From: Bacteroidota bacterium
Lineage (GTDB): Bacteria > Bacteroidota > Bacteroidia > NS11-12g > UBA955
Length of the DNA stretch: 64,000 nt
Reading direction: 5' to 3'
NCBI GenBank assembly: GCA_030833525.1
Contig: JAURGZ010000001.1
Span: 29,977 to 93,976, forward strand
The notes under the pieces: model-generated
Databases searched by the model: none
What the model saw: the letters and a program-made list of their open reading frames with translations, nothing else
Told to the model about the DNA's origin: nothing
Translations under genes and position numbers: made by a program
Part shown: one piece after another, positions 1 to 64,000 of the stretch
How the letters are laid out: every line of letters begins with the position of its first letter
Numbering within the stretch: position 1 is the stretch's first letter

Positions 1-738
1 CAAATTGAGGGCATTCGCCGCAGCTCCCGATTGGCAGCTGAAACATTGAAATACTTAGAGCCCTTCGTGGTTCCCGGCGCCAAAACGGCTGATTTGGATC
101 GCAAGGCAGAAGAGTTTGTGCGCGACCATGGGGCGATTCCGGCTACCAAAGGGTATAAGGGCTATAAGCACGCCAGCTGCATTTCCCCCAACGATGTGGT
201 GTGCCATGGGGTTCCCAATCAATACGAACTGCAGTGGGGCGACATTGTCAACATTGACATCACTACCATTTTAGATGGATTTTACGGCGATACTTGCAAA
301 ATGTACAGCGTAGGGGAAATCAGCCCATACGCGCAGAAATTGGTCGATGTAACCCGCGAGTGTTTGCGATTGGGCATGCAAGAGTGCAAACCCGATGCTC
401 GTTTGGGCAACGTGGGCTGGGCCATTGCTGAACATGCCCACAAACACGGTTACACGGTGGTCTATGAATTCTGTGGTCACGGGGTAGGTTTGAAGTTTCA
501 CGAAGACCCCGAAGTGGCGCACATTGCCGAAAAGGGCTCTGGCGTCTTGCTCAAGCCCGGCATGACCTTTACCATTGAGCCCATGATCAACGCCGGCAAG
601 GCTCGCACCAAGGTAGATCGCAAAGACGGTTGGACCGCGCGCACCATTGATGGCAAATTGTCGGCTCAATTCGAGCACACCATTTTGATTACCGAAACAG
701 GCTTCGAGGCCTTGACAGACGTATACGGAGACTTCTGA
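1..738 (+). CDS. map: Type I methionine aminopeptidase (5' end outside window)
   Basis: The frame is open from base 1 and reads IEGIRRSSRLAAETL before the TTG that the ORF track used as a start, so the true start lies upstream and the gene is 5'-partial. The enzyme removes the initiator methionine from nascent cytosolic proteins. Family marks are visible in order: CHGVPN, the metal-ligand stretches NIDITTILDGFYGDT, the catalytic-histidine segment GHGVGLKFHEDP, TIEPMINAG, and the last glutamate ligand in QFEHTILIT. This is the pita-bread metalloprotease fold. The TGA stop shares its A with the ATG of the next gene (TGATG), so the two are probably translationally coupled. No truncation is seen in the part present. 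Confidence 0.96.
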   Translation, partial: QIEGIRRSSRLAAETLKYLEPFVVPGAKTADLDRKAEEFVRDHGAIPATKGYKGYKHASCISPNDVVCHGVPNQYELQWGDIVNIDITTILDGFYGDTCKMYSVGEISPYAQKLVDVTRECLRLGMQECKPDARLGNVGWAIAEHAHKHGYTVVYEFCGHGVGLKFHEDPEVAHIAEKGSGVLLKPGMTFTIEPMINAGKARTKVDRKDGWTARTIDGKLSAQFEHTILITETGFEALTDVYGDF

Positions 739-1562
739 TGAAAATCACGCCCATTGCCACAGGTTTTTTCAAATTGGATGGAGGGGCCATGTTTGGCACC
801 GTTCCCAAGAGCATTTGGAACAAACTCAATCCCGCAGACGAAAACAACCTTTGCCAATGGGCGATGCGTTGTTTGCTCATTCAATACGGAGATCGAAACA
901 TATTAATCGATACAGGCATTGGGCGCAAACAGAGCGAGAAGTTCTTTTCTTTCTACCAGTTGAGCGGTGAAGACAGCCTGTTGAGTAGCCTGGATGCAGC
1001 GGGTCTGCAACCCTGCGATATCACCGATTTGGTGTTGACGCACCTGCATTTTGATCACGTGGGTGGGGCCGTGAGCCGAGGCGAATCAGGTGAACTGCAA
1101 CCCACCTTTGCCAATGCGGCCGTTCACGTAACCGAAGCTCAGTGGAAACACGCTCACAACAGCAATCCCCGCGAGAAAGCCTCATTCTTGGAAGAGAATT
1201 ACCAAGCATTGGCAGACCGTTTGGTGATGGTTCAAGAAGGCCAAGAGTTTTTGCCGGGGCTTGAAGCTTGTGTATTTGATGGTCATACGCTGGGAATGCT
1301 GTGTCCCATGATTCACACGGCAGAAGGTCCCCTGTTGTACGCGGCTGATTTGTACCCTTCGGTGGCGCATATTCCCGCGAACTACGTCATGGGATATGAC
1401 ATACAGCCCTTGATCACCATGCAAGAACGCTCCCGAATGAATGAGAGAGCGGTCAGCGAAGGCATTCGGTTCTTCTTTGAACACGATGCACGCTGCATCT
1501 CAGCGGCCCTAACCCAAGATGAACGAGGTCGCTTTGTGGCTTGCGACTCTGTTTTGCCCTAA
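738..1562 (+). CDS. MBL-fold metallo-hydrolase
   Basis: A 274-residue metallo-beta-lactamase-fold hydrolase. The zinc-binding motif THLHFDHVGG sits at residues 101-110, preceded by ILIDTGIG, and a later metal ligand is probably the His in FDGHTLGM. There is no signal peptide, so it is expected in the cytosol. The overall length and order resemble the quorum-quenching lactonase / YflN-like branch of the superfamily, but substrate cannot be read from sequence. The start overlaps the map stop by one base, implying one transcript. It converges on the next minus-strand gene with a 13-base gap and no clear terminator between them. Confidence 0.88.
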   Translation: MKITPIATGFFKLDGGAMFGTVPKSIWNKLNPADENNLCQWAMRCLLIQYGDRNILIDTGIGRKQSEKFFSFYQLSGEDSLLSSLDAAGLQPCDITDLVLTHLHFDHVGGAVSRGESGELQPTFANAAVHVTEAQWKHAHNSNPREKASFLEENYQALADRLVMVQEGQEFLPGLEACVFDGHTLGMLCPMIHTAEGPLLYAADLYPSVAHIPANYVMGYDIQPLITMQERSRMNERAVSEGIRFFFEHDARCISAALTQDERGRFVACDSVLP

Positions 1563-1575
1563 GGCTGAATGCCTG

Positions 1576-4362
1576 TTACTGGGCCAATCCGTATTTTTTC
1601 AAATCCAAGATTTCTCCCGTGGCCGTTTCGTACACGATGGCAATGCTTTGAATGCAGGCTTGCTGTTCAGCCGCGGTGGTAGCCGCCGAAAGCGAACCGG
1701 CACTGCGCCATTGCTTGCTGTTGTAAGCATCGCTCTTGGCTCCATACACTTGTGAACCCAATTGGTAGATGCGAGCATCTAAGGGATTGAGCTTCATGGA
1801 TTCTGTCAGGCTAGCCAAGGATTCGTCGTATTGGCCTGCTGAGGCTTCATAAGCCGCGCGCATGTAATAGCCTTCAGCATCGCCGGGGCGGCTCTCGAGA
1901 TACGTGTTCATGCAGGCTATGGCTTGGTCGAATTGGCGCAATCCGCCGTGAAACTCGGCTTTGGCAAACAAGGCCTTGCTGTATTCGGGAAACAGCTTCA
2001 AGCTGTTGTCCATGCAGATGATGGCTGAATCCATGTTCCCACTGTTGGCGTAGGCCATGCCCATGTAAAAATGGGTTTCGCTGTTGCGCGCATCGAGTTT
2101 GTGATAGGCTTTAAAATGCTCTATGCCTTCAGCAAATCGACTGCTCATGACCGCTTGAATGCCCTTGAGGTCTTCGCGGCTTTTGCGCTCAATGACCCAG
2201 CCCATGGGTTTCCCATCTACCATTGGGCTGTACAGGGTTCCCCAAACGGGAATTTCGTTGTTCAATCGCGCTTCGTCGAAGTAGGCATTGTAAAAAATAG
2301 CGTAATCCCAATCTTTACCGGCCCGGTCGTCAAAACGCGTATAACCCACGTGAACGTTGCTATCGTGGCGCATGTAATACTTGACCTGGTCCATGCCGTA
2401 GGTCAATACGGTGTATTTCTTGTTGGGGTTCTTGCGGGCAATGTTCTCCAAAAACCATTCAGAAGATGGGCGCAAGCTGGCCAGGTAATAATCCATCTCG
2501 TATTTCCCATAGGCCCCTTGGGTTCCCCCCACGGTTTCGTTGAAGTACACGTAGCTCAAGGGGTGATTTTGAGCGACAAAACTGGCGGGAAGTGCGCATC
2601 CGGCCAGGGCCAAGCCTGGAACGGCAAACGCAGCCCAGCGGGCTTTCAAGGCTTTTTCCAAGGACCAGAATCCCACGGCAGCTCCCGCTACAAAGAGGGG
2701 AAGGGTGAAGAGGATTTGGCGCAATCCGCCGTAGACCTGCGAATGGTTGTAGAAGATGTAGGCAATGGGGAAAATAGCGGCAAACAGAATCAAGCCTTGG
2801 CTGCCGTCTTTTTTCCAATAGCGGGGAAAGAACACCAAGAACAAGGCAAATCCCAACAGGCTGATCAAGGGTAAGGTGATGGCCACATACTGCATCAAAT
2901 AGGTGCGGGGAAGCATGTTGGAATCGTAAATGACACCGTCGAACAGCTGCCGAATGCTGCCCTGATAATTGGTAAAGGCTTCCAAGGCAGCGAAGGGATT
3001 GCTCAGCGGAGCATCCCAGCCATAGGGCCATGCATAGATGCCCATGAAGAAGGAAAGCAGGGCAAACAGCGCCAGGGCCACGATCCAGCGAAGTCCACCG
3101 GTCCATTTCAATCGCAAGAAGGAACCCAGCTCAATGCGACGCACGTAGCTCAGCACCCCGTACAAACCAATGATGGCGATGGAAAGCAAACCTCCAATGC
3201 GAATGGAAATGCCCAATGCGGTGAAAAACACCAAGCCCAGGGCCGTCGAAGGCTGCACCCGGGGAAATTGGCGAAAGAATTTCACCGAGTAATACAAAGA
3301 CGCTACATACCCCAAGGCGAAGGGAATGTCTTTGGGATTGTTCAGGGCTTCGCCCAGCAAGCGAGGGGTGAAAAACAGCAACAGCAGCGATATCCAGGCA
3401 TATTTCCAAGATCCACCGGTCACTTGCCGAACCAACAATGCCCCAAAAAATAGGGTAAAGAAGCCAAACATGGCGTTCCACCAGTGCCGAAATTCCATGA
3501 TGTCATCGGTGCCTACGGCATGCCCCAACAGGGTGGTAAAGGTGTCAAAACTGGACCCGTACAAGTGCATCAAACGCTCAGGGTCAACCAAAGTCGCAGT
3601 ATTGGCGCCTTCCTGAGCATAGGCCCGCGCCAAGGTGTTCATTTTTTGCCCTTTCAAAGCCAGGGTATCTACGGGTATGCTCATGCCCACCTTGTCGAGC
3701 AAGTAATTGGCCGTGAGCTTGGAATATTCGTACTGCGTGAATTCGTCACCCGAGATGGCGGCATCGCGGCTCATGGTCAACATGCCCACCAATAGCAGAA
3801 GGGCCAGGGTTAGAAAACCCGTGCGGTGCAAATTCCCGTCGACTTTTCCATAATAACGAAGGCTTCGACGGCATTTTTCGCTGAGCAGAGCCATGGCCGT
3901 GCTTTTGGAATTGGCTTTTCCCTGTTCAACTACGCGAATGGGAGCGGTTAATTTTCCTAAGGCATAATGCAAATCAGATTCAGTCGCAGGAGAGAATCCT
4001 TCTTCAGCAAAAGCCGCTGCGGCCTGAATGGGCATCCATGCCATGCGGGTATCTGAGGCGTCTTGCTCGCTGCCGTGAAACAGCGATTTCCAATCGAAAC
4101 CCGGTACCAAACTGCCGGTTCGAACCACTGCGTCACCCCGATAGGCTTCGCTCAGTTTATTGAAATCAGCTGCATTGGCCTGCCCGGTTGCAATGGCGTA
4201 AACCTCGCAGTTGGCGCTTTGAATGGCGTTTTTCCATTCGCTTAAGCTGCGGTAAACCTGGACCTTCTCAGGCCACTGGGTCTGCGATTCGCTCAACAAC
4301 CAAAGGGCCGTACTAGGGGTCTGATTTGCGGTTGTCGCTTGGGATTTCTTGCTAGAAGCCAT
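1576..4362 (-). CDS. Polytopic membrane protein, GT39-like, with C-terminal TPRs
   Basis: 928 residues. Residues about 1-170 form a soluble, unrecognised region. A first membrane segment (FLTLALLLLVGMLTM) is followed by an acidic periplasmic loop with GDEFTQYEY, the place where GT39/PMT/ArnT-like glycosyltransferases carry their catalytic acidic pair. About ten hydrophobic segments follow, with LLGEALNNPKDIPFALGY between two of them. From about residue 730 there are TPR repeats (AIICMDNSLKLFPEYSKALF, AIACMNTYLESRPGDAEGYY). I infer a polyprenyl-phosphate-sugar-dependent glycosyltransferase of the inner membrane whose TPR tail faces a partner; the acceptor is unknown. A good promoter lies just upstream (TTG-N21-TAAGTTTG). 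The gene is divergent from the oxidoreductase at 4432. Confidence 0.72.
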   Translation of the reverse strand: MASSKKSQATTANQTPSTALWLLSESQTQWPEKVQVYRSLSEWKNAIQSANCEVYAIATGQANAADFNKLSEAYRGDAVVRTGSLVPGFDWKSLFHGSEQDASDTRMAWMPIQAAAAFAEEGFSPATESDLHYALGKLTAPIRVVEQGKANSKSTAMALLSEKCRRSLRYYGKVDGNLHRTGFLTLALLLLVGMLTMSRDAAISGDEFTQYEYSKLTANYLLDKVGMSIPVDTLALKGQKMNTLARAYAQEGANTATLVDPERLMHLYGSSFDTFTTLLGHAVGTDDIMEFRHWWNAMFGFFTLFFGALLVRQVTGGSWKYAWISLLLLFFTPRLLGEALNNPKDIPFALGYVASLYYSVKFFRQFPRVQPSTALGLVFFTALGISIRIGGLLSIAIIGLYGVLSYVRRIELGSFLRLKWTGGLRWIVALALFALLSFFMGIYAWPYGWDAPLSNPFAALEAFTNYQGSIRQLFDGVIYDSNMLPRTYLMQYVAITLPLISLLGFALFLVFFPRYWKKDGSQGLILFAAIFPIAYIFYNHSQVYGGLRQILFTLPLFVAGAAVGFWSLEKALKARWAAFAVPGLALAGCALPASFVAQNHPLSYVYFNETVGGTQGAYGKYEMDYYLASLRPSSEWFLENIARKNPNKKYTVLTYGMDQVKYYMRHDSNVHVGYTRFDDRAGKDWDYAIFYNAYFDEARLNNEIPVWGTLYSPMVDGKPMGWVIERKSREDLKGIQAVMSSRFAEGIEHFKAYHKLDARNSETHFYMGMAYANSGNMDSAIICMDNSLKLFPEYSKALFAKAEFHGGLRQFDQAIACMNTYLESRPGDAEGYYMRAAYEASAGQYDESLASLTESMKLNPLDARIYQLGSQVYGAKSDAYNSKQWRSAGSLSAATTAAEQQACIQSIAIVYETATGEILDLKKYGLAQ

Positions 4363-4369
4363 AGAAAGG

Positions 4370-4401
4370 CAAACTTAATTGACACAATTGGCAATTGGCA
4401 A
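4370..4401 (-). promoter_or_regulatory. Bacteroidota-type promoter of the GT39-like/TPR gene
   Basis: On the minus strand a TTG (complement of 4399-4401) is followed after 21 bases by TAAGTTTG (complement of 4370-4377), matching the Bacteroidota sigma-A pattern of -33 TTG and -7 TAnnTTTG. The -7 box ends 7 bases before the ATG at 4362, so the 5' UTR is very short or absent. Its -33 region is interleaved with that of the divergent gene. Confidence 0.65.
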
Positions 4402-4425
4402 CTCCTTGTACAAGTTGTTTCTTTG
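4395..4425 (+). promoter_or_regulatory. Promoter of the Gfo/Idh/MocA oxidoreductase
   Basis: TTG at 4395-4397, 20 bases, then TTTCTTTG at 4418-4425, one mismatch from TAnnTTTG. The box ends 6 bases before the ATG at 4432. It shares the repeat TTGGCAATTGGCAA with the divergent promoter on the other strand, so the two may exclude each other. Confidence 0.5.
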
Positions 4426-4431
4426 CACTCA

Positions 4432-5442
4432 ATGCTAGGAATAGGAATAGTGGGCTTGGGTTACTGGGGTCCCAATTTGGTTCGCAATTTTTCAGCGGCT
4501 GCTGAAGCTGAGGTTCGCTGCGTGGCTGATCGCGACGCCGCCCGTCTTCAGAAGATTCACAGTTTGTACCCGGCGGTTGACCTGCTCAGCGAGGCCACCG
4601 AGGTCTTTCAGCGCAGCGACATCGATGCCGTGGTGCTGGCTACGCCCATCAATACCCATTTCCCATTGGCGAAAATGGCTTTAGAAGCGGGCAAGCACGT
4701 GCTGGTAGAAAAGCCTTTGGCCACAAGCCGTGCCGAAGTGTTGGAATTGATGGAAATTGCCGACCGCAAAGGCTTGCAACTCATGGTTGATCATACCTTC
4801 CTTTACACGGGGGCGGTTCAGAAAATCAAGTCGCTGGTGGATTCTGGCGAATTGGGTGAACTGCAATACTTCGATTCTACGCGCATCAACTTGGGTTTGT
4901 TCAATCCCAATTGGAGTGTGATTTGGGACCTCGCGGTACACGACTTGTCCATTTTCGATTACATCTCATCGGGGAAAAAACCGGTTGCCGTAAGCGCTAC
5001 GGGTATTTCCCATACCCAAATGGGCATTGAAGACATTGCCTACATTTCCCTGTTTTTCAACGATAGCACCATCGCTCATATCACCTCGAGCTGGATCAGC
5101 CCGGTGAAAATTCGAAAAACAATGATCGGTGGTTCGAAAAAGATGGTGATTTACGATGACGTGGAGCCTACTGAGAAAATCAAAATTTACGACAGTGGTT
5201 TTTCTGTGAGCTCTCCCGAAGACATGCACCGCTGGTTGGTCGATTACCGTTTTGGCGATATCGCCATTCCCAAAATTGCTCAAACCGAAGCCCTGCTTGG
5301 GGTTGCGCAAGATTTTGTGTCAGCCATTGTACGTGGGACTCGACCCATAAGCGACCGGGAAAGCGGGTTGAATGTGGTGACCATATTGGAAGCCGCCCAG
5401 CAAAGCGTCAAGCAGCGGGGGCAGACGGTTTCGCTGGTATAG
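4432..5442 (+). CDS. Gfo/Idh/MocA family NAD(P)-dependent oxidoreductase
   Basis: 336 residues from the ATG at 4432. I prefer this to the track's start at 4339 because MLGIGIVGLGYWGPN puts the Rossmann glycine motif at the N-terminus as the family requires, and because 4339 lies inside the opposing gene. The EKPLA motif (VLVEKPLAT) with the catalytic-region lysine and the later IWDLAVHDLSIFDYI stretch are visible. The combination YWGPNLVRNF ... FLYTGAV resembles the sugar-nucleotide branch (WlbA/WbpB-like), so a role in making a surface-glycan precursor is plausible. It sits divergent to a glycosyltransferase-like membrane protein, which fits but does not prove that. Cytosolic. Confidence 0.85.
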   Translation: MLGIGIVGLGYWGPNLVRNFSAAAEAEVRCVADRDAARLQKIHSLYPAVDLLSEATEVFQRSDIDAVVLATPINTHFPLAKMALEAGKHVLVEKPLATSRAEVLELMEIADRKGLQLMVDHTFLYTGAVQKIKSLVDSGELGELQYFDSTRINLGLFNPNWSVIWDLAVHDLSIFDYISSGKKPVAVSATGISHTQMGIEDIAYISLFFNDSTIAHITSSWISPVKIRKTMIGGSKKMVIYDDVEPTEKIKIYDSGFSVSSPEDMHRWLVDYRFGDIAIPKIAQTEALLGVAQDFVSAIVRGTRPISDRESGLNVVTILEAAQQSVKQRGQTVSLV

Positions 5443-5462
5443 GAAATTTGCATTCCGTATGC

Positions 5463-5501
5463 TAATTTTGCCGCCCATTCAAAGGAGGAACCTTTAACTT
5501 G
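5463..5501 (+). promoter_or_regulatory. rpsA -7 box, strong Shine-Dalgarno and TTG start
   Basis: TAATTTTG at 5463-5470 matches the -7 consensus; no -33 TTG was found at the right distance. AAAGGAGGAA at 5481-5490 gives eight bases complementary to the 16S rRNA tail (AAAGGAGG), ten bases before the TTG at 5499. This Shine-Dalgarno decides the start: no ATG or GTG is available until deep inside the first S1 domain. Strong Shine-Dalgarno sites are rare in this phylum. Confidence 0.75.
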
Positions 5502-7637
5502 ATTAACGAAGAAAACATTCAACAAACCGAAGAAGCTCCCGTAGTTTCTACCCCTGCGAAGGCCAAGAAGGCCGATGTACAGGTTGTGTCTGCCCACGAT
5601 GATTTCGATTGGGACGCGGACGACGCTGGATTCCAAACCTACAGCGCTACCGAGCGCCAAGCTTTGGCATCGGCTTACACCAACACCTTTAACCCCATTA
5701 CCGAAAAACAGGTAGTGAAAGGCAAAGTAGTAGCCATCAACGACAAAGACGTAGTGGTGAACATCGGCTTCAAAAGCGACGGCATGGTGCCTCGCCAAGA
5801 ATTCCGTGATGTGCCTGAGTTGGCCGTAGGGGATGACGTTGAAGTATTCATTGATATCGCTGAAGACCGCATGGGTCAATTGATTTTGAGCCGCCGCAAA
5901 GCTTTGCAAGAAACGGCTTGGGATAAGATTGTAGAAGCCCACGAAAGCGACGCTATCGTAACTGGTTTCGTGCGTTCTCGCACCAAAGGCGGTTTGGTGG
6001 TTGATGTATTCGGGTTCGATACGTTCTTGCCCGGTTCTCAAATCGATACCAAGCCTGTTCGTGATTACGACCAGTATGTAGGTAAAAACATGGATTTCAA
6101 GATTGTGAAGATCAACGACGTTTACAAAAACGTTGTGGTTTCTCACAAGGCCTTGATCGAAGACGATATTGAAGCGCAGAAATCTGAAATTTTGTCCAAG
6201 TTGGAAAAAGGACAAGTGATCGAGGGTGTCGTGAAGAACATGACCACCTTTGGTGTATTTGTTGACTTGGGTGGAATTGACGGTTTGTTGCACATCACCG
6301 ATATCTCTTGGGGCCGCATCAATCACCCTGAAGAGGTGTTGAAGTTGGACGAGAAGATCCAGGTAGTAATCTTGGATTACGACGATACCAAGAAGCGTAT
6401 TTCTTTGGGATTGAAGCAGTTGACTTCACATCCTTGGGACAATTTGGCCATCGATATTTCAGAAGGCTCCAAAGTAAAAGGCCGCGTAGTATCTGTAGCC
6501 GATTACGGAGCATTCGTAGAAATCACCCCCGGTGTAGAAGGTTTGGTTCACGTAAGCGAAATGAGCTGGAGCTCTCACTTGCGCAACCCATCAGAATACT
6601 TGCAGGTTGGTGAGGAAATCGAAGCTGTCGTTATTTCTTTGGACCGCAACGAACACAAAATGAGCTTGGGCATCAAGCAGTTGACTCAAGATCCTTGGGT
6701 TGATATCGCCGCTCGTTACCCCATCGATAGCAAGCACACCGGTTTGGTTAAGAATTTGACCTCATACGGCTTGTTCTTGGAATTGGAAGAGGGAATCGAC
6801 GGTTTGGTTCACGTTTCAGATTTGAGCTGGAACAAGAAAATCAAGCACCCCAGCGAATTCACCAAGAAAGGTGAAAAGATGGAAGTGGTTGTATTGGAAG
6901 TGGACGAAGAAAACCGCCGCTTGAGCTTGGGTCACAAGCAATTGGAGGAGAATCCTTGGGAGACCTTCGAATCCATCTTTACGATCGGATCGGTTCACCA
7001 GGGTACATTGACCTCTATCAACGACAAGGGCGCTACTGTTCAAATGCAGTATGGTGTAGAGGCATTTGCTCCTACTCGCCACTTGAAGAAAGAAGACAAC
7101 AGCGCAGCCAAAGAAGACGAAGTGATGGATTTCGAAATCATCGAGTTCAGCAAAGACGCCAAGCGCATCATCGTTTCTCACACGAATTTGTGGAAAGGTG
7201 CTGAGCGTGAGCGCGTAAAAGCTGATAAAGATGGCAAAGACAAAGCCCGTCGCAGCGCTTCTAAAGCCGTTAAGAAAATCAATCAAACCCAAGAGCGTAG
7301 CACCATGGGTGAGTTGGATGCATTGGCCGAATTGCGTGCGCAGTTTGAAAAAGCCGAGCGTTCAGCCGCCGCTGCTGCTCCCAAAGCGGAGAAAGCCGCA
7401 GCCCCAAAGGCTGAAAAAGTGGCTCCCGCTAAGGAACAAGCTTCTGTTGAGCAGGGTGATTTGAAATCTTTGAGCGGTTTGGGTCCTGCTATGGAAAAGC
7501 GTTTGAAAGAACAAGGTGTAAACAGCGTAGCTGATTTGACTGCCTTGGACGAAGCTAAGATCGCGAGCATCGTGGAAGCCGATGCCAAAATCTCAGCTGA
7601 CGCTTTGAACAAGTGGATCGCTGAAGCCAAAGGCTAA
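5499..7637 (+). CDS. rpsA: 30S ribosomal protein S1 with C-terminal helix-hairpin-helix domain
   Basis: 712 residues. An acidic N-terminal leader is followed by six S1 RNA-binding repeats: VVKGKVVAINDKDVVVNIG, AIVTGFVRSRTKGGLVVDV, GQVIEGVVKNMTTFGVFVDL, GSKVKGRVVSVADYGAFVEI, DSKHTGLVKNLTSYGLFLEL and GSVHQGTLTSINDKGATVQ. S1 binds mRNA on the 30S subunit and helps start translation. After repeat six comes an Ala/Lys/Pro linker and then about 60 residues beginning GDLKSLSGLGPAMEKRL, which read as a helix-hairpin-helix domain of the sort also fused to other Bacteroidota ribosomal proteins. E. coli S1 is 557 residues, so the extra length is the leader plus this tail. The gene is monocistronic, with its own -7 box, Shine-Dalgarno and terminator. 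Confidence 0.96.
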   Translation: MINEENIQQTEEAPVVSTPAKAKKADVQVVSAHDDFDWDADDAGFQTYSATERQALASAYTNTFNPITEKQVVKGKVVAINDKDVVVNIGFKSDGMVPRQEFRDVPELAVGDDVEVFIDIAEDRMGQLILSRRKALQETAWDKIVEAHESDAIVTGFVRSRTKGGLVVDVFGFDTFLPGSQIDTKPVRDYDQYVGKNMDFKIVKINDVYKNVVVSHKALIEDDIEAQKSEILSKLEKGQVIEGVVKNMTTFGVFVDLGGIDGLLHITDISWGRINHPEEVLKLDEKIQVVILDYDDTKKRISLGLKQLTSHPWDNLAIDISEGSKVKGRVVSVADYGAFVEITPGVEGLVHVSEMSWSSHLRNPSEYLQVGEEIEAVVISLDRNEHKMSLGIKQLTQDPWVDIAARYPIDSKHTGLVKNLTSYGLFLELEEGIDGLVHVSDLSWNKKIKHPSEFTKKGEKMEVVVLEVDEENRRLSLGHKQLEENPWETFESIFTIGSVHQGTLTSINDKGATVQMQYGVEAFAPTRHLKKEDNSAAKEDEVMDFEIIEFSKDAKRIIVSHTNLWKGAERERVKADKDGKDKARRSASKAVKKINQTQERSTMGELDALAELRAQFEKAERSAAAAAPKAEKAAAPKAEKVAPAKEQASVEQGDLKSLSGLGPAMEKRLKEQGVNSVADLTALDEAKIASIVEADAKISADALNKWIAEAKG

Positions 7638-7653
7638 TTAATTGCAATTTCTC

Positions 7654-7688
7654 AGAAAGCCCCGCCCATGGCGGGGCTTTCTTTTTTA
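7654..7688 (+). terminator. Rho-independent terminator of rpsA
   Basis: A perfect 13-bp stem AGAAAGCCCCGCC / GGCGGGGCTTTCT with a 3-base loop, followed by a T run (CTTTTTT). It sits 17 bases after the rpsA stop. Confidence 0.92.
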
Positions 7689-7729
7689 CCCCAATCCCCA
7701 ATTCTGTTGTATTTTTACCTTTCCCATCC

Positions 7730-8374
7730 ATGAATGAGCAACTGTTAGCCGCCATCGCCCTGAGTTTGCTTCACGGTTTGATTCCGAGCCATTGGTTGCC
7801 CTTGTTGGCTCTGTCCAAAAAGCAAAAGTGGTCTTTGTCTAAAACCTTAAGCTACACCGCTATGGCGGGTATGGCCCATGCTGCCAGCACCATTTTGATT
7901 GGACTCGCTTTGATTTTTGGCTTTTCAGGCGCCTTGGTCTTTCTCAGCCAAGGTCAAGAGCCCTCCAATACGAGTTTGGTTCAAGGATTGGATTACTTGC
8001 CCGCCGTTTTGTTGATGGTGGTAGGGGGTGTTTTTTTATTCAAACATTACCGACATAAGCACTTTCACGTGCACGGCATCAATAGCGATAAGAGAGGCAT
8101 TGGGTTTTTGTTGGCATTGCTATTGGCCATGTTCCTATCGCCTTGCTTGGAAATTGAAGTATTCTTCGTCACCTTGTTCGAACAACACGGTTTGTCTGCG
8201 GTTTATAAGCTCATCGCTGTTTACGGTTTCAGTACCATTCTTTCCATGTGCACGGGGGTTTGGATCATGTACAAAGGCATAGAGCGCTTTGATTCGCACA
8301 AGATTGAGCACAACGCGGGTATGATCAGCGGTTGGGTCTTGGTGCTCTCTGGTCTGATGATGTGGCCATTTTAA
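7730..8374 (+). CDS. NicO/HupE-like polytopic membrane protein, putative metal transporter
   Basis: 214 residues with about six transmembrane segments. The first helix carries HGLIPSHW, reminiscent of the metal-binding histidines in helix 1 of NicO/RcnA/HupE-type nickel-cobalt permeases. A loop between helices reads KHYRHKHFHVHG, a histidine cluster also typical of that superfamily. A later helix has the conserved-looking SPCLEIEVFF. I infer an inner-membrane transition-metal exporter or permease; LysE-type export of another substrate is the alternative. TACCTTTC at 7717-7724 is a near match to the -7 box, ending 5 bases before the ATG. The TAA stop overlaps the stop of the convergent yhhQ gene by 4 bases. 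Confidence 0.6.
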   Translation: MNEQLLAAIALSLLHGLIPSHWLPLLALSKKQKWSLSKTLSYTAMAGMAHAASTILIGLALIFGFSGALVFLSQGQEPSNTSLVQGLDYLPAVLLMVVGGVFLFKHYRHKHFHVHGINSDKRGIGFLLALLLAMFLSPCLEIEVFFVTLFEQHGLSAVYKLIAVYGFSTILSMCTGVWIMYKGIERFDSHKIEHNAGMISGWVLVLSGLMMWPF

Positions 8375-9111
8375 TCTTCCGTTTGGCCGAGAAATCGATC
8401 AATCCAGGAATGGGCCAGGTACAATAGGGGTAGCAGCACAACGGCCATGCCTACTTTGTAGAAATAATTCAAGGTACCTACTTGTAGAACCCATTTCAAG
8501 GGGAAACCTGCGCCCCACCAGAAGGCGATGACCAATACAACATAGCTGTCGATGAGCTGGCTAACCAGGGTTGACCCGGTGGCCCGAATCCAAATTTGAT
8601 TGCTTGATTGGCTCGATTTCAATTTTTCAAATACGAAGGCATCGACCAATTGCCCCACTAAAAAGGCGACCAATGAACCCATGATGATGAACAGACCTTG
8701 CCCGAAAATCGCATTGAAGGCAGCGCTCATGTCGCTAAGTCCGCGGTTTTCGCCGCTATTGAGCCAAAAATCGGCCCCTTTGAGCTGCATGGCGATGCGC
8801 ACCGTAATGAAGGCGTACACCAACATACCGGCGGCTAAGTAGCTCAAAAACTTCACGCCCTTTTTGCCGAAATATTCGTTGATCAAATCGGTCAAGATGA
8901 ATACGAATGGCCAAAGTATCACCCCTGCGGTCATGTCGAAATTGAATGCGTCTCCAAAGAGGTTCCACTGAGCCGGTGCAATGCCCAAGGTCCCTTCCAA
9001 ACTGAAGATTTTGGCTCCAATGAATTCGGCTACCAGGGCATTGGTTAAAAACAAAAAGCCCAAAATCGTGAATAAAACTTGGCGTTTGGACAGGGTAGGA
9101 GTTGACTGCAT
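8371..9111 (-). CDS. yhhQ: Queuosine precursor transporter (VUT/YhhQ family)
   Basis: 246 residues, about six transmembrane helices. Recognisable family segments are FLTNALVAEFIGAKIF near the N-terminus, GVILWPFVFILTDLINEYFGKK, and the C-terminal AFWWGAGFPLKWV. The VUT family imports preQ0/preQ1, letting the cell make the tRNA-wobble nucleoside queuosine by salvage. No queuosine synthesis gene is nearby, so this is a stand-alone importer here. TACCTTTG upstream on the minus strand is its -7 box. Its 3' end overlaps the convergent NicO-like gene by 4 bases, and no terminator hairpin is visible between them. Confidence 0.9.
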   Translation of the reverse strand: MQSTPTLSKRQVLFTILGFLFLTNALVAEFIGAKIFSLEGTLGIAPAQWNLFGDAFNFDMTAGVILWPFVFILTDLINEYFGKKGVKFLSYLAAGMLVYAFITVRIAMQLKGADFWLNSGENRGLSDMSAAFNAIFGQGLFIIMGSLVAFLVGQLVDAFVFEKLKSSQSSNQIWIRATGSTLVSQLIDSYVVLVIAFWWGAGFPLKWVLQVGTLNYFYKVGMAVVLLPLLYLAHSWIDRFLGQTED

Positions 9112-9127
9112 AGGGCGTTACAAAGCA

Positions 9128-9135
9128 CAAAGGTA
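9128..9135 (-). promoter_or_regulatory. -7 box of yhhQ
   Basis: TACCTTTG on the minus strand, an exact TAnnTTTG, 16 bases before the yhhQ ATG. No TTG at 19-21 bases upstream was seen. Confidence 0.55.
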
Positions 9136-9213
9136 GCCCGTGCTCGTTTATGATAATAGACACCCGAAAAAGCGGGGGGTAGACTTTGTGTTTTTGGATT
9201 GATTTTTGAAATC

Positions 9214-10272
9214 ATGTGCCGAGTGAAAATTGTTGTCGTTAGTTTGTTCCTTTGGTTTGCGGGGCCTTTGTGGGCCCAGTCTTCAATTTCGGCTCAGATG
9301 AAGGAAGGGCAACGGCATTTTGATGCGGGCCATTTCAAAGAGGCCTCTCTCTGTTTTTCCAAAGCCATTGAAAAATTGCCAGCTTCCAAACCGGGTCTTC
9401 AAAATCCTGAGTTGGCCATGGCCTACTATGCCCGTGCCCTGTGCCTGTTGAAGCTCAAAGACAACGGTTCTGCGGTAGTGGATTTTAACAAATGCATTTT
9501 TCTAGACACTACTTTGCAGGAAGCCTATTACAACAGGGCCGTGGCCTATCATGCTACTCAGAACTACCACTTTGCCTTGGCTGATTTATCTCGTTTTTTA
9601 AGCTATCAACCAGCCGATACCTCGGCGCGTCAATTGCGCATGCGCATGGCTCAACAAATGAGTGAATTCGAATTGGCCGCCTCTGATGCTTGGTATTTGT
9701 ACCGCTTGCAAGGGCAAGAACGCTTCTTTAAGGAATGGACCAACCACTGCTTGATGGGGGAATTATGGGGACGATATGTTCTGGGTTCTGATACGGCGTT
9801 GCTGGAGCATCCGCAGTGGACATGGATACACATGGACCGCGCTTGGGCCTTGCATGTTCAAGGTTCCTACGAGCAAAGCCAAGGGGAGATATCCCTTTAC
9901 ATGACAGGCCGCGACCGCGAATTCTCGGCTTATCACTTGCAGGCTGACAACTGCACCTACATGGGCGAGTACGAAAAGGCTCGGCAGATTTATTCAGAAC
10001 TGATGGAAATGGAGCCCAATAACGCTGATTTATGGGTAGACGTGGCTCTGGTCTCATTGCAGGAAAAAGATTGGTCTCGGGCTGAAAAGGAGCTGACCAA
10101 GGCCATTTCAAGCAAGACCACGCTCTTGGCCTACGCATATTTATCTCGCGGAGTTGCGCGATACGAGGCTGGAAAGCGGGCAGAGGCTTGCCAAGATTGG
10201 AACCGGGGCCATATGCTGGGGGATCCGGCGGCTGGTCATTATTTTCGAACCCGATGCAGCACACAACCATGA
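9214..10272 (+). CDS. Secreted TPR protein
   Basis: 352 residues from the ATG at 9214. The track's TTG start at 9199 is less likely because MCRVKIVVVSLFLWFAGPLWAQ then forms a normal signal peptide. The mature part is built of tetratricopeptide repeats: LMKEGQRHFDAGHF-like opening, then EAYYNRAVAYHATQNYHFAL, YMGEYEKARQIYSELMEMEPNN and RAEKELTKAISSKTTLL. It is expected in the periplasm or bound to the envelope as a scaffold. The stop overlaps the ATG of the lytic transglycosylase (ATGA), so the two are coupled and may act together in wall remodelling; that is inference. Confidence 0.82.
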   Translation: MCRVKIVVVSLFLWFAGPLWAQSSISAQMKEGQRHFDAGHFKEASLCFSKAIEKLPASKPGLQNPELAMAYYARALCLLKLKDNGSAVVDFNKCIFLDTTLQEAYYNRAVAYHATQNYHFALADLSRFLSYQPADTSARQLRMRMAQQMSEFELAASDAWYLYRLQGQERFFKEWTNHCLMGELWGRYVLGSDTALLEHPQWTWIHMDRAWALHVQGSYEQSQGEISLYMTGRDREFSAYHLQADNCTYMGEYEKARQIYSELMEMEPNNADLWVDVALVSLQEKDWSRAEKELTKAISSKTTLLAYAYLSRGVARYEAGKRAEACQDWNRGHMLGDPAAGHYFRTRCSTQP

Positions 10273-11219
10273 AAAATAGAGGCATTCAGGTTTGGGCCTT
10301 GGTGGCTTTGTTGTTCGCAGGAGCTGCGCCGCTTGACATTGCGAAACCCTCCTCGCAGCTGGATTGGTCTGTTTACCAAGACTCTACTTTCGAAAAATGG
10401 GGGTCACGATTCGCTTTCTTAGCCTTGGACCCGGCTTCTTCCAAACAGTTGTGCCAGCAAGCAGGCCCTATGTTTTGGCGTCAAGTGTTGGATTTGAGCA
10501 AAGATTCTTCGGTGATAGTACACGTTCAAACCCGCCAAACCTTTGGAGTATTGCCCGCCAAATTCATCGATTCGTTGGAACACATTGGAAAGCTTGATTC
10601 TTTTGCCAAGGCCTTTCGCATGGCTTTGGGCTTTGATAGTTTGGCTCCCATTAAGTTCGTTCGAGGCAAATCGCAGTTTTTCCAATACCATAAAATCGGG
10701 CCTCTCATGAATGAGGCTTTTGCTGTATTCCGTCAACAAGGGTTGGACCCGCGCATTGCAGAAATGCTGTTGCTGATTGAAAGCCCCAATAACCCAGGGG
10801 GTGTTTCAAGTTCTGGCGCCGTGGGGCACTTTCAACTCATGCCGTTCGTAGCGAAGAAATACGGTTTGAGTGTTTCACCCGGCCACGATGAGCGCTTGGA
10901 TTTTTCGCGCAGCGCCTACGCCGCGGCTCGCTTGATCAAAGAGTATGCAGAACCCAATGCCGATGCCATTTGTGTTGCTGCTGGGTTAGAGGTAGACCGC
11001 CAGGCTTTGTGGTATCAGATGCTCATCTTGCACATATACAACGCCGGTGCAGCCAGCGTGAAAGAAGCCGCTGCAGTAATCGGTTCAGCCAGCGACCCGT
11101 ATGAGTGGATTCAGCAGTTTTGGAAAACCAAAGCAGGTCGTTTTGGCAATCAATCCCAAAACTATTCTCAGGTGGCTTTGGCCTCTTATTGCAAGTACAG
11201 GGATTTCCTGTACCATTGA
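10269..11219 (+). CDS. SLT-type lytic transglycosylase (GH23-like)
   Basis: 316 residues from the ATG at 10269. The track's earlier start at 10188 lies inside the preceding gene, and the 10269 start gives a signal peptide (MKNRGIQVWALVALLFAGAAP). The catalytic domain is in the C-terminal half: EMLLLIESPNNPGG holds the catalytic Glu in the ES motif, followed by SSSGAVGHFQLMPFVAKKYG, the GAxGxxQxMP motif. LHIYNAGAASVKEA matches the later Asn-Ala-Gly motif. The enzyme cleaves the MurNAc-GlcNAc bond with 1,6-anhydro formation. No LysM repeats are present. It overlaps the upstream TPR gene by 4 bases, which points to a shared task in the periplasm. Confidence 0.9.
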   Translation: MKNRGIQVWALVALLFAGAAPLDIAKPSSQLDWSVYQDSTFEKWGSRFAFLALDPASSKQLCQQAGPMFWRQVLDLSKDSSVIVHVQTRQTFGVLPAKFIDSLEHIGKLDSFAKAFRMALGFDSLAPIKFVRGKSQFFQYHKIGPLMNEAFAVFRQQGLDPRIAEMLLLIESPNNPGGVSSSGAVGHFQLMPFVAKKYGLSVSPGHDERLDFSRSAYAAARLIKEYAEPNADAICVAAGLEVDRQALWYQMLILHIYNAGAASVKEAAAVIGSASDPYEWIQQFWKTKAGRFGNQSQNYSQVALASYCKYRDFLYH

Positions 11220-11231
11220 TGGTTTCGGCAT

Positions 11232-11975
11232 CTAAGGCTTGAGAAAATCAGCCGTCCAAAGGCCCCACTTGTGCAGGCGGTACTGAAGGCTTACGCCAAG
11301 TACTCCCAGCCCATATTGAACACTGCGTCTGAAGTTGATGGAGCTGGCTTCGGGAAAATAACGGGTGGGACAGGAAATTTCACCCACTTTGAATCCGACA
11401 GCGAACAATTGAGCAATGATTTGATTGTCGAATACAAAGTCATCTGAATTTTTATCGAAGTGTACCGTTTGTAAGACCTTTTTGTGATAAGCGCGATAAC
11501 CTGTGTGGTACTCACTCAGGTGTTGCCCCATGATGGCGTTCTGCACGGCCGTCAACATTCGGTTGCTCCAGTATTTGTACCTAGGCATCCCTCCATCCAA
11601 AGCTCCTTTTCCCAGAATGCGAGAAGCAAAGGCTGCGTCGTAGACCCCGCTGGCCACCATGCTGACCAAGGCCTGAAGGAGTTTAGGGGTATACTGGTAA
11701 TCGGGATGAACCATGACGATGATGTCGGCGTTCAGCGATAGGGCTTGGGTGTAGCAAGTTTTTTGATTGCCTCCATAGCCGCGGTTCAGAGGGTGAATCC
11801 AAATGTGTTCAATGCCCAAAGAACGAGCCAATTCAGCCGTTTGGTCAGAACTGGCGTCGTCTACCAAAATGACATGGTCTACCCAAGCCCGGTCAATTTC
11901 TGAGACCGTTTGAGCCAATGTGGCCTGGGCGTTGTAGGCAGGCAACACCACCGCTATGCTTTGACCGTATATCAT
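11232..11975 (-). CDS. Family 2 glycosyltransferase
   Basis: 247 residues, single GT-A domain. Motifs are AVVLPAYNAQATLAQTV at the N-terminus, LVDDASSDQT, NRGYGGNQK and VMVHPDYQY, whose Asp-containing element takes the DxD position. YHTGYRAYHKKVLQ matches the acceptor-loop region seen in DPM1-like enzymes. No membrane segment is evident, so it is a cytosolic or peripheral enzyme that moves a sugar from a nucleotide donor, probably to a lipid carrier. It converges on the lytic transglycosylase with a 12-base gap. There are no other glycan genes next to it. Confidence 0.9.
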   Translation of the reverse strand: MIYGQSIAVVLPAYNAQATLAQTVSEIDRAWVDHVILVDDASSDQTAELARSLGIEHIWIHPLNRGYGGNQKTCYTQALSLNADIIVMVHPDYQYTPKLLQALVSMVASGVYDAAFASRILGKGALDGGMPRYKYWSNRMLTAVQNAIMGQHLSEYHTGYRAYHKKVLQTVHFDKNSDDFVFDNQIIAQLFAVGFKVGEISCPTRYFPEASSINFRRSVQYGLGVLGVSLQYRLHKWGLWTADFLKP

Positions 11976-12203
11976 GAGGCAAAAATGACGCTGAACCGCT
12001 TGATTTAATCGACTAGAGTGTCAAGAAAACTAAACAAATGAAATCTGTTGCCCATTATCAAACGGCGTAAATCATTAATATATTGAGTAAATATAGGGCT
12101 AATTTAGACGCATTTTAAATTGAATAACCTGTGTACAAATTGTTCCCCACCTCTCAGGGGTCAATCTATATTTGCAGTGCGAAAAACCCCTTCGTAATCA
12201 CAC
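11976..12203 (+). other. AT-rich divergent intergenic region upstream of act operon
   Basis: 228 bases with no credible ORF. It separates the minus-strand glycosyltransferase from actA. The centre is AT-rich. The only clear signal is the -7 box at 12167-12174. On the minus side CATTTTTG just upstream of the glycosyltransferase ATG is one base off the -7 consensus. Confidence 0.6.
12167..12174 (+). promoter_or_regulatory. -7 box of the actABCDEF operon
   Basis: TATATTTG, an exact TAnnTTTG, 29 bases before the actA ATG. A TTG 24 bases upstream (within TACAAATTGTTC) is slightly beyond the usual spacing. Unlike most promoters here it leaves room for a leader. Confidence 0.65.
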
Positions 12204-13511
12204 ATGATCATTAAACATTTGAAAGGTTGGGCCCTCGCTGCCATTCTTGCAGTCTCGGCTCCAGTTCTCGCCCAGGATGCACCCAGTGCAGATGAAGGTA
12301 AAAAGCTCTACGAAGCCAACAATTGTGGAAGCTGTCACGCCCTAGACAAGAAAGTGGTAGGTCCCGCCCTGAGAGGGGTGACCGATCGCCGTTCTGAAGA
12401 ATGGTTGATTCAGTGGATCCGTAACAACGAAAAATTCCGCAAGAGCGGTGATGCCGATGCCAATGCTTTGTACGAAGAGTATGGTGGAGCAGCTATGAAC
12501 ATTTTCGAGAATTTGTCTCCTCTGCAGGTTCAGCACATTCTCGAATACATCAAAACGGCTCCTGCTCCCGTTCAGGAAAAGGCACAGACTACAGGTGTAA
12601 CGGCTGAAGAAGACAACAGCAACAGCATCTACATTTTGTTGATTTTGGTCGCTGTATTCGCGGTGGTATTGTTGGTTTTATCAAAGGTTAAAAACACCTT
12701 GTTGCGCGTTGCCGCTGAACAAGATCCTGAAACTTATGCCGAGCAAATGAACAAACTTCCTTTGTGGAAGCGTTTGTTGCCCAAGAAGTTGGCCAATATG
12801 AACACCACGGTTTTGAGTTTGTTCATCACCTTGATCATTGGTCTTCCCATGGCAGGCTATGGATATAAGTTCTCCATTTCTGAAGTAGGGGTTCAGAAAG
12901 GGTACGCTCCCGAACAACCCATTGCGTTTTCTCACAAACTTCACGCCGGTGATTTGCAGTTGAATTGTCGCTATTGCCATAGCACAGTTGAAGAGAGCAA
13001 ATCAGCGAGCATTCCTGCGTTGAACACTTGTATGAACTGTCACAAGGGTGTTCAATTGACAGAAAAATACAACGGCAACGTGTCTCCTGAGATTCAGAAG
13101 ATTTACGATGCCTTGGATTACGATCCTGAAGCCAAACCCGGTGAAGAATTTGGCGACAATCCCAAACCCATTCGTTGGGTTCGCATTCACAACTTGCCCG
13201 ACCACGCTTATTTCAACCACTCACAGCACGTGAAAGTGGGCAAATTGGAATGCCAAACTTGCCACGGTCCCATTGAGCGCATGGAAAAGGTGCAGCAGTG
13301 GAACACCTTGCAAATGGGCTGGTGCATCGATTGCCACCGCAATGCAGGTATTGACGCAGCGAACAACAACTATTACGCTGCTTTGCACGCTAAAGCGGCC
13401 AGCGATTTGGAAAATAACGGCAACAACAGCCAATACTTTGGACCTGATGGAAAAGTGCGCATTACTCCCGCTATGAACGGCGGATTGGAGTGTGCCAAGT
13501 GCCACTATTAA
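12204..13511 (+). CDS. actA: Alternative complex III subunit ActA: monoheme plus pentaheme cytochrome c
   Basis: 435 residues. After a signal peptide (WALAAILAVSAPVLAQ) an N-terminal monoheme domain carries CGSCH. Two membrane segments follow (ILLILVAVFAVVLLVL, LFITLIIGLPMAGYGY). The C-terminal pentaheme domain has CRYCH, CMNCH, CQTCH, CIDCH and CAKCH, giving six CxxCH sites in all. In alternative complex III this subunit carries electrons from the quinol-oxidising core to a periplasmic acceptor. The fused monoheme module is the arrangement usual in Bacteroidota. First gene of the operon; actB begins 20 bases after its stop. Confidence 0.95.
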   Translation: MIIKHLKGWALAAILAVSAPVLAQDAPSADEGKKLYEANNCGSCHALDKKVVGPALRGVTDRRSEEWLIQWIRNNEKFRKSGDADANALYEEYGGAAMNIFENLSPLQVQHILEYIKTAPAPVQEKAQTTGVTAEEDNSNSIYILLILVAVFAVVLLVLSKVKNTLLRVAAEQDPETYAEQMNKLPLWKRLLPKKLANMNTTVLSLFITLIIGLPMAGYGYKFSISEVGVQKGYAPEQPIAFSHKLHAGDLQLNCRYCHSTVEESKSASIPALNTCMNCHKGVQLTEKYNGNVSPEIQKIYDALDYDPEAKPGEEFGDNPKPIRWVRIHNLPDHAYFNHSQHVKVGKLECQTCHGPIERMEKVQQWNTLQMGWCIDCHRNAGIDAANNNYYAALHAKAASDLENNGNNSQYFGPDGKVRITPAMNGGLECAKCHY

Positions 13512-13531
13512 TTAGAAAAGAGAAAATCACC

Positions 13532-16500
13532 ATGTCAAACAATATGAAATATTGGAAAGGCGAGGAGGAGTTGAATAGAGATGCCCGCTTTTTGGCGGCT
13601 CAAAAAAACGAGTTCAACGAATCATTGCCATTGGATGAAGTATTGAGCGAAGACGGATTCGAATTGAATTCCAATCGCCGAGACTTTTTGAAATATTTTG
13701 GTTTTAGTGTAACGGCCGTAACCTTGGCTGCTTGCTACAAGACCAACGTTCGTCACGCAGTTCCCTATTTGGTTAAGCCCGAAGAGGTGACTCCTGGTGT
13801 GGCCAACTATTACCGTTCTACCTGTGGCGCTTGCTCAGTGGGTTGCGGTATTGAAGTGAAAGTGCGTGAGGGTCGTCCCATCAAGGTAGATGGAAGTGCT
13901 GATTCTCCCATTTCTGGGGGTGGATTGTGCGCTGCTGGTCAGGCATCCATTCTGTCTTTGTACGACACCGAGCGTTTGGCTAACCCCTTGCATTTGGGTG
14001 CTGAAGCCAAAGATTGGTCAGAGCTTGACAACGGTATCAAAGCCAAATTGGCTTCCATTAGCCAATCCGGTAAAGGAATCGCAGTGGTTTCAGGAACGGT
14101 ACACGGTCCAACCACGTTGAAAGCCATTTCTGATTTCACGGCCGCATACCCCACCGCGAAGCACGTGATGTACGATGCGGTTTCATACAGTGGCATGTTG
14201 GACGCAAACGCGGCTGATTTTGGAACCCGCGCCATTCCACGTTACGATTTTTCCAAAGCCAATGTCATTGTCAGTTTTGCCGCTGACTTTTTGGGAACCT
14301 GGGTTTCTCCCGTTGAATTCTCCAAGGCCTATGGTAAAAAGCGCCGTCCCGATGCCGAGGGAGGAATGAACCAGCATTTCCAATTTGAATCTGCATTGAG
14401 CATGACCGGCACCAATGCCGATCACCGCTTCCCCATGAAGATGAGCCAAGAGCGTTTGTACTTGTCTTCTTTGTACAATTATCTCGCTCAGAAGGCTGGT
14501 GCTACTCAAATGCCAGTGGTAAAGCAAGGTGAATTGGCTGGAAACGCATTGAAATCGGCTGCCGAAGCTCTTTGGAATGCCAAAGGTGCTAGCATCGTGG
14601 TCAGCGGTAGCAATGATAAAGTGAGCCAGCAATTGGTGAACGCCATCAACGTTTTGTTGGGCAACTACGGCTCAACTCTGCACATGGATCAGCACAGCAA
14701 GCAGCACCAGGGTAGCGATAGCGAATTGGCTGCTGTTTTGAAAGGCTTGAATGACAAGAGCATTGCCGCTGTGATTTTCTACGGTGCCAACCCCGTTTAC
14801 AACCGCGGTCAAGAATGGCAGGCGGCCATTGCCAAAGCTGAGTTGTCTGTTTCATTTGCTGCCAGCAAAGATGAGACGGCTACGGTTTGCCAATACGTTT
14901 GCCCCGATAGTCACTATTTGGAATCTTGGTCAGATGCTGAACCCCAAGCCGGTGTTTACCATTTGGGTCAGCCAACCATTACTCGAGTATTCAATACCCG
15001 CCAGGCTCAATTGTCTTTGTTGACTTGGTCAGGAGCGGCTCCTCAAATCGACGCTGATCCCTTTGCTAAAAAAGGCATTTTGTCCCAGAAGTTTGAAGCC
15101 GATCCTTATTACATCTATTTGGCTAACAACTGGAAGTCTCAAGGCTTGAACGAAGCTGCTTGGACCAAAGCTTTGGAAATGGGTGTAGTAAGCGGTACCG
15201 CAAGTGCTGCTAGCATGGCCTATTCAGGCAATGCCGTAGCCTTGGCTAGTGAGGTAGCTTCTGTGAAAGCTGATAACGGCATCGAATTGAACTTCTACGC
15301 TCCTGTGGGCGTTCGCGACGGTGCGCATGGAAACAACCCTTGGTTGCATGAGATGCCCGACCCCGTGAGCAAGGTTTCTTGGGACAACTACGTGGCTTTG
15401 CCAAAGTCTTTGGCTTCTGAATTGGGAATCAAAGAGCGCGATACGGTGAACATCAAAGCCGGTGAGCTCATGTATCAAAACGTTCCCGCATTGATCCAGC
15501 CCGGTCAAGCCAATGGCACTTTGGCAATGGCTTTGGGTTATGGAAGAACGGCCGCCGGTAAAGTCGGGGGCTCCGTTGAAAAGGGATTTGAAACCATTGG
15601 ATTCAACGCCTTCAATTTGGGCGGTGGCACTTCTACAGTGGTTGGAAATGTTGAAATCACCAAAGGTGATGCTCAATACCACTTGGCTCAAACCCAAACC
15701 CACCACAGCATTGAAGGTCGTGACATTGTTCGCGAAACCACCTTGGATGCCTTCAAGAAGAACCCCAAAGCAGGAAATGATAAGGCCGCTACCCATGTGT
15801 ACACCATTTGGGAAAAGCGCGACTACCGCAAGGACGGTTCCCCCAACCATTTATGGGGAATGGCCATCGACTTGAACGCTTGTACCGGTTGCGGTTCTTG
15901 CGTAGTGAGTTGCTCGATTGAAAACAACGTACCCGTTGTGGGCCGCGATGAAATTCGTTTGCGTCGCGAGATGCACTGGATTCGCATCGATCGCTACTAC
16001 AGCTTTGTTTCTGAAGAGTCTACCATGACTCGCGAAGCCGATATTGCTACGGCTGATGCCGCCAACAAAGGCGAATACAGCCACTGGGAGAATGTACAAG
16101 TCATTCACCAGCCCATGATGTGCCAGCATTGTGCACAGGCTCCTTGTGAGACGGTTTGCCCAGTATTGGCAACTACTCACTCAAGCGAGGGTCTGAACCA
16201 AATGACCTACAACCGTTGCATTGGAACCAAATATTGCGGTAACAATTGCCCCTATAAGGTTCGTCGATTCAACTGGTTCCGCTACAACGACAACGATGCG
16301 TTCGATTTCCACTTCAACAACCCCTTGGGTAAGATGGTCATCAACCCTGATGTAACCGTTCGTACCCGCGGTGTGATGGAGAAGTGTTCTTTCTGCGTGC
16401 AGCGCATTCAGGAAGGCAAGCTGAAAGCCAAGCGTGCAGGTAAATCTCCCAATGAAGTTCAGGTGGAGACGGCTTGCCAACGCGCCTGCCCAAGCAACGC

Positions 16501-16645
16501 CATTGTTTTCGGTGATTTGCACAATCCTGAGAGTGAAATTTCCAAGCTTTACCGCAACGAACGTGGTTTCCGAGTTTTGGATGAGATCAACGTACAATCT
16601 TCGGTTACTTACATGACCAAGGTTCGCAACACAACTAAGGCTTAA
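13532..16645 (+). CDS. actB: Alternative complex III subunit ActB: molybdopterin-like plus 4x[Fe-S] protein
   Basis: 1037 residues from the ATG at 13532; the track's start at 13490 falls inside actA. A twin-arginine motif (NRRDFLKYFG) near residue 50 suggests Tat export. The N-terminal two-thirds is the molybdopterin-oxidoreductase-like fold of complex III, which lacks the cofactor in characterised homologues. The C-terminal ferredoxin part has four cysteine clusters: CTGCGSCVVSC, CQHCAQAPCETVC, CIGTKYCGNNC and CSFCVQR with CQRAC. It passes electrons from quinol to ActA and ActE. The retained lone CGACSVGC cluster near residue 105 is seen in the family N-terminus. Confidence 0.95.
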   Translation: MSNNMKYWKGEEELNRDARFLAAQKNEFNESLPLDEVLSEDGFELNSNRRDFLKYFGFSVTAVTLAACYKTNVRHAVPYLVKPEEVTPGVANYYRSTCGACSVGCGIEVKVREGRPIKVDGSADSPISGGGLCAAGQASILSLYDTERLANPLHLGAEAKDWSELDNGIKAKLASISQSGKGIAVVSGTVHGPTTLKAISDFTAAYPTAKHVMYDAVSYSGMLDANAADFGTRAIPRYDFSKANVIVSFAADFLGTWVSPVEFSKAYGKKRRPDAEGGMNQHFQFESALSMTGTNADHRFPMKMSQERLYLSSLYNYLAQKAGATQMPVVKQGELAGNALKSAAEALWNAKGASIVVSGSNDKVSQQLVNAINVLLGNYGSTLHMDQHSKQHQGSDSELAAVLKGLNDKSIAAVIFYGANPVYNRGQEWQAAIAKAELSVSFAASKDETATVCQYVCPDSHYLESWSDAEPQAGVYHLGQPTITRVFNTRQAQLSLLTWSGAAPQIDADPFAKKGILSQKFEADPYYIYLANNWKSQGLNEAAWTKALEMGVVSGTASAASMAYSGNAVALASEVASVKADNGIELNFYAPVGVRDGAHGNNPWLHEMPDPVSKVSWDNYVALPKSLASELGIKERDTVNIKAGELMYQNVPALIQPGQANGTLAMALGYGRTAAGKVGGSVEKGFETIGFNAFNLGGGTSTVVGNVEITKGDAQYHLAQTQTHHSIEGRDIVRETTLDAFKKNPKAGNDKAATHVYTIWEKRDYRKDGSPNHLWGMAIDLNACTGCGSCVVSCSIENNVPVVGRDEIRLRREMHWIRIDRYYSFVSEESTMTREADIATADAANKGEYSHWENVQVIHQPMMCQHCAQAPCETVCPVLATTHSSEGLNQMTYNRCIGTKYCGNNCPYKVRRFNWFRYNDNDAFDFHFNNPLGKMVINPDVTVRTRGVMEKCSFCVQRIQEGKLKAKRAGKSPNEVQVETACQRACPSNAIVFGDLHNPESEISKLYRNERGFRVLDEINVQSSVTYMTKVRNTTKA

Positions 16646-16666
16646 CCTACCTAAAAGAGTTAAAGA

Positions 16667-18016
16667 ATGATACACGATTCCATCATTAGAGAAAGGCTGG
16701 TAACGGGCGATAAGACTGCGGCAGATGTAACCCGCGACATTGCTCGTCCCATTTTGAACCAACCCAGCACCGCCTGGAAGGTAGGCTTTACCCTTTCGGT
16801 CATTTTCTTGGGCATTTTTGCCTTGAGTTTGTTTTACACCCTGTGGACCGGTATTGGTGTTTGGAACATCAACAAATCGGTAATGTGGGGTTGGGATATC
16901 ACGAACTTCGTATTTTGGGTAGGTATTGGTCACGCCGGTACCTTGATTTCAGCGGTTCTGCTGCTTTTCCGTCAAAAATGGCGCATGAGTATCAACCGTT
17001 CAGCTGAGGCCATGACGATTTTCGCCGTTATCTGTGCCGCCATGTTCCCTGTGTTTCACATGGGTCGTGTTTGGGTTGGATACTGGGCTCTTCCTTTGCC
17101 AAACGGCTTTGGTTCCCTGTGGGTGAACTTCAACTCTCCCTTGTTGTGGGACGTATTCGCCATTTCGACGTACTTCTCTGTATCGTTGTTGTTCTGGTAC
17201 ATTGGTTTGATTCCTGATATCGCCACGATTCGCGATAAGGTGACCACCAAGGGTGCCAAATTCTGGTACGGCTTGTTCTCCATGGGATGGACAGGTTCTA
17301 CCCGAACTTGGGCTCGCTATGAATTGATTTCGTTGATTTTGGCTGGTTTGAGTACTCCTCTGGTATTGTCTGTGCACACCATCGTATCGACTGACTTTGC
17401 TACCTCCGTGATTCCCGGTTGGCACACGACCATTTTCCCTCCCTACTTTGTAGCGGGTGCTATTTTCTCTGGATTTGGCATGGTGGCTACCTTGTTGGTC
17501 GTGGCGCGCAAAGTGATGAACTACGAAAACTACATCACCATTGGTCATTTGGAAGCCATGTGTAAGATCATCATGGTGACCGGTTCTTTGGTGGGTATCG
17601 CTTATTTGACTGAATTCTTCATTGCTTGGTATAGCGGTGTTGAATACGAACAATACGCGTTCTTGAACCGTGCTTTCGGTCCCTACTGGTGGGCTTACTG
17701 GAGCATGATGAGCTGCAACTTGATTGCTCCTCAGGTTTTCTGGTTCAAATGGTGCCGCACGACTCCTTGGTTCATTTTCATCATGAGCATCGTGGTGAAC
17801 GTGGGTATGTGGTTCGAGCGTTTCGTGATCATTGTAACCTCATTGCACCGCGATTATTTGCCCTCTAGCTGGGTAATGTACTCGGGTTCATTGACAGAGG
17901 TAGGTTTGTTCTTGGGTACCTTCGGTATCTTCTTTACCTGCTTCTTCTTGTTTGCTAAGTTCTTGCCTGTTATCAACATGGCTGAAGTTAAATCCATCTT
18001 GCGCAACCGCGAGTAA
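16667..18016 (+). CDS. actC: Alternative complex III subunit ActC, NrfD-like quinol-oxidising membrane protein
   Basis: 449 residues with about ten membrane helices. The NrfD/PsrC family signature is clear in [26 protein letters not shown] and the later [21 protein letters not shown]. The quinol site in characterised complexes lies in this subunit near the His of GHAGT. It is 21 bases downstream of actB. The sequence is intact and of usual length. Confidence 0.95.
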
Positions 18017-18036
18017 TCAATTAGGAGAATTGCTGA

Positions 18037-18603
18037 ATGGCTATTTTAGATAAAAACCTCAGTCTGCGCAACCGCAACAAAATGCTGGTTGGCGTTTACG
18101 AAGACGAAGACAATGTGATGCACGCGACCCAGTCATTGGTCGACGCTGGCATCCGTGTTCACGACGTGTACACTCCTTATCCGGTGCACGGCTTGGACCG
18201 CATCATGGGCATTCGCCGTAGCCGTTTGGCTCGTGTGGCGTTTTTCTGTGGATTGACGGGCTTAAGCTTGGCTGTTACCATGATTTGGTATATGTACGTA
18301 CACGATTGGCCAATGAACATCGGTAACAAGCCTGAGCGTTTTACGCCTAGCTGGATTCCCGTCATGTTTGAGGCTACCGTTTTGTGTACCGCATTCGGCA
18401 TGGGCTTCTTCTTTTTCTGGAGAAACCGCATGTTGCACGGAGTGAAGAACGAAGTGCTCGATTTGCGCCAAACAGACGACCGTATGATCATTGCCGTGGA
18501 GACTCAAGAGGGCATGGACGAGAAATCGACCTTAGAACTCATGAAGAAGCACGGTGCAGTTGAATTGCGTGAATTCCACAATGGGGTTCAAACTATCTTA
18601 TAA
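18037..18603 (+). CDS. actD: Alternative complex III subunit ActD (DUF3341)
   Basis: 188 residues. A cytosolic N-terminal domain (LVGVYEDEDNVMHATQSLVDAGIRVHDVYTPYPVHGLD) precedes two membrane helices (FFCGLTGLSLAVTMIWYMYV and FEATVLCTAFGMGFFFFW), the layout of DUF3341. It packs against ActC in the membrane; no cofactor motif is present. An AGGAG lies 9 bases before the ATG, one of the few visible Shine-Dalgarno-like sites in the window. Confidence 0.93.
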   Translation: MAILDKNLSLRNRNKMLVGVYEDEDNVMHATQSLVDAGIRVHDVYTPYPVHGLDRIMGIRRSRLARVAFFCGLTGLSLAVTMIWYMYVHDWPMNIGNKPERFTPSWIPVMFEATVLCTAFGMGFFFFWRNRMLHGVKNEVLDLRQTDDRMIIAVETQEGMDEKSTLELMKKHGAVELREFHNGVQTIL

Positions 18604-18612
18604 ATCAAGGAT

Positions 18613-19251
18613 ATGAAGAAAGTGAATCAGATTTTATTGTCGGCAACCTTGGCCTCTGCTCTTCTCGGCGGATGCGTAAGTCGTGGAAACGATCCGGGAT
18701 GGGAATACGCCCCCGATATGTACTATTCCAAGGGATATGAGCCTTATTCTCAGGCCGATTCTTCTGCCTTGAACCCCTATGGCATGAGCATGCGTACTCC
18801 TGCGGTAGGTTCGGTGGCCATGGGTAAGAGCGATTACGTGTATCCTTACGAAAACAACGGTGCTGGATATGAATTGGCTGGTGCAGAATTGACCATGCCT
18901 GAAGGATTCAGCGACGCCGATGGACGCGGTCAGTATTTGTATGACATTTACTGCGCTCCTTGCCACGGCGCTAAGGGTAACAACGATGGAGCTGTGTTCC
19001 AGAAAGCGGCGAATTTGAAGCCTGCTTGGAAAGGATACAGCGACCCCTACATTCAAACCTTGCCTGTAGGTAAGATTTACCACACGTTAACCTACGGTAA
19101 AAACAACATGGGTAGCCACGCTTCGGTTTTGGCTCCTTTGGACCGCTGGAAAGTGATCAATTATGTAAAACAGCTTAGCATGCAATCGGCCGCTGCTCCT
19201 GCAGCATCGGCAACCGAGAATGCGGCATCAGAAATGGAAACTGCTAACTAA
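18613..19251 (+). CDS. actE: Alternative complex III subunit ActE, monoheme cytochrome c lipoprotein
   Basis: 212 residues. The lipobox LLGGC shortly after the signal sequence predicts a lipid anchor. A single heme site, CAPCHGAKG, lies near residue 117, and the axial Met is probably in KNNMGSHASVL. The C-terminus is a low-complexity Ala/Ser/Glu tail. It is the terminal electron exit or relay subunit of complex III on the periplasmic side. Start is 9 bases after actD. Confidence 0.93.
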   Translation: MKKVNQILLSATLASALLGGCVSRGNDPGWEYAPDMYYSKGYEPYSQADSSALNPYGMSMRTPAVGSVAMGKSDYVYPYENNGAGYELAGAELTMPEGFSDADGRGQYLYDIYCAPCHGAKGNNDGAVFQKAANLKPAWKGYSDPYIQTLPVGKIYHTLTYGKNNMGSHASVLAPLDRWKVINYVKQLSMQSAAAPAASATENAASEMETAN

Positions 19252-19255
19252 TACC

Positions 19256-20680
19256 ATGGGACACGGACATCACATTGAAATAAAACAAGAGAACTTTGTA
19301 GTTCCTGCTAAAGCCAAACGGTTTGCCATCCTCATGATGGTAATAGGCTTGGTATTGACGGGCATTGGTTTGGCCACTTTGGGTGGTTCCAATGCACATT
19401 CGCACGATGCAGTGGCTCATGAGACAGAAGCCCATGCTGCTGAGTCTCATCAAGAGAACCACGGCGGCGAAACTGCTGCGGCTCATGAAAGTCATGAAGA
19501 AGCCCATGCTGAAGCCCATGGCAATGTGGAAAATGAGAAATTTGGCCCTCGTGCTGCATTCCATGCAGAAGAAAAGCCTGCTATGACCCGTTTTTGGGCG
19601 AATTTGCTGGTGGCTGGATTTTACTTCCTGATGATTTCGCTTTGCGCCCTTTTCTGGGTAGCAGTTCAATACGTAGCCAACGCCGGTTGGTCCACCGCCA
19701 TCAAGCGCGTTCCCGAGGCCATGCTTACGTTCATCCCTGTGCCTTTTGTGGTATTGATGTTGGCCGTTTTGGTGGCCAAGACTGATTTGTACCACTGGGC
19801 TCATTATGAGCACTTGCACTTGGGACCTGGAGATGCAGGTTATGACAAGGTATTGGACGGCAAGAGCGGTTTCTTGAATTCCACTATGTTGTTGGCTTTC
19901 CCCACCATTTTGGTAGCCATTTGGTACATGTTGGGTCGCAAACTTCGCAGTTTGTCAGCCCAAGAGGATCAAGCGACCAAAGGCGATGTAAGCTTCTTCA
20001 AGAAGAGCATTCGCTATTCAGCTGGCTTTGCAGTGTTGTTTGGTTTCACCATCAGCATCATTGTTTGGTTGTTTATCATGAGCGTTGATGCTCACTGGTA
20101 TTCTACGATTTTTGGTGTTTACAACTTCATTTCTACTTGGGTAACGGCCATATCCATCATTGCCTTGTTCGTGGTTTATTTGAAGAAAGAAGGCTATTTG
20201 GCCATTGTTTCTGACGAACACATCCATGACTTGGGTAAGTTCATGTTTGCCTTTACCATTTTCTGGGCTTACGTATGGTTGAGCCAGTACTTGTTGATTT
20301 GGTACGCGCACATTCCCGAAGAGATGTACTACTATCAGATTCGATTTGAAGATTACAAGGCCAATTTCTTGGGTAACTTGATTTTGAACTTCTGCGTACC
20401 CTTCTTGTTCTTATTGATGCGTTCAGCGAAGCGTTTCCGCCCCTTGTTGGTGACCATCGCTGTGACCATGTGTTTGGCTCACTATCACGACATTTGGTTC
20501 AATGTGTTCCCCGGCGTTTTCGGCCCTGGAATGCAAATCGGAGTCATGGAAGTAGGTGTATACATGACCTTTGCTGGTCTGTTTATCTACTGGGTATTGA
20601 CGGCGTTGACCAAACGCGGTTTGATTGCCGTGAACCACCCCTACATCGAGGAATCTGCACACCACGACGTGGGAGTTTAA
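19256..20680 (+). CDS. actF: Alternative complex III subunit ActF, NrfD-like, with His-rich loop
   Basis: 474 residues from the ATG at 19256 (the track's start overlaps actE). About ten membrane helices, including FYFLMISLCALFWVAVQYVANAGW and FAFTIFWAYVWLSQYLLIWYA, mark it as the second NrfD-like subunit. Between helix one and helix two sits a loop of about 45 residues with at least 12 histidines in HxxH-like spacing (HSHDAVAHETEAHAAESH ...). This could bind metal and is not needed for the known fold. The gene ends the operon; a strong terminator follows 20 bases later, with no cytochrome oxidase genes. Confidence 0.94.
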   Translation: MGHGHHIEIKQENFVVPAKAKRFAILMMVIGLVLTGIGLATLGGSNAHSHDAVAHETEAHAAESHQENHGGETAAAHESHEEAHAEAHGNVENEKFGPRAAFHAEEKPAMTRFWANLLVAGFYFLMISLCALFWVAVQYVANAGWSTAIKRVPEAMLTFIPVPFVVLMLAVLVAKTDLYHWAHYEHLHLGPGDAGYDKVLDGKSGFLNSTMLLAFPTILVAIWYMLGRKLRSLSAQEDQATKGDVSFFKKSIRYSAGFAVLFGFTISIIVWLFIMSVDAHWYSTIFGVYNFISTWVTAISIIALFVVYLKKEGYLAIVSDEHIHDLGKFMFAFTIFWAYVWLSQYLLIWYAHIPEEMYYYQIRFEDYKANFLGNLILNFCVPFLFLLMRSAKRFRPLLVTIAVTMCLAHYHDIWFNVFPGVFGPGMQIGVMEVGVYMTFAGLFIYWVLTALTKRGLIAVNHPYIEESAHHDVGV

Positions 20681-20699
20681 GACGCTCGAAATAAGCTTG

Positions 20700-20728
20700 A
20701 AAAAGGGCCACCATCGGTGGCCCTTTTT
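20700..20728 (+). terminator. Terminator of the act operon
   Basis: Perfect 13-bp stem AAAAAGGGCCACC / GGTGGCCCTTTTT with an ATC loop. It ends the act operon, and its right side is only 24 bases from the valS -7 box. Confidence 0.92.
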
Positions 20729-20752
20729 CGTATCCAAGCCCTTGAAAAATCG

Positions 20753-20760
20753 TAATTTTG
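20753..20760 (+). promoter_or_regulatory. -7 box of valS
   Basis: TAATTTTG, an exact TAnnTTTG, ending 6 bases before the preferred valS ATG at 20767. This is the same box sequence as in front of rpsA. Confidence 0.6.
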
Positions 20761-20766
20761 CAGCGA

Positions 20767-23388
20767 ATGGAATTATCGGCGAAATACAGTCCCAATGAAA
20801 TAGAAGGCAAGTGGTACAGCTATTGGCTGGAGCAGCGTTTGTTTGAATCAAAGCCCGATCATCGCAAACCCTACACCGTGGTGATACCCCCTCCCAATGT
20901 AACAGGGGTGTTGCACATGGGCCATATGTTGAACAACACCATTCAAGATGTATTGGTTCGACGTGCGCGCATGAAGGGCTTCAATGCTTGTTGGGTGCCG
21001 GGAACCGATCATGCCAGCATTGCAACAGAAGCCAAAGTTGTCAAGTTGTTGGCTTCGCAAGGCATTCAAAAGAAAGACCTCAGCCGTGAAGACTTTCTGA
21101 AACACGCCTGGGATTGGAAAGAGAAATACGGGGGCATCATTCTGGAACAGTTGAAAAAGTTGGGATCCAGCTGCGATTGGTCCCGCACACGCTTTACCAT
21201 GGAGCCCAGTCTGTATCAAGCGGTGGTTGATGTTTTCGTTGATCTGTACCAAAAAGGGTTGATTTACCGCGGTACCAAAATGGTGAATTGGGATCCTGAG
21301 GGTTTGACCACATTAAGCGACGAAGAGGTTATTTTCAGAGAGCAGTACGACCAATTGTATTACGTCAAATACGAAGGTGTTGACTTTGATGGGTCGTTAC
21401 AGGTTGCCACTGCTCGCCCCGAAACCATAGCGGGCGACGTGGCAGTTTGCGTGCATCCCGAAGATGAACGCTACCAAAACTGGATCGGCAAAAAAGTACG
21501 GGTACCCCTGATCAATAGGGAAGTGGCTATCATAGCCGATGACTACATCGATCGCGAATTTGGAACCGGTGTTCTGAAAGTCACTCCGGCCCACGATATT
21601 CACGATTACGAAATCGGCCAGAAATTCCAATTGCCCATCATCGATACCTTGACCGAAGATGGACGAATCTCTGAGGCGGGTGCACGTTGCATAGGAATGG
21701 ATCGATTCGAAGCCCGAAAGGTTTGGGTCGAGGACCTGAAGGCAGCAGGGCTGTTGGAAAAGACCGAAGATTACACCCACAACGTGGGATTCTCCGAGCG
21801 CACCGATGCCGTCGTAGAGCCTCGAATTTCAACCCAGTGGTTCCTGGACATGAAGAAATTCATGGAAAAGAACCCCGAGGTGCTCAGTTCGGTGATGAGC
21901 GATGAGGTTCGATTCTTTCCTGAAAAATTGAAAAATACCTACCGCCATTGGATGGAGAATGTACGCGATTGGAACATTTCTCGTCAGTTGTGGTGGGGCC
22001 ATCGCATTCCGGCCTGGTATAGTCCTGATGGGGAATTCGTGGTAGCGGCCACCGCTGAACAAGCTCAAGCTGAGTTTGCAAACAAAGGCAAGTCCATTCA
22101 TGTCCATGATTTGGTTCAAGACCCCGATGTACTCGATACTTGGTTCAGCAGCTGGCTGTGGCCCATATCGGTATTCGATGGAATAGGAGCCAACGCTGAC
22201 CGCAGCGAGCTCGATTATTATTACCCCACCCAGGATTTGGTCACCGGGCCCGATATATTGTTCTTTTGGGTGGCTCGCATGATCATGGCCGGCTATGAGT
22301 TTGAAGGGAAGAAGCCTTTTGAAAACGTGTATTTCACAGGTCTGATTCGCGATAAACAACGCCGCAAAATGTCCAAGAGTCTGGGCAACAGTCCCGATGC
22401 CTTGGAATTGATTGAACGCTTTGGCGCCGATGCCGTTCGAATGGGATTGCTTCTTTGTGCACCCGCTGGAAATGACATTTTGTTTGACGAGAGCCAGATT
22501 GAGCAGGGCCGAAATTTCTGCAATAAAATTTGGAACGCGTATCGCTTGGTTGAGATGTGGGAGCCAGTTGAAGTGGCTCAACGACCTTACGAGAAAGAAG
22601 CGGGTGACTGGTTTGAGAAACGCTTGAATTCAGCCCTTGCAGAGAACGAGCATCACTTTGGTCAATTCCGCTTAAGCGATGCCTTGATGAATCTCTATAA
22701 ATTGGTATGGGATGACTTCTGCTCCGTATACTTAGAGGCCATTAAACCGGCTTATGGGGAGCGAATTTCTGAAACCGCATGGAATCAAGCGAGAGCCTAT
22801 TTCGCAACCTTGGTTCGAGCTTTGCATCCCTTCATGCCCTTCATTACCGAAGAGTTGCACCATGCCCTGCACGAGCAGAAACCCAGTGCAGCGTGTGCTG
22901 TGAGTGATTATCCGGTGGTGGAAGTACAGGTTCAAAACGACGCATTGGATCCCATGGCTATGGTGAGTGAAGTGCGAAATTTGCGGGCACAAAAGGGGAT
23001 TTCACCCAAAGAAGCCCTGGAGATTTGCATATTCGGGGATCCCGACCTCTTAAAAGGATACGGCCATATGGTCTCCAAGATGGCCAACTGCACGGCAGTT
23101 TGGAACCCCAGTGATCGCCCCACGGGCGCAGCCTCATTCTTGGTGGGAACCTTAGAGGTTCTGGTCGCCTTAGGTCAATCTTTGGATGTAGAAGGAGAGA
23201 AGGAACGCATTCTGCAGGAAATGAATCGCTTGAAAGGCTTCTTGAAAGGAGTAGAATCCAAGCTCAACAACGAAAAGTTTGTTGCCAATGCCCAAGCTGA
23301 TGTGGTGGAACGTGAGCGTCAAAAACAAAGCGATACCCTCACCAAGTTGAAAAACCTAGAAGGTCAATTGGCCGCCTTGGGTTCCTAG
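20767..23388 (+). CDS. valS: Valyl-tRNA synthetase
   Basis: 873 residues from the ATG at 20767; the TTG at 20758 falls inside the -7 box. Class I signatures are PPPNVTGVLHMGH (HIGH motif, residues 50-53) and KMSKS in RRKMSKSLGNS. The CP1 editing domain lies between them, including VATARPETIAGDVAV. DTWFSSWLWP matches the Val/Ile branch, and the C-terminus is the coiled-coil arm typical of ValRS (EGEKERILQEMNRLKGFLKG). It charges tRNA-Val. Length is normal. Own promoter and own bidirectional terminator. Confidence 0.97.
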   Translation: MELSAKYSPNEIEGKWYSYWLEQRLFESKPDHRKPYTVVIPPPNVTGVLHMGHMLNNTIQDVLVRRARMKGFNACWVPGTDHASIATEAKVVKLLASQGIQKKDLSREDFLKHAWDWKEKYGGIILEQLKKLGSSCDWSRTRFTMEPSLYQAVVDVFVDLYQKGLIYRGTKMVNWDPEGLTTLSDEEVIFREQYDQLYYVKYEGVDFDGSLQVATARPETIAGDVAVCVHPEDERYQNWIGKKVRVPLINREVAIIADDYIDREFGTGVLKVTPAHDIHDYEIGQKFQLPIIDTLTEDGRISEAGARCIGMDRFEARKVWVEDLKAAGLLEKTEDYTHNVGFSERTDAVVEPRISTQWFLDMKKFMEKNPEVLSSVMSDEVRFFPEKLKNTYRHWMENVRDWNISRQLWWGHRIPAWYSPDGEFVVAATAEQAQAEFANKGKSIHVHDLVQDPDVLDTWFSSWLWPISVFDGIGANADRSELDYYYPTQDLVTGPDILFFWVARMIMAGYEFEGKKPFENVYFTGLIRDKQRRKMSKSLGNSPDALELIERFGADAVRMGLLLCAPAGNDILFDESQIEQGRNFCNKIWNAYRLVEMWEPVEVAQRPYEKEAGDWFEKRLNSALAENEHHFGQFRLSDALMNLYKLVWDDFCSVYLEAIKPAYGERISETAWNQARAYFATLVRALHPFMPFITEELHHALHEQKPSAACAVSDYPVVEVQVQNDALDPMAMVSEVRNLRAQKGISPKEALEICIFGDPDLLKGYGHMVSKMANCTAVWNPSDRPTGAASFLVGTLEVLVALGQSLDVEGEKERILQEMNRLKGFLKGVESKLNNEKFVANAQADVVERERQKQSDTLTKLKNLEGQLAALGS

Positions 23389-23392
23389 TATA

Positions 23393-23421
23393 AAAAAAGG
23401 AGGGCAAAGCCCTCCTTTTTT
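23393..23421. terminator. Bidirectional terminator between valS and the convergent gene
   Basis: 13-bp stem AAAAAAGGAGGGC / GCCCTCCTTTTTT with an AAA loop. T runs on both strands let it serve valS and the opposing gene ending at 23440. Confidence 0.92.
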
Positions 23422-23439
23422 GCAATACCATCCATATTG

Positions 23440-24774
23440 CTATTGCCGGGTTTGAAGATGGGCGATGTGGTATTCGCCTAATTTCATTCCCTGATCGCGT
23501 CCATGAACGATGGCATCGCGAAAGTGAATGCCTCCGTACAAACGGCTGAAGCAAGCTTCTTTGGCCGCTGCATGGAAATTGGCAAATGCTCGCGTTCCCA
23601 GTCCAAACTCCATTTCAGCGCTGTCAATGTAGCTGACTTCACCAAAAATATCGGTTAGAATGGTGGCGGCTGCACCAGATACCACACTGTGTGCACTGGG
23701 GTACTCAGGAAAAGAGGGTGTTTGAATGGCGGGAGACCAAGCCGAATCCCAATGGTTGCGAATGACGGTCTCAGGCCGAATGTACTCGTATTTGTATTTG
23801 GCTTTGAAAGCCATGATGAAGGCATCGTACACAGCTGCAGACAATCGAACCATGCCTTCAGCCGATTCCATAAGAGTCAAGTGTTGGTTGCGCGCAACGG
23901 TGCTGTAAGTGGAAAGCCAATGACCCAAAGGACTCACTTTCAATATGTTGATGGTGGCATGGCCGTAATGTACGGTGGCATTTGGGTTGTCGTCCCAGTA
24001 TTTAGCCATGCGCAAGCCATTGCTGTCCAAATGAGAAACCGTGTCTTTTACTTCTTGTGCCTGCATCATGTAAGCCGAAGTTGGATCGGTTGAATAGGGT
24101 GCCGGTCCTGGCAGGGGAATGAATTCAGCATCGGGAGCCAAGCTAGGCCTGATTTTGCCCCAGTTGGGTTCTACCGCGTCTGAAAAGTTGGGAGAGGTGG
24201 GTTGCCAGTATCCAGGAGCATTCTTGGCGAGGTAATATTCCTTGCCTCGGTAGTAGTTAAAAGAGTCGCTTTTTGACCATTCGACAATTTGTTTGCCTAC
24301 TTCTTCTCCCCATGCCACAGAATTGTTGAACACTTTGGAACTCAATTGCTTTTTGTAGAAGGCGAGTTGCCGGTCTCTGAAATTGGCAATGCTGTCTTCT
24401 TTGTAGACCAAGGCCTTAGATGTATAAGTATGGGCAGCTATGGCCACCAAATCCAAGCAAAAATCTTGACTGGTGTCCAAGCTTAGGTTTAGGGCGGGCA
24501 AATCGTGCAACTGACCGGCTAGGCTTTTTTGTTCAGGATAAAACGGCACCAATGATTCGTAAGCCGCGACGGCAGCATAGAAATAACGACGTCCACCCAC
24601 GGGAGGGGGAACACGGTCTACTACCACTGCATTTTGAATGGCGATGTTGCAATCGCTCAGGGCATCGTGGTTGAGAATAGATCGGTGTTCAGTAGGTTCT
24701 TGGTTGCAACTGGGCGCTAAAAATGCCGCGCTCATGGCTAACAATAGGCCTAATCTGTATTGGAATTTCATCAT
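23440..24774 (-). CDS. Vanadium-dependent haloperoxidase-like (PAP2 superfamily) lipoprotein
   Basis: 444 residues from the ATG at 24774 (24771 is equally possible); the track's start 7 codons earlier puts charged-free residues before the signal. MKFQYRLGLLLAMSAAFLAPSC gives a lipobox. The three PAP2/haloperoxidase motifs are in order in the C-terminal half: KYKYEYIRPETV (KxxxxxxRP region), PEYPSAHSVVSGAA (PSGH-like; Ala replaces Gly) and RLYGGIHFRDAIVHG (Arg and the final His). These bind vanadate or phosphate. Many Bacteroidota homologues are annotated as haloperoxidases without tests, so phosphatase activity remains possible. Anchored in the envelope. Confidence 0.8.
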   Translation of the reverse strand: MMKFQYRLGLLLAMSAAFLAPSCNQEPTEHRSILNHDALSDCNIAIQNAVVVDRVPPPVGGRRYFYAAVAAYESLVPFYPEQKSLAGQLHDLPALNLSLDTSQDFCLDLVAIAAHTYTSKALVYKEDSIANFRDRQLAFYKKQLSSKVFNNSVAWGEEVGKQIVEWSKSDSFNYYRGKEYYLAKNAPGYWQPTSPNFSDAVEPNWGKIRPSLAPDAEFIPLPGPAPYSTDPTSAYMMQAQEVKDTVSHLDSNGLRMAKYWDDNPNATVHYGHATINILKVSPLGHWLSTYSTVARNQHLTLMESAEGMVRLSAAVYDAFIMAFKAKYKYEYIRPETVIRNHWDSAWSPAIQTPSFPEYPSAHSVVSGAAATILTDIFGEVSYIDSAEMEFGLGTRAFANFHAAAKEACFSRLYGGIHFRDAIVHGRDQGMKLGEYHIAHLQTRQ

Positions 24775-24797
24775 AGGAACGTAAAAATACAACAATT

Positions 24798-24825
24798 AAA
24801 AAAGGCCTCAGCAATCGCTGAGGCC
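24798..24825 (-). terminator. Terminator of the 49-residue gene
   Basis: On the minus strand GGCCTCAGC, loop GATT, GCTGAGGCC, then TTTTTT. It lies 35 bases after the small gene's stop and before the haloperoxidase-like gene, separating their transcripts. Confidence 0.88.
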
Positions 24826-24860
24826 CTATTTGAAATTTGGTTTCGTTCTAAATTGCAGGA

Positions 24861-25010
24861 TTATGCCTGGTCTTCGATCACGATTCCTGACTCGCCTTTG
24901 TAGGGAGACTGAATCTGAACGAACGTCTTAAGGCGCTTGATATCAGCAACTCGCTTAGAAGAGCGGCTGCGGTTTTTTGCTTCTTTTCTTTTCAAACGTG
25001 TAACGGCCAT
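24861..25010 (-). CDS. Small basic protein of 49 residues, function unknown
   Basis: Below the track's size cut. The ATG (complement of 25008-25010) opens MAVTRLKRKEAKNRSRSSKR and the frame ends in an acidic tail (GIVIEDQA). The first 30 residues hold 13 Lys/Arg, suggesting RNA or ribosome binding. Reality is supported by a complete promoter (TTG-N20-TATATTTG) 15 bases upstream and a dedicated terminator downstream, so it is an independent unit within the minus-strand cluster. I recall similar short basic proteins in Bacteroidota genomes but cannot name a family. Confidence 0.75.
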   Translation of the reverse strand: MAVTRLKRKEAKNRSRSSKRVADIKRLKTFVQIQSPYKGESGIVIEDQA

Positions 25011-25025
25011 AACCTTATTTTGGTG

Positions 25026-25056
25026 CAAATATAGGGTCAATTCTTTACTGTGTCAA
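25026..25056 (-). promoter_or_regulatory. Promoter of the 49-residue gene
   Basis: Minus strand: TTG (complement of 25054-25056, within TTGACA), 20 bases, TATATTTG (complement of 25026-25033). This is the best full match to the Bacteroidota promoter in the window. It lies partly inside the 3' end of the upstream FG-GAP gene. Confidence 0.78.
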
Positions 25057-28000
25057 GTGTTTTGCCTTGAGCATTCACGAATTCTACCTTTTCCACGCTG
25101 GGATTGATCCAAACCCCAGGATACGAGCTGCTGAGATAGCCATTGCCTGCACTCAAATTGACCTTTCTTTTGCCACCAACCTTCAGATAAACCCAAGCGT
25201 GTTGCGCATCTTTAGGTGCTCGTAAAAATCGATGAGTGCTTTTGGGACTCATGAAACTCAGCGCTTTGTTGTCGTTTTGGCCGGCCAGGAAAATAGGGCC
25301 GCTGGTACCGGGGACCACCAATAAACTGCGTCCGTCACCCGGAACATAAAAGCCGCATTGGGCCCCATTTTCTGCAATCCACTGGGTTGGAGATTCTTGC
25401 TGATTCCACAATACAAAACCATTCAGGGCATCGTCCTTTCCGTGTTGGACTCGGGTAGAAGCATTGTTTCCAATGGCTAGAATATCTTCGAATCCGTCGG
25501 CATTCAAATCCAGGCTGGCCAGGCCATATAAAGGACCTGCTTGCGTCTCCCAAGGAAGCGATTCAATTCTGAATTTCCCACCCTCATTGACGGCCACAAA
25601 GTGGTCAAAATAATTGGCCAACTGATATCGTTCCAGGTTTTCTTGGCCGAATATTTCCACAATGTCTTTGTTCGCGATGTCTTTGTAGGTGGTGAAATGC
25701 TTATTCATGAAGCCGGGATAAGCCCTAGCCATCTCCTCGAGTTGATACAGGGTATATTCCTTGCCTTGGCGCACTTTGCCAAAGAACATATCCATGCTGC
25801 CGTTTTGATCCAAATCGGTGTAATACACCTTCAAGGGTTCTTCTTGGGTAGCTTGTATGAAACTGTTTCGACCCTTATTGCCCACGACCACATCCAGATC
25901 TCCGTCGTTGTCAATGTCAATCGGCAATAGGCTATTGATCCAACCCGAATGCTGATCCAGGCCCCAGCTGGCGGTCGCGTTTTCAAAGCCATTACCCTTG
26001 TTGAGCAGCAGCACCAACGGGGTGTATTCCCCCGCTAATAACAAATCGAGTTTATTGTCTCCGTTGCAATCAGCAAAGGCGGCGGTGCAAACCATGCCTG
26101 CATTCGCCAGGGCAGGATACCAAGCTGAAGTCACATCGGTGAATCGACCTTGATCGTTTCTCAACAGGTAACTGCGAATGTCAATTTGGGGGTAGAAGCC
26201 AGGCATGACTCGGCCACCCACGAACAGGTCCCAATCTCCATCGCCGTCCATGTCTCCCGAGATGACACAGGAGCCGCTGTTGAGCACGCGCGGAAGTCGC
26301 TCGCTTTGGTTGCTGAATTCACCACGGCCATTGTTGATGTATAAGCGGTGAGCATACTGATCACTGGGCCAAGAATATTCGCTTCCACCTGCAGCCACGT
26401 AAAAATCAAGGTCGCCGTCGTTGTCAGCATCAAAGAAAAGGCATCCTGTAATGTCGACGTCCATGCCTTGCAACAGGGATTGTGCAGATTGCGCTTTGAA
26501 CCGGCCACTTTTGTCTTGAATGAAGAAACTGGCTGCAGGTGCCTGATTGGGAACCCCGGTTCGGGCATTGGCAATGAAGATGTCTTCCAAACCGTCGCCA
26601 TTGATGTCACCACTGCACATGCCAGGGCCGAGTCGTGTAAAACGATGGGGTAGCAAGGGCTCGCGTTTGAAATCGGGGTTTTCTTGTTCGCGGTGCCAGA
26701 ATTCCAAGCCCAAATCAGCCGCCGTGAACCATTGATCACCTTGTTTTTCTCGGAATTCGCGTGGCTGTGCCTTGTCGTCGGTAACGGTCCAGAATCCTGA
26801 AGTTGGAATTTCTGAACTGCTCCAAGCACTTCCGTTGGGGAAAAAACAAACCACACTGTCAACCTGTACAGGGCTGATGAACAAACAGGGTTGTGAAGAA
26901 CTTTGGTAGCCATGGGCCGAATTGAGCTCCATGATTTGTGTTTGATTGCCCCTGTGAATCAAAACTTTGGTTCCATAGCCCATGCGATTGCTCTTGCTCA
27001 AATTGAACTGGAGCTTGACCAAAGTGGGCTTGGGATTCAGGTTGTTTTGGTAAACCGACAATGGAGAACCTTGGTTGCAAATGATCAAATCAGCATCGCC
27101 ATCTCCATCCAAATCTCCGTAAGCTGAACCGGTGCTCAAAGAGGGTTCTTCCAAACCCCAAGTTTCGGTGACTTTCTCAAATCCTTTACCTTTTTGGTTG
27201 AGGAAGGCATAGTTGCTGATCTTTTCAAAAGGCAACATGGACAAAAGCTCTTCATGCGTAACCCCTTTGCCCTCTTGCTGTTGTTTTCGGTTTTGAAACA
27301 GCATGAAGTCTTGGTCGGTAACGTCGCGGTAATAGCCATTGGTGATGTGCAAATCTTGGTAACCATCTCCGTCAAAGTCTACGAACAAGGGCGACCAACT
27401 CCAATCAGTTCTCGCGATGCCGAATAAATAAGCTTCATCGCTGAATGCACCTTGCCCGTGGTTGATCTGCAGGGCGTTTTTCATATACTGATACCCATAG
27501 CCATTTTTAAAGCCCACCATGGTGTAGTCGTAATCTTTGGGCCCTCCCATGGTCATGAAACGGCGCTGGTCATCGGCGAGCATATCGACCGATAGAAAAT
27601 CGAGTTTTCCATCGTTGTTGATGTCAGCTTGGTCGCTGCCCATGCTGTTGTTGCTCGTATGCTTGAAGCGTTGCGCATTTTCATCGACAAACCCACCCTG
27701 TTGGTTATTGATCAGCACGTAATCAGGAACATGGTAGTCGTTGCAGACGTATATGTCATCCCATCCGTCGGCGTTGATGTCAAAAACAGTAGCACTCAGT
27801 GCATACCCCATTGCTTTTACTCCCGCTTCTTCACTCACATCTTGGAAATGCCCGCCATCGTTTCGGTATAAATGCTGTTGGCTGTTGTCGTCCAATCGAA
27901 AGGTTTTGCTAAAACGAATGTCGACATCGCTGAAAAACCGATCGGCGTGATTGGCCACATACAAATCCAAGTCGCCATCTCGATCGTAATCCAAAAAACT

Positions 28001-28528
28001 AGCCGTTGTGGCATTGCCTGGGTCATCCAATCCATAGGCCTTGGCTTCTTCTTTGAAATTCAAGTTTCCCTGATTGACGAATAACAAATTCCTTTTTTTA
28101 TCTCCATTTTGCGATGGCCCAGATCGGCACACATAGATGTCCAATAAACCGTCGTTGTTGACATCGGCAAAACTCACACCTGTGCACCATTCAGAGGTGC
28201 TAACACCAGCGGCCTCTGTGATGTCTTCGAACTGCATGTTACCCTTGTTGCGATACAGTCGCGATGAACTTGAATTGCCGCTTACGAATACTTCGGGTAA
28301 GCCATCGTTGTCCAAATCACCAATGCCTACACCATTGCCGTTGTACAAATAATGGTAGGTGAACTGGTTGAGGCTATCGTTTTCGGGAACTTCATTGGTG
28401 AAATCAATCCCCGTTTCGCTGGGACTGAGCAGTTCAAAGCGACCCTCTAAAGACGGTGAACAACCTTGCATGCTCAACAGTCCCAGTGCCAGGGTACTGA
28501 GCAGGATGTGGGGTATATGTAGCTTCAT
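25037..28528 (-). CDS. FG-GAP/VCBS repeat and ASPIC/UnbV lipoprotein (CRTAC1-like)
   Basis: 1163 residues. The signal peptide ends in LLSMQGC, a lipobox. At least fourteen calcium-loop repeats of DxDxDGxxD type are readable, for example GDLDNDGLPEVFV, ADVNNDGLLDIYV, LDYDRDGDLDLYV, GDINGDGLEDIFI and IDIDNDGDLDVVV, arranged as two beta-propellers. Each propeller is followed by an ASPIC/UnbV-like segment (MELNSAHGYQSSSQPCLFIS and LSAGNGYLSSSYPGVWINPS). Such proteins are surface-exposed in Bacteroidota and often sit with SusCD pairs. Here it follows rodA by 23 bases with no promoter seen, so it is apparently the last gene of the mre operon. Ligand unknown. Confidence 0.88.
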   Translation of the reverse strand: MKLHIPHILLSTLALGLLSMQGCSPSLEGRFELLSPSETGIDFTNEVPENDSLNQFTYHYLYNGNGVGIGDLDNDGLPEVFVSGNSSSSRLYRNKGNMQFEDITEAAGVSTSEWCTGVSFADVNNDGLLDIYVCRSGPSQNGDKKRNLLFVNQGNLNFKEEAKAYGLDDPGNATTASFLDYDRDGDLDLYVANHADRFFSDVDIRFSKTFRLDDNSQQHLYRNDGGHFQDVSEEAGVKAMGYALSATVFDINADGWDDIYVCNDYHVPDYVLINNQQGGFVDENAQRFKHTSNNSMGSDQADINNDGKLDFLSVDMLADDQRRFMTMGGPKDYDYTMVGFKNGYGYQYMKNALQINHGQGAFSDEAYLFGIARTDWSWSPLFVDFDGDGYQDLHITNGYYRDVTDQDFMLFQNRKQQQEGKGVTHEELLSMLPFEKISNYAFLNQKGKGFEKVTETWGLEEPSLSTGSAYGDLDGDGDADLIICNQGSPLSVYQNNLNPKPTLVKLQFNLSKSNRMGYGTKVLIHRGNQTQIMELNSAHGYQSSSQPCLFISPVQVDSVVCFFPNGSAWSSSEIPTSGFWTVTDDKAQPREFREKQGDQWFTAADLGLEFWHREQENPDFKREPLLPHRFTRLGPGMCSGDINGDGLEDIFIANARTGVPNQAPAASFFIQDKSGRFKAQSAQSLLQGMDVDITGCLFFDADNDGDLDFYVAAGGSEYSWPSDQYAHRLYINNGRGEFSNQSERLPRVLNSGSCVISGDMDGDGDWDLFVGGRVMPGFYPQIDIRSYLLRNDQGRFTDVTSAWYPALANAGMVCTAAFADCNGDNKLDLLLAGEYTPLVLLLNKGNGFENATASWGLDQHSGWINSLLPIDIDNDGDLDVVVGNKGRNSFIQATQEEPLKVYYTDLDQNGSMDMFFGKVRQGKEYTLYQLEEMARAYPGFMNKHFTTYKDIANKDIVEIFGQENLERYQLANYFDHFVAVNEGGKFRIESLPWETQAGPLYGLASLDLNADGFEDILAIGNNASTRVQHGKDDALNGFVLWNQQESPTQWIAENGAQCGFYVPGDGRSLLVVPGTSGPIFLAGQNDNKALSFMSPKSTHRFLRAPKDAQHAWVYLKVGGKRKVNLSAGNGYLSSSYPGVWINPSVEKVEFVNAQGKTLDTVKN

Positions 28529-28551
28529 GTGGGTAATTTACAAAATGGAGG

Positions 28552-29814
28552 TTACATGCGCTTCTGATCCATGCGCAAAAACAGGAAAAGCAGCAAGGTA
28601 AAGGCCCATAAACTGCTACCTCCGGCCGAAATAAAGGGCAGAGGAATGCCTATGACCGGTACAATGCCTATGGTCATGCCGACATTGATGGCAAAGTGCA
28701 CAAAGAATATGGAGGCGGCAGAATAGCCCATGACGCGCGCTGCCGTGGTGGTTTGTCGTTCGCTCAGAAAAACCAAGCGCATCAGCAATGAGCCGTAAAT
28801 GAAAAAGAAAACCAATACCCCTAGCAGGCCCCATTCTTCTCCAATGGTGCAAAAAATAAAGTCGGTATGCTGCTCAGGAACAAATCCCATCTTGGTTTGG
28901 GTGCCTTCCATGAATCCACGGCCGCTGAATTCGCCCGCACCAATGGCGATTTTACTTTGTTCCAAATTGAACCCAACTCCCAAACGATCTTCCTTCAATT
29001 GGAGGACCAATTCAATTCGATCGCGTTGATATTGCTGAAGAATTTGGTTGTAAAACCAACCAATGGTGGCCGAGTATACCAATGAAACCACGAGAATCAT
29101 CAGGGTTAATCTCACTAGGTTCTTGTTTGATCGTGTAAAATAGATAAATAAGCTAGCCAGGCCAGCCAATATGCCATATTCGTACCAGTACGAGACCCCA
29201 AGGCTTTCCAAATAGATTTTGATGATGGCCAGAAAGCCGAGCCAAACAGCCGAGATCAAGATGAATCCAGGAAGGCCTTCCCGATAGAGCATGAAAAAGA
29301 AAGCCGTGAATACCAAGGCACTACCTGTATCGTTCTGTAGCAGAATCAGGCCCATGGGTAGCAAGAAAAGCAACAGGGCGATGGTAACGTTTTTCCACCC
29401 TTTGAAGCGCACCCCGTAGGTTCCCAAGAATTTGCTCAAAGCTAGGGCCGTGGCTACTTTGGCAAATTCAGAGGGCTGAATGCCGAAACCACCATATCCA
29501 AACCAACTTTTGGCTCCCGCTACCTCTTTGCCCAAAAACAAAACGGCAATGTTCAAGGCAATGGCCAAACCATAGAACCCGTAGGCGAAATAATCCATGA
29601 GCCTAACATTGGCATAAGCTATGAACAAGGCCAGTAGGCCAGCAGAGGCTATAAAAACCAGTTGTTTGCGAGCCACAGTAGAAAGCGACAACCATTCTTG
29701 GTCAACACCGGCCGATGCCGAATATATGTTGATGAATCCAATCAAAACCAACCCGATATACGCCAGCAGGGCGATGGGGTCCAAGCGATTCTCTATGCTT
29801 TGTTTGAAGGGCAT
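28552..29814 (-). CDS. rodA: Peptidoglycan polymerase RodA (SEDS family)
   Basis: 420 residues, about ten membrane helices. SEDS signatures include IQPSEFAKVATALALSKFL, LILLQNDTGSALVF and GIPLPFISAGGSSLWA near the C-terminus. The acidic residue in the LQNDTGSA loop corresponds to the essential Asp of RodA. It polymerises lipid II into glycan for lateral wall growth together with PBP2. Its ATG shares one base with the mrdA stop, so the pair is coupled. Linkage to mreBCD separates it from FtsW. Confidence 0.95.
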   Translation of the reverse strand: MPFKQSIENRLDPIALLAYIGLVLIGFINIYSASAGVDQEWLSLSTVARKQLVFIASAGLLALFIAYANVRLMDYFAYGFYGLAIALNIAVLFLGKEVAGAKSWFGYGGFGIQPSEFAKVATALALSKFLGTYGVRFKGWKNVTIALLLFLLPMGLILLQNDTGSALVFTAFFFMLYREGLPGFILISAVWLGFLAIIKIYLESLGVSYWYEYGILAGLASLFIYFTRSNKNLVRLTLMILVVSLVYSATIGWFYNQILQQYQRDRIELVLQLKEDRLGVGFNLEQSKIAIGAGEFSGRGFMEGTQTKMGFVPEQHTDFIFCTIGEEWGLLGVLVFFFIYGSLLMRLVFLSERQTTTAARVMGYSAASIFFVHFAINVGMTIGIVPVIGIPLPFISAGGSSLWAFTLLLFLFLRMDQKRM

Positions 29815-31661
29815 TAGGGGGTTTCCAAACGGGCGTTAAACATGTTTTCCTTCATGTAGGGTTTTTTGGTGTCGCGCTCGGGATGTAAATAGCGCTCCAT
29901 CAACAAACTGGCTATGGGAGCTGCATAGGTAGCGCCGAATCCTGCATTTTCTACGATTACGGCAATGGCAATTTGGGGGTCATCTTTGGGGGCGAAAGCA
30001 ATGAAGAGAGAGTGGTCCTTGCCATGCGGATTTTGAGCGGTACCGGTTTTGGCACATACCACTACGCTATCCAAGGCGGCACCTCGGGCCGTGCCCCCGA
30101 CTTGGGTTACCATTTCCATTCCCTGAATGACCGGGACAAAATGCCGGGGTTCAATGCCGGTATAATGAGCCGTTCTGAATCGACGGTCCCAAGCGGTATC
30201 GCTATAGCCCTCAATTTGTTTGACCAAATGGGGGGTGTAATAATAGCCCCGGTTGGCGATGATGGCAGCTAAGTTGGCCAATTGAATGGGGGTGAGCAAG
30301 ATTTCGCCCTGACCAATGCCCAATGAAATGATCATGGAACTCCTCCATCGTTCACCGTGGCGTCGATCGAGCTGCGCCACACTGGGAATGTTTCCTCCCG
30401 ATTCGCCCAACAGGTCAATTCCTGTGGGGCTTCCCAATCCAAAGCGTCTCCAATACGATTCGAGTATGGCATAGCCCTCCCTAACGTTTCCGTACTTGGG
30501 GGCATCGATGATGTCTCGAAACAATTGGCAGTAATAGGCGTTGCAGCTGATTTGGATGGATTGAGCCAAGGCCAAAGGGCTTGGATGCGGGTGGCATCCT
30601 ACCGTAATGGAGCCCATGTGATACCCTCCGGCACAAGAATGCCGAGTCTCGGGAGTTAAAATACCCTCTTGCAGTCCTATCAGGGCCAATATGGGTTTTA
30701 CCGTACTGCCTGGAGGATAAACCCCTTTTACAGCCCGGTTGTACAAGGGCTTTTTGGGGTCAATCAACAGCTTGCGAAATTCTTCGGTGCGCTGTTGACC
30801 CACTAGCAAATTCGGGTTGTAGTGTGGGCTGTTGTAAAAGGCCAGTACTTCGCCCGTTTTGGGTTCGATGGCTACAATGCTTCCTCTTTTTCCGGCCATC
30901 AAGGAGTCGGCGAGCAGCTGCAGAGCCATGTCCAGGCTGAGCTGCACATCAGGGCCGGCTATGGCGGGTTTGTTGAATGATTCATTCTTAACCGTGCCTT
31001 GCTCCACATAGGTTCGGTCTTGCCAAACCGTTTTGACTCCCTTGATGCCTCGAATTTGGTTTTCGTAGTATTTCTCAATGCCCGTAATGCCCACCAAATC
31101 ACCGGGTTGGTAGTAAGGGTCAGATTCGAGCATCTCTTCTGAAACCTCGCCCAAATAGCCAAAAGCATGGGCGCTACCGTTGAAGTTGTATAAGCGGTCG
31201 GTTTTCGGCTCTACGTAATAGGCCTTGAGTCGATAGAGGTTTTCTCGAATGATGGCATATTGTTCTGGACTGAGGTTGGAGAAAAAAACAGCCGATCGAT
31301 CATAGGAATTGTTGCGTTGTCTCTTCTTGGAATTGATCCAAGCCAACAAAGTGCGCTGAGCAAAATCAGCTGAATCCAATCCCAAAATTTGGCATATCAG
31401 CACAGAATCGGCACTTCCCATTTTTTTGGGGAAAACCTTGAGGTCGTATGCGGGGGTGTTGCGCACCAATATGCGGCCGTTTCGGTCAAATAAAACCGAT
31501 CGGCCCGGGTACAGGGTCACCTTGTTGAGGGCATTGTTGATGGCCATTTGCTCATAGGGCGTAGTTCCCAGTTGCAAACCCGCAATGCGCATCGCATACA
31601 GCAACAAAATGGCCGCGAAAGTCAAAATGTAAACCCAACGACGGTTGCTGTTCTGGTCCAT
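29814..31661 (-). CDS. mrdA: Penicillin-binding protein 2 (elongasome transpeptidase)
   Basis: 615 residues. One N-terminal membrane anchor (WVYILTFAAILLLYAMRI), the PBP dimerisation domain, then the transpeptidase domain with the catalytic Ser-x-x-Lys in YPPGSTVKP (about residue 319), the SxN motif in QISCNAYY and KTG in CAKTGTAQNPHG. It cross-links new peptidoglycan and activates RodA. Located 2 bases after mreD and overlapping rodA by one base. All catalytic motifs are intact. Confidence 0.96.
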   Translation of the reverse strand: MDQNSNRRWVYILTFAAILLLYAMRIAGLQLGTTPYEQMAINNALNKVTLYPGRSVLFDRNGRILVRNTPAYDLKVFPKKMGSADSVLICQILGLDSADFAQRTLLAWINSKKRQRNNSYDRSAVFFSNLSPEQYAIIRENLYRLKAYYVEPKTDRLYNFNGSAHAFGYLGEVSEEMLESDPYYQPGDLVGITGIEKYYENQIRGIKGVKTVWQDRTYVEQGTVKNESFNKPAIAGPDVQLSLDMALQLLADSLMAGKRGSIVAIEPKTGEVLAFYNSPHYNPNLLVGQQRTEEFRKLLIDPKKPLYNRAVKGVYPPGSTVKPILALIGLQEGILTPETRHSCAGGYHMGSITVGCHPHPSPLALAQSIQISCNAYYCQLFRDIIDAPKYGNVREGYAILESYWRRFGLGSPTGIDLLGESGGNIPSVAQLDRRHGERWRSSMIISLGIGQGEILLTPIQLANLAAIIANRGYYYTPHLVKQIEGYSDTAWDRRFRTAHYTGIEPRHFVPVIQGMEMVTQVGGTARGAALDSVVVCAKTGTAQNPHGKDHSLFIAFAPKDDPQIAIAVIVENAGFGATYAAPIASLLMERYLHPERDTKKPYMKENMFNARLETP

Positions 31662-31663
31662 GG

Positions 31664-32173
31664 TTATTTCGTTGAGAATGAGGCGCGCAGCAACAGGAAT
31701 AGCCCTATGGTTCCAGCGGTGCTAATCAGGGATGTAAGCAAGATCGATCCCCAAGCAGAAGCTTTGAAGTAGTCCAAGGAGAAGAATACGACATGGTGAA
31801 CGAAGGTCAAACTGCCTACGTAGCTCAAATAGCTGGGCCAACCTTTGGATTGGGGGGTCAAATATGCATCACCTTGCAGGAGCAGGCTATCGGTATCCAG
31901 TGCTTTTCGGTCGTAGAGGTCTTTGGCAAAAGCCAAGGAAACGCAAGCCCCGGTGTGCATGCCAAAACTGCCGCTGAGCAGGTCGATTAAAAAACCGAAA
32001 ACGAAGGCTGAGGCCAAAACAATGAAGCGATTGGACTGAACATTCAAGACAAAAAATAGATAGACATAGGGAAGGGGCTTGAGCCAAACACCCATGTTGA
32101 TTTCCTGGATTAGGTAGGCTTGCAAGAATGCCAGTAAAATCGCCGCTATGCTATACTTCAGTGCTTCAATCAT
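31664..32173 (-). CDS. mreD: Rod shape-determining protein MreD
   Basis: 169 residues with about five membrane helices, ending at a basic tail. Low sequence conservation is normal for MreD; the identification rests on size, topology (IQEINMGVWLKPLPYVYLFFVL, FGFLIDLLSGSFGMHTG) and position between mreC and mrdA. It overlaps mreC by 8 bases. It links the cytoplasmic MreB filament to the periplasmic wall machinery. Confidence 0.9.
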   Translation of the reverse strand: MIEALKYSIAAILLAFLQAYLIQEINMGVWLKPLPYVYLFFVLNVQSNRFIVLASAFVFGFLIDLLSGSFGMHTGACVSLAFAKDLYDRKALDTDSLLLQGDAYLTPQSKGWPSYLSYVGSLTFVHHVVFFSLDYFKASAWGSILLTSLISTAGTIGLFLLLRASFSTK

Positions 32174-33020
32174 GATTTTGCATTTCTTGGTGGGCTTGCA
32201 TCAGTTGAGTCTCTTCTTTTTCCATGAGGTTTTCCACTATGCTGACATAGCGCAATCGCTCAAAGTCCACTCCAAGTGCGACGTCCAATTCTACGTAAGT
32301 GTTGTCTGCCGATTCGCGAATCTGAGAAACCCGACCAATGGGCAGTCCAGGCGGGAACAAGGTGCTGTAGTAGCTGGTTTGAACGTGCATGCCTTTGCGA
32401 ATGCGTTCGGCTTTGTTGACTTCCATGACCCGCACTCGGCTTGGGTCGCCGCCCGGCCAAGCCAGTACGCCTTGCTGCAATTGAACTTCTTTGAAATAGG
32501 GTGTTAATTCAAACTTGGAGTTCAATACACTCATTACCAAGCTGTAATGCGCGCTTGTTTCGATCACAATGCCTACGATGCCATTGGGGGCAATGACACC
32601 CATATTGGGCCTGATTCCATCGTTTTGACCCTTGTCAATGATCAAAATGTTGTTGCGCAGGCGGGTGTTGCTACGTATGACTTTGGCCTGTCTGTATCGG
32701 TAATTCAGGGCCTTGTGATGTGCGCTGTCGTAGTGCGATTGGAGAAAGGTGCTATCGGGAGAGGCGCCGAACTGCTCCAATAGGTTGCGCAGACGCAAAT
32801 TTTCCCGGGCCAATTGTTCGTTTTCAGCCCGCAGCCCGAAATAGTAATCTGAGTTGGATTTCCATTCATCCATCTGCCGGTAAAGGCCCAAGCTGGATTG
32901 AACGTAAAAACTGTGTTGATAGAGGTGAAACCGCATGACCTGATTGACCGAGAACCCCAGAAGGAGTATGGTCAAAAGCAAGTAGGATTGCTTCCGTATC
33001 CAACGGAATAGGATCCTCAT
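32166..33020 (-). CDS. mreC: Rod shape-determining protein MreC
   Basis: 284 residues. A short basic N-terminus and one membrane helix (YLLLTILLLGFSVNQVM) lead to a coiled coil (FGLRAENEQLARENLRLRNLLEQ) and the double beta-barrel domain with NGIVGIVIETSAHYSLVMSVL and GLPIGRVSQIRES. It scaffolds PBP2 in the periplasm. Starts 10 bases after mreB; its stop overlaps the mreD start by 8 bases. Confidence 0.95.
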   Translation of the reverse strand: MRILFRWIRKQSYLLLTILLLGFSVNQVMRFHLYQHSFYVQSSLGLYRQMDEWKSNSDYYFGLRAENEQLARENLRLRNLLEQFGASPDSTFLQSHYDSAHHKALNYRYRQAKVIRSNTRLRNNILIIDKGQNDGIRPNMGVIAPNGIVGIVIETSAHYSLVMSVLNSKFELTPYFKEVQLQQGVLAWPGGDPSRVRVMEVNKAERIRKGMHVQTSYYSTLFPPGLPIGRVSQIRESADNTYVELDVALGVDFERLRYVSIVENLMEKEETQLMQAHQEMQNHD

Positions 33021-33030
33021 GGTCGATGGA

Positions 33031-34056
33031 TTAAGCGGTCATCAAAAACTTGAAACGCCCAATGTTCTTGAGTGCGGTTCCAGTGCCCCGAACAACGGCC
33101 CTCAAGGGGTCTTCGGCGATGTTTACCTTCAACTTGGTTTTCGCTGAAACACGTTTATCCAAGCCGCGCAAAAGCGCTCCACCACCTGTGAGCCATATTC
33201 CATTGGTGAGAATGTCGGCGCTCAATTCGGGGGGGGATTGCTCCAAGGCGCGAAGAATGGCTTCTTCGACTTTCATGATGCTTTTGTCTAGCGAACGTGC
33301 AATCTCGCTGTAACTGACCATGATTTGCTTGGGAATACCCGTCATGAGGTCGCGACCGTATACGGCGTAATCATCTGGCGGATTTTCCAATTCCTGCAAA
33401 GCAGACCCAATGTGGATTTTGATTTTTTCAGCTGTGCGCTCTCCAATGAGCAAGTTGTGCTCCCGGCGCATGTATTCCAAAATGTCCAAGTTGAATTCAT
33501 CTCCTGCCACTCGAATGCTCTCATCACAGACGATTCCACCCAAAGCGATAATTGCAATCTCAGTGGTTCCGCCCCCGATATCAATGATCATATTGCCTTG
33601 TGGCTGAGTTACATCAATGCCAATACCAACCGCCGCTGCCATGGGTTCGTGAATGAGATACACCTCTTTGGCGCCGCTGCGTTCTGCACTGTCCTTAACC
33701 GCTCTTTTTTCCACTTCGGTAATGCCAGAAGGAATGCAAATGACCATTTTGAGTTGAGGGCTGATCCAATTTTGCTTTTGGTTCATCATTTTGATCATGC
33801 CTCGAATCATATGCTCGGCAGCTTGGAAATCTGCTATGACACCGTCTTTGAGAGGGCGAACCGTGCGAATGCCTTCGTTCTCTTTACCGTACATCTGCAT
33901 GGCCTCTGAACCAATGGCTATCACATTGCCAGTATTTCGTTCCAGTGCAATGATAGACGGTTCGTCTACCACTACTTTATCCTTGTAAATGATCAAGGTA
34001 TTGGCAGTGCCCAAATCGATGGCAAGTTCTTGCGTTAAAAAGCTGAAAAGACCCAT
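33031..34056 (-). CDS. mreB: Actin-like cell shape protein MreB
   Basis: 341 residues from the ATG at 34056, because MGLFSFLTQELAIDLGTANTL matches the normal N-terminus; the track's start adds 12 unlikely residues. Actin-fold motifs are IDLGTANTLIIY (phosphate 1), MIIDIGGGTTEIAI (phosphate 2) and GIWLTGGGALLRGLD (adenosine). VCIPSGITEVEKRAV is conserved in MreB. It assembles into membrane-bound filaments that steer the elongasome. First gene of the mreBCD-mrdA-rodA operon, which implies a rod-shaped cell. Confidence 0.97.
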   Translation of the reverse strand: MGLFSFLTQELAIDLGTANTLIIYKDKVVVDEPSIIALERNTGNVIAIGSEAMQMYGKENEGIRTVRPLKDGVIADFQAAEHMIRGMIKMMNQKQNWISPQLKMVICIPSGITEVEKRAVKDSAERSGAKEVYLIHEPMAAAVGIGIDVTQPQGNMIIDIGGGTTEIAIIALGGIVCDESIRVAGDEFNLDILEYMRREHNLLIGERTAEKIKIHIGSALQELENPPDDYAVYGRDLMTGIPKQIMVSYSEIARSLDKSIMKVEEAILRALEQSPPELSADILTNGIWLTGGGALLRGLDKRVSAKTKLKVNIAEDPLRAVVRGTGTALKNIGRFKFLMTA

Positions 34057-34081
34057 GTAAGTAATGCAGATGTATTGACTG

Positions 34082-34089
34082 CAAAATAA
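34082..34089 (-). promoter_or_regulatory. Probable -7 box of the mre operon
   Basis: TTATTTTG on the minus strand, one mismatch from TAnnTTTG, 25 bases before the mreB ATG. No convincing -33. Confidence 0.4.
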
Positions 34090-34133
34090 CACAAACCAAG
34101 CGTTACACGGAAGGGGAATTTTATAATTTTAAA

Positions 34134-37109
34134 TCATTGCCAATCAATGATTTTGCCCATAGAAAGCTGCCACAACGGAGGCAAGAGTTTTCGTTCGAGG
34201 TATCCCCAGCCTTTTTCGAGTCTCCAATCCAGTCCCAGTACACGGGCTTGAAGGCCCATGCCAAAGGAAGCCAAGTAGGGATTTCGCTGTGAGCTCACAC
34301 TTAATAAATAGTTGGGGGTTTGCCAGTAAACGGTATTGAAAGGATTGCCCTCTGTGCGCGGTGTCGCACCAAAAAATGCCGTGCCGAGATCGTTGAAAAC
34401 ATACAGCAACAAGCTTTTGGAAAACCCAGATCGCAACAAGCCTTTCTGCCAGTATTGCAGCACGGGTGAAGATAGGCTTTGATGAAAAACAGCATAGCTT
34501 GAACCCAGTCTAGCACCGCTTTGAAATCCCCTCAGTCCAGGCCCCATCTCTTGCCATTGAGATCGATTGGAGAAAACGCTGCTAGGATATGGCTGCCAGG
34601 CCTCTTGGCTGACCCAACCAGCACTGCCGCCTACCCATTGAATGCTCGCTCCTGATCCTGGCGCATACCGCATTTGCCATTGACCATCCCAGCGAAGGTG
34701 GGTTCCAAACTTATGGTTTGCCTGAAAATCGAATTTGGCAAAACTCATGGCCCGGTTACCGGGGGAATAGGTCGGGTGAATGCTCGCCTGAAAATGAGAC
34801 TTGTCCAGGCTTCGAAACAGAGGCAAGTCGCTGCAGATTCGGTTCCAGGTAAAACCCATGCCATATTGGATCTGGCGATTGGGGTTTTGTTTTAAGGTGG
34901 CATCTTGGGTGAACAAACTAGCCCATTGGTGTTGTTGAAATTGCCCAGAAACAGCAAACTGACTTCGGGAATTTCGCGATTGTTTCAGGTAAACCTCCAG
35001 ACCCGAGGCTTGCAATTGATACCCCTGTTCTTTCCATTCGAATCGGCGTCGTTCATAGTTCAAGTGATGGCCCCATTGAAGATTCTTGAGCGCATCGAAT
35101 TCTTGATTCAATTCAAAAGCGTTTCGGCGAAAATCGGGGCTTATCATTCCTTTGAAGTAAATGCGATGCCGCAGGTCACTGGATGCAATTTGAGCATAAC
35201 ATTGGGGAGTGAATGTCGCATTGTACAGGGACTGGAAAAACACTTGGCTGGGCATTCCCAAAGGACTTCGAACGTTTGAAAAAGCCAAAGCTGCGTGTTT
35301 GAGGTAATACCAGCGCCGGGCTTCATTGATGGAGAAATTGGTCCAGTCAGGCCCGGCTGACTTTCGCTTGGACGCACACGATTTTGGCTTAGGGTAAGTA
35401 CCCAAAAATCGAATTTGCGGACTCGGAGATTGGTTTTCGAGGCTGTCTGAATCCCAAGGATTAGCAAGGCCCATGGAGCTCTTAGGGCTCCAATCGGACA
35501 ATTGGGTAGGTCCTGTTAATATCGAATACAGCCGAATGCGAGCATGGCCATCTTTGAAGTCTGAAACAAATCGAAAGTCAGGATGCCCCGTATTTCCCAG
35601 CATGGCAAAATCGCCATCCAGAGGCTGTTCTCCCAGTGGAATCCAATGGTTTGCACTGTCGCGCACATACAGCCAATGCAGGGAATTGTCTTGCTCGATC
35701 ATTACCGACCAAAACCCAGGACGTTCGCTCACGGCCCATTTCGCTTGGCTACCCAAGCCATTTTCCTGACTCCAAATGCGGTTATCATACCACAATTGGG
35801 CTTGATGAGTGGCACTGTCTTGGCAACGCAAAAGGGCAAGATCTGAATAAGGATCTGGGCTTATATTCTTGATTTCGTTAATTTGATTGTTTAAATGCGA
35901 TGGTATTTTTTTGCCATATGGGCTCGCTTGTTGAAAGGCGCCAAGCTGCTCTACGATGATCAGTTCTTGATGGACGGTGAGTATTTGAACCGGGTGGCCT
36001 TCAAATTCCCATAGCTCCCGTTGTTCCAGCTCCCCGTACCAATTCCAGCGAGACCAGACCCATTTGCCATCTTCCCTCCAAAGGCTCTCCCAAAACAAGT
36101 GATTGCGCCAGATGAGTGGTCGGTCAAAGCTCAAATCAAAACAAAGGGAAATCTTGTCTCGGGTTCTGAACCACTTGCGATTGCTCGATTCATCCACGTA
36201 ACCCAAACACGTTTTTCCCGGCCATTGAAACTCTGCCACAGCCTTGTTCAAACTGGGGCTTAGGCACAATTGAGCAATGGGGTGATTCATCCAGGGTTTC
36301 CCCCAGTCGAAATCGCTTTGAAACAAACTGGACGATGAACTTGAGCTTGATTCTGTGGGCAATTGTTGCTCTAGCCAGGGATGAAAATTCGTCCCCAAGT
36401 GGTATTGAAAACTCTGGTCTACGCTTCCTGTATACTTGATGACGAACCACAGAGAGGACAGCGTGCCTCGCCCCAATTGTTCTGCTAGACGGTTCCATAC
36501 AAACTGCCCAAAAATGTCTTGGGCATAGCCGGGAATGTGATTGATGTCAGAAAAGGACCGATGTTGCACCTGCAAGTTCCATTCGTATTGATCTCGAATG
36601 GTCCAACCTAAGGCGAAATGCCGGCAATAGCCATATAACAACCAGGCGGGCAATCGATTGAGTTTGGCTTGGTCGAAGCGTTGTTTGACCGTAATGCCGA
36701 ATAAATATTCCCTCAACAGAGAGAACGCAATGCCCCAGCGAATTTGCTGCTCAAATTGTGCGGGGGTAGCGTGCAGGTATATGGGAAACAGGCCATCGTT
36801 CGCGTCTTCGATGTTTTGCCCGTTCTGATGCATGTAGGCTGAATGGGTTTGAAGGGCAGACTCGTATTCTTCCAAGTTTGAAAAGGCTTGGAAGTACAGA
36901 GAACCACTGCTTTTATAGCCCAATTCGTTTTCGGCTTCTTCCAATCCTTTGTGAAATACCTGCATCCATTCCAGGGAGCGTTGCTCAAAAAGAGCAAGTG
37001 ACGTTGTGTCGAGTGTTACGCTGAGTTTTTTCCAATTCCATTCGCGCAAGTTTTGTGCGGCAAGGGAAGAGCAAGCCAGGGTCCAAATCAAAGCCAGAAC
37101 AACGCGCAC
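34134..37109 (-). CDS. Large secreted protein, divergent peptidase-MA/TolB-propeller/barrel type
   Basis: 991 residues from a GTG at 37109. I prefer this start because MRVVLALIWTLACSSLAAQN is then a clean signal peptide and TATCTTTG lies 4 bases upstream; the track's start overlaps the divergent gene. The N-terminal part (NWKKLSVTLDTTSLALFEQ ..., LREYLFGITVKQRF, LPAWLLYGYCRHFALGW) follows the pattern of Bacteroidota TolB-like proteins with a Peptidase_MA-like domain, though no HExxH is present. The middle has propeller-like repeats, and the C-terminal 300 residues are aromatic-rich alternating strands as in an outer-membrane barrel. Function is unknown; the family assignment is by architecture only. 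Confidence 0.6.
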   Translation of the reverse strand: MRVVLALIWTLACSSLAAQNLREWNWKKLSVTLDTTSLALFEQRSLEWMQVFHKGLEEAENELGYKSSGSLYFQAFSNLEEYESALQTHSAYMHQNGQNIEDANDGLFPIYLHATPAQFEQQIRWGIAFSLLREYLFGITVKQRFDQAKLNRLPAWLLYGYCRHFALGWTIRDQYEWNLQVQHRSFSDINHIPGYAQDIFGQFVWNRLAEQLGRGTLSSLWFVIKYTGSVDQSFQYHLGTNFHPWLEQQLPTESSSSSSSSLFQSDFDWGKPWMNHPIAQLCLSPSLNKAVAEFQWPGKTCLGYVDESSNRKWFRTRDKISLCFDLSFDRPLIWRNHLFWESLWREDGKWVWSRWNWYGELEQRELWEFEGHPVQILTVHQELIIVEQLGAFQQASPYGKKIPSHLNNQINEIKNISPDPYSDLALLRCQDSATHQAQLWYDNRIWSQENGLGSQAKWAVSERPGFWSVMIEQDNSLHWLYVRDSANHWIPLGEQPLDGDFAMLGNTGHPDFRFVSDFKDGHARIRLYSILTGPTQLSDWSPKSSMGLANPWDSDSLENQSPSPQIRFLGTYPKPKSCASKRKSAGPDWTNFSINEARRWYYLKHAALAFSNVRSPLGMPSQVFFQSLYNATFTPQCYAQIASSDLRHRIYFKGMISPDFRRNAFELNQEFDALKNLQWGHHLNYERRRFEWKEQGYQLQASGLEVYLKQSRNSRSQFAVSGQFQQHQWASLFTQDATLKQNPNRQIQYGMGFTWNRICSDLPLFRSLDKSHFQASIHPTYSPGNRAMSFAKFDFQANHKFGTHLRWDGQWQMRYAPGSGASIQWVGGSAGWVSQEAWQPYPSSVFSNRSQWQEMGPGLRGFQSGARLGSSYAVFHQSLSSPVLQYWQKGLLRSGFSKSLLLYVFNDLGTAFFGATPRTEGNPFNTVYWQTPNYLLSVSSQRNPYLASFGMGLQARVLGLDWRLEKGWGYLERKLLPPLWQLSMGKIIDWQ

Positions 37110-37113
37110 ATTC

Positions 37114-37121
37114 CAAAGATA
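37114..37121 (-). promoter_or_regulatory. -7 box of the large secreted protein
   Basis: TATCTTTG on the minus strand, exact TAnnTTTG, only 4 bases from the GTG start. Transcription would begin at or inside the start codon, so the mRNA is probably leaderless. Confidence 0.6.
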
Positions 37122-37156
37122 AAGGGTCAGAATTAGGGAACCATCGATTCGGCGAT

Positions 37157-37164
37157 TAATTTCG
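37157..37164 (+). promoter_or_regulatory. Probable -7 box of rocD
   Basis: TAATTTCG, one base off TAnnTTTG, 4 bases before the rocD ATG. The same octamer occurs just upstream of the tRNA-Leu gene. Confidence 0.4.
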
Positions 37165-37168
37165 AGGC

Positions 37169-38407
37169 ATGGAGAATAGCAGCTCAACCTACATAGAATT
37201 GGAAAATCAATACGGTGCTCACAACTACCACCCTTTGCCCGTTGTGTTGCAACAGGGCTTAGGCATTTGGTTGACCGATGTTGAAGGCAAGCGCTATCTC
37301 GATTTTTTATCTGCCTATTCAGCTGTGAATCAGGGCCATTGTCATCCCGCTATATTGGGGGCTTTGACTGAGCAGGCTCAGAAACTGACCCTCACCAGTC
37401 GGGCCTTTCACAACGATCAATTGGGTCCCTATGAGTCTTTCATGTGCAAAGTCTTCGGATTTGATCGTCTATTGCCAATGAACACCGGTGTGGAAGGAGG
37501 GGAGACCGCTGTGAAGTTGGCTCGCAAATGGGCCTATCAAGTCAAGGGGGTGCCCGAGAATCAAGCTCGAATTCTATTTGCAGAACACAATTTCTGGGGC
37601 CGCACCTTGGCGGCCGTGAGCAGTTCCAGCGATCCCGATAGTTTTGGAAATTTCGGGCCCTTTATGCCCGGGTTTTCGTTGATTCCTTACAACGATTTAT
37701 CGGCTTTGGAGGCTGAGTTGAAAGATCCGAACGTGGCGGCATTCATGGTTGAGCCCATTCAGGGAGAGGCAGGGGTTGTCGTTCCCGATGAGGGTTATTT
37801 GAAAGGAGTGAGGGCCCTATGCAGTCAATATAATGTCTTGTTCATTGCCGACGAGGTGCAAACGGGTCTTGGTCGCACCGGTAAAATGCTGGCTTGCGAT
37901 CACGAAGGGGTTAAACCCGATGTGCTGATTTTGGGTAAAGCCTTGAGCGGCGGTGTTTTACCCGTTTCAGCGGTCCTGGCTTCAAGCGAAGTGATGAATA
38001 CCCTGCAACCCGGCCAGCACGGTTCAACTTTTGGGGGCAACCCTTTGGCATGCGCAGTGGCCAAAAAGGCCATTGAGGTACTGTTGGATGAAAAAATGAT
38101 TGAAAATGCCGAACAGCGCGGTCAGCAATTCAGGCAAGGTTTGGCTCAAATGAATTCCAATTTGATTCGTGTGATTCGAGGCAAAGGATTGTTGAATGCT
38201 GTTGAAATTGTGCCCTTTGGTGACAACCGCACCGCGTATGACGTGTGCAAAGCCTTGATGAAGAATGGCTTACTCGCCAAACAGACGCACCAACACATCA
38301 TTCGTTTTGCGCCTCCCTTGGTCATTGATTCTGCTCAAATTGAACAAGCTCTCGCGATTATTGAACAAACGCTAATCGAGGTCCAAAAACCCGGTTACTT
38401 TGATTAA
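37169..38407 (+). CDS. rocD: Ornithine aminotransferase
   Basis: 412 residues, class III PLP-dependent aminotransferase. Motifs are the PLP-lysine region [37 protein letters not shown] with the cofactor Asp, [18 protein letters not shown] and [15 protein letters not shown]. The EGGE and lack of an acetylornithine-type context favour ornithine-oxo-acid transaminase, converting ornithine and 2-oxoglutarate to glutamate semialdehyde and glutamate. Length is normal. The gene ends 12 bases before tRNA-Leu, so read-through into the tRNA is possible. Confidence 0.92.
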
Positions 38408-38419
38408 TTTCGCACCCTT

Positions 38420-38508
38420 GCTCGGGTGGCGGAACAGGTAGACGCGCAGGACTTAAAATCCTGTTGCCAGCAGTGGCAGTACGGGTTCGAAACCCGTCCC
38501 GAGTACCA
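38420..38508 (+). tRNA. tRNA-Leu (anticodon UAA), CCA encoded
   Basis: Full cloverleaf: acceptor GCTCGGG / CCCGAGT (first pair G-U), D arm GCG/CGC with GGTAGA loop, anticodon stem CAGGA/TCCTG with loop CTTAAAA giving anticodon TAA, long variable arm TGCCA/TGGCA as in class II tRNAs, T arm ACGGG TTCGAAA CCCGT, discriminator A, then CCA at 38506-38508. The last A is also the first base of the next gene's ATG. TAATTTCG lies 8 bases upstream. Confidence 0.97.
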
Positions 38509-39530
38509 TGAAAAGATGGATAACCCTGGCCTGGGGTTTGTCTTTCCTCTGGGCTTGTCAGTCTTCGAAAGGACCCGACATTCGGATCCTGTCGGAGACT
38601 GATAGTACCTTGAGCCCTGAAATTCGCGCTCTTTGCAAAAAAATTGCCGACGATCCTACCGTCGCCGAATACTATTACCTGCGGGGCAATACCTTCTATT
38701 ACGAAGAAAATTACCGGGAAGCTTTGATCGATTTGCAGGCCAGTGTGAGCCTCAATCCAGAGCAACCCCTGTATCATTTTCGATTGGCCGAAACCTACCT
38801 GCAGAGCGATTCGGCCCAGTATCCGCAGGCTGCATTTCATTTGTCAGAAGCTTTGCGTTTGAAACCTGATTACGCTGAAGCCCAATACCAGCAAGCTCGA
38901 TTGTGGGTAGCGCGCCAAGAATACGATAAGGCCGCCGCTCCCATCAAAAACTTGAAAAACAACCCCGATTTTCGAGACAGAGCCTTTTTGTTAGAGGCAT
39001 TGTCTTTCCGCGAGCAAAAAGATACAGCCAAGTCAGAGGCAGTATTGGATGCACTGCTGCGTTTAAGTCCTCAGAATTACGATGCCAACATGCAAAAGGC
39101 CTTGATTCTGTTGAACCGACACGATCCCTTGTGCATGGAATGGCTCGACAAGTCGCTTTCTTTAGATGAATTGAGCGATGAAGCCCTGTATCACAAAGGA
39201 CTTTGGAATCAATGGAACGGTCAGTACGCCGACGCCATGGTTTTGTATGAAAATGCCAATCGCATCAATCCGGGTCATTTGTATGCGCGCTACAACCGCG
39301 CTGTCATTGAAAGTTTGTTCGAGAACTACCTCAAAAGCGAAGAGCATTGCAACCAGGTATTGGATATGGATGCCAATTTCTCGTTGGCTTTGGCTCTAAG
39401 AGGCTATTGCCGCGAAAAATTGGGCTATAAAAAAGCCGCTCAGTCTGATTACCAAGCGGCTTTGAAATTGGATCCATCGCTTTCCATTGCCCAAGAAGGC
39501 TTGGAAAATCTAGGAGAATCACTTCGTTAA
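38508..39530 (+). CDS. TPR lipoprotein starting on the tRNA CCA end
   Basis: 340 residues. MKRWITLAWGLSFLWAC is a signal peptide with lipobox, which fixes the ATG at 38508 even though its A is the tRNA's final base. The rest is TPR repeats: YYYLRGNTFYYEENYREALID, YAEAQYQQARLWVARQEYDKA, ALYHKGLWNQWNGQYADAMVL and LALRGYCREKLGYKKAAQSD. It should be envelope-anchored as a protein-protein scaffold. The 3' end overlaps the convergent lipoprotein gene by 12 bases. Its transcript must come from the tRNA unit or from a promoter inside rocD or the tRNA. Confidence 0.88.
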   Translation: MKRWITLAWGLSFLWACQSSKGPDIRILSETDSTLSPEIRALCKKIADDPTVAEYYYLRGNTFYYEENYREALIDLQASVSLNPEQPLYHFRLAETYLQSDSAQYPQAAFHLSEALRLKPDYAEAQYQQARLWVARQEYDKAAAPIKNLKNNPDFRDRAFLLEALSFREQKDTAKSEAVLDALLRLSPQNYDANMQKALILLNRHDPLCMEWLDKSLSLDELSDEALYHKGLWNQWNGQYADAMVLYENANRINPGHLYARYNRAVIESLFENYLKSEEHCNQVLDMDANFSLALALRGYCREKLGYKKAAQSDYQAALKLDPSLSIAQEGLENLGESLR

Positions 39531-39968
39531 GGTCAGGGTTTCAAAGATGGTGTAGGTAACGCCATCGATGTTGAATAGATAGTCGCGGCTCATGGTTACT
39601 TTGTCTGCAGCTACTGTTTCGATCTCCCAGCTGAAATTCAAGAAGTTTACCGTTGTGCCTTTGGGGTCGGGCATGCTCCAAGTCAGGGTGTTATCTTTCT
39701 CCGAGTTGCAAACGCTGTTCACCGTCAATTTCACTTGAGAAGTGCTGATGAATTCATACACGTCATCCTTCAAGCAGGGCTCCACGATGTTTTGATTCAC
39801 GCCAGGAAAACTTTCTGTAGAATCGGTCCAAGAGGTCAAGTGCCATGGTTGCATCATCAATACTTCTTGGTTGGTTTTCCCTTTAATGTCGATACCGCTG
39901 GGGTCTTTCTCACAAGCAGCCAAGGCCATCAAAGCCAATACCGCTGCTCCAAACAATGTTTTTTTCAT
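39519..39968 (-). CDS. Small lipoprotein, lipocalin-like
   Basis: 149 residues. MKKTLFGAAVLALMALAACEKD is a textbook lipoprotein signal. The mature part opens with LMMQPWHLTSWTDS and continues as alternating strands (DVYEFISTSQVKLTVN, VNFLNFSWEIETVAADKVTMS), the pattern of Bacteroidota lipocalin-like domains. Function unknown. TATCTTTG lies 7 bases upstream of its ATG. It overlaps the convergent TPR lipoprotein by 12 bases and starts 24 bases downstream of the end of tcdA. Confidence 0.75.
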   Translation of the reverse strand: MKKTLFGAAVLALMALAACEKDPSGIDIKGKTNQEVLMMQPWHLTSWTDSTESFPGVNQNIVEPCLKDDVYEFISTSQVKLTVNSVCNSEKDNTLTWSMPDPKGTTVNFLNFSWEIETVAADKVTMSRDYLFNIDGVTYTIFETLTLTK

Positions 39969-39975
39969 GGTAGGT

Positions 39976-39983
39976 CAAAGATA
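39976..39983 (-). promoter_or_regulatory. -7 box of the lipocalin-like lipoprotein
   Basis: TATCTTTG on the minus strand, exact consensus, 7 bases before the ATG at 39968. A TTG 22 bases further upstream, inside tcdA, could act as -33. Confidence 0.6.
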
Positions 39984-39992
39984 GAGATTTGC

Positions 39993-40721
39993 TCAAGCCT
40001 TTCGCAAGTCGTTGATGACTTCAGCCGCCATGCGCAGACCGAACAGGGCAGGCATGAAGGAAATCGTGCCGTAAAAAGACTTTTTGAAGTTGCTGCCATC
40101 GGTCAATTGAACGCTTTCACGGTTGATTTCTGAACCGTTGAAGACTACTTTGAATCCTTTGCGAATGCGGTGTTTGTTGAGCCGCTTTCGAATGGTACGC
40201 GCGAAGGGGCAATGATGCGATTTGGAGATATCAGAGACAAAAACGGCAGATGCATCGGTTTTTCCCCCTGCGCCCATAGAACTGATGAGCCGCTGCTTCT
40301 TTTCCATGCAGGTCTTGATCAAATACAATTTGGGGCTAATGGAATCGATGCAATCCATGACGTAGTCAAACGATTGAGATTCAATCAAGGCGATGGTATC
40401 ATCGGGGCGCTGAAAATGGTCGATGACATGGAGTTTCAACTGCGGATTGATATCCAGCAATCGCTCGGCCATGACCTCGGCTTTTTTGCGCCCTACGGTA
40501 CTCGTTAAGGCCGGTAATTGACGGTTTTTATTGCTTTTATCTACGATGTCACCGTCGATGACTGTCATTTGACCAACCCCAGCCCGGGCGATGAATTCAG
40601 CAGCAAAACTGCCTACCCCTCCAAGACCCACGATCAGCACATGGGCGGCATTCAGGCGAAGCAACTGTTCATTTCCAATGAGCAATTCGGTTCGTTCGAG
40701 CCAATCTAAATCTACCTGCAT
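39993..40721 (-). CDS. tcdA: tRNA threonylcarbamoyladenosine dehydratase TcdA
   Basis: 242 residues, ThiF/E1-like fold. The nucleotide-binding GLGGVGSFAAEFIARAGVG, the VIDGDIVDKSNKNRQ segment with its adenylation Arg/Asn, and DYVMDCIDSISPK match TcdA (CsdL/YgdL). The enzyme cyclises t6A to ct6A at position 37 of tRNAs using ATP. ISSMGAGGKTDAS and HHCPFARTIRKRL are typical of this branch rather than ThiF or MoeB. Divergent from the subtilase across a perfect palindrome. Confidence 0.93.
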   Translation of the reverse strand: MQVDLDWLERTELLIGNEQLLRLNAAHVLIVGLGGVGSFAAEFIARAGVGQMTVIDGDIVDKSNKNRQLPALTSTVGRKKAEVMAERLLDINPQLKLHVIDHFQRPDDTIALIESQSFDYVMDCIDSISPKLYLIKTCMEKKQRLISSMGAGGKTDASAVFVSDISKSHHCPFARTIRKRLNKHRIRKGFKVVFNGSEINRESVQLTDGSNFKKSFYGTISFMPALFGLRMAAEVINDLRKA

Positions 40722-40731
40722 ATGACAATGG

Positions 40732-40757
40732 CAAAGATAAGGCTTGCCTTATCTTTG
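40732..40757. promoter_or_regulatory. Perfect palindrome carrying two divergent -7 boxes
   Basis: CAAAGATAAGGC, two bases, GCCTTATCTTTG: 12-bp arms with no mismatch. The left arm holds TATCTTTG for tcdA (complement of 40732-40739, 10 bases before its ATG) and the right arm holds TATCTTTG for the subtilase (40750-40757, 4 bases before its ATG). The boxes are 10 bases apart, so both cannot be occupied by polymerase at once. Confidence 0.75.
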
Positions 40758-40761
40758 GTGC

Positions 40762-43020
40762 ATGTTCAAAAATGGGATAGGCCTACTGGTTTTTCTACTC
40801 AGCAGCGTTCGCGTGCTGGCTCAGAACCCTGTTCGAGAATATTCGACATTCTCACCCTCAACCGCCGTCTTGTTGGATTCAACGTTGGCGCCATCGATGC
40901 AAATATTGGTTGACGGTAACCTGTTAGCCTTGGCTTGGGTTACCGAAGATTTCCAAGCGCCCGGTGGGGTTGAAATTCGCTCCGAGTTCAATTGGGAAAT
41001 CGGGCGGGGTGTTTCCTTGAGCATTCGCCCCGAATCTTTGGCTGATTTGGTGAGAGATCCCGGCCTAAAGTACCTGGATGTCGGCTCTCGCATCAACAGC
41101 CCTCGGCCCCTGAACGATACATCTCGCATTCTTTCAGATGTAGACCGTGCCCATGCCGGTGCCCAAAACGGGTTGCCATCCAATTATACGGGCAAGGGTG
41201 TTTTGGTGGGTATAGTCGATATCGGCTTTCAAACCGATCACCCCACGTTTTACAATGCAGATGGAACCCAATACCGTGTTTGCCGTTTTTGGAATCAATC
41301 GGTAGCGGGAACACCGCCGCAAGGATACTTTTATGGGGCTGAGTTCAAAGACAGCGCAGCCATTGTGAAAAACATAGACCCTTGGCATTCCCATGGCACG
41401 CACGTTGCGGGCATCGCGGCGGGCTCGGGATTCAAGTCGCCTAACAACCGATACCGAGGAATGGCTCCTGAAGCCGACTTGGCTTTTGTCAACATTGCCT
41501 ATAAAAACGATAGCTTAGACGGAAGTGCACTGGGCGACTATATTGTTGCCAATCCGGCTATCATCGATGCGTATCAATACCTATTCAAGCTCGGGGAATC
41601 GCGCAATCAACCGGTTGTAACCAACTTGAGTTGGGGCATGCATACAGGGCCTCACGATGGAACGTCCCTCTTTGATTTGAGTGTCAATAGCCTGTCCAAC
41701 CAAGGTCATGTCATGGTTGGGGCAGCCGGAAATGACGCCAACAATGCCATGCACATCGGCTGGGAGGGGAATAATGCCTTAGATACATTTTACTCCATCG
41801 CTATTGATCGATCAAGAAACTATTACAAGCATGAGAGCGTCTACGTAGATATCTGGGGTCCCCGCAAAGTGCCCTCGCTATCGGTCCAAGTTTCCCTGGT
41901 CGATACGTTCGGGAATGTGCTGTTGAGCAGCGATTGGAACCAGGTTGGAGATTGTTTGAATTGCGGCTTGAGTTCAGAAGTTCTGGTCTCAGGCACTGAC
42001 ACACTTTGGCTCAGGTGGATGGAACAATACCCCAGCACGACACAAAAGCCCAACATTTGGTTGATGGCTGAGAGCAACGATGCCCAACGCCAGTACATTC
42101 GAATTGGGTGTGTAGGTCAAACTGTGCATGCCTGGAACAGCGGCCAAACTTATCGCTGGACCTCAGGCGGGTTCATCGATGGTCATAAGGGCAGTGCTTT
42201 TGGGAGCCAGTATGTAAAAGGAACTCGCTCTTTTTCAGTGGGTGAAAATGGAGGTTCAGGGCTTCAAACCCTCAGCGTAGGAGCTTATACCGCTCGAAAG
42301 GAATGGATTTCGGCTTACAACGGTTACAAAGCTCAAAATTGGCTCAACGTGGGAGAAATCGCCAGTTTTTCTTCCAACGGTCCCATGCCGCTTTCAGCCT
42401 TGAGTCCAAGCTCCGTTCACCGCATGAAGCCCGACATTTCGGCTCCTGGTCAAAATATCGCTTCGGCCTTGCACCGCATGCAGGTTCCGGCTTGGTTGAA
42501 AGATAACATTGTGTCGGTCGACAGTTGGAACGGTCAACCCGTTTACTACGTATTGTTTTCTGGAACATCCATGGCGGCGCCACACGCAGCTGGGGTAGTG
42601 GCTCTGTATTTACAGGCGAATCCCAAATTGAGAGCCGATGATATTCGCATGATTTGGCGTACGACCGCTCTTCGCGATTCATACACAGGTGCCGATTCAA
42701 ACTCGGTGTACGGCTTGGGTAAGATTCAGGCATTCGACGGAATTCAAGCAGCCACCAAACTCATGGCATGGGAGCAGGTGCATGCCAGCACGCGTTATTC
42801 AGCGTTTGTCGATGCTCAAGGGCAGCTGCACATACCCAGTATACGAGGCCTATCAGATGTGCGAATATTCAATTTGAACGGCCAGGAATTGTTGCGGGTA
42901 CCCCATTGGAGTCCCCAGCAAACCCTTTCCATGGAGTCATGGCCAGAAGGATTGTACCCGGTGCAATGTTTGGATGAAAGCGGTATACACCGCTTTTGGG
43001 TACTCAACTACAAGCTATAA
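40762..43020 (+). CDS. Subtilisin-like S8 peptidase with T9SS sorting domain
   Basis: 752 residues from the ATG at 40762. Signal peptide (GLLVFLLSSVRVLAQ). Catalytic triad: Asp153 in GILV-type GIVDIGFQTDH, His211 in HSHGTHVAGIAAGSG, and Ser in LFSGTSMAAPHAAGV near residue 600; the oxyanion Asn is in VGAAGNDANNA. About 120 residues between His and Asn to Ser are an insert with beta-rich content. The last 75 residues (VRIFNLNGQELLRV ... GLYPVQCLDESGIHRFWVLNY) form a type A T9SS C-terminal domain, so the protease is secreted across the outer membrane or attached to the surface. Monocistronic; T9SS core genes are not in this window. Confidence 0.92.
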   Translation: MFKNGIGLLVFLLSSVRVLAQNPVREYSTFSPSTAVLLDSTLAPSMQILVDGNLLALAWVTEDFQAPGGVEIRSEFNWEIGRGVSLSIRPESLADLVRDPGLKYLDVGSRINSPRPLNDTSRILSDVDRAHAGAQNGLPSNYTGKGVLVGIVDIGFQTDHPTFYNADGTQYRVCRFWNQSVAGTPPQGYFYGAEFKDSAAIVKNIDPWHSHGTHVAGIAAGSGFKSPNNRYRGMAPEADLAFVNIAYKNDSLDGSALGDYIVANPAIIDAYQYLFKLGESRNQPVVTNLSWGMHTGPHDGTSLFDLSVNSLSNQGHVMVGAAGNDANNAMHIGWEGNNALDTFYSIAIDRSRNYYKHESVYVDIWGPRKVPSLSVQVSLVDTFGNVLLSSDWNQVGDCLNCGLSSEVLVSGTDTLWLRWMEQYPSTTQKPNIWLMAESNDAQRQYIRIGCVGQTVHAWNSGQTYRWTSGGFIDGHKGSAFGSQYVKGTRSFSVGENGGSGLQTLSVGAYTARKEWISAYNGYKAQNWLNVGEIASFSSNGPMPLSALSPSSVHRMKPDISAPGQNIASALHRMQVPAWLKDNIVSVDSWNGQPVYYVLFSGTSMAAPHAAGVVALYLQANPKLRADDIRMIWRTTALRDSYTGADSNSVYGLGKIQAFDGIQAATKLMAWEQVHASTRYSAFVDAQGQLHIPSIRGLSDVRIFNLNGQELLRVPHWSPQQTLSMESWPEGLYPVQCLDESGIHRFWVLNYKL

Positions 43021-43077
43021 TGGGGTTGCATACTGGGCAAACCGTCGGATCTTGATGCGAACCGATTTTTATGCTGC

Positions 43078-44025
43078 CTAGCGAAGCGAGGCTTTGAATT
43101 CCAAGTAGGACTGAATGTGTCTTTCCTTTTTGGTGGGGTATATGTCATCTATGGTAACCATGACCCCTGTTTCTTCCACGTACCCAAAATGGTCGTTCAA
43201 TGCCGTTCCAAAGGTTTTCATGCTCGGGCTCAGGTTCATGTAACTGCTGAACAAAGGAGGCACATTCTCACCCAATGCTCTCACCCGGCTATTCAATAAT
43301 TTGAACCCTTCTTTGTAGTCCAATTGCTTCAATTCGCTGAGAAAATCTTGGCAATCATAGGTGGCCAATAGGGGATCATATGGCCGAACTAGGGAATCGC
43401 GATCGGGGAAATAATGATGCATGAAAGAGAGAATCAAATCGCGCGCTTCTGTTTGATAATCGCTGTACATGGTGATTTTCCCGAAGAAATAACGAATGTC
43501 AGGGTTGTCTACCACCAAGGCTCCCAAGCCGTCCCACAAATTGTCTAAGGAGAACAACCCCTGTTTGTTTTCGGCAGAAGGTTGAAACATGGGTTGGACA
43601 AAAGAACGACCCAGTTCGATGGTAGAGGGGAAATACTCGTTTTTCAGTTTTTCGCTGAATTCCAGAATCTCTGTGGTTGACAGGTGAAAGTTGCCCTCTG
43701 CATCTTGGTTATCGATGCAGCGAACAAAGCGGTATGCCCCCACAATTTCTTCTTTTTCAGGGTTCCATACCGCAATTTGCTGGTAGGCATAGGGGCCTTG
43801 ATCGAATTCGTCCAAGTCGCATGATTTGCCTGTACCGCCGCCGGCAGCTCGAAAGCTTAGCTCGCGCAGACGTCCAATTTCCAAGAGCAAATTGGGTTTT
43901 TCATTTCCATTGAAGATGTAGATTTCATTGTTCAAGTTGTTCGTGGGACGAACAAAGATCTCAGGCGTCAACTCGCTTTTGAGCAGCTGCCGATCAATGG
44001 GTTCAATGATTTCCGAAAACTCCAT
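43078..44025 (-). CDS. glsB: GlsB/OlsB-like N-acyltransferase (hemolysin-type GNAT)
   Basis: 315 residues. The family pattern is RLRELSFRAAGGGTGKSCDLDEFD near residue 52, then AVWNPEKEEIVGAYRFVRC and ELGRSFVQP, which match Acetyltransf_5/OlsB proteins. In Bacteroidota such enzymes put a 3-hydroxyacyl chain on the amine of glycine (GlsB) or ornithine (OlsB). The next gene upstream in the operon is a GlsA-like O-acyltransferase, so together they would make a phosphorus-free amino lipid. Which amino acid is used cannot be told from sequence. Last gene of the operon, 37 bases after glsA. Cytosolic face of the membrane. Confidence 0.72.
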   Translation of the reverse strand: MEFSEIIEPIDRQLLKSELTPEIFVRPTNNLNNEIYIFNGNEKPNLLLEIGRLRELSFRAAGGGTGKSCDLDEFDQGPYAYQQIAVWNPEKEEIVGAYRFVRCIDNQDAEGNFHLSTTEILEFSEKLKNEYFPSTIELGRSFVQPMFQPSAENKQGLFSLDNLWDGLGALVVDNPDIRYFFGKITMYSDYQTEARDLILSFMHHYFPDRDSLVRPYDPLLATYDCQDFLSELKQLDYKEGFKLLNSRVRALGENVPPLFSSYMNLSPSMKTFGTALNDHFGYVEETGVMVTIDDIYPTKKERHIQSYLEFKASLR

Positions 44026-44062
44026 TGTCCAAATCTACGAAAAGCTCCAGTTAGATGAAGGC

Positions 44063-44887
44063 TTACGGAAAGGGTGGCTGTGCACCGTCTTGCAAGGTGT
44101 ACACATAATCGCGCACTTGGGCGGCCCATTCCAGCGTGTTTTTCTCTGAATGAAATTGAGTATAAGCGATGGGAGCCCCAAATTGAACTCGAATGGTTTT
44201 CCCCGCTTGCTTGGTCATTTCATCGGGCAAGGTAAACATCTCCAAATTGGCTTTTATACCGAAACGCTTGCGCCATCGAGCTATGCGATAAAAGCGCGGT
44301 GAATTGAATCCATGAATGTAACAGGGTATGACCGATTGCTGGTATTGTTGGGCTTTGCTGATAAAGGCCTTGGTCCATGCTTGGTCCTCTATGCGGTCAC
44401 CCATGGGTCTTGAAACCATGCCTGATGGGAATAAGGCCAAAATGCCTGGGCTTTGGTATTCTTGATCGAGCATTTTCAAATGAGCTCGAGCGCTACTGCC
44501 AAATTTATTCACCCCAATGAAGTGTTTTTCCATAGGTTTTACCGCCATCAATAGGTCATTTACGATGATTTTACAATCGGGTCTTTTTTGTCCTATGGCG
44601 GCTACCAATGCCAGCCCGTCCAATCCTCCCAATGGGTGGTTGGCCGCCACAATGGCTGGGCCTGACTCGGGTAGATTTTCAAAGCCCCGTACTTCCAACT
44701 TGGCATTCAAGTAATCCAATGAGAATTGGGCAAACTCCAAACCAGTCATGGATTTGCCATGTTCCAAAATTTCATTCAACTCCCTTTGGTGAATGAAGCG
44801 CTCTAGCCAGGCCCATGCGAAGCCCGGAATCCAACGGGCTAGGGAAGGATTCTTGCTCGAAAAAGCCAATCGCACATCAACTCGCAT
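44063..44887 (-). CDS. glsA: GlsA-like 1-acyl-glycerol-phosphate-type acyltransferase
   Basis: 274 residues. The PlsC-superfamily acceptor motif appears as ANHPLGGLDGLAL, the variant seen in lyso-amino-lipid acyltransferases of Bacteroidota, with five instead of four residues between His and Asp. ALFPSGMVSR is the second block, and VIPCYIHGFNSPRFY the third. It would esterify the hydroxyl of the N-acylated amino acid. No strong membrane helix is present. It lies 5 bases after the phosphohexomutase and before glsB. General phosphatidate synthesis is less likely given the motif and the neighbour. Confidence 0.72.
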   Translation of the reverse strand: MRVDVRLAFSSKNPSLARWIPGFAWAWLERFIHQRELNEILEHGKSMTGLEFAQFSLDYLNAKLEVRGFENLPESGPAIVAANHPLGGLDGLALVAAIGQKRPDCKIIVNDLLMAVKPMEKHFIGVNKFGSSARAHLKMLDQEYQSPGILALFPSGMVSRPMGDRIEDQAWTKAFISKAQQYQQSVIPCYIHGFNSPRFYRIARWRKRFGIKANLEMFTLPDEMTKQAGKTIRVQFGAPIAYTQFHSEKNTLEWAAQVRDYVYTLQDGAQPPFP

Positions 44888-44892
44888 ATCCC

Positions 44893-46293
44893 TTAGGCCA
44901 ATATGGCGTCACGGGTTGCATCCAATATGCGAAAACACTCTTCGCTATTAGATGCTTCGCTGTAAACCCTCAAAACAGGTTCGGTTCCACTGGGTCGAAT
45001 CATGACCCAAGAACCGGTATTCAAGCGAAACTTGTATCCGTCGGTGTCTTCAATGCTGCTTACCGTGTAGGATCCAAAAGAATGATACGACCCGTTTTGA
45101 CAGTGGCCCACAATGCGGTCTTTTTGTGCGGGATCCAAGTGCAGGTCGTAACGTTCAACAGCGAAAGAACCGATTTTATCGTATATATCCAATATTAATT
45201 CCTTGACAGTTTTGCCGGTTTTGGCACAGTATTCCATGATCACCAATCCCATCCATACACCATCTCGCTCGGGAATATGCCCCTTGATGGCAATGCCGCC
45301 GCTTTCTTCAGCTCCAATCAATACATCGTCTTGAACCATGTGTTCGCATATGTACTTGAATCCAATTTTGGTGGTGATGGTTTCCAAACCCAAATGGTCG
45401 GCCAATGCCTGAACTTTATCGCTGACTGAAAAACTCTTGACCACCTTCCCCGTATAACCCTTGAATGTGCTCAAGTATTCCATGAGCAAGAGAATCAAAT
45501 GGTGTGAATCCACGAACTGTCCATCCTGGTCAAAGAACCCAATGCGGTCTGCATCTCCATCAGTGGCCAAACCACAGGTGAGTTGCGGTGTTTGGGCAAT
45601 GATTTCGCTGAGTTCAGGTAGGTTTTTGGCAATGGGTTCAGGTGCGCGGCCCAAGAAACTGGGGTTGTATTCGGCATGCAAAAAAGTGGCAGCTGGCAGC
45701 AGCGTTTTTACCGCGTTTTGGCCAGCCCCAAACATGGCGTCGTATGCGAGTTGATGGGCATTTTGCTGAAGCAGGTTCATGTCAAATTGCTTCGCGCAAT
45801 GATCCAAGTAGATTTTTTCAAAATCCACATAGGCAATCATTTGACTTTCTATAAATTGAGAAATAGTTCCTGTGGCCGTCACCTCAGAATCGGGAATCCA
45901 TGATTCAATTTTATCTATTTCAGCCGGTGAGGCGGGGCCTCCGTAATGGGCTTTGATTTTGAATCCGTTGTAAGCCGGTGGGTTATGGCTCGCGGTAAGA
46001 ATGATACCGGCACCAGCCCCCAGTTGATGGGCGGCGAGGGAAATCATGGGAGTGCTGACAAAGCTGGGAGATAGGCTCACCCGAATGCCTTCAGAAGCCA
46101 TGATGCAGGCAGTCTCTTCGGCGAATAATTGCCCAGCGAAACGACAATCGTAACCCACCACAACATGAAGAGGTAAGGATTCATTTTTTAGCCATTTGGC
46201 TGTTGCCCAGGCTACCCGTTTTACGTTTTGAACGGTAAAAGTATCTGCGATGATGGCTCTCCAGCCATCGGTTCCAAATTTGATCGTATCCAT
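44893..46293 (-). CDS. Phosphoglucomutase / phosphomannomutase
   Basis: 466 residues, four-domain alpha-D-phosphohexomutase. Motifs in order are KFGTDGWRAIIAD, the phosphoserine loop TASHNPPAYNGFK, the metal loop LATDGDADRIGF, the sugar-binding GAEESGG and the phosphate-binding RPSGTEPVLRVYSEA. It interconverts hexose 1- and 6-phosphates; whether glucose or mannose is preferred is not clear, and the GEESGG type favours phosphoglucomutase. It lies 2 bases after the acyl-CoA dehydrogenase and 5 before glsA. Confidence 0.93.
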   Translation of the reverse strand: MDTIKFGTDGWRAIIADTFTVQNVKRVAWATAKWLKNESLPLHVVVGYDCRFAGQLFAEETACIMASEGIRVSLSPSFVSTPMISLAAHQLGAGAGIILTASHNPPAYNGFKIKAHYGGPASPAEIDKIESWIPDSEVTATGTISQFIESQMIAYVDFEKIYLDHCAKQFDMNLLQQNAHQLAYDAMFGAGQNAVKTLLPAATFLHAEYNPSFLGRAPEPIAKNLPELSEIIAQTPQLTCGLATDGDADRIGFFDQDGQFVDSHHLILLLMEYLSTFKGYTGKVVKSFSVSDKVQALADHLGLETITTKIGFKYICEHMVQDDVLIGAEESGGIAIKGHIPERDGVWMGLVIMEYCAKTGKTVKELILDIYDKIGSFAVERYDLHLDPAQKDRIVGHCQNGSYHSFGSYTVSSIEDTDGYKFRLNTGSWVMIRPSGTEPVLRVYSEASNSEECFRILDATRDAILA

Positions 46294-46295
46294 GC

Positions 46296-47519
46296 TTATC
46301 CGTTAAATGCGTTTTCTCCAGTTATTTCCATGCCCAAAATGAGCAAGTGTATGTCATGTGTGCCTTCATAGGTGATGACCGATTCAAGATTCATCATGTG
46401 CCTCATGATGGGAAACTCACCCGTAATGCCCATTCCGCCAAGCATTTGACGTGCTTCTCTCGCCACTTGCAGGGCGATTTCCACGTTGTTGCGTTTGGCC
46501 ATGGATATTTGAGCGGGGCTAGCCAATCCCTTGTCCATGAGTTGACCCAAACGCCATACCAGCAGTTGAGCTTTGGTGATTTCTGTCAGCATCTCGCTGA
46601 GCTTCTTTTGCTGCAATTGGAATGCACCAATGGGTTTTCCAAATTGTTGGCGCTCAGCGGCGTAACGTTTGGCCGTGTCATAGCAATCCATAGCGGCACC
46701 CAAGGCGCCCCAAGCGATTCCAAATCGTGCCGAGTTCAAACAGGTGAGAGGACCTTTCAAGCCCGAAACACCCGGCAACAGGTTCTCCTTGGGAACTTTG
46801 ACGTTTTGAAAAACGAGTTCCCCTGTAGCGCTAGCCCGCAACGACCATTTGTTGTGCGTCTCAGGAGTGCTGAATCCTTCCATGCCCCGTTCGACGATGA
46901 GGCCATGCACTACACCGGCTTCGTTTTTGGCCCATACGACAGCCACATCAGCAAAGGGAGCATTGCTGATCCACATTTTGGCACCATTGAGCAAGTAATG
47001 ATCGCCTTGATCGCTGAAATGGGTGGTCATTCCCGCTGGATTTGAACCATGATCGGGTTCGGTAAGTCCAAAGCAACCCAGCCATTCGCCGCTGGCCAAT
47101 TTGGGTAGGTATTTGCGGCGCTGTTCTTCGCTTCCGAATTTGAAGATGGGATACATAACCAGCGACCCTTGAACCGAGGCCGTACTGCGAACACCGCTGT
47201 CGCAGCGTTCGAGTTCTTGCATGATGATGCCGTAGGTGGTGTAATCCATGCCTCCACAGCCATATTCGGCCGGTAACTGTGGCCCAAAGGCTCCAATGTG
47301 GCCTAGCTCTTTGACAATGTGTCTGGGAAATTGGCTTTCTTGAGCAAAATGTTCGATGATGGGACTTAAGTCTTTTTTGACCCAATCCCGAACCGATTGC
47401 CGAATTAGCTTTTGTTCTTCGCTCAACAAATCGTCGATGGCGTAAAAGTCAGGTGCTTGGTACCGGTCTTTGCCTCGACCAGCCTCATACAATGCTTCCA
47501 AAGAATGTTGCTCACTCAT
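46296..47519 (-). CDS. gcdH: Acyl-CoA dehydrogenase, glutaryl-CoA dehydrogenase-like
   Basis: 407 residues, FAD-dependent. CFGLTEPDHGSNPAGM and MWISNAPFADVAVVWAK bind flavin and substrate; the catalytic glutamate is in ITYEGTHDIHLLILG near the C-terminus. RNNVEIALQVAREARQMLGGMGI is conserved in the family. YEGTHDIH is characteristic of glutaryl-CoA dehydrogenase, which makes crotonyl-CoA in lysine and tryptophan breakdown. No other lysine-degradation gene is nearby. First gene of an operon with the phosphohexomutase and two lipid acyltransferases, an odd grouping. Confidence 0.85.
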   Translation of the reverse strand: MSEQHSLEALYEAGRGKDRYQAPDFYAIDDLLSEEQKLIRQSVRDWVKKDLSPIIEHFAQESQFPRHIVKELGHIGAFGPQLPAEYGCGGMDYTTYGIIMQELERCDSGVRSTASVQGSLVMYPIFKFGSEEQRRKYLPKLASGEWLGCFGLTEPDHGSNPAGMTTHFSDQGDHYLLNGAKMWISNAPFADVAVVWAKNEAGVVHGLIVERGMEGFSTPETHNKWSLRASATGELVFQNVKVPKENLLPGVSGLKGPLTCLNSARFGIAWGALGAAMDCYDTAKRYAAERQQFGKPIGAFQLQQKKLSEMLTEITKAQLLVWRLGQLMDKGLASPAQISMAKRNNVEIALQVAREARQMLGGMGITGEFPIMRHMMNLESVITYEGTHDIHLLILGMEITGENAFNG

Positions 47520-47528
47520 GGTTATTTA

Positions 47529-47536
47529 CAAATGTA
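47529..47536 (-). promoter_or_regulatory. -7 box of the gcdH-pgm-glsA-glsB operon
   Basis: TACATTTG on the minus strand, exact TAnnTTTG, 9 bases before the ATG at 47519. The -7 box of folB on the other strand begins 10 bases away. Confidence 0.6.
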
Positions 47537-47546
47537 AGGACCTGCT

Positions 47547-47554
47547 TATTTTTG
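47547..47554 (+). promoter_or_regulatory. -7 box of folB
   Basis: TATTTTTG, exact TAnnTTTG, 22 bases before the TTG start of folB. It is 10 bases from the divergent -7 box, the same spacing as in the tcdA/subtilase palindrome. Confidence 0.55.
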
Positions 47555-47576
47555 CCTACGGCTACTTATCCATCGA

Positions 47577-47942
47577 TTGTTAATTCAAGTAAACATATCC
47601 AAATTGAGGGTGACAGCGCCCATCGGGGTGCATGCATTGGAGCGCAAAGCCAAATGTGTGCTCGAAATATCGGTTCAATTGAGCTGGGAGACATCCACGC
47701 CCATTCGGGAAGACTTGTCTCAAAGTGTCGATTATGCCGATGTGGTTTCCTTGATTCGCTCGGTCCTACATCAGGAATTTGCCCTGTTGGAATCGCTTGG
47801 GGAAACCATCTTAGATAACATTGCGGCCCGTTTTCCATTGGTGGAGGAGGCTCAAATCACCTTGGTGAAACCACACATTCTAATTTCGGGTGCCCAATTG
47901 GAGTCGAGCTCGGTTTGCTTAACGCGAAATTTTCGTCATTAA
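47577..47942 (+). CDS. folB: Dihydroneopterin aldolase
   Basis: 121 residues from a TTG start; no ATG or GTG gives the right N-terminus. Motifs are APIGVHALERKAKCVLEISV (substrate Tyr/Val region, here with Val-His before the conserved ERK), SVDYADVVSLIRSVL and LLESLGETILDNIAARFP holding the Glu of the active site, then ITLVKPHILISGA. It splits dihydroneopterin to 6-hydroxymethyl-dihydropterin and glycolaldehyde in folate synthesis. Octameric in the family. The neighbouring TonB receptor gene has its own -7 box. Confidence 0.92.
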   Translation: MLIQVNISKLRVTAPIGVHALERKAKCVLEISVQLSWETSTPIREDLSQSVDYADVVSLIRSVLHQEFALLESLGETILDNIAARFPLVEEAQITLVKPHILISGAQLESSSVCLTRNFRH

Positions 47943-47977
47943 ACGGATATAAACAGAAGCATTTAGGCCTTGGGCAG

Positions 47978-47985
47978 TACTTTTG
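47978..47985 (+). promoter_or_regulatory. -7 box of the TonB receptor operon
   Basis: TACTTTTG, exact TAnnTTTG, 5 bases before the ATG at 47991. Probably a leaderless or near-leaderless start. Confidence 0.55.
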
Positions 47986-47990
47986 TATCA

Positions 47991-50342
47991 ATGGCTAATC
48001 GTACAATTCGCTTCATTTTTCTGTGGGTCCTTTTTTGCACGTTTGCAACTGGCTATTTGCACGGACAAATCGGGGTCTACGGATGGGTTTACAACAACCA
48101 AACTTTAGAGACCATTCCAGGAGCAATTGCCATTGATTCTGCTTCCCACGAGTTTACCGAAGCTACGCAGCAAGGGTATTATCAGTTGGCAGCAAGAAAA
48201 GGCTTGCGCACCTACATTTTTGTGGCGGCAGGCTTCAAGCCCAAAGTTCTTCAGTTGGATATTGACAATCCCAAAAGCCAAAACGTGTTTTTGGATCCAA
48301 CTCCCCGTGGGGTGTCCGATTCCTCAGCCTTATACTTGAGCCTTTACGATGCCCAAGTGAGCACCTTCAAGCCTTTGAAACGCCAAGTGACCGATGCTCC
48401 CACCTTGTTGAGTTTAACCGATCCGGTCAAATACCTTCAATTTCTGCCCGGGGTCTCTGGGGGAATAGAAGGGTTGAGCGGAATGTATGTTCGCGGTTCC
48501 AATGCTGATCAAAGTTTGTTTTTGATGAACGGTTTGCCGGTTTATGGAAACGGTCATGTTTGGGGGCTGTTGTCCAATTACAACCCTGAAATCAGCAAGA
48601 GTACGGTGCTTTACCGCGGTGTGGCACCCGCTCGCTTTGGAGGTAGAGCAGGAGGGGCGGTGATGGACGTCACCACTCAAGGGGGTACTGCAAACGAACT
48701 CAAAGGCTCGTTTCAAATCGATCCCCTCGCTTTCAATTTGTCATTGGAAGGTCCCTTGGATGTCACAGGTAGGACCACATTTGCTACCAGCATTCGCCGA
48801 AGCTATTTGGATTGGCTGTTTGACTTCAATGCTGGAGAAGGACTGGGGGCCGTGGTCAATATGCATGATTTCAATGCCAAAGTGGATTTCAAACAGGATC
48901 AATACACCCAGTGGTCATTTTGGGTGTACAACGGTCGAGATAAGTACCAATTGAGCACGGAAACCCAAGATCAAGACAGTTTGGGCAGACGTCAAGATAT
49001 TTCGCTGTTGGTAGGTGTGAATTGGCAGAACACCTTAGCAGGGGTTTCCTGTTCCCATATTTTCAACTACCGTCACTTCGCTACGTTCAGTGCGGGTATG
49101 TCTCGATACCGTTTTCGCAGCCCCATTGAAATTCGAATTGTTACCGACTCGGGTGGCTTCAATCAACAAACATCCCAACTCGCTTACACAACAGAGCACT
49201 CCATTACCGATTTTTCAGCCCAGGCTGATTTCAGTTATTTGCTGGACAACAATAGCCGCATACGTTATGGCACCCATTGGGTGGCGCATAACATGAAGCC
49301 TGGTTTGGAGTATTTGGGTGTGCAAGCCAATGGCAACCCCTTCCAAGATACCCTCTATGGAGTTGAGAATGCCCAAGTACCTGTTGAAATTAGCCATTAT
49401 GGAGAATGGGAATTGCATCCCAATATTGGGTTGTCCATCAACGTGGGTTTGCGGTCTTGGACCTACATTTCGGGCACCAATTTCTATTCCCGTTTGGAGC
49501 CCAGATTTTTATTGTCTCAAATGATGGAGGGCCAGAAAAGGTTTCAATTGGCTGCAGGTATCTCCAATCAAGGCATTCATCAAATGTCGAGCATGGTCGG
49601 GATCCTTCCTCGGGATATGTGGTTCCCGACTTCAGGTAACTTCAAGCCGCAACAAACCTTGCAAGCCAGCATCGGCTATCGCCAGCCTCTGGGTTCTCGT
49701 TTTGAAATCAGTGCTGAGGGTTTTATCAAAAGATTCAATGGGATCACAGACCTTACCGGAACACCCAGTGATGCGCTGAAGCCCAATTTTTGGGATGAAG
49801 CCATTGCCCAAGGGCAAGGTTCGGCTCGGGGATTAGAACTTCTGGTTTCCAAGAGTTCGGGAAAAGTGACCGGTTTGGCCTCTTATACATTCAGCCGTAC
49901 CGAGCGAACCTTTGCTTCAGTGAACGAAGGACAGGCGTATCCTTTTCGCTGGGACCGCCCTCACAAGGCCAGTGCACAATTGACTTGGTACATTTGGCCG
50001 ACCTTTCGCATGAATGCCTCGGCCATGTTCATGAGTGGCAATTTGGTAACCGTTCCCTCTAGCCGCTATGTAACCGTTGATGGTAGTTTGGTTTATGACT
50101 ACAGCCAGAAAAACAATTATCGTTTGCCGGCTTACCGCCGAATCGACCTGGGCTTTACCAAAGAGATTCACCCAGAAATCAAACGTAGCTACCATGAGTT
50201 ATACGGGATTCAGGTTTACAACATCATGGGTTGGAACAATCCCATTTTTACACGTTTGGAAATCGTCGATGGTTCTCCTCAATTGATGGGTATCTCGCTA
50301 TTTACTTTCGTTCCTTCCATTTTTTATCGCATCGAATTTTAA
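47991..50342 (+). CDS. TonB-dependent outer-membrane receptor
   Basis: 783 residues from the ATG at 47991, giving a signal peptide (TIRFIFLWVLFCTFATGYLHGQ). A CarboxypepD-regulatory-like beta sandwich (VYGWVYNNQTLETIPGAIAI) precedes the plug domain (LQFLPGVSGGIEGLSGMYVRGSNADQ, DQSLFLMNGLPVYG, YRGVAPARFGGRAGGAVMDV), then a 22-stranded barrel ending in IFYRIEF, a typical C-terminal aromatic. It takes up a ligand through the outer membrane with energy from TonB-ExbBD. The following DUF4249 lipoprotein, 1 base later, is its usual partner. This is not a SusC with SusD pair. Ligand unknown. Confidence 0.9.
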   Translation: MANRTIRFIFLWVLFCTFATGYLHGQIGVYGWVYNNQTLETIPGAIAIDSASHEFTEATQQGYYQLAARKGLRTYIFVAAGFKPKVLQLDIDNPKSQNVFLDPTPRGVSDSSALYLSLYDAQVSTFKPLKRQVTDAPTLLSLTDPVKYLQFLPGVSGGIEGLSGMYVRGSNADQSLFLMNGLPVYGNGHVWGLLSNYNPEISKSTVLYRGVAPARFGGRAGGAVMDVTTQGGTANELKGSFQIDPLAFNLSLEGPLDVTGRTTFATSIRRSYLDWLFDFNAGEGLGAVVNMHDFNAKVDFKQDQYTQWSFWVYNGRDKYQLSTETQDQDSLGRRQDISLLVGVNWQNTLAGVSCSHIFNYRHFATFSAGMSRYRFRSPIEIRIVTDSGGFNQQTSQLAYTTEHSITDFSAQADFSYLLDNNSRIRYGTHWVAHNMKPGLEYLGVQANGNPFQDTLYGVENAQVPVEISHYGEWELHPNIGLSINVGLRSWTYISGTNFYSRLEPRFLLSQMMEGQKRFQLAAGISNQGIHQMSSMVGILPRDMWFPTSGNFKPQQTLQASIGYRQPLGSRFEISAEGFIKRFNGITDLTGTPSDALKPNFWDEAIAQGQGSARGLELLVSKSSGKVTGLASYTFSRTERTFASVNEGQAYPFRWDRPHKASAQLTWYIWPTFRMNASAMFMSGNLVTVPSSRYVTVDGSLVYDYSQKNNYRLPAYRRIDLGFTKEIHPEIKRSYHELYGIQVYNIMGWNNPIFTRLEIVDGSPQLMGISLFTFVPSIFYRIEF

Positions 50343-50343
50343 C

Positions 50344-51201
50344 ATGATATCACTGAAACGAGCCCTGATAATTGCGGCAATGTGTAGCCTCTACGCTTGC
50401 GAATCTCCATTGGATTCGACAGCATTGACTTATAAGCCCCGTTTGGTGGTGAATAGTTTGATGACCAGTGATCAAGTGGTTTGGGCAACGGTCAATTCCA
50501 ATATCTCTTTGGTCGATACCATAGGTCCTGCGCCCATTGAAAACGCCACTGTGCAGCTGGTTGATCAAAATGGGAATGTTCGCTCTATGGCTTTCAACTT
50601 TGGTCAAGGTCGCTATGAAGCCAATGTCAACCCAAAGCCCGGTGAGCGCTATGAAATCGTAGCCAACTATGCCAATTTCCCTCAAGCCAAAGGATCAACC
50701 GAAGTGCCGCCAGCCTTGAATTTACCGCCTTCCACTTGGGTGGATAATACAGGTGTTGATGCTGACGGCTTTCCAACGGGAACGCTGTCATTGAAGATTG
50801 TCGATAGCAAACAAGAGCGTAACTATTATGAAATTACGCTGTATCGCTATGATGATTTTATCGCCCAATGGTTTGTCATCAATCCTGATTTTCATGATGC
50901 AGAATTGGCCTCCCAATCGATAGCTACCGCCAATGGTGGTTTTGTTATCAGCGATGCGCTCTTCAACGGCGATGTCAAGACCTTCAATTTTCATACACCC
51001 TTTGCTTCAAAAGGCCAGCAATACAAGTACATGGTCGAAGTGAGAAGTTTGAATGAATCGTATTTTTTGTATACCCAAAGTTTGGATCAATACACCCAAG
51101 CTTCAGGCCTATTCACAGAGCCCGTTTCTGTGTATACGAATATTGAAGGTGGTTTGGGCATATGCGCCGCCGCATCTGTTTTGAAAGATACCCTTCGCTA
51201 G
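50344..51201 (+). CDS. DUF4249 lipoprotein
   Basis: 285 residues. Lipobox in MCSLYAC. The family pattern is YKPRLVVNSLMTSDQVVWATV, IENATVQLVDQNGNVRSMAF, PGERYEIVANYANFPQAKGST and a C-terminal KYMVEVRSLNESYFLYTQSLDQ. DUF4249 proteins sit downstream of TonB receptors in Bacteroidota and are thought to be surface or outer-membrane partners, with an unknown ligand. One base after the receptor; uvrA's preferred GTG start follows 5 bases after this stop. Confidence 0.88.
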   Translation: MISLKRALIIAAMCSLYACESPLDSTALTYKPRLVVNSLMTSDQVVWATVNSNISLVDTIGPAPIENATVQLVDQNGNVRSMAFNFGQGRYEANVNPKPGERYEIVANYANFPQAKGSTEVPPALNLPPSTWVDNTGVDADGFPTGTLSLKIVDSKQERNYYEITLYRYDDFIAQWFVINPDFHDAELASQSIATANGGFVISDALFNGDVKTFNFHTPFASKGQQYKYMVEVRSLNESYFLYTQSLDQYTQASGLFTEPVSVYTNIEGGLGICAAASVLKDTLR

Positions 51202-51206
51202 TGCCT

Positions 51207-54014
51207 GTGAATAAGGAATTCATACGAATCAAGAATGCCCGGGAACACAACCTGAAAGGCATTGATGCAGATATTGAACTCGGTTCGTTCACGGTAGTGA
51301 CCGGTGTTTCAGGCTCCGGGAAATCCTCTTTGGTTTTTGATACACTCTTTGCAGAAGGTCAACGCCGTTATGTGGAATCCTTGAGTGCTTATGCCCGACA
51401 ATTTTTGGGCCGAATGAAAAAACCTCAGGTAGATTCCATCGAGGGTCTGTGCCCTGCAATTGCCATTGAGCAAAAAGTAAATTCTCGCAACCCAAGAAGC
51501 ACCGTAGCTACTTCAACGGAAATTTACGATTATTTAAAATTGCTGTTCAGCCGAGTGGGAAAAACGATTTCGCCGATTTCGGGAAGACAGGTCAAACAAG
51601 ATTCTCCCCAAGATGCAGTATCCTATGCCCAAGCTCATTTTGACGGTAAAAGAGTATGGGTAGGTGCTGATTTGGCGACAGGAAAGTACGGTGCCTCAGA
51701 ATGGAGTTTGATGCAGCAAAAAGGCTTCAACAGGGTTGCCTTCGGTGAGCAAGATCATGCCTTGGCTGATTTGCTGGAAACTCAACAGGTTTTTGAGGGT
51801 TCTCCTTGCTTGATTGTTGACCGCATTCGATTGGATGCTTCTGATGCTGAAAACACCAGTCGTTTATTTGATGCGGTTGAAACGGCATTTTGGGAGGGGC
51901 AAGGGAGCTGTGTAATCATTGAAATAGAGTCCCATACGCGAATCGAATTCAACAACCGATTTGAACTCGATGGCATGAGTTTCGAAGTGCCGACTCAAGA
52001 TTTCCTCTCTTTCAACAATCCGTACGGAGCATGCCGAACCTGTGAGGGTTTCGGTTCTGTATTGGGAATTGATGAAGAACTGGTCATCCCCGATGCTTCA
52101 TTGAGCATTCACGAAGGAGCCGTGGCACCCTGGAAAGGGGAAACATTGGGGGCCTGGAAAAGCGAATTCATTCGGGCGGCTTTGAAGTTGGATTTTCCTG
52201 TCCACCGACCCTATCGAGAACTGGATAAAGAACATCTCGATCTGCTCTGGAATGGAGCGAAAGGGGTCGATGGTATCCGTCAATTTTTTGCCTACCTGGA
52301 AGAAAAGTCATATAAGATTCAATACCGGGTATTGGCTGCTCGATACCGCGGTAAAACGACCTGTCATGACTGCCATGGTACTCGACTGCGCAAAGAGGCA
52401 AGTTGGGTGAAATTGCACAATATTCAGCCGGGTTTGAATGCCCCTGAATGGATGAATCTTGCCGACTTGCTGTTGATGCAAATTGATCAAGCCCATTTGT
52501 ATTTCAAACAAGCTCAATTGTCTGATGTTGATACCCATGTGGCTCAGCGCATTTGGACTGAAATCTCCACCCGGTTGGAGTTTCTTAAAAATGTAGGGTT
52601 GGGTTATCTCACCTTGAATCGTTTGAGCAATTCCTTGAGCGGGGGAGAAAGCCAACGCATCAATTTGGCCACCTCATTGGGTTCCAATTTGACCGGGTCC
52701 TTGTACGTGCTCGATGAGCCCTCCATCGGCCTACACAGCCGAGATACCGAACGATTGGTGTCGGTTTTGAAAGCCTTGCAAGAAGAAGGCAATACCGTGG
52801 TGGTAGTGGAGCACGATGAGGATGTAATGGGCAACGCCGATGCCATCTTGGATATTGGGCGGCTCGCAGGATCCCTAGGTGGGGAATTGGTCTTCAAAGG
52901 AACCTTGGATCAAATCAAAAAGTCAAAAGAAAGCCTTACTGGACAGTATTTGGGAGGTTCTGAACAAATTGCTGTTCCCGCTCAGCGCAGGAAATCAGTG
53001 AATTCCATTGAATTGCTTGGGGCTAGAGCCAATAATTTGAAAGATGTCGATGTGCAAGTCCCCTTAGAGGCATTAACGGTAGTCACAGGTGTTTCAGGTA
53101 GCGGTAAAACCAGTTTGATCAAAGGTGTTTTGTATCCCGCCATTTCTAGGCATTTGGGTCAGTTTACGGGCACCAAGCAAGGGAAATTCAAGGCTCTTCA
53201 AGGCGATTTGAATTTGGTACATGCCATTGAATTGGTGGACCAAAACCCAATTGGTAAAAGCAGCCGTTCCAATCCCGTGACCTATGTAAAAGCTTTCGAC
53301 GAAATACGTGAACTCTTTGCCTCACAACCCTTGTCGCATTTTCAAGGATTCAAACCTTCTCATTTCTCATTCAACGTTGACGGCGGTCGTTGCGACACCT
53401 GCAGTGGGGAAGGTGAGAGTGTCATTGAAATGCAGTTCATGGCCGACATCAAACTGCCTTGTGAAGCCTGCCAAGGAAAACGGTACAAAAAAGAAGTGCT
53501 CGAGGTCGAATTCAGAGGTAAGAATATCCATCAGGTATTGGAGTTGACGGTCGAAGAAGCCTTGGAGTTTTTTGCCGATCAAAAATCCATTCAAGAGCGA
53601 CTTAAGCCCTTGTCTGACGTAGGGTTGGGTTATGTGAAGTTGGGACAAGGAAGCAACACCTTGAGCGGGGGAGAGGCGCAACGAGTGAAGTTGGCTTTTT
53701 ACCTGAGCAAAGCCAGCCCGCACAAGGACGGCGGTACCTTGTTCATTTTCGATGAACCCACCACTGGACTGCATTTCCACGACATTAAAAAACTGCTGGC
53801 TTCGTTTCAAGCCTTGATCAAGAAAGGGCACACCGTGCTTTGCATTGAGCATAACCTGGATGTGGCTAAATGCGCCGATTGGCTCATTGATTTGGGTCCA
53901 GAAGCGGGTGAGAATGGCGGCGAATTGATCTACCAAGGCACACCCGAAGGTTTGTTGGCGGTTGAAAACAGCGTAACGGCTCCCTATTTGCGATCCAAAC
54001 TGATTTTAAGCTGA
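51207..54014 (+). CDS. uvrA: Excinuclease ABC subunit A
   Basis: 935 residues from the GTG at 51207; the track's start lies inside the DUF4249 gene, and an earlier GTG at 51201 is possible. MNKEFIRIKNAREHNLKGI matches the family N-terminus. The two ABC modules have Walker A GVSGSGKSSLVFDT and GVSGSGKTSLIKGV, signatures LSGGESQRINLA and LSGGEAQRVKLA, Walker B/DEP VLDEPSIGLHSRD and IFDEPTTGLHFHD. Zinc-knuckle cysteines are in CRTCEGFG, CHDCHGTRL, CDTCSGEGES and CEACQGKRY. It finds bulky DNA lesions and loads UvrB. Normal length; close behind a TonB/DUF4249 pair, so it may be transcribed with it. Confidence 0.97.
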   Translation: MNKEFIRIKNAREHNLKGIDADIELGSFTVVTGVSGSGKSSLVFDTLFAEGQRRYVESLSAYARQFLGRMKKPQVDSIEGLCPAIAIEQKVNSRNPRSTVATSTEIYDYLKLLFSRVGKTISPISGRQVKQDSPQDAVSYAQAHFDGKRVWVGADLATGKYGASEWSLMQQKGFNRVAFGEQDHALADLLETQQVFEGSPCLIVDRIRLDASDAENTSRLFDAVETAFWEGQGSCVIIEIESHTRIEFNNRFELDGMSFEVPTQDFLSFNNPYGACRTCEGFGSVLGIDEELVIPDASLSIHEGAVAPWKGETLGAWKSEFIRAALKLDFPVHRPYRELDKEHLDLLWNGAKGVDGIRQFFAYLEEKSYKIQYRVLAARYRGKTTCHDCHGTRLRKEASWVKLHNIQPGLNAPEWMNLADLLLMQIDQAHLYFKQAQLSDVDTHVAQRIWTEISTRLEFLKNVGLGYLTLNRLSNSLSGGESQRINLATSLGSNLTGSLYVLDEPSIGLHSRDTERLVSVLKALQEEGNTVVVVEHDEDVMGNADAILDIGRLAGSLGGELVFKGTLDQIKKSKESLTGQYLGGSEQIAVPAQRRKSVNSIELLGARANNLKDVDVQVPLEALTVVTGVSGSGKTSLIKGVLYPAISRHLGQFTGTKQGKFKALQGDLNLVHAIELVDQNPIGKSSRSNPVTYVKAFDEIRELFASQPLSHFQGFKPSHFSFNVDGGRCDTCSGEGESVIEMQFMADIKLPCEACQGKRYKKEVLEVEFRGKNIHQVLELTVEEALEFFADQKSIQERLKPLSDVGLGYVKLGQGSNTLSGGEAQRVKLAFYLSKASPHKDGGTLFIFDEPTTGLHFHDIKKLLASFQALIKKGHTVLCIEHNLDVAKCADWLIDLGPEAGENGGELIYQGTPEGLLAVENSVTAPYLRSKLILS

Positions 54015-54145
54015 GTTTTACCCAGAAGCTTAGTGCATCTCGGTAAATTTCATTCATCACCAAGCCCAACCCAGAACCCAGTGCTTCCTTGGTCTTAAGA
54101 TTTGAGCCAATGGTCTAAAGCGCAGCAAAATCGGGACCGATGCGT

Positions 54146-54153
54146 TACCTTTG
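54146..54153 (+). promoter_or_regulatory. -7 box of the M16 peptidase
   Basis: TACCTTTG, exact TAnnTTTG, 13 bases before the ATG at 54167. Confidence 0.58.
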
Positions 54154-54166
54154 TACTTCCTGCATT

Positions 54167-57082
54167 ATGAAGAAAATAGCAATTCTGTTAGGCTTGTTGT
54201 GCGGCAGCACAATGGATGTTTTTTCCCAAGCTACTTTGGTTGAAAAAGTAGAAGCCCAGCCTGGTTCTTTGGTGGTACCTTATGAAATGTACACCTTGCC
54301 CAATGGCCTTACCCTGATCGTTAGCGAAGATCACAGCGATCCCGTTGCTCACATCAACGTAACCTATCACGTAGGTTCGGCTCGCGAGATTCCCGGCAAA
54401 TCAGGATTTGCTCACTTTTTTGAGCACATGTTGTTTCAAGGTTCTCAGCACGTAGCCGATGAAGAACATTTTAAAATCATCAAGGAATTCGGAGGTGATG
54501 TGAACGGCAATACCACCCGTGACAGAACCGTTTACATTGAAACCTTCCCCAGCAACTTTACCGAAACCGCTTTGTGGATGGAAGCCGATCGCATGGGCTG
54601 TTTCTTGGAGGCATACACCAACGAGAAATTTGAAATCCAACGCAGTACGGTTAAAAACGAAAAAGACCAGCGTTACAACGTGCCTTACGGCTTCTTAATG
54701 GAGGTGAAAGATCAAGAATTGTATCCTTCTGACCATCCCTACAGCTGGTCTACCATTGGTTTCGTGGACGATTTGGATCGAGCCGATAGCAACGATTTGC
54801 GCAATTTCTTCTTGCGCTGGTACGGGCCCAATAACGCCTGTGTAATCGTTTCAGGCGATGTCATTGCCGCAGACGTCGTGAAGTGGACCGAGAAATACTT
54901 CGGCAGCATTCAACGCGGTCCTGAGGTACGTAAACAGCGCGTGCGCCCCGTTGTTTTGAAAGAAAACAAGGTGGCCAGCTATGCCGATGCCAACGCCAAT
55001 TTGCCTTTGATCTATACGACGTTCGTAGGTTCTCCTGTCATGAGTCAAGATGAGGCAGCCTTAGATATGTTGTCTTATTTGTGGGGCAATACCCGAAATT
55101 CTCCCCTCTACCAAAAATTTGTAGACAAGGAATGGGCCATTCAAGTAGGGGCCAACAACAACCCCCTGAGTGCCATCAACCACGAGTTGGCCGGTGAATT
55201 TTCGTTCATCGTAGTGGGCTATCCCTGGAGCGACATCAACAATTTGCGCTCCATGTTGGCTCAGGCCATCGACTCCTTTGAGTATGTGAATTTCAGTGAC
55301 GAAGATTTGGAGCGCGCCAAAATCAATTTCTTGAGCAACCTATCCAGTGGCTTGGAAGGAGCTTCAACCAAAGCCAATTACTTGAGCATGTTCTGGTACC
55401 TCGATGCCCGTGGCGCCGATGGCAAATTGACCAATTTGGAGGCTGAAGCTGAGCGCATCAAAAGCGTAACCCGCGAAGACATCATGCGCGTGTATCACCA
55501 GTACATCAAAACCAAGAAGTCTTCTACCGTGGTGATCGAGCCTGTTCGTTCCAACGGGGAAGAGGAAAAGCCCAAATACCAAAGCTTCAATCCGAATGCT
55601 GAGTACCGCAATCCCGTAGCGGAAGCCGAATACAAAGGTTTGCAATACCGCCCTGTACAAGATGATTTTGACCGCAGCGTGCGACCCACTCCTTCGGCGG
55701 TGAAGGAAGTCAGCGTGCCCCAAGTGATGAAGAAGGAATTGAAAAACGGTTTGGAGGTTTGGACCTCTCCCTTTGACGAGACCCCTCGCGTGTTTGTTCG
55801 TTTGAACATTGAAGGCGGTGCCTTGCTCGAAGACGGCAAAACCATTCCTGTCGGCACTGCTGACATGCTTTCAGTGGCCCTTCAGAACGGAACGGCCAAA
55901 CGCACTCCCGCTGAGCTGGAGCAAGAACTGGAGCGTTTGGGTGCTAGCATCAACGTAGGTTCCAGTGCTACCTCTATGTACGTGACTTTGGGTTGCGAAA
56001 AGCAGAACTTGCAGGCCGCAGCTGCCTTGATGCACGAGATGATGTTCGAGCCTCGTTGGGATTCTGACGAATACAGCAAGGAGAAAAAGCGCATGATGGA
56101 AAGTGCAAACTCAGATTTATTGAACCGTGGAACCGGCGCTTCCAACGCCTGGTCGCGTTTGACCCAAGGTGACAATGCCATGGGTACCTATGTGGGAGCC
56201 GCTCAATACGAAAAGGTCGATCTGGACGATTGCAAGAACTATTGGAGCAAAAACTGGACGCCCGCAAACAGCAAACTGGTTGTGGTTGGCGCAGTGACCC
56301 AAGATGAGGTGATGCAGTATTTCTCGTTCTTGAACGACTGGAAAGGCAAGGCCATTGAGATTCCTGTGCCCCAAAACAATTACGATTTTCAAACCTCCCA
56401 GATTTTTGGTGTCGAATACGTAGATGCCAAGCAGTCTGATATCTACATTGGCTTCAAAACCATGCCTTACGACGCCACCGGTGATTTCTACCGGGCAACG
56501 GTCATGAACTTTGCCTTGGCAGGTAATTTCAACAGCCGTTTGAACTTGAAAATTCGCGAGGAGAAAGCGTGGACGTATGGCATTCGCGGCGGATTCTCAG
56601 CCGGATACAAAAGCACCCCTGGTACCTATGTGATTTCAGCGGGTGTAAAAGCTGAGGCTACCGACAGTGCCATCTTGGAAATCTTGGATGTGTTGGAGCG
56701 CTACAAAACAGAGGGCATTACCGATGAGGAGTTTGCTTTCACCAAATCGGCCTTGATTGCTTCAGAAGCCTTGGATTACGAATCCTTGTTCCAAAAGGCT
56801 GGCTTCATTCTGTCTATGGCTAACCGCGAATTACCCGAAGATTACACCGCTCAGCAATTGGCCATTTTGCAAAACATGACCAAAGAAGAACTGAATGCCA
56901 TGGCCCGTGAATACTTGAATACCGATGAGTTGATCGTCGTTGTAGCCGGTGATATGCTTCGTTTGGAGAGCCGTTTGAATGCCCTTGGATTTGGAACGGT
57001 TCAGCGTCTGAACAAAGATGGCAGCGGGAAAGTCAAGATGTTGAAGGCGGGAACCACCGGTCACAAGAAGAATTACAATTGA
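54167..57082 (+). CDS. Two-domain M16 metallopeptidase
   Basis: 971 residues from the ATG at 54167, which yields the signal peptide MKKIAILLGLLCGSTMDVFSQ; the track's start adds residues before it. The N-terminal half has the inverted zinc motif H83-F-F-E-H87 in FAHFFEHMLFQGS. The C-terminal half repeats the M16 fold (GTADMLSVALQNGTAKRTP ... LKIREEKAWTYGIRGGF) with no HxxEH, as in the PqqL-like proteins where the second half only shapes the chamber. Located in the periplasm; probably cleaves peptides or small proteins. Own promoter and terminator. Confidence 0.9.
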   Translation: MKKIAILLGLLCGSTMDVFSQATLVEKVEAQPGSLVVPYEMYTLPNGLTLIVSEDHSDPVAHINVTYHVGSAREIPGKSGFAHFFEHMLFQGSQHVADEEHFKIIKEFGGDVNGNTTRDRTVYIETFPSNFTETALWMEADRMGCFLEAYTNEKFEIQRSTVKNEKDQRYNVPYGFLMEVKDQELYPSDHPYSWSTIGFVDDLDRADSNDLRNFFLRWYGPNNACVIVSGDVIAADVVKWTEKYFGSIQRGPEVRKQRVRPVVLKENKVASYADANANLPLIYTTFVGSPVMSQDEAALDMLSYLWGNTRNSPLYQKFVDKEWAIQVGANNNPLSAINHELAGEFSFIVVGYPWSDINNLRSMLAQAIDSFEYVNFSDEDLERAKINFLSNLSSGLEGASTKANYLSMFWYLDARGADGKLTNLEAEAERIKSVTREDIMRVYHQYIKTKKSSTVVIEPVRSNGEEEKPKYQSFNPNAEYRNPVAEAEYKGLQYRPVQDDFDRSVRPTPSAVKEVSVPQVMKKELKNGLEVWTSPFDETPRVFVRLNIEGGALLEDGKTIPVGTADMLSVALQNGTAKRTPAELEQELERLGASINVGSSATSMYVTLGCEKQNLQAAAALMHEMMFEPRWDSDEYSKEKKRMMESANSDLLNRGTGASNAWSRLTQGDNAMGTYVGAAQYEKVDLDDCKNYWSKNWTPANSKLVVVGAVTQDEVMQYFSFLNDWKGKAIEIPVPQNNYDFQTSQIFGVEYVDAKQSDIYIGFKTMPYDATGDFYRATVMNFALAGNFNSRLNLKIREEKAWTYGIRGGFSAGYKSTPGTYVISAGVKAEATDSAILEILDVLERYKTEGITDEEFAFTKSALIASEALDYESLFQKAGFILSMANRELPEDYTAQQLAILQNMTKEELNAMAREYLNTDELIVVVAGDMLRLESRLNALGFGTVQRLNKDGSGKVKMLKAGTTGHKKNYN

Positions 57083-57113
57083 GTTTTAAGGGACTCAAAA
57101 CGATAAAATGAGG

Positions 57114-57140
57114 AGAGGGGCTAAGGGCCCCTCTTTTTTT
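57114..57140 (+). terminator. Terminator of the M16 peptidase gene
   Basis: 8-bp stem AGAGGGGC / GCCCCTCT with loop TAAGG, then a run of T. Confidence 0.88.
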
Positions 57141-57198
57141 GCCTCAGCGCCCATAAAAAGGGCTTAAATGTATACAAATTGTGGGCAAACGCTGCTCT

Positions 57199-57220
57199 AC
57201 GCGCGCGGATACGCGCGCGG
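57199..57220 (+). repeat. Direct repeat of alternating CG upstream of gyrA
   Basis: ACGCGCGCGG twice, separated by AT (57199-57208 and 57211-57220), 33 bases before the gyrA ATG. Alternating CG of this length is the sequence class that most easily forms Z-DNA under negative supercoiling. The surrounding stretch has no ORF. A weak -7-like TACATTGA follows. Confidence 0.7.
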
Positions 57221-57252
57221 GATTGGTTAAATTGCTACATTGATTCATTGGA

Positions 57253-59844
57253 ATGGAAGAGAATAACAACAACAAAGAGATCGAAGAGAAAATCATCCCG
57301 ATAAACATCGAAGATGAGATGAAGGCGGCCTACATCGATTATGCGATGTCGGTTATCGTGTCTCGAGCATTGCCCGATGTACGCGACGGTTTGAAGCCCG
57401 TTCACAGACGCGTACTATACGGTATGGTTGAATTGGGCTTAGCGGCCAATCGTCCCTATAAAAAATCAGCGCGTATAGTAGGAGAGGTGTTGGGTAAATA
57501 TCACCCCCACGGTGATAGCAGCGTATACGATACCATGGTTCGTATGGCTCAAGATTGGAGTCTTCGTTACCCCTTTGTTGACGGTCAGGGAAACTTCGGT
57601 TCCATTGATGGTGATCCTCCTGCAGCTATGCGTTACACAGAGGCTCGCTTGAGAAAGATCGCCGAAGAAATGATGGTCGATATCGACAAGGATACGGTTG
57701 ATTTTCGCCCCAACTTTGACGAAAGCTTGAAGGAACCTTCTGTTCTTCCTGCTAAGATTCCCAGTTTGCTGGTGAATGGCGCTGCCGGTATCGCCGTAGG
57801 CATGGCTACGAACATGGCTCCTCATAACTTGTCAGAAGTCTGCGACGGTATCGTTTCCTACATCGAAAACAATGACATTTCCATTGAAGAGTTGATGGAG
57901 CATGTCAAAGGCCCTGATTTCCCTACAGGGGGTATCATCTATGGCGTAGAAGGCATTCGTTCAGCATTTGAAACCGGCCGTGGCCGCGTGGTAATGCGAG
58001 GAAAAGCCGAGATTGAAATCTCCAAAACAGGCAAAGAGATGATTGTGGTTACCGAGGTTCCCTACCAGGTGACTCCTTCGCAAATCATCATCAAAACCGT
58101 TGATTTGATCAATGAAAAAGTGATTGACGGTATATCGGCTGTTCGCGATGAAAGCGGCCGCCAAGGTATGCGCGTAGTGTTTGATCTCAAACGCGATGCC
58201 ATTCCCAACATTGTGCTGAATCAGCTGTACAAATTCACTCCGTTGCAAAGCAGTTTCTCTGTAAACAACATTGCTTTGGTTGGGGGAAGGCCCATGATGT
58301 TGAATCTGAAAGATTTGATTCGCCACTTTGTCGATCACCGCCATGAAATTGTGCAGCGCAGAACCCAATATTTGCTAGCAGAAGCACGCAAGCGCATTCA
58401 CATATTAGAGGGTTTGCTGATTGCACTCGACAACCTGGATGCGGTTATTGCTTTGATCAGAGCCTCTAAGACACCCGATGAAGCGCGCGACGGTTTGATG
58501 TCTCAATTTGGGCTGAGTGAAATTCAGTCTAAAGCCATTTTGGACATGCGTTTGCAGCGTTTGACAGGCCTTGAACGCGATAAAATTCGCGCTGAGCACG
58601 CCGAAGTATTGAAAGAAATCCAATACCTCGAAAGCATCTTGGGTTCAGAGACTTTGCGCATGCAAATCATCAAAGACGAAACCCTTGAGGTGAAAGAGAA
58701 GTATGGAGACAAGCGCCGCACCGATATCGAATTCAATGCTGAGGAAATCAACATTGAAGATTTGATTCCCAATGAAGAAGTGGTGGTTACCATTTCGCAC
58801 ATGGGCTACATCAAACGCACACCTTTGGCTGAATACAAAGAGCAAAATCGCGGAGGTAAAGGATTGCGTGGTGTGAAACATCGCGACGATGACTTTGTTG
58901 AACATTTGTTCATCGCCAGCACCCATAACTATTTGTTGTTGTTTACTGAACAAGGACGTTGTTTCTGGCTCAAGGTCTATGAAATACCTGAAGGGGCTAA
59001 AGCTACCAAGGGCAGACCGATTCAGAATTTGATCAACATTCCCTCTGAAGATAAAATCAAAGCGTACATCAATGTACTGAATCTCAAAGACGAAGATTAC
59101 ATCAACAACACGCACATCATCATGGTAACCAAGCGCGGTACCGTTAAAAAGACTTCGCTAGAGGCTTATTCACGTCCCCGTTCCAATGGAATTAACGCCA
59201 TTACCGTAAGGGAAGGAGATGAGCTCTTGCAAGCTTGTTTGACCGATGGAAATTGCGAGGTGCTCATTGCCAAGCGAAAAGGCAAAGCCATTCGATTCCC
59301 TGAGTCTAAGGTTCGACCCATGGGCAGAACGGCAGCAGGTGTGCGCGGCGTAACTTTAGAAGATGACAACGACGAGGTAATCGGCATGGTTTGCGTCAAT
59401 CCGGCGAACGAAAGTTCAACCATTCTGGTGGTGTCAGAGCACGGTTATGGAAAACGCACCAACCTGGATGACTACCGAATCACCGGCCGCGGTGGAAAAG
59501 GAGTGAAGACCATTTCCATCACCGAGAAAACCGGCGACTTGGTCGGCATTCTCAACGTCACCGATGAAGATGGCTTGATGATCATTTGCCGCAGCGGCAT
59601 GACCATTCGCACGGCAGTTGAAAATCTGCGTGTAATGGGTCGTGCGGCACAGGGTGTACGTTTGATTAAGATCAAAGATGGCGACAGCATTGCCGGCGTC
59701 ACGCAAACTCCCAAGAGTGAAGATGAAGATGAAAACGGGGAAGAAGGAATGGCCGTTGATGGGGTAGAAAATACCCAATCTGACGGTACAGAATTCCAAG
59801 CGCCCGATTCTGGCACGGATTTGGAAAGTAACGATGAAAACTAA
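57253..59844 (+). CDS. gyrA: DNA gyrase subunit A
   Basis: 863 residues. The catalytic tyrosine is Tyr128 in [10 protein letters not shown]. The quinolone-resistance region reads [11 protein letters not shown] with Ser89 and Asp93, the wild-type sensitive state. [14 protein letters not shown] matches the GyrA box and sets it apart from ParC; the six-blade C-terminal domain follows. The C-terminus is an acidic tail ([11 protein letters not shown] and onwards). Gyrase adds negative supercoils. The next gene starts 5 bases after this stop, with the alternative start inside gyrA, so it is probably co-transcribed. Confidence 0.97.
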
Positions 59845-59848
59845 TGCT

Positions 59849-61354
59849 ATGAAAAAACTAATCTGGATAGCGGTTCTGAGCCTAGGATTCGGAGCTCAAC
59901 TTAAAGCGCAAGAGCGCTCTGTAAACAGCGCGGAATATTCACTCGCGAGCGGTTCAGCCGAAGATTTGATCTTAGCCAAGGAAGAGATTGACAAAGCGGC
60001 CGTTAACGAAAAGACTTTCAACAACGCTCGCATGTTCTTAATCAAAGCCATGGTTTACAGCCGTTTGTTCGAAACCAAGGGCAACGAAATGATAGAGCCT
60101 TTGAGCGCCAAATCTGGATTCATTTCAGGAGAGAGCATGTTGGCGTTCTTTGACAATCCGGCGAAGAAGCGTTACGACGACCAAGAAATGGCCGAAATCG
60201 AAGTCAATCGCAGTTTTGCAGCGGCGTTCAACGAATCTGCTGTATTGTATAACGATGAAAACTACGACGGTCTTACCGAATATTATGAATTGCTATTGAA
60301 GTTGTACGACCACTTGGATACTGCCATGGTCGGGAACCTGGAGCGTTCTAAAATCACCAAAAAAACCATGCAAGAAACTTTGGCTCAAGTAGCCTCCTTG
60401 CATTCGTCTTCAGCCAAAAGCATGATGGTGCTTCAAGGTTTGGTAGACAATGGGGTGGTTACTCCCGTGGTTATCGAAACCTTAAGCCGTGTATATCAGA
60501 AAAATGGAGATACCGCTTCTGCTGAAAAAGCCATTCGTCAAGCCTTGGAAGCCACGAATTATCAGAACTCCATTTTCCAAATCTTGGTCAACTTGTATGT
60601 TTCCCAGGGTCGCGAAGATGATTTGATGGCTGACGTCAGTGCCCAAATTGATCGCAGCAATCAAGCTGGCAATCCATCGGCTAACATGCATTATACAAGA
60701 GGTTATTTGCTTCAAGAAAACGAGCAATACGATGAAGCCATCGCCGATTACCGCAAAGCAGTAGAATTGGATCCCTTGCACTACGATGCAAACTTCAACT
60801 TGGGTGTGGCCTTGATGAAATACGAGAGCCGCAAATTGAACGATTTGCCCAGTGCCGATCGCGAACCCAAGCGCAAGGCTTTGTATGGTGAAGCTATTGA
60901 ATATCTTGAAGTTGCTCGCGAAAACTACGATTACAGCGTCAGCGATCAAATCAACTTGTGCCGTGCATTGATGCAGTGTTACCAAGAAACGGACGACAAC
61001 GCCAAGGTTTCTTTTTACTTGGGTCAGAGCCGTTTGTTGCAAGACGTAGAAATCTACAACGGGTCAGGAATTGTCTATCGAATTTTGACCGACAACAAGA
61101 AAATGAGCATTTCGTACTACAACAAATTGGGCAAAACCAGCTCGGTTGATCTTCCAAGCCCCAACAGCGGTTGGACCGAAACAGCCGACGGTTGGGAGAA
61201 ACCCTTCGATTACGAAGATCGTTCAGGCGAATTGATGTTGACCGCACGTTTGATTGGAGAGGGCAGCCTTACCGTTCAAATCATTGTCGACGGAAAAGTA
61301 GTTTCTGAAGCTGAAGCAAACGGGATCAAAGCCGCCGCATATACCCGAATCTAA
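59849..61354 (+). CDS. Secreted TPR protein downstream of gyrA
   Basis: 501 residues from the ATG at 59849; the track's ATG at 59834 is inside gyrA and adds five residues before the signal peptide MKKLIWIAVLSLGFGAQLKAQ. TPR repeats begin near residue 215 (VYQKNGDTASAEKAIRQALEA, YTRGYLLQENEQYDEAIADYRKAVELDPLHYDANFNLGVAL). The last 80 residues are a beta-rich domain (LTDNKKMSISYYNKLGKTSSVDL ... SLTVQIIVDGKVVSEAEANG). Periplasmic; role unknown. Co-transcription with gyrA by spacing. Confidence 0.85.
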   Translation: MKKLIWIAVLSLGFGAQLKAQERSVNSAEYSLASGSAEDLILAKEEIDKAAVNEKTFNNARMFLIKAMVYSRLFETKGNEMIEPLSAKSGFISGESMLAFFDNPAKKRYDDQEMAEIEVNRSFAAAFNESAVLYNDENYDGLTEYYELLLKLYDHLDTAMVGNLERSKITKKTMQETLAQVASLHSSSAKSMMVLQGLVDNGVVTPVVIETLSRVYQKNGDTASAEKAIRQALEATNYQNSIFQILVNLYVSQGREDDLMADVSAQIDRSNQAGNPSANMHYTRGYLLQENEQYDEAIADYRKAVELDPLHYDANFNLGVALMKYESRKLNDLPSADREPKRKALYGEAIEYLEVARENYDYSVSDQINLCRALMQCYQETDDNAKVSFYLGQSRLLQDVEIYNGSGIVYRILTDNKKMSISYYNKLGKTSSVDLPSPNSGWTETADGWEKPFDYEDRSGELMLTARLIGEGSLTVQIIVDGKVVSEAEANGIKAAAYTRI

Positions 61355-61368
61355 CTCCATCCAAATAG

Positions 61369-61395
61369 AAAGACCCGGGGCAGTCCGGGTTTTTC
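61369..61395 (+). terminator. Terminator of the gyrA-TPR transcript
   Basis: Stem ACCCGG / CCGGGT with loop GGCAGT, flanked by A and T runs that extend it, ending in TTTTTC. Confidence 0.82.
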
Positions 61396-61613
61396 TTCGA
61401 CATTTATATTTAACATAATGTAAATTATGAAACAAAAGAATGCCTCACAATGAATGCCAAAAACTGAATGCCGAAAATCGAACCAGGTCTGCGTCTATTC
61501 AACTGGTTGACAACCCCGTTGACAAGTCCCTGCATTTTTCCCTGCTCTGGGCTACTAACTCTGATAACTCACTTGATTTTCGCTCGATGATCGTCGATGC
61601 ATGCATTGGCAAT

Positions 61614-61644
61614 GAAAAACCCGGGATATTGCCAAATCCCGGGT
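61614..61644 (-). terminator. Minus-strand terminator of the T9SS remnant
   Basis: On the minus strand ACCCGGGAT, 8-base loop, ATCCCGGGT then TTTTC. It is placed as expected for the remnant that ends at 61682, 37 bases upstream on this strand. Confidence 0.8.
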
Positions 61645-61681
61645 CTAAGGTCAATTCGGTAGAATATTTTAAATTCTCAGG

Positions 61682-62095
61682 TCACTGCAATACCCAAATG
61701 TCATGGGTAACGACCTGGCCAGCCGCATTCAACTGCTGAACGGAAAATGTTCCTTTGCTGTCTATTTCCAAGCAGTATTCGCTGCCTCCGTTTTGCGGGG
61801 TCAATTCTATTTGCTCAACCAACCTACCCGTAGATATTTCCCGTATAAGCAACCGAACGGCTTGGCTATTTAACATAATAATAGAGTGCCCGCTGCTCGG
61901 ATTGGGTTTGATCATGCCCGATTGAAAATGCGTATCTGAGTATTTCTGTTCGCTTGCAAAGATTCAAGGTACAAATTTTATTCTAATCGCTTTTCAAACG
62001 GCGTGAATAGCTTGCAAAAGGGCTTTGTGAGGGTAATTTTGGACTGACGATAAATCAATGCTTGATAATAAGAAGGCCGCAATGATTCTGTTCAT
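61682..62095 (-). pseudogene. Remnant of a T9SS-secreted protein gene (signal peptide and C-terminal domain only)
   Basis: The last 77 codons (61682-61915) encode a type A T9SS sorting domain starting at KPNPSSGHSII and ending DIWVLQ. In the same frame, 60 codons upstream, an ATG at 62095 begins MNRIIAAFLLSSIDLSSVQN, a signal-peptide-like sequence. Between them the frame has two TGA stops (61994-61996 and about 61960) and only about 45 codons, too few for a passenger domain. A secreted protein that lost its middle and then its frame is the simplest reading. Alternative: the start is chance and only the C-terminal domain survives. A terminator follows directly. No signal peptide is attached to the intact 77-codon ORF, so it is unlikely to be secreted. 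Confidence 0.62.
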
Positions 62096-62111
62096 CGTTG
62101 AATTACGAATA

Positions 62112-63269
62112 TTAATCAACCCAAGATTTCCAATAACTTTGATCTTCCGTATCTAAGGCGGCTTGGGTGATCTGCAAGGGATGGAATGGGTCAATCATCA
62201 CGGCCAATTCACCGGTTTCTTTTTTGCCAATGCTTTTTTCGACCGTTCCCGGATGAGGTCCGTGCGGGATGCCTTTGGGATGCAAAGAAATCATGCCCTT
62301 CTCCACGTGTTTGCGGCTCATGAAATCACCATCTACGTAATAGAGAATTTCATCGCTGTCGATATTGGAATGGTTGTATGGGGCGGGTATGGCTTGGGGA
62401 TGATAATCGTACAATCGTGGGCAGAACGAGCAAATGACGTAGTTGCGGCCCTCGAAAGTTTGGTGTACCGGAGGTGGTTGGTGAACTCGACCCGTGATGG
62501 GTTCAAAGTTGTGGATGCTAAAGGCGTAGGGGTATAAATAACCGTCCCAACCAATGGCGTCAAAGGGATGAGTAGCATAGGTGTAGGGCCATATCAAACC
62601 TTGTTGCTTGATGAGCACCTTGAACTCCCCTACCTCGTCATGGGTTTCCAATTGTTCTGGCAATCGAATGTCCCGTTCGCAGTATGGCGAATGTTCCAGC
62701 AATTGACCAAAACTATTCTGGTAGCGTTTGGGTGGGTAAACGGGAGACGGAGATTCTATTACCATCAACCGATTGCCCCTGCCATTGAAATGGATTTGGT
62801 AAATCGTTCCTCGGGGAATGACCAAGTAGTCGCCATAATCAAATGGAATTTGCCCGTAAATGGTCTTCAATACACCGCTTCCTTCGTGTACGAACAACAC
62901 CTCATCGGCATCTGAATTCTTGAAGAAATAATCGGTCATGCTTTGAGTGGGGGCAGCCACTCCAATGTGCACATCGTTATTGAACAATAAAACTTTTCGA
63001 CTCTTCAAGTAATCGGCTTCAGGAGCCGTTTTGAAGGTTAAAAAGCTGCGGTGTTTCATGTTCTTTTCAACCGCGGCCTTCGGGCTTACATCGTAGGGTT
63101 CTTCCACATACTTGACCAAGGTTGGGGGGTGGCAATGATAGATCAAGGAGTACAAGCTGCTGAACCCTTCTGTGCTTGCGAGTTCTTCAGAATAGAGTTC
63201 GCCATTGGGCTTGCGAAATTGCACGTGGCGTTTGGCTGGAATCTGCCCTGAGCGGGTGTAAAATGGCAT
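62112..63269 (-). CDS. hmgA: Homogentisate 1,2-dioxygenase
   Basis: 385 residues from the ATG at 63269. The track extends it 203 codons upstream, but that part is antisense to the gene at 63327 and unlike the family; MPFYTRSGQIPAKRHVQFRK is the normal N-terminus. The iron ligands are in APYNHSNIDSDEILYY (His and Glu) and GIPHGPHPG (His). IGWDGYLYPYAFSIHNFEPITGR is conserved. It opens the ring of homogentisate in tyrosine and phenylalanine breakdown, yielding maleylacetoacetate. No other gene of that pathway lies in the window. This is the shorter, bacterial type of the enzyme. Confidence 0.95.
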   Translation of the reverse strand: MPFYTRSGQIPAKRHVQFRKPNGELYSEELASTEGFSSLYSLIYHCHPPTLVKYVEEPYDVSPKAAVEKNMKHRSFLTFKTAPEADYLKSRKVLLFNNDVHIGVAAPTQSMTDYFFKNSDADEVLFVHEGSGVLKTIYGQIPFDYGDYLVIPRGTIYQIHFNGRGNRLMVIESPSPVYPPKRYQNSFGQLLEHSPYCERDIRLPEQLETHDEVGEFKVLIKQQGLIWPYTYATHPFDAIGWDGYLYPYAFSIHNFEPITGRVHQPPPVHQTFEGRNYVICSFCPRLYDYHPQAIPAPYNHSNIDSDEILYYVDGDFMSRKHVEKGMISLHPKGIPHGPHPGTVEKSIGKKETGELAVMIDPFHPLQITQAALDTEDQSYWKSWVD

Positions 63270-63291
63270 ATTGAACGTGAGTTTGCACGAA

Positions 63292-63312
63292 TTTAACCCA
63301 AAATAGGGTAAA
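63292..63312. promoter_or_regulatory. Inverted repeat between hmgA and a divergent lipoprotein gene
   Basis: TTTAACCC, 6 bases, GGGTAAA: inverted repeat with one extra base in the left arm, midway between the divergent start codons at 63269 and 63327. Its position fits an operator, but no regulator is nearby. Confidence 0.35.
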
Positions 63313-63326
63313 TTGCTTGGAGCATT

Positions 63327-64000
63327 ATGTGCAGATTCGGACGCTATACACGAATAATTTTTGCAGTTCATGCGAGTTTTATTCTGTTTATGGGTTCTTG
63401 CACGAAATCCTATGATGTACGGGTAGATGGCAATCGCCCGCCGAATTACAAAAGCATTCCCACCCTTAAGATTGACAATTATGTCAACCGGGTATTCATC
63501 GATTTTTTGGGAAGAGAAGCCACCGAATTGGAGCGCAATGAATGGGTGAATTTGCTCAAAAAGAATGGGCTGGCCTACAAAACCCGGGATTCCTTGATTC
63601 AAATTTTGCAGTGGGACAGCGCATTTAGACCCGGTGATTCTTCGTATCGGCATGCATATAGTCAACGCCTGTATGATGTTTCCAAAGCCCGCTTTTTGGA
63701 AGGAGCATCGGACCCAGATATCAAACAATTTGTTGGGAATTTGGAATTTGCTATAAAAATTGCTCGCCTTGAAGGAGATTCGATTCGGGTATATGCGGCC
63801 CAAGATGCTAAAGCGAAGTTCAACAATGTCTTGATCAGTCGACAGCGGTATCGTTTGCATGAAATTGGATATTCCCAAATGGTCGCTTGCATGATCAACA
63901 ATCCCATTTACGACGGAATCAACATGAATTCATTCAACTACGTCATCGCCTCTTTTGACGATGTGTTGAGGCGAAATCCGACGCAAGATGAATTTACAAG
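63327..64000 (+). CDS. Unidentified lipoprotein, 3' end outside the window
   Basis: The frame from the ATG at 63327 is open to the window end, so it is missing from the ORF track; 224 residues are visible. MCRFGRYTRIIFAVHASFILFMGSC ends in a lipobox. The next part, NYVNRVFIDFLGREATELER, faintly recalls DUF1549-type openings (a Val/Asp-Arg-Leu-Phe-x-Asp-x-Leu-Gly-Arg pattern), and a similar phrase recurs at VLRRNPTQDEFT near the edge, suggesting two helical repeats. I do not recognise the family. Divergent from hmgA across the inverted repeat. No evidence links it to tyrosine breakdown. Confidence 0.75.
   Translation, partial: MCRFGRYTRIIFAVHASFILFMGSCTKSYDVRVDGNRPPNYKSIPTLKIDNYVNRVFIDFLGREATELERNEWVNLLKKNGLAYKTRDSLIQILQWDSAFRPGDSSYRHAYSQRLYDVSKARFLEGASDPDIKQFVGNLEFAIKIARLEGDSIRVYAAQDAKAKFNNVLISRQRYRLHEIGYSQMVACMINNPIYDGINMNSFNYVIASFDDVLRRNPTQDEFT

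Follow-up and report, generated by a model that had tools for sequence, protein, structure and literature searches.

A T9SS cargo gene remnant beside a putative dif site, very probably left by an internal deletion of ~3.0 kb

In a window of 64,000 nucleotides of Bacteroidota DNA (the whole stretch that was analysed), the minus-strand feature between a TPR protein gene and an hmgA-like gene is very probably what remains of a large T9SS cargo gene that lost ~3.0 kb of its interior and was thereby inactivated. Its ancestral form was transcribed leftward from just past the hmgA-like gene to a terminator facing the TPR gene across a dif site, and the deletion fused approximately codon 54 to a point shortly before the sorting domain. 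Two frameshifts and a stop in the 5' stub either arose after this event or were present before it. The frame of the 3' stub is unbroken, presumably because the stub is short and because the deletion would be recent relative to the divergence of the genus. T9SS substrates require a signal peptide (PMC10202324); hence, no exportable product is expected from a sorting-domain ORF lacking one, and the ORF is presumably without function.

The sequence elements reported in the initial annotation were all found in place. The sorting domain is contained in a 77-codon ORF (61682-61915 with its stop, minus strand; MIKPNPSSG...DIWVLQ). A start at 62095, MNRIIAAFLLSS, lies 180 nt, i.e., 60 codons, upstream of this ORF and shares its frame; two TGA codons (61996-61994 and 61966-61964, minus strand) interrupt the stretch joining this MNRII start to the sorting-domain frame. 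The intrinsic terminator of the cargo gene (61617..61646, minus strand) is intact and consists of an 11-bp stem followed by UUUUU, with an energy of -18.6 kcal/mol (z = -3.14). A matching hairpin was found at the same position in both relatives (L040 and L041). The general promoter and terminator scan did not list this terminator, probably since stem, loop or tail were beyond the limits of the scan.

The sorting-domain stretch was searched in 38 related genomes, which gave two strong matches, both in the genus of the window. These matches (58% and 55% identity over 85 residues) are the C-terminal ends of frames 404 and 1139 aa in length, and the 77-codon ORF itself matches the C-termini of the long protein in the two congeners with E = 1.6e-27 and 3.7e-29. 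Thus, the ORF is no chance frame. The 3' remnant, which comprises the type A T9SS C-terminal sorting domain and a few residues upstream (61685..61939, minus strand), retains an unbroken frame of 85 codons with 55-58% identity and zero net indels compared to the intact cargo C-termini of both congeners, G001 and G002. In G001, the intact cargo of 1138 aa is encoded at L040:9013-12429(-) on contig JAQCBH010000012.1 and consists of a signal peptide (MKNLLLGALALTIGAVEAQ), a sortilin/VPS10-like BNR-type propeller, PKD/Ig-like domains and a type A T9SS tail. The nearest NCBIfam family to this VPS10-like cargo is the F510_1955 glycosylhydrolase, which scores below its cut-off. As in the window, the neighbours are the TPR gene and the hmgA-like gene. 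In G002, 404 C-terminal aa adjoin the TPR gene and the N-terminal part is located on another contig; the pieces are 98-100% identical to the G001 cargo. The check proposed in the initial annotation, to look between the gyrA-TPR unit and hmgA for a whole secreted protein whose ends match, thus came out positive in G001 and G002, and the proposed loss of the passenger is borne out by the intact cargo in both congeners and by DNA alignment. In blastn, window positions 53019-61926 correspond to L040 414-9257 and window positions 61981-64000 to L040 12313-14335. From these two collinear blocks, it follows that ~3.0 kb of the cargo gene are missing in the window, namely codons ~55 to ~1053. The deletion junction was placed approximately at 61920..61945 using the blastn blocks and a frameshift-aware alignment. 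No other copy of the passenger was found in the window's own genome, in which the best match is a paralogue with 31% identity. The direct repeats of the intact gene include no long pair located at the two deletion ends; exact micro-homology is unreadable at ~65% identity.

The 5' remnant (~61935..62095, minus strand) comprises the start codon, the signal-peptide region and the codons up to ~54. A frameshift-aware alignment of the intact residues 1-75 with window positions 62111-61916 gave a score of 53, compared to a maximum of 38 in 200 shuffles, and spans residue 3 to ~54, reaching ~61935. From the hmgA-like stop to the start codon, the distance is 16 nt in the window and 17 nt in G001, so that the two starts are orthologous. 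Three lesions were identified, one frameshift near 62017, another near 61997 and a TAA stop at 61980-61978, a count which depends on the scoring of the alignment. Both ends do stand in one frame with two TGA codons between them, as had been noted at first; however, this shared frame is accidental, since comparison with the intact gene reveals two frameshifts and a separate TAA in the 5' remnant. The TGA codons are read in a frame that has ceased to match the protein beyond the first of these frameshifts.

For the identity of the sorting domain, neither TIGR04183 nor Por_Secre_tail matched the window ORF, even at E ≤ 10. A hit of TIGR04183 to 61682-61915 had been predicted, and its absence named as a refutation; the absence is uninformative, because the domain of the intact G001 orthologue itself reaches just 15.2 bits (curated cut-off 23 bits). 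Identification by NCBIfam and Pfam HMMs was hence replaced by orthology and profile comparison. Cargo orthologues of sister genera exceed the TIGR04183 cut-off, with 43.9 bits in G074, 37.2 in G075 and 23.1 in G020. Using hhalign, the window domain was compared to 14 recognised CTDs of its own genome and matched with 92.3% probability (E 5.7e-7, 66 columns). AlphaFold predicted seven strands arranged as an Ig-like sandwich (pLDDT 78.7). Of the PDB chains retrieved by Foldseek, the second and fourth in rank belong to the T9SS translocon-substrate structures 8gl8 and 8gl6 (TM 0.66-0.68); their E-values are only 0.015-0.026, and further Ig-like folds rank alongside them. In CTDs, motif E normally carries conserved lysines close to the C-terminus (PMC10202324). 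No lysine is present in the last 13 residues (AGQVVTHDIWVLQ) of the window domain, nor at this place in the intact G001 protein; since the genus lacks these terminal lysines, the intact tag is itself divergent. Judged by orthology, the profile-profile match, the sister-genus CTDs above the cut-off and the predicted fold, the remnant is classed as a type A T9SS sorting domain. The genome encodes a T9SS, with SprA at 2217 bits and ~41 places above the TIGR04183 cut-off. Another short frame of 151 aa in the same genome (L024, G000:C71:9817-10059) ends in a good TIGR04183 domain and may represent either a small cargo or a further remnant. The idea that the locus serves as donor or recipient of export tags was rejected, as no other place in the genome shares the tag (best other E 0.35).

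The conserved neighbours of the cargo gene are the TPR protein gene at its 3' side (59834..61354, plus strand) and the homogentisate-dioxygenase-like (HgmA_N) gene at its 5' side (62112..63269), which lies on the minus strand like the cargo. The latter is only distantly related to hmgA, as it scores 56.6 bits against an equivalog cut-off of 510.75 but is above the Pfam cut-off of HgmA_N; it is possibly a different dioxygenase of that fold. The order gyrA, TPR gene, and then cargo and hmgA-like gene on the opposite strand was found in genomes of five genera (g1, g4, g5, g6 and g8). Hence, the common ancestor carried the gene, and its absence from the window is a derived state. In one of these, sister genus g6, the TPR and hmgA-like genes are adjacent without the cargo in five genomes (G007, G061, G062, G063 and G068; L080-L084). 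No cargo orthologue was found elsewhere in the five genomes. In their TPR-hmgA intervals (~150-280 bp as cut out), blastn joins the flanks almost directly and no piece of the sorting domain was recognised. In a concatenated tree, a genome with the cargo gene is the partner of G007 (100% support), of G062 (73%) and of G068 (100%), and G061 and G063 form one clade. Therefore, by parsimony and assuming no regain, g6 has undergone at least four clean losses of the cargo, in addition to the loss in the window. The five cargo-less genomes have small assemblies of 1.8-2.1 Mb. In G010 (L090), another frame of 1225 aa adjoins the TPR gene and the cargo orthologue follows ~8 kb further on, so that this locus is rearranged.

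The interval that separates the TPR gene from the cargo remnant contains a 28-bp palindromic, intergenic dif-like XerCD site, ATTTAACATAATGTAAATTATGAAACAA, at 61408..61435 (plus strand), to which published dif criteria were applied (PMC3091885, PMC3025954). In much of the family, the site occupies this position 3' of the TPR gene. The sequence TTTAACATAATGTAAATTATG, at 61409-61429 in the window, or a near copy was found in the TPR-cargo or TPR-hmgA intervals of the same five genera. One copy per genome is present in 38 of 70 family genomes; the window's own genome has one copy, and 0 are expected in shuffles of the window. The 28-bp site matches the E. coli dif sequence at 20 of 28 positions, the best place in the window. 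In G075, the GC skew switches sign at the orthologous site (+0.044 in the 100 kb to the left, -0.068 to the right). No clear switch was seen at the site in G001 and in the window, and the terminus claim thus rests on G075. With the site as a putative dif, the locus is likely the dif/terminus region. It is conceivable, but rather unlikely, that the dif-adjacent stretch is a deletion hot spot in which XerCD/FtsK cutting or late decatenation would repeatedly remove the surface-protein gene. If true, this would account for no fewer than five losses that arose independently within a single family, with dif and both neighbour genes persisting.

The 77-codon ORF might still be a gene whose product, a sorting domain on its own, has taken on another role such as that of a cytoplasmic or decoy peptide, which we consider very unlikely. 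The frame is unbroken, and dN/dS of the sorting domain over the whole path between window and G001 is 0.24 (dN 0.28, dS 1.19), compared to 0.29 between the two intact genes, values which are based on few changes. A T-to-M difference at the first codon provides an ATG in place of a Thr codon, and the terminator is intact. Moreover, the lesions are confined to the 5' stub, with three in ~162 nt and zero in the 255 nt of the sorting domain, a distribution with a chance of ~0.06 under equal decay. However, dN/dS mostly covers the time when the gene was whole: constraint acted on the sorting domain along most of the path, and the ratio is silent on the period after the deletion. In a neutral simulation over distances of 0.03-0.06, the frame stays open with a probability of ~0.06-0.55, a value that varies with the indel rate. 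The intact frame beside a damaged 5' stub and the dN/dS are mild hints of retention, or simply reflect a recent deletion. Without a signal peptide, the product cannot reach the T9SS, and the short form was found as a conserved unit in none of the genomes searched.

An artefact of assembly or binning, by which a gene whole in the organism was collapsed by the assembler, is highly improbable. The assembly is a draft of 93 contigs, and the G002 copy is likewise split by contig ends, but a clean mis-join would not produce the two frameshifts and the TAA of the 5' stub. Furthermore, both neighbour genes have open frames and the passenger is on no other contig. That the whole gene is instead the derived form, with a passenger inserted between start and tag in the ancestor of G001 and G002, would agree with its presence in just two congeners. 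This reading is refuted by synteny and its probability is practically negligible, as full-length orthologues with 41-51% identity over most of the protein occupy the corresponding position in four further genera, which makes presence ancestral. Inactivation by internal deletion is therefore the reading retained here.

Compared to known systems, the window domain shares with type A T9SS CTDs (TIGR04183 / PF18962 Por_Secre_tail) the PNPSSG start, the G-x-L-V middle motif and the KG-x-F motif, as well as the C-terminal position on a signal-peptide protein, the occurrence in a T9SS genome and the predicted seven-stranded sandwich. It differs from them in being below the HMM thresholds and in the final 13 residues without lysine, as in the intact congener. 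In a functional T9SS cargo gene, a single open frame runs through the Sec signal peptide, the passenger and the CTD; in the window, this frame is disrupted by the deletion, frameshifts and stops. The intact orthologues of G001, G002 and of other genera are cargo proteins of the VPS10/sortilin-like BNR-type propeller kind with PKD domains and T9SS tail; in the window, in contrast, the propeller and PKD/Ig domains are gone and the two ends alone are left. The putative dif resembles known XerCD sites in being 28 bp, palindromic, intergenic, single-copy and, in G075, at a GC-skew switch, whereas the skew of G001 has no clear switch at the site. A short orphan sorting-domain ORF can thus be a remnant instead of a gene, and comparison with a congener suffices to tell. 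The loss of a large surface protein of the T9SS is also well polarised here, as the window stands between relatives with the intact gene and relatives in which it is cleanly absent, and the dif-adjacent position with parallel losses leads to a small testable question on terminus deletions. As in other bacterial internal-deletion pseudogenes, and as for a pseudogene of a VPS10/PKD cargo, the remnant is collinear at both ends with an intact orthologue at the locus, its interior is missing, and frameshifts and a stop disable what is left. It is an ordinary pseudogene of a known kind of T9SS cargo. Only its location beside dif and the losses that occurred in parallel in a sister genus set it apart from the usual case, and this repeated loss is only mildly notable.
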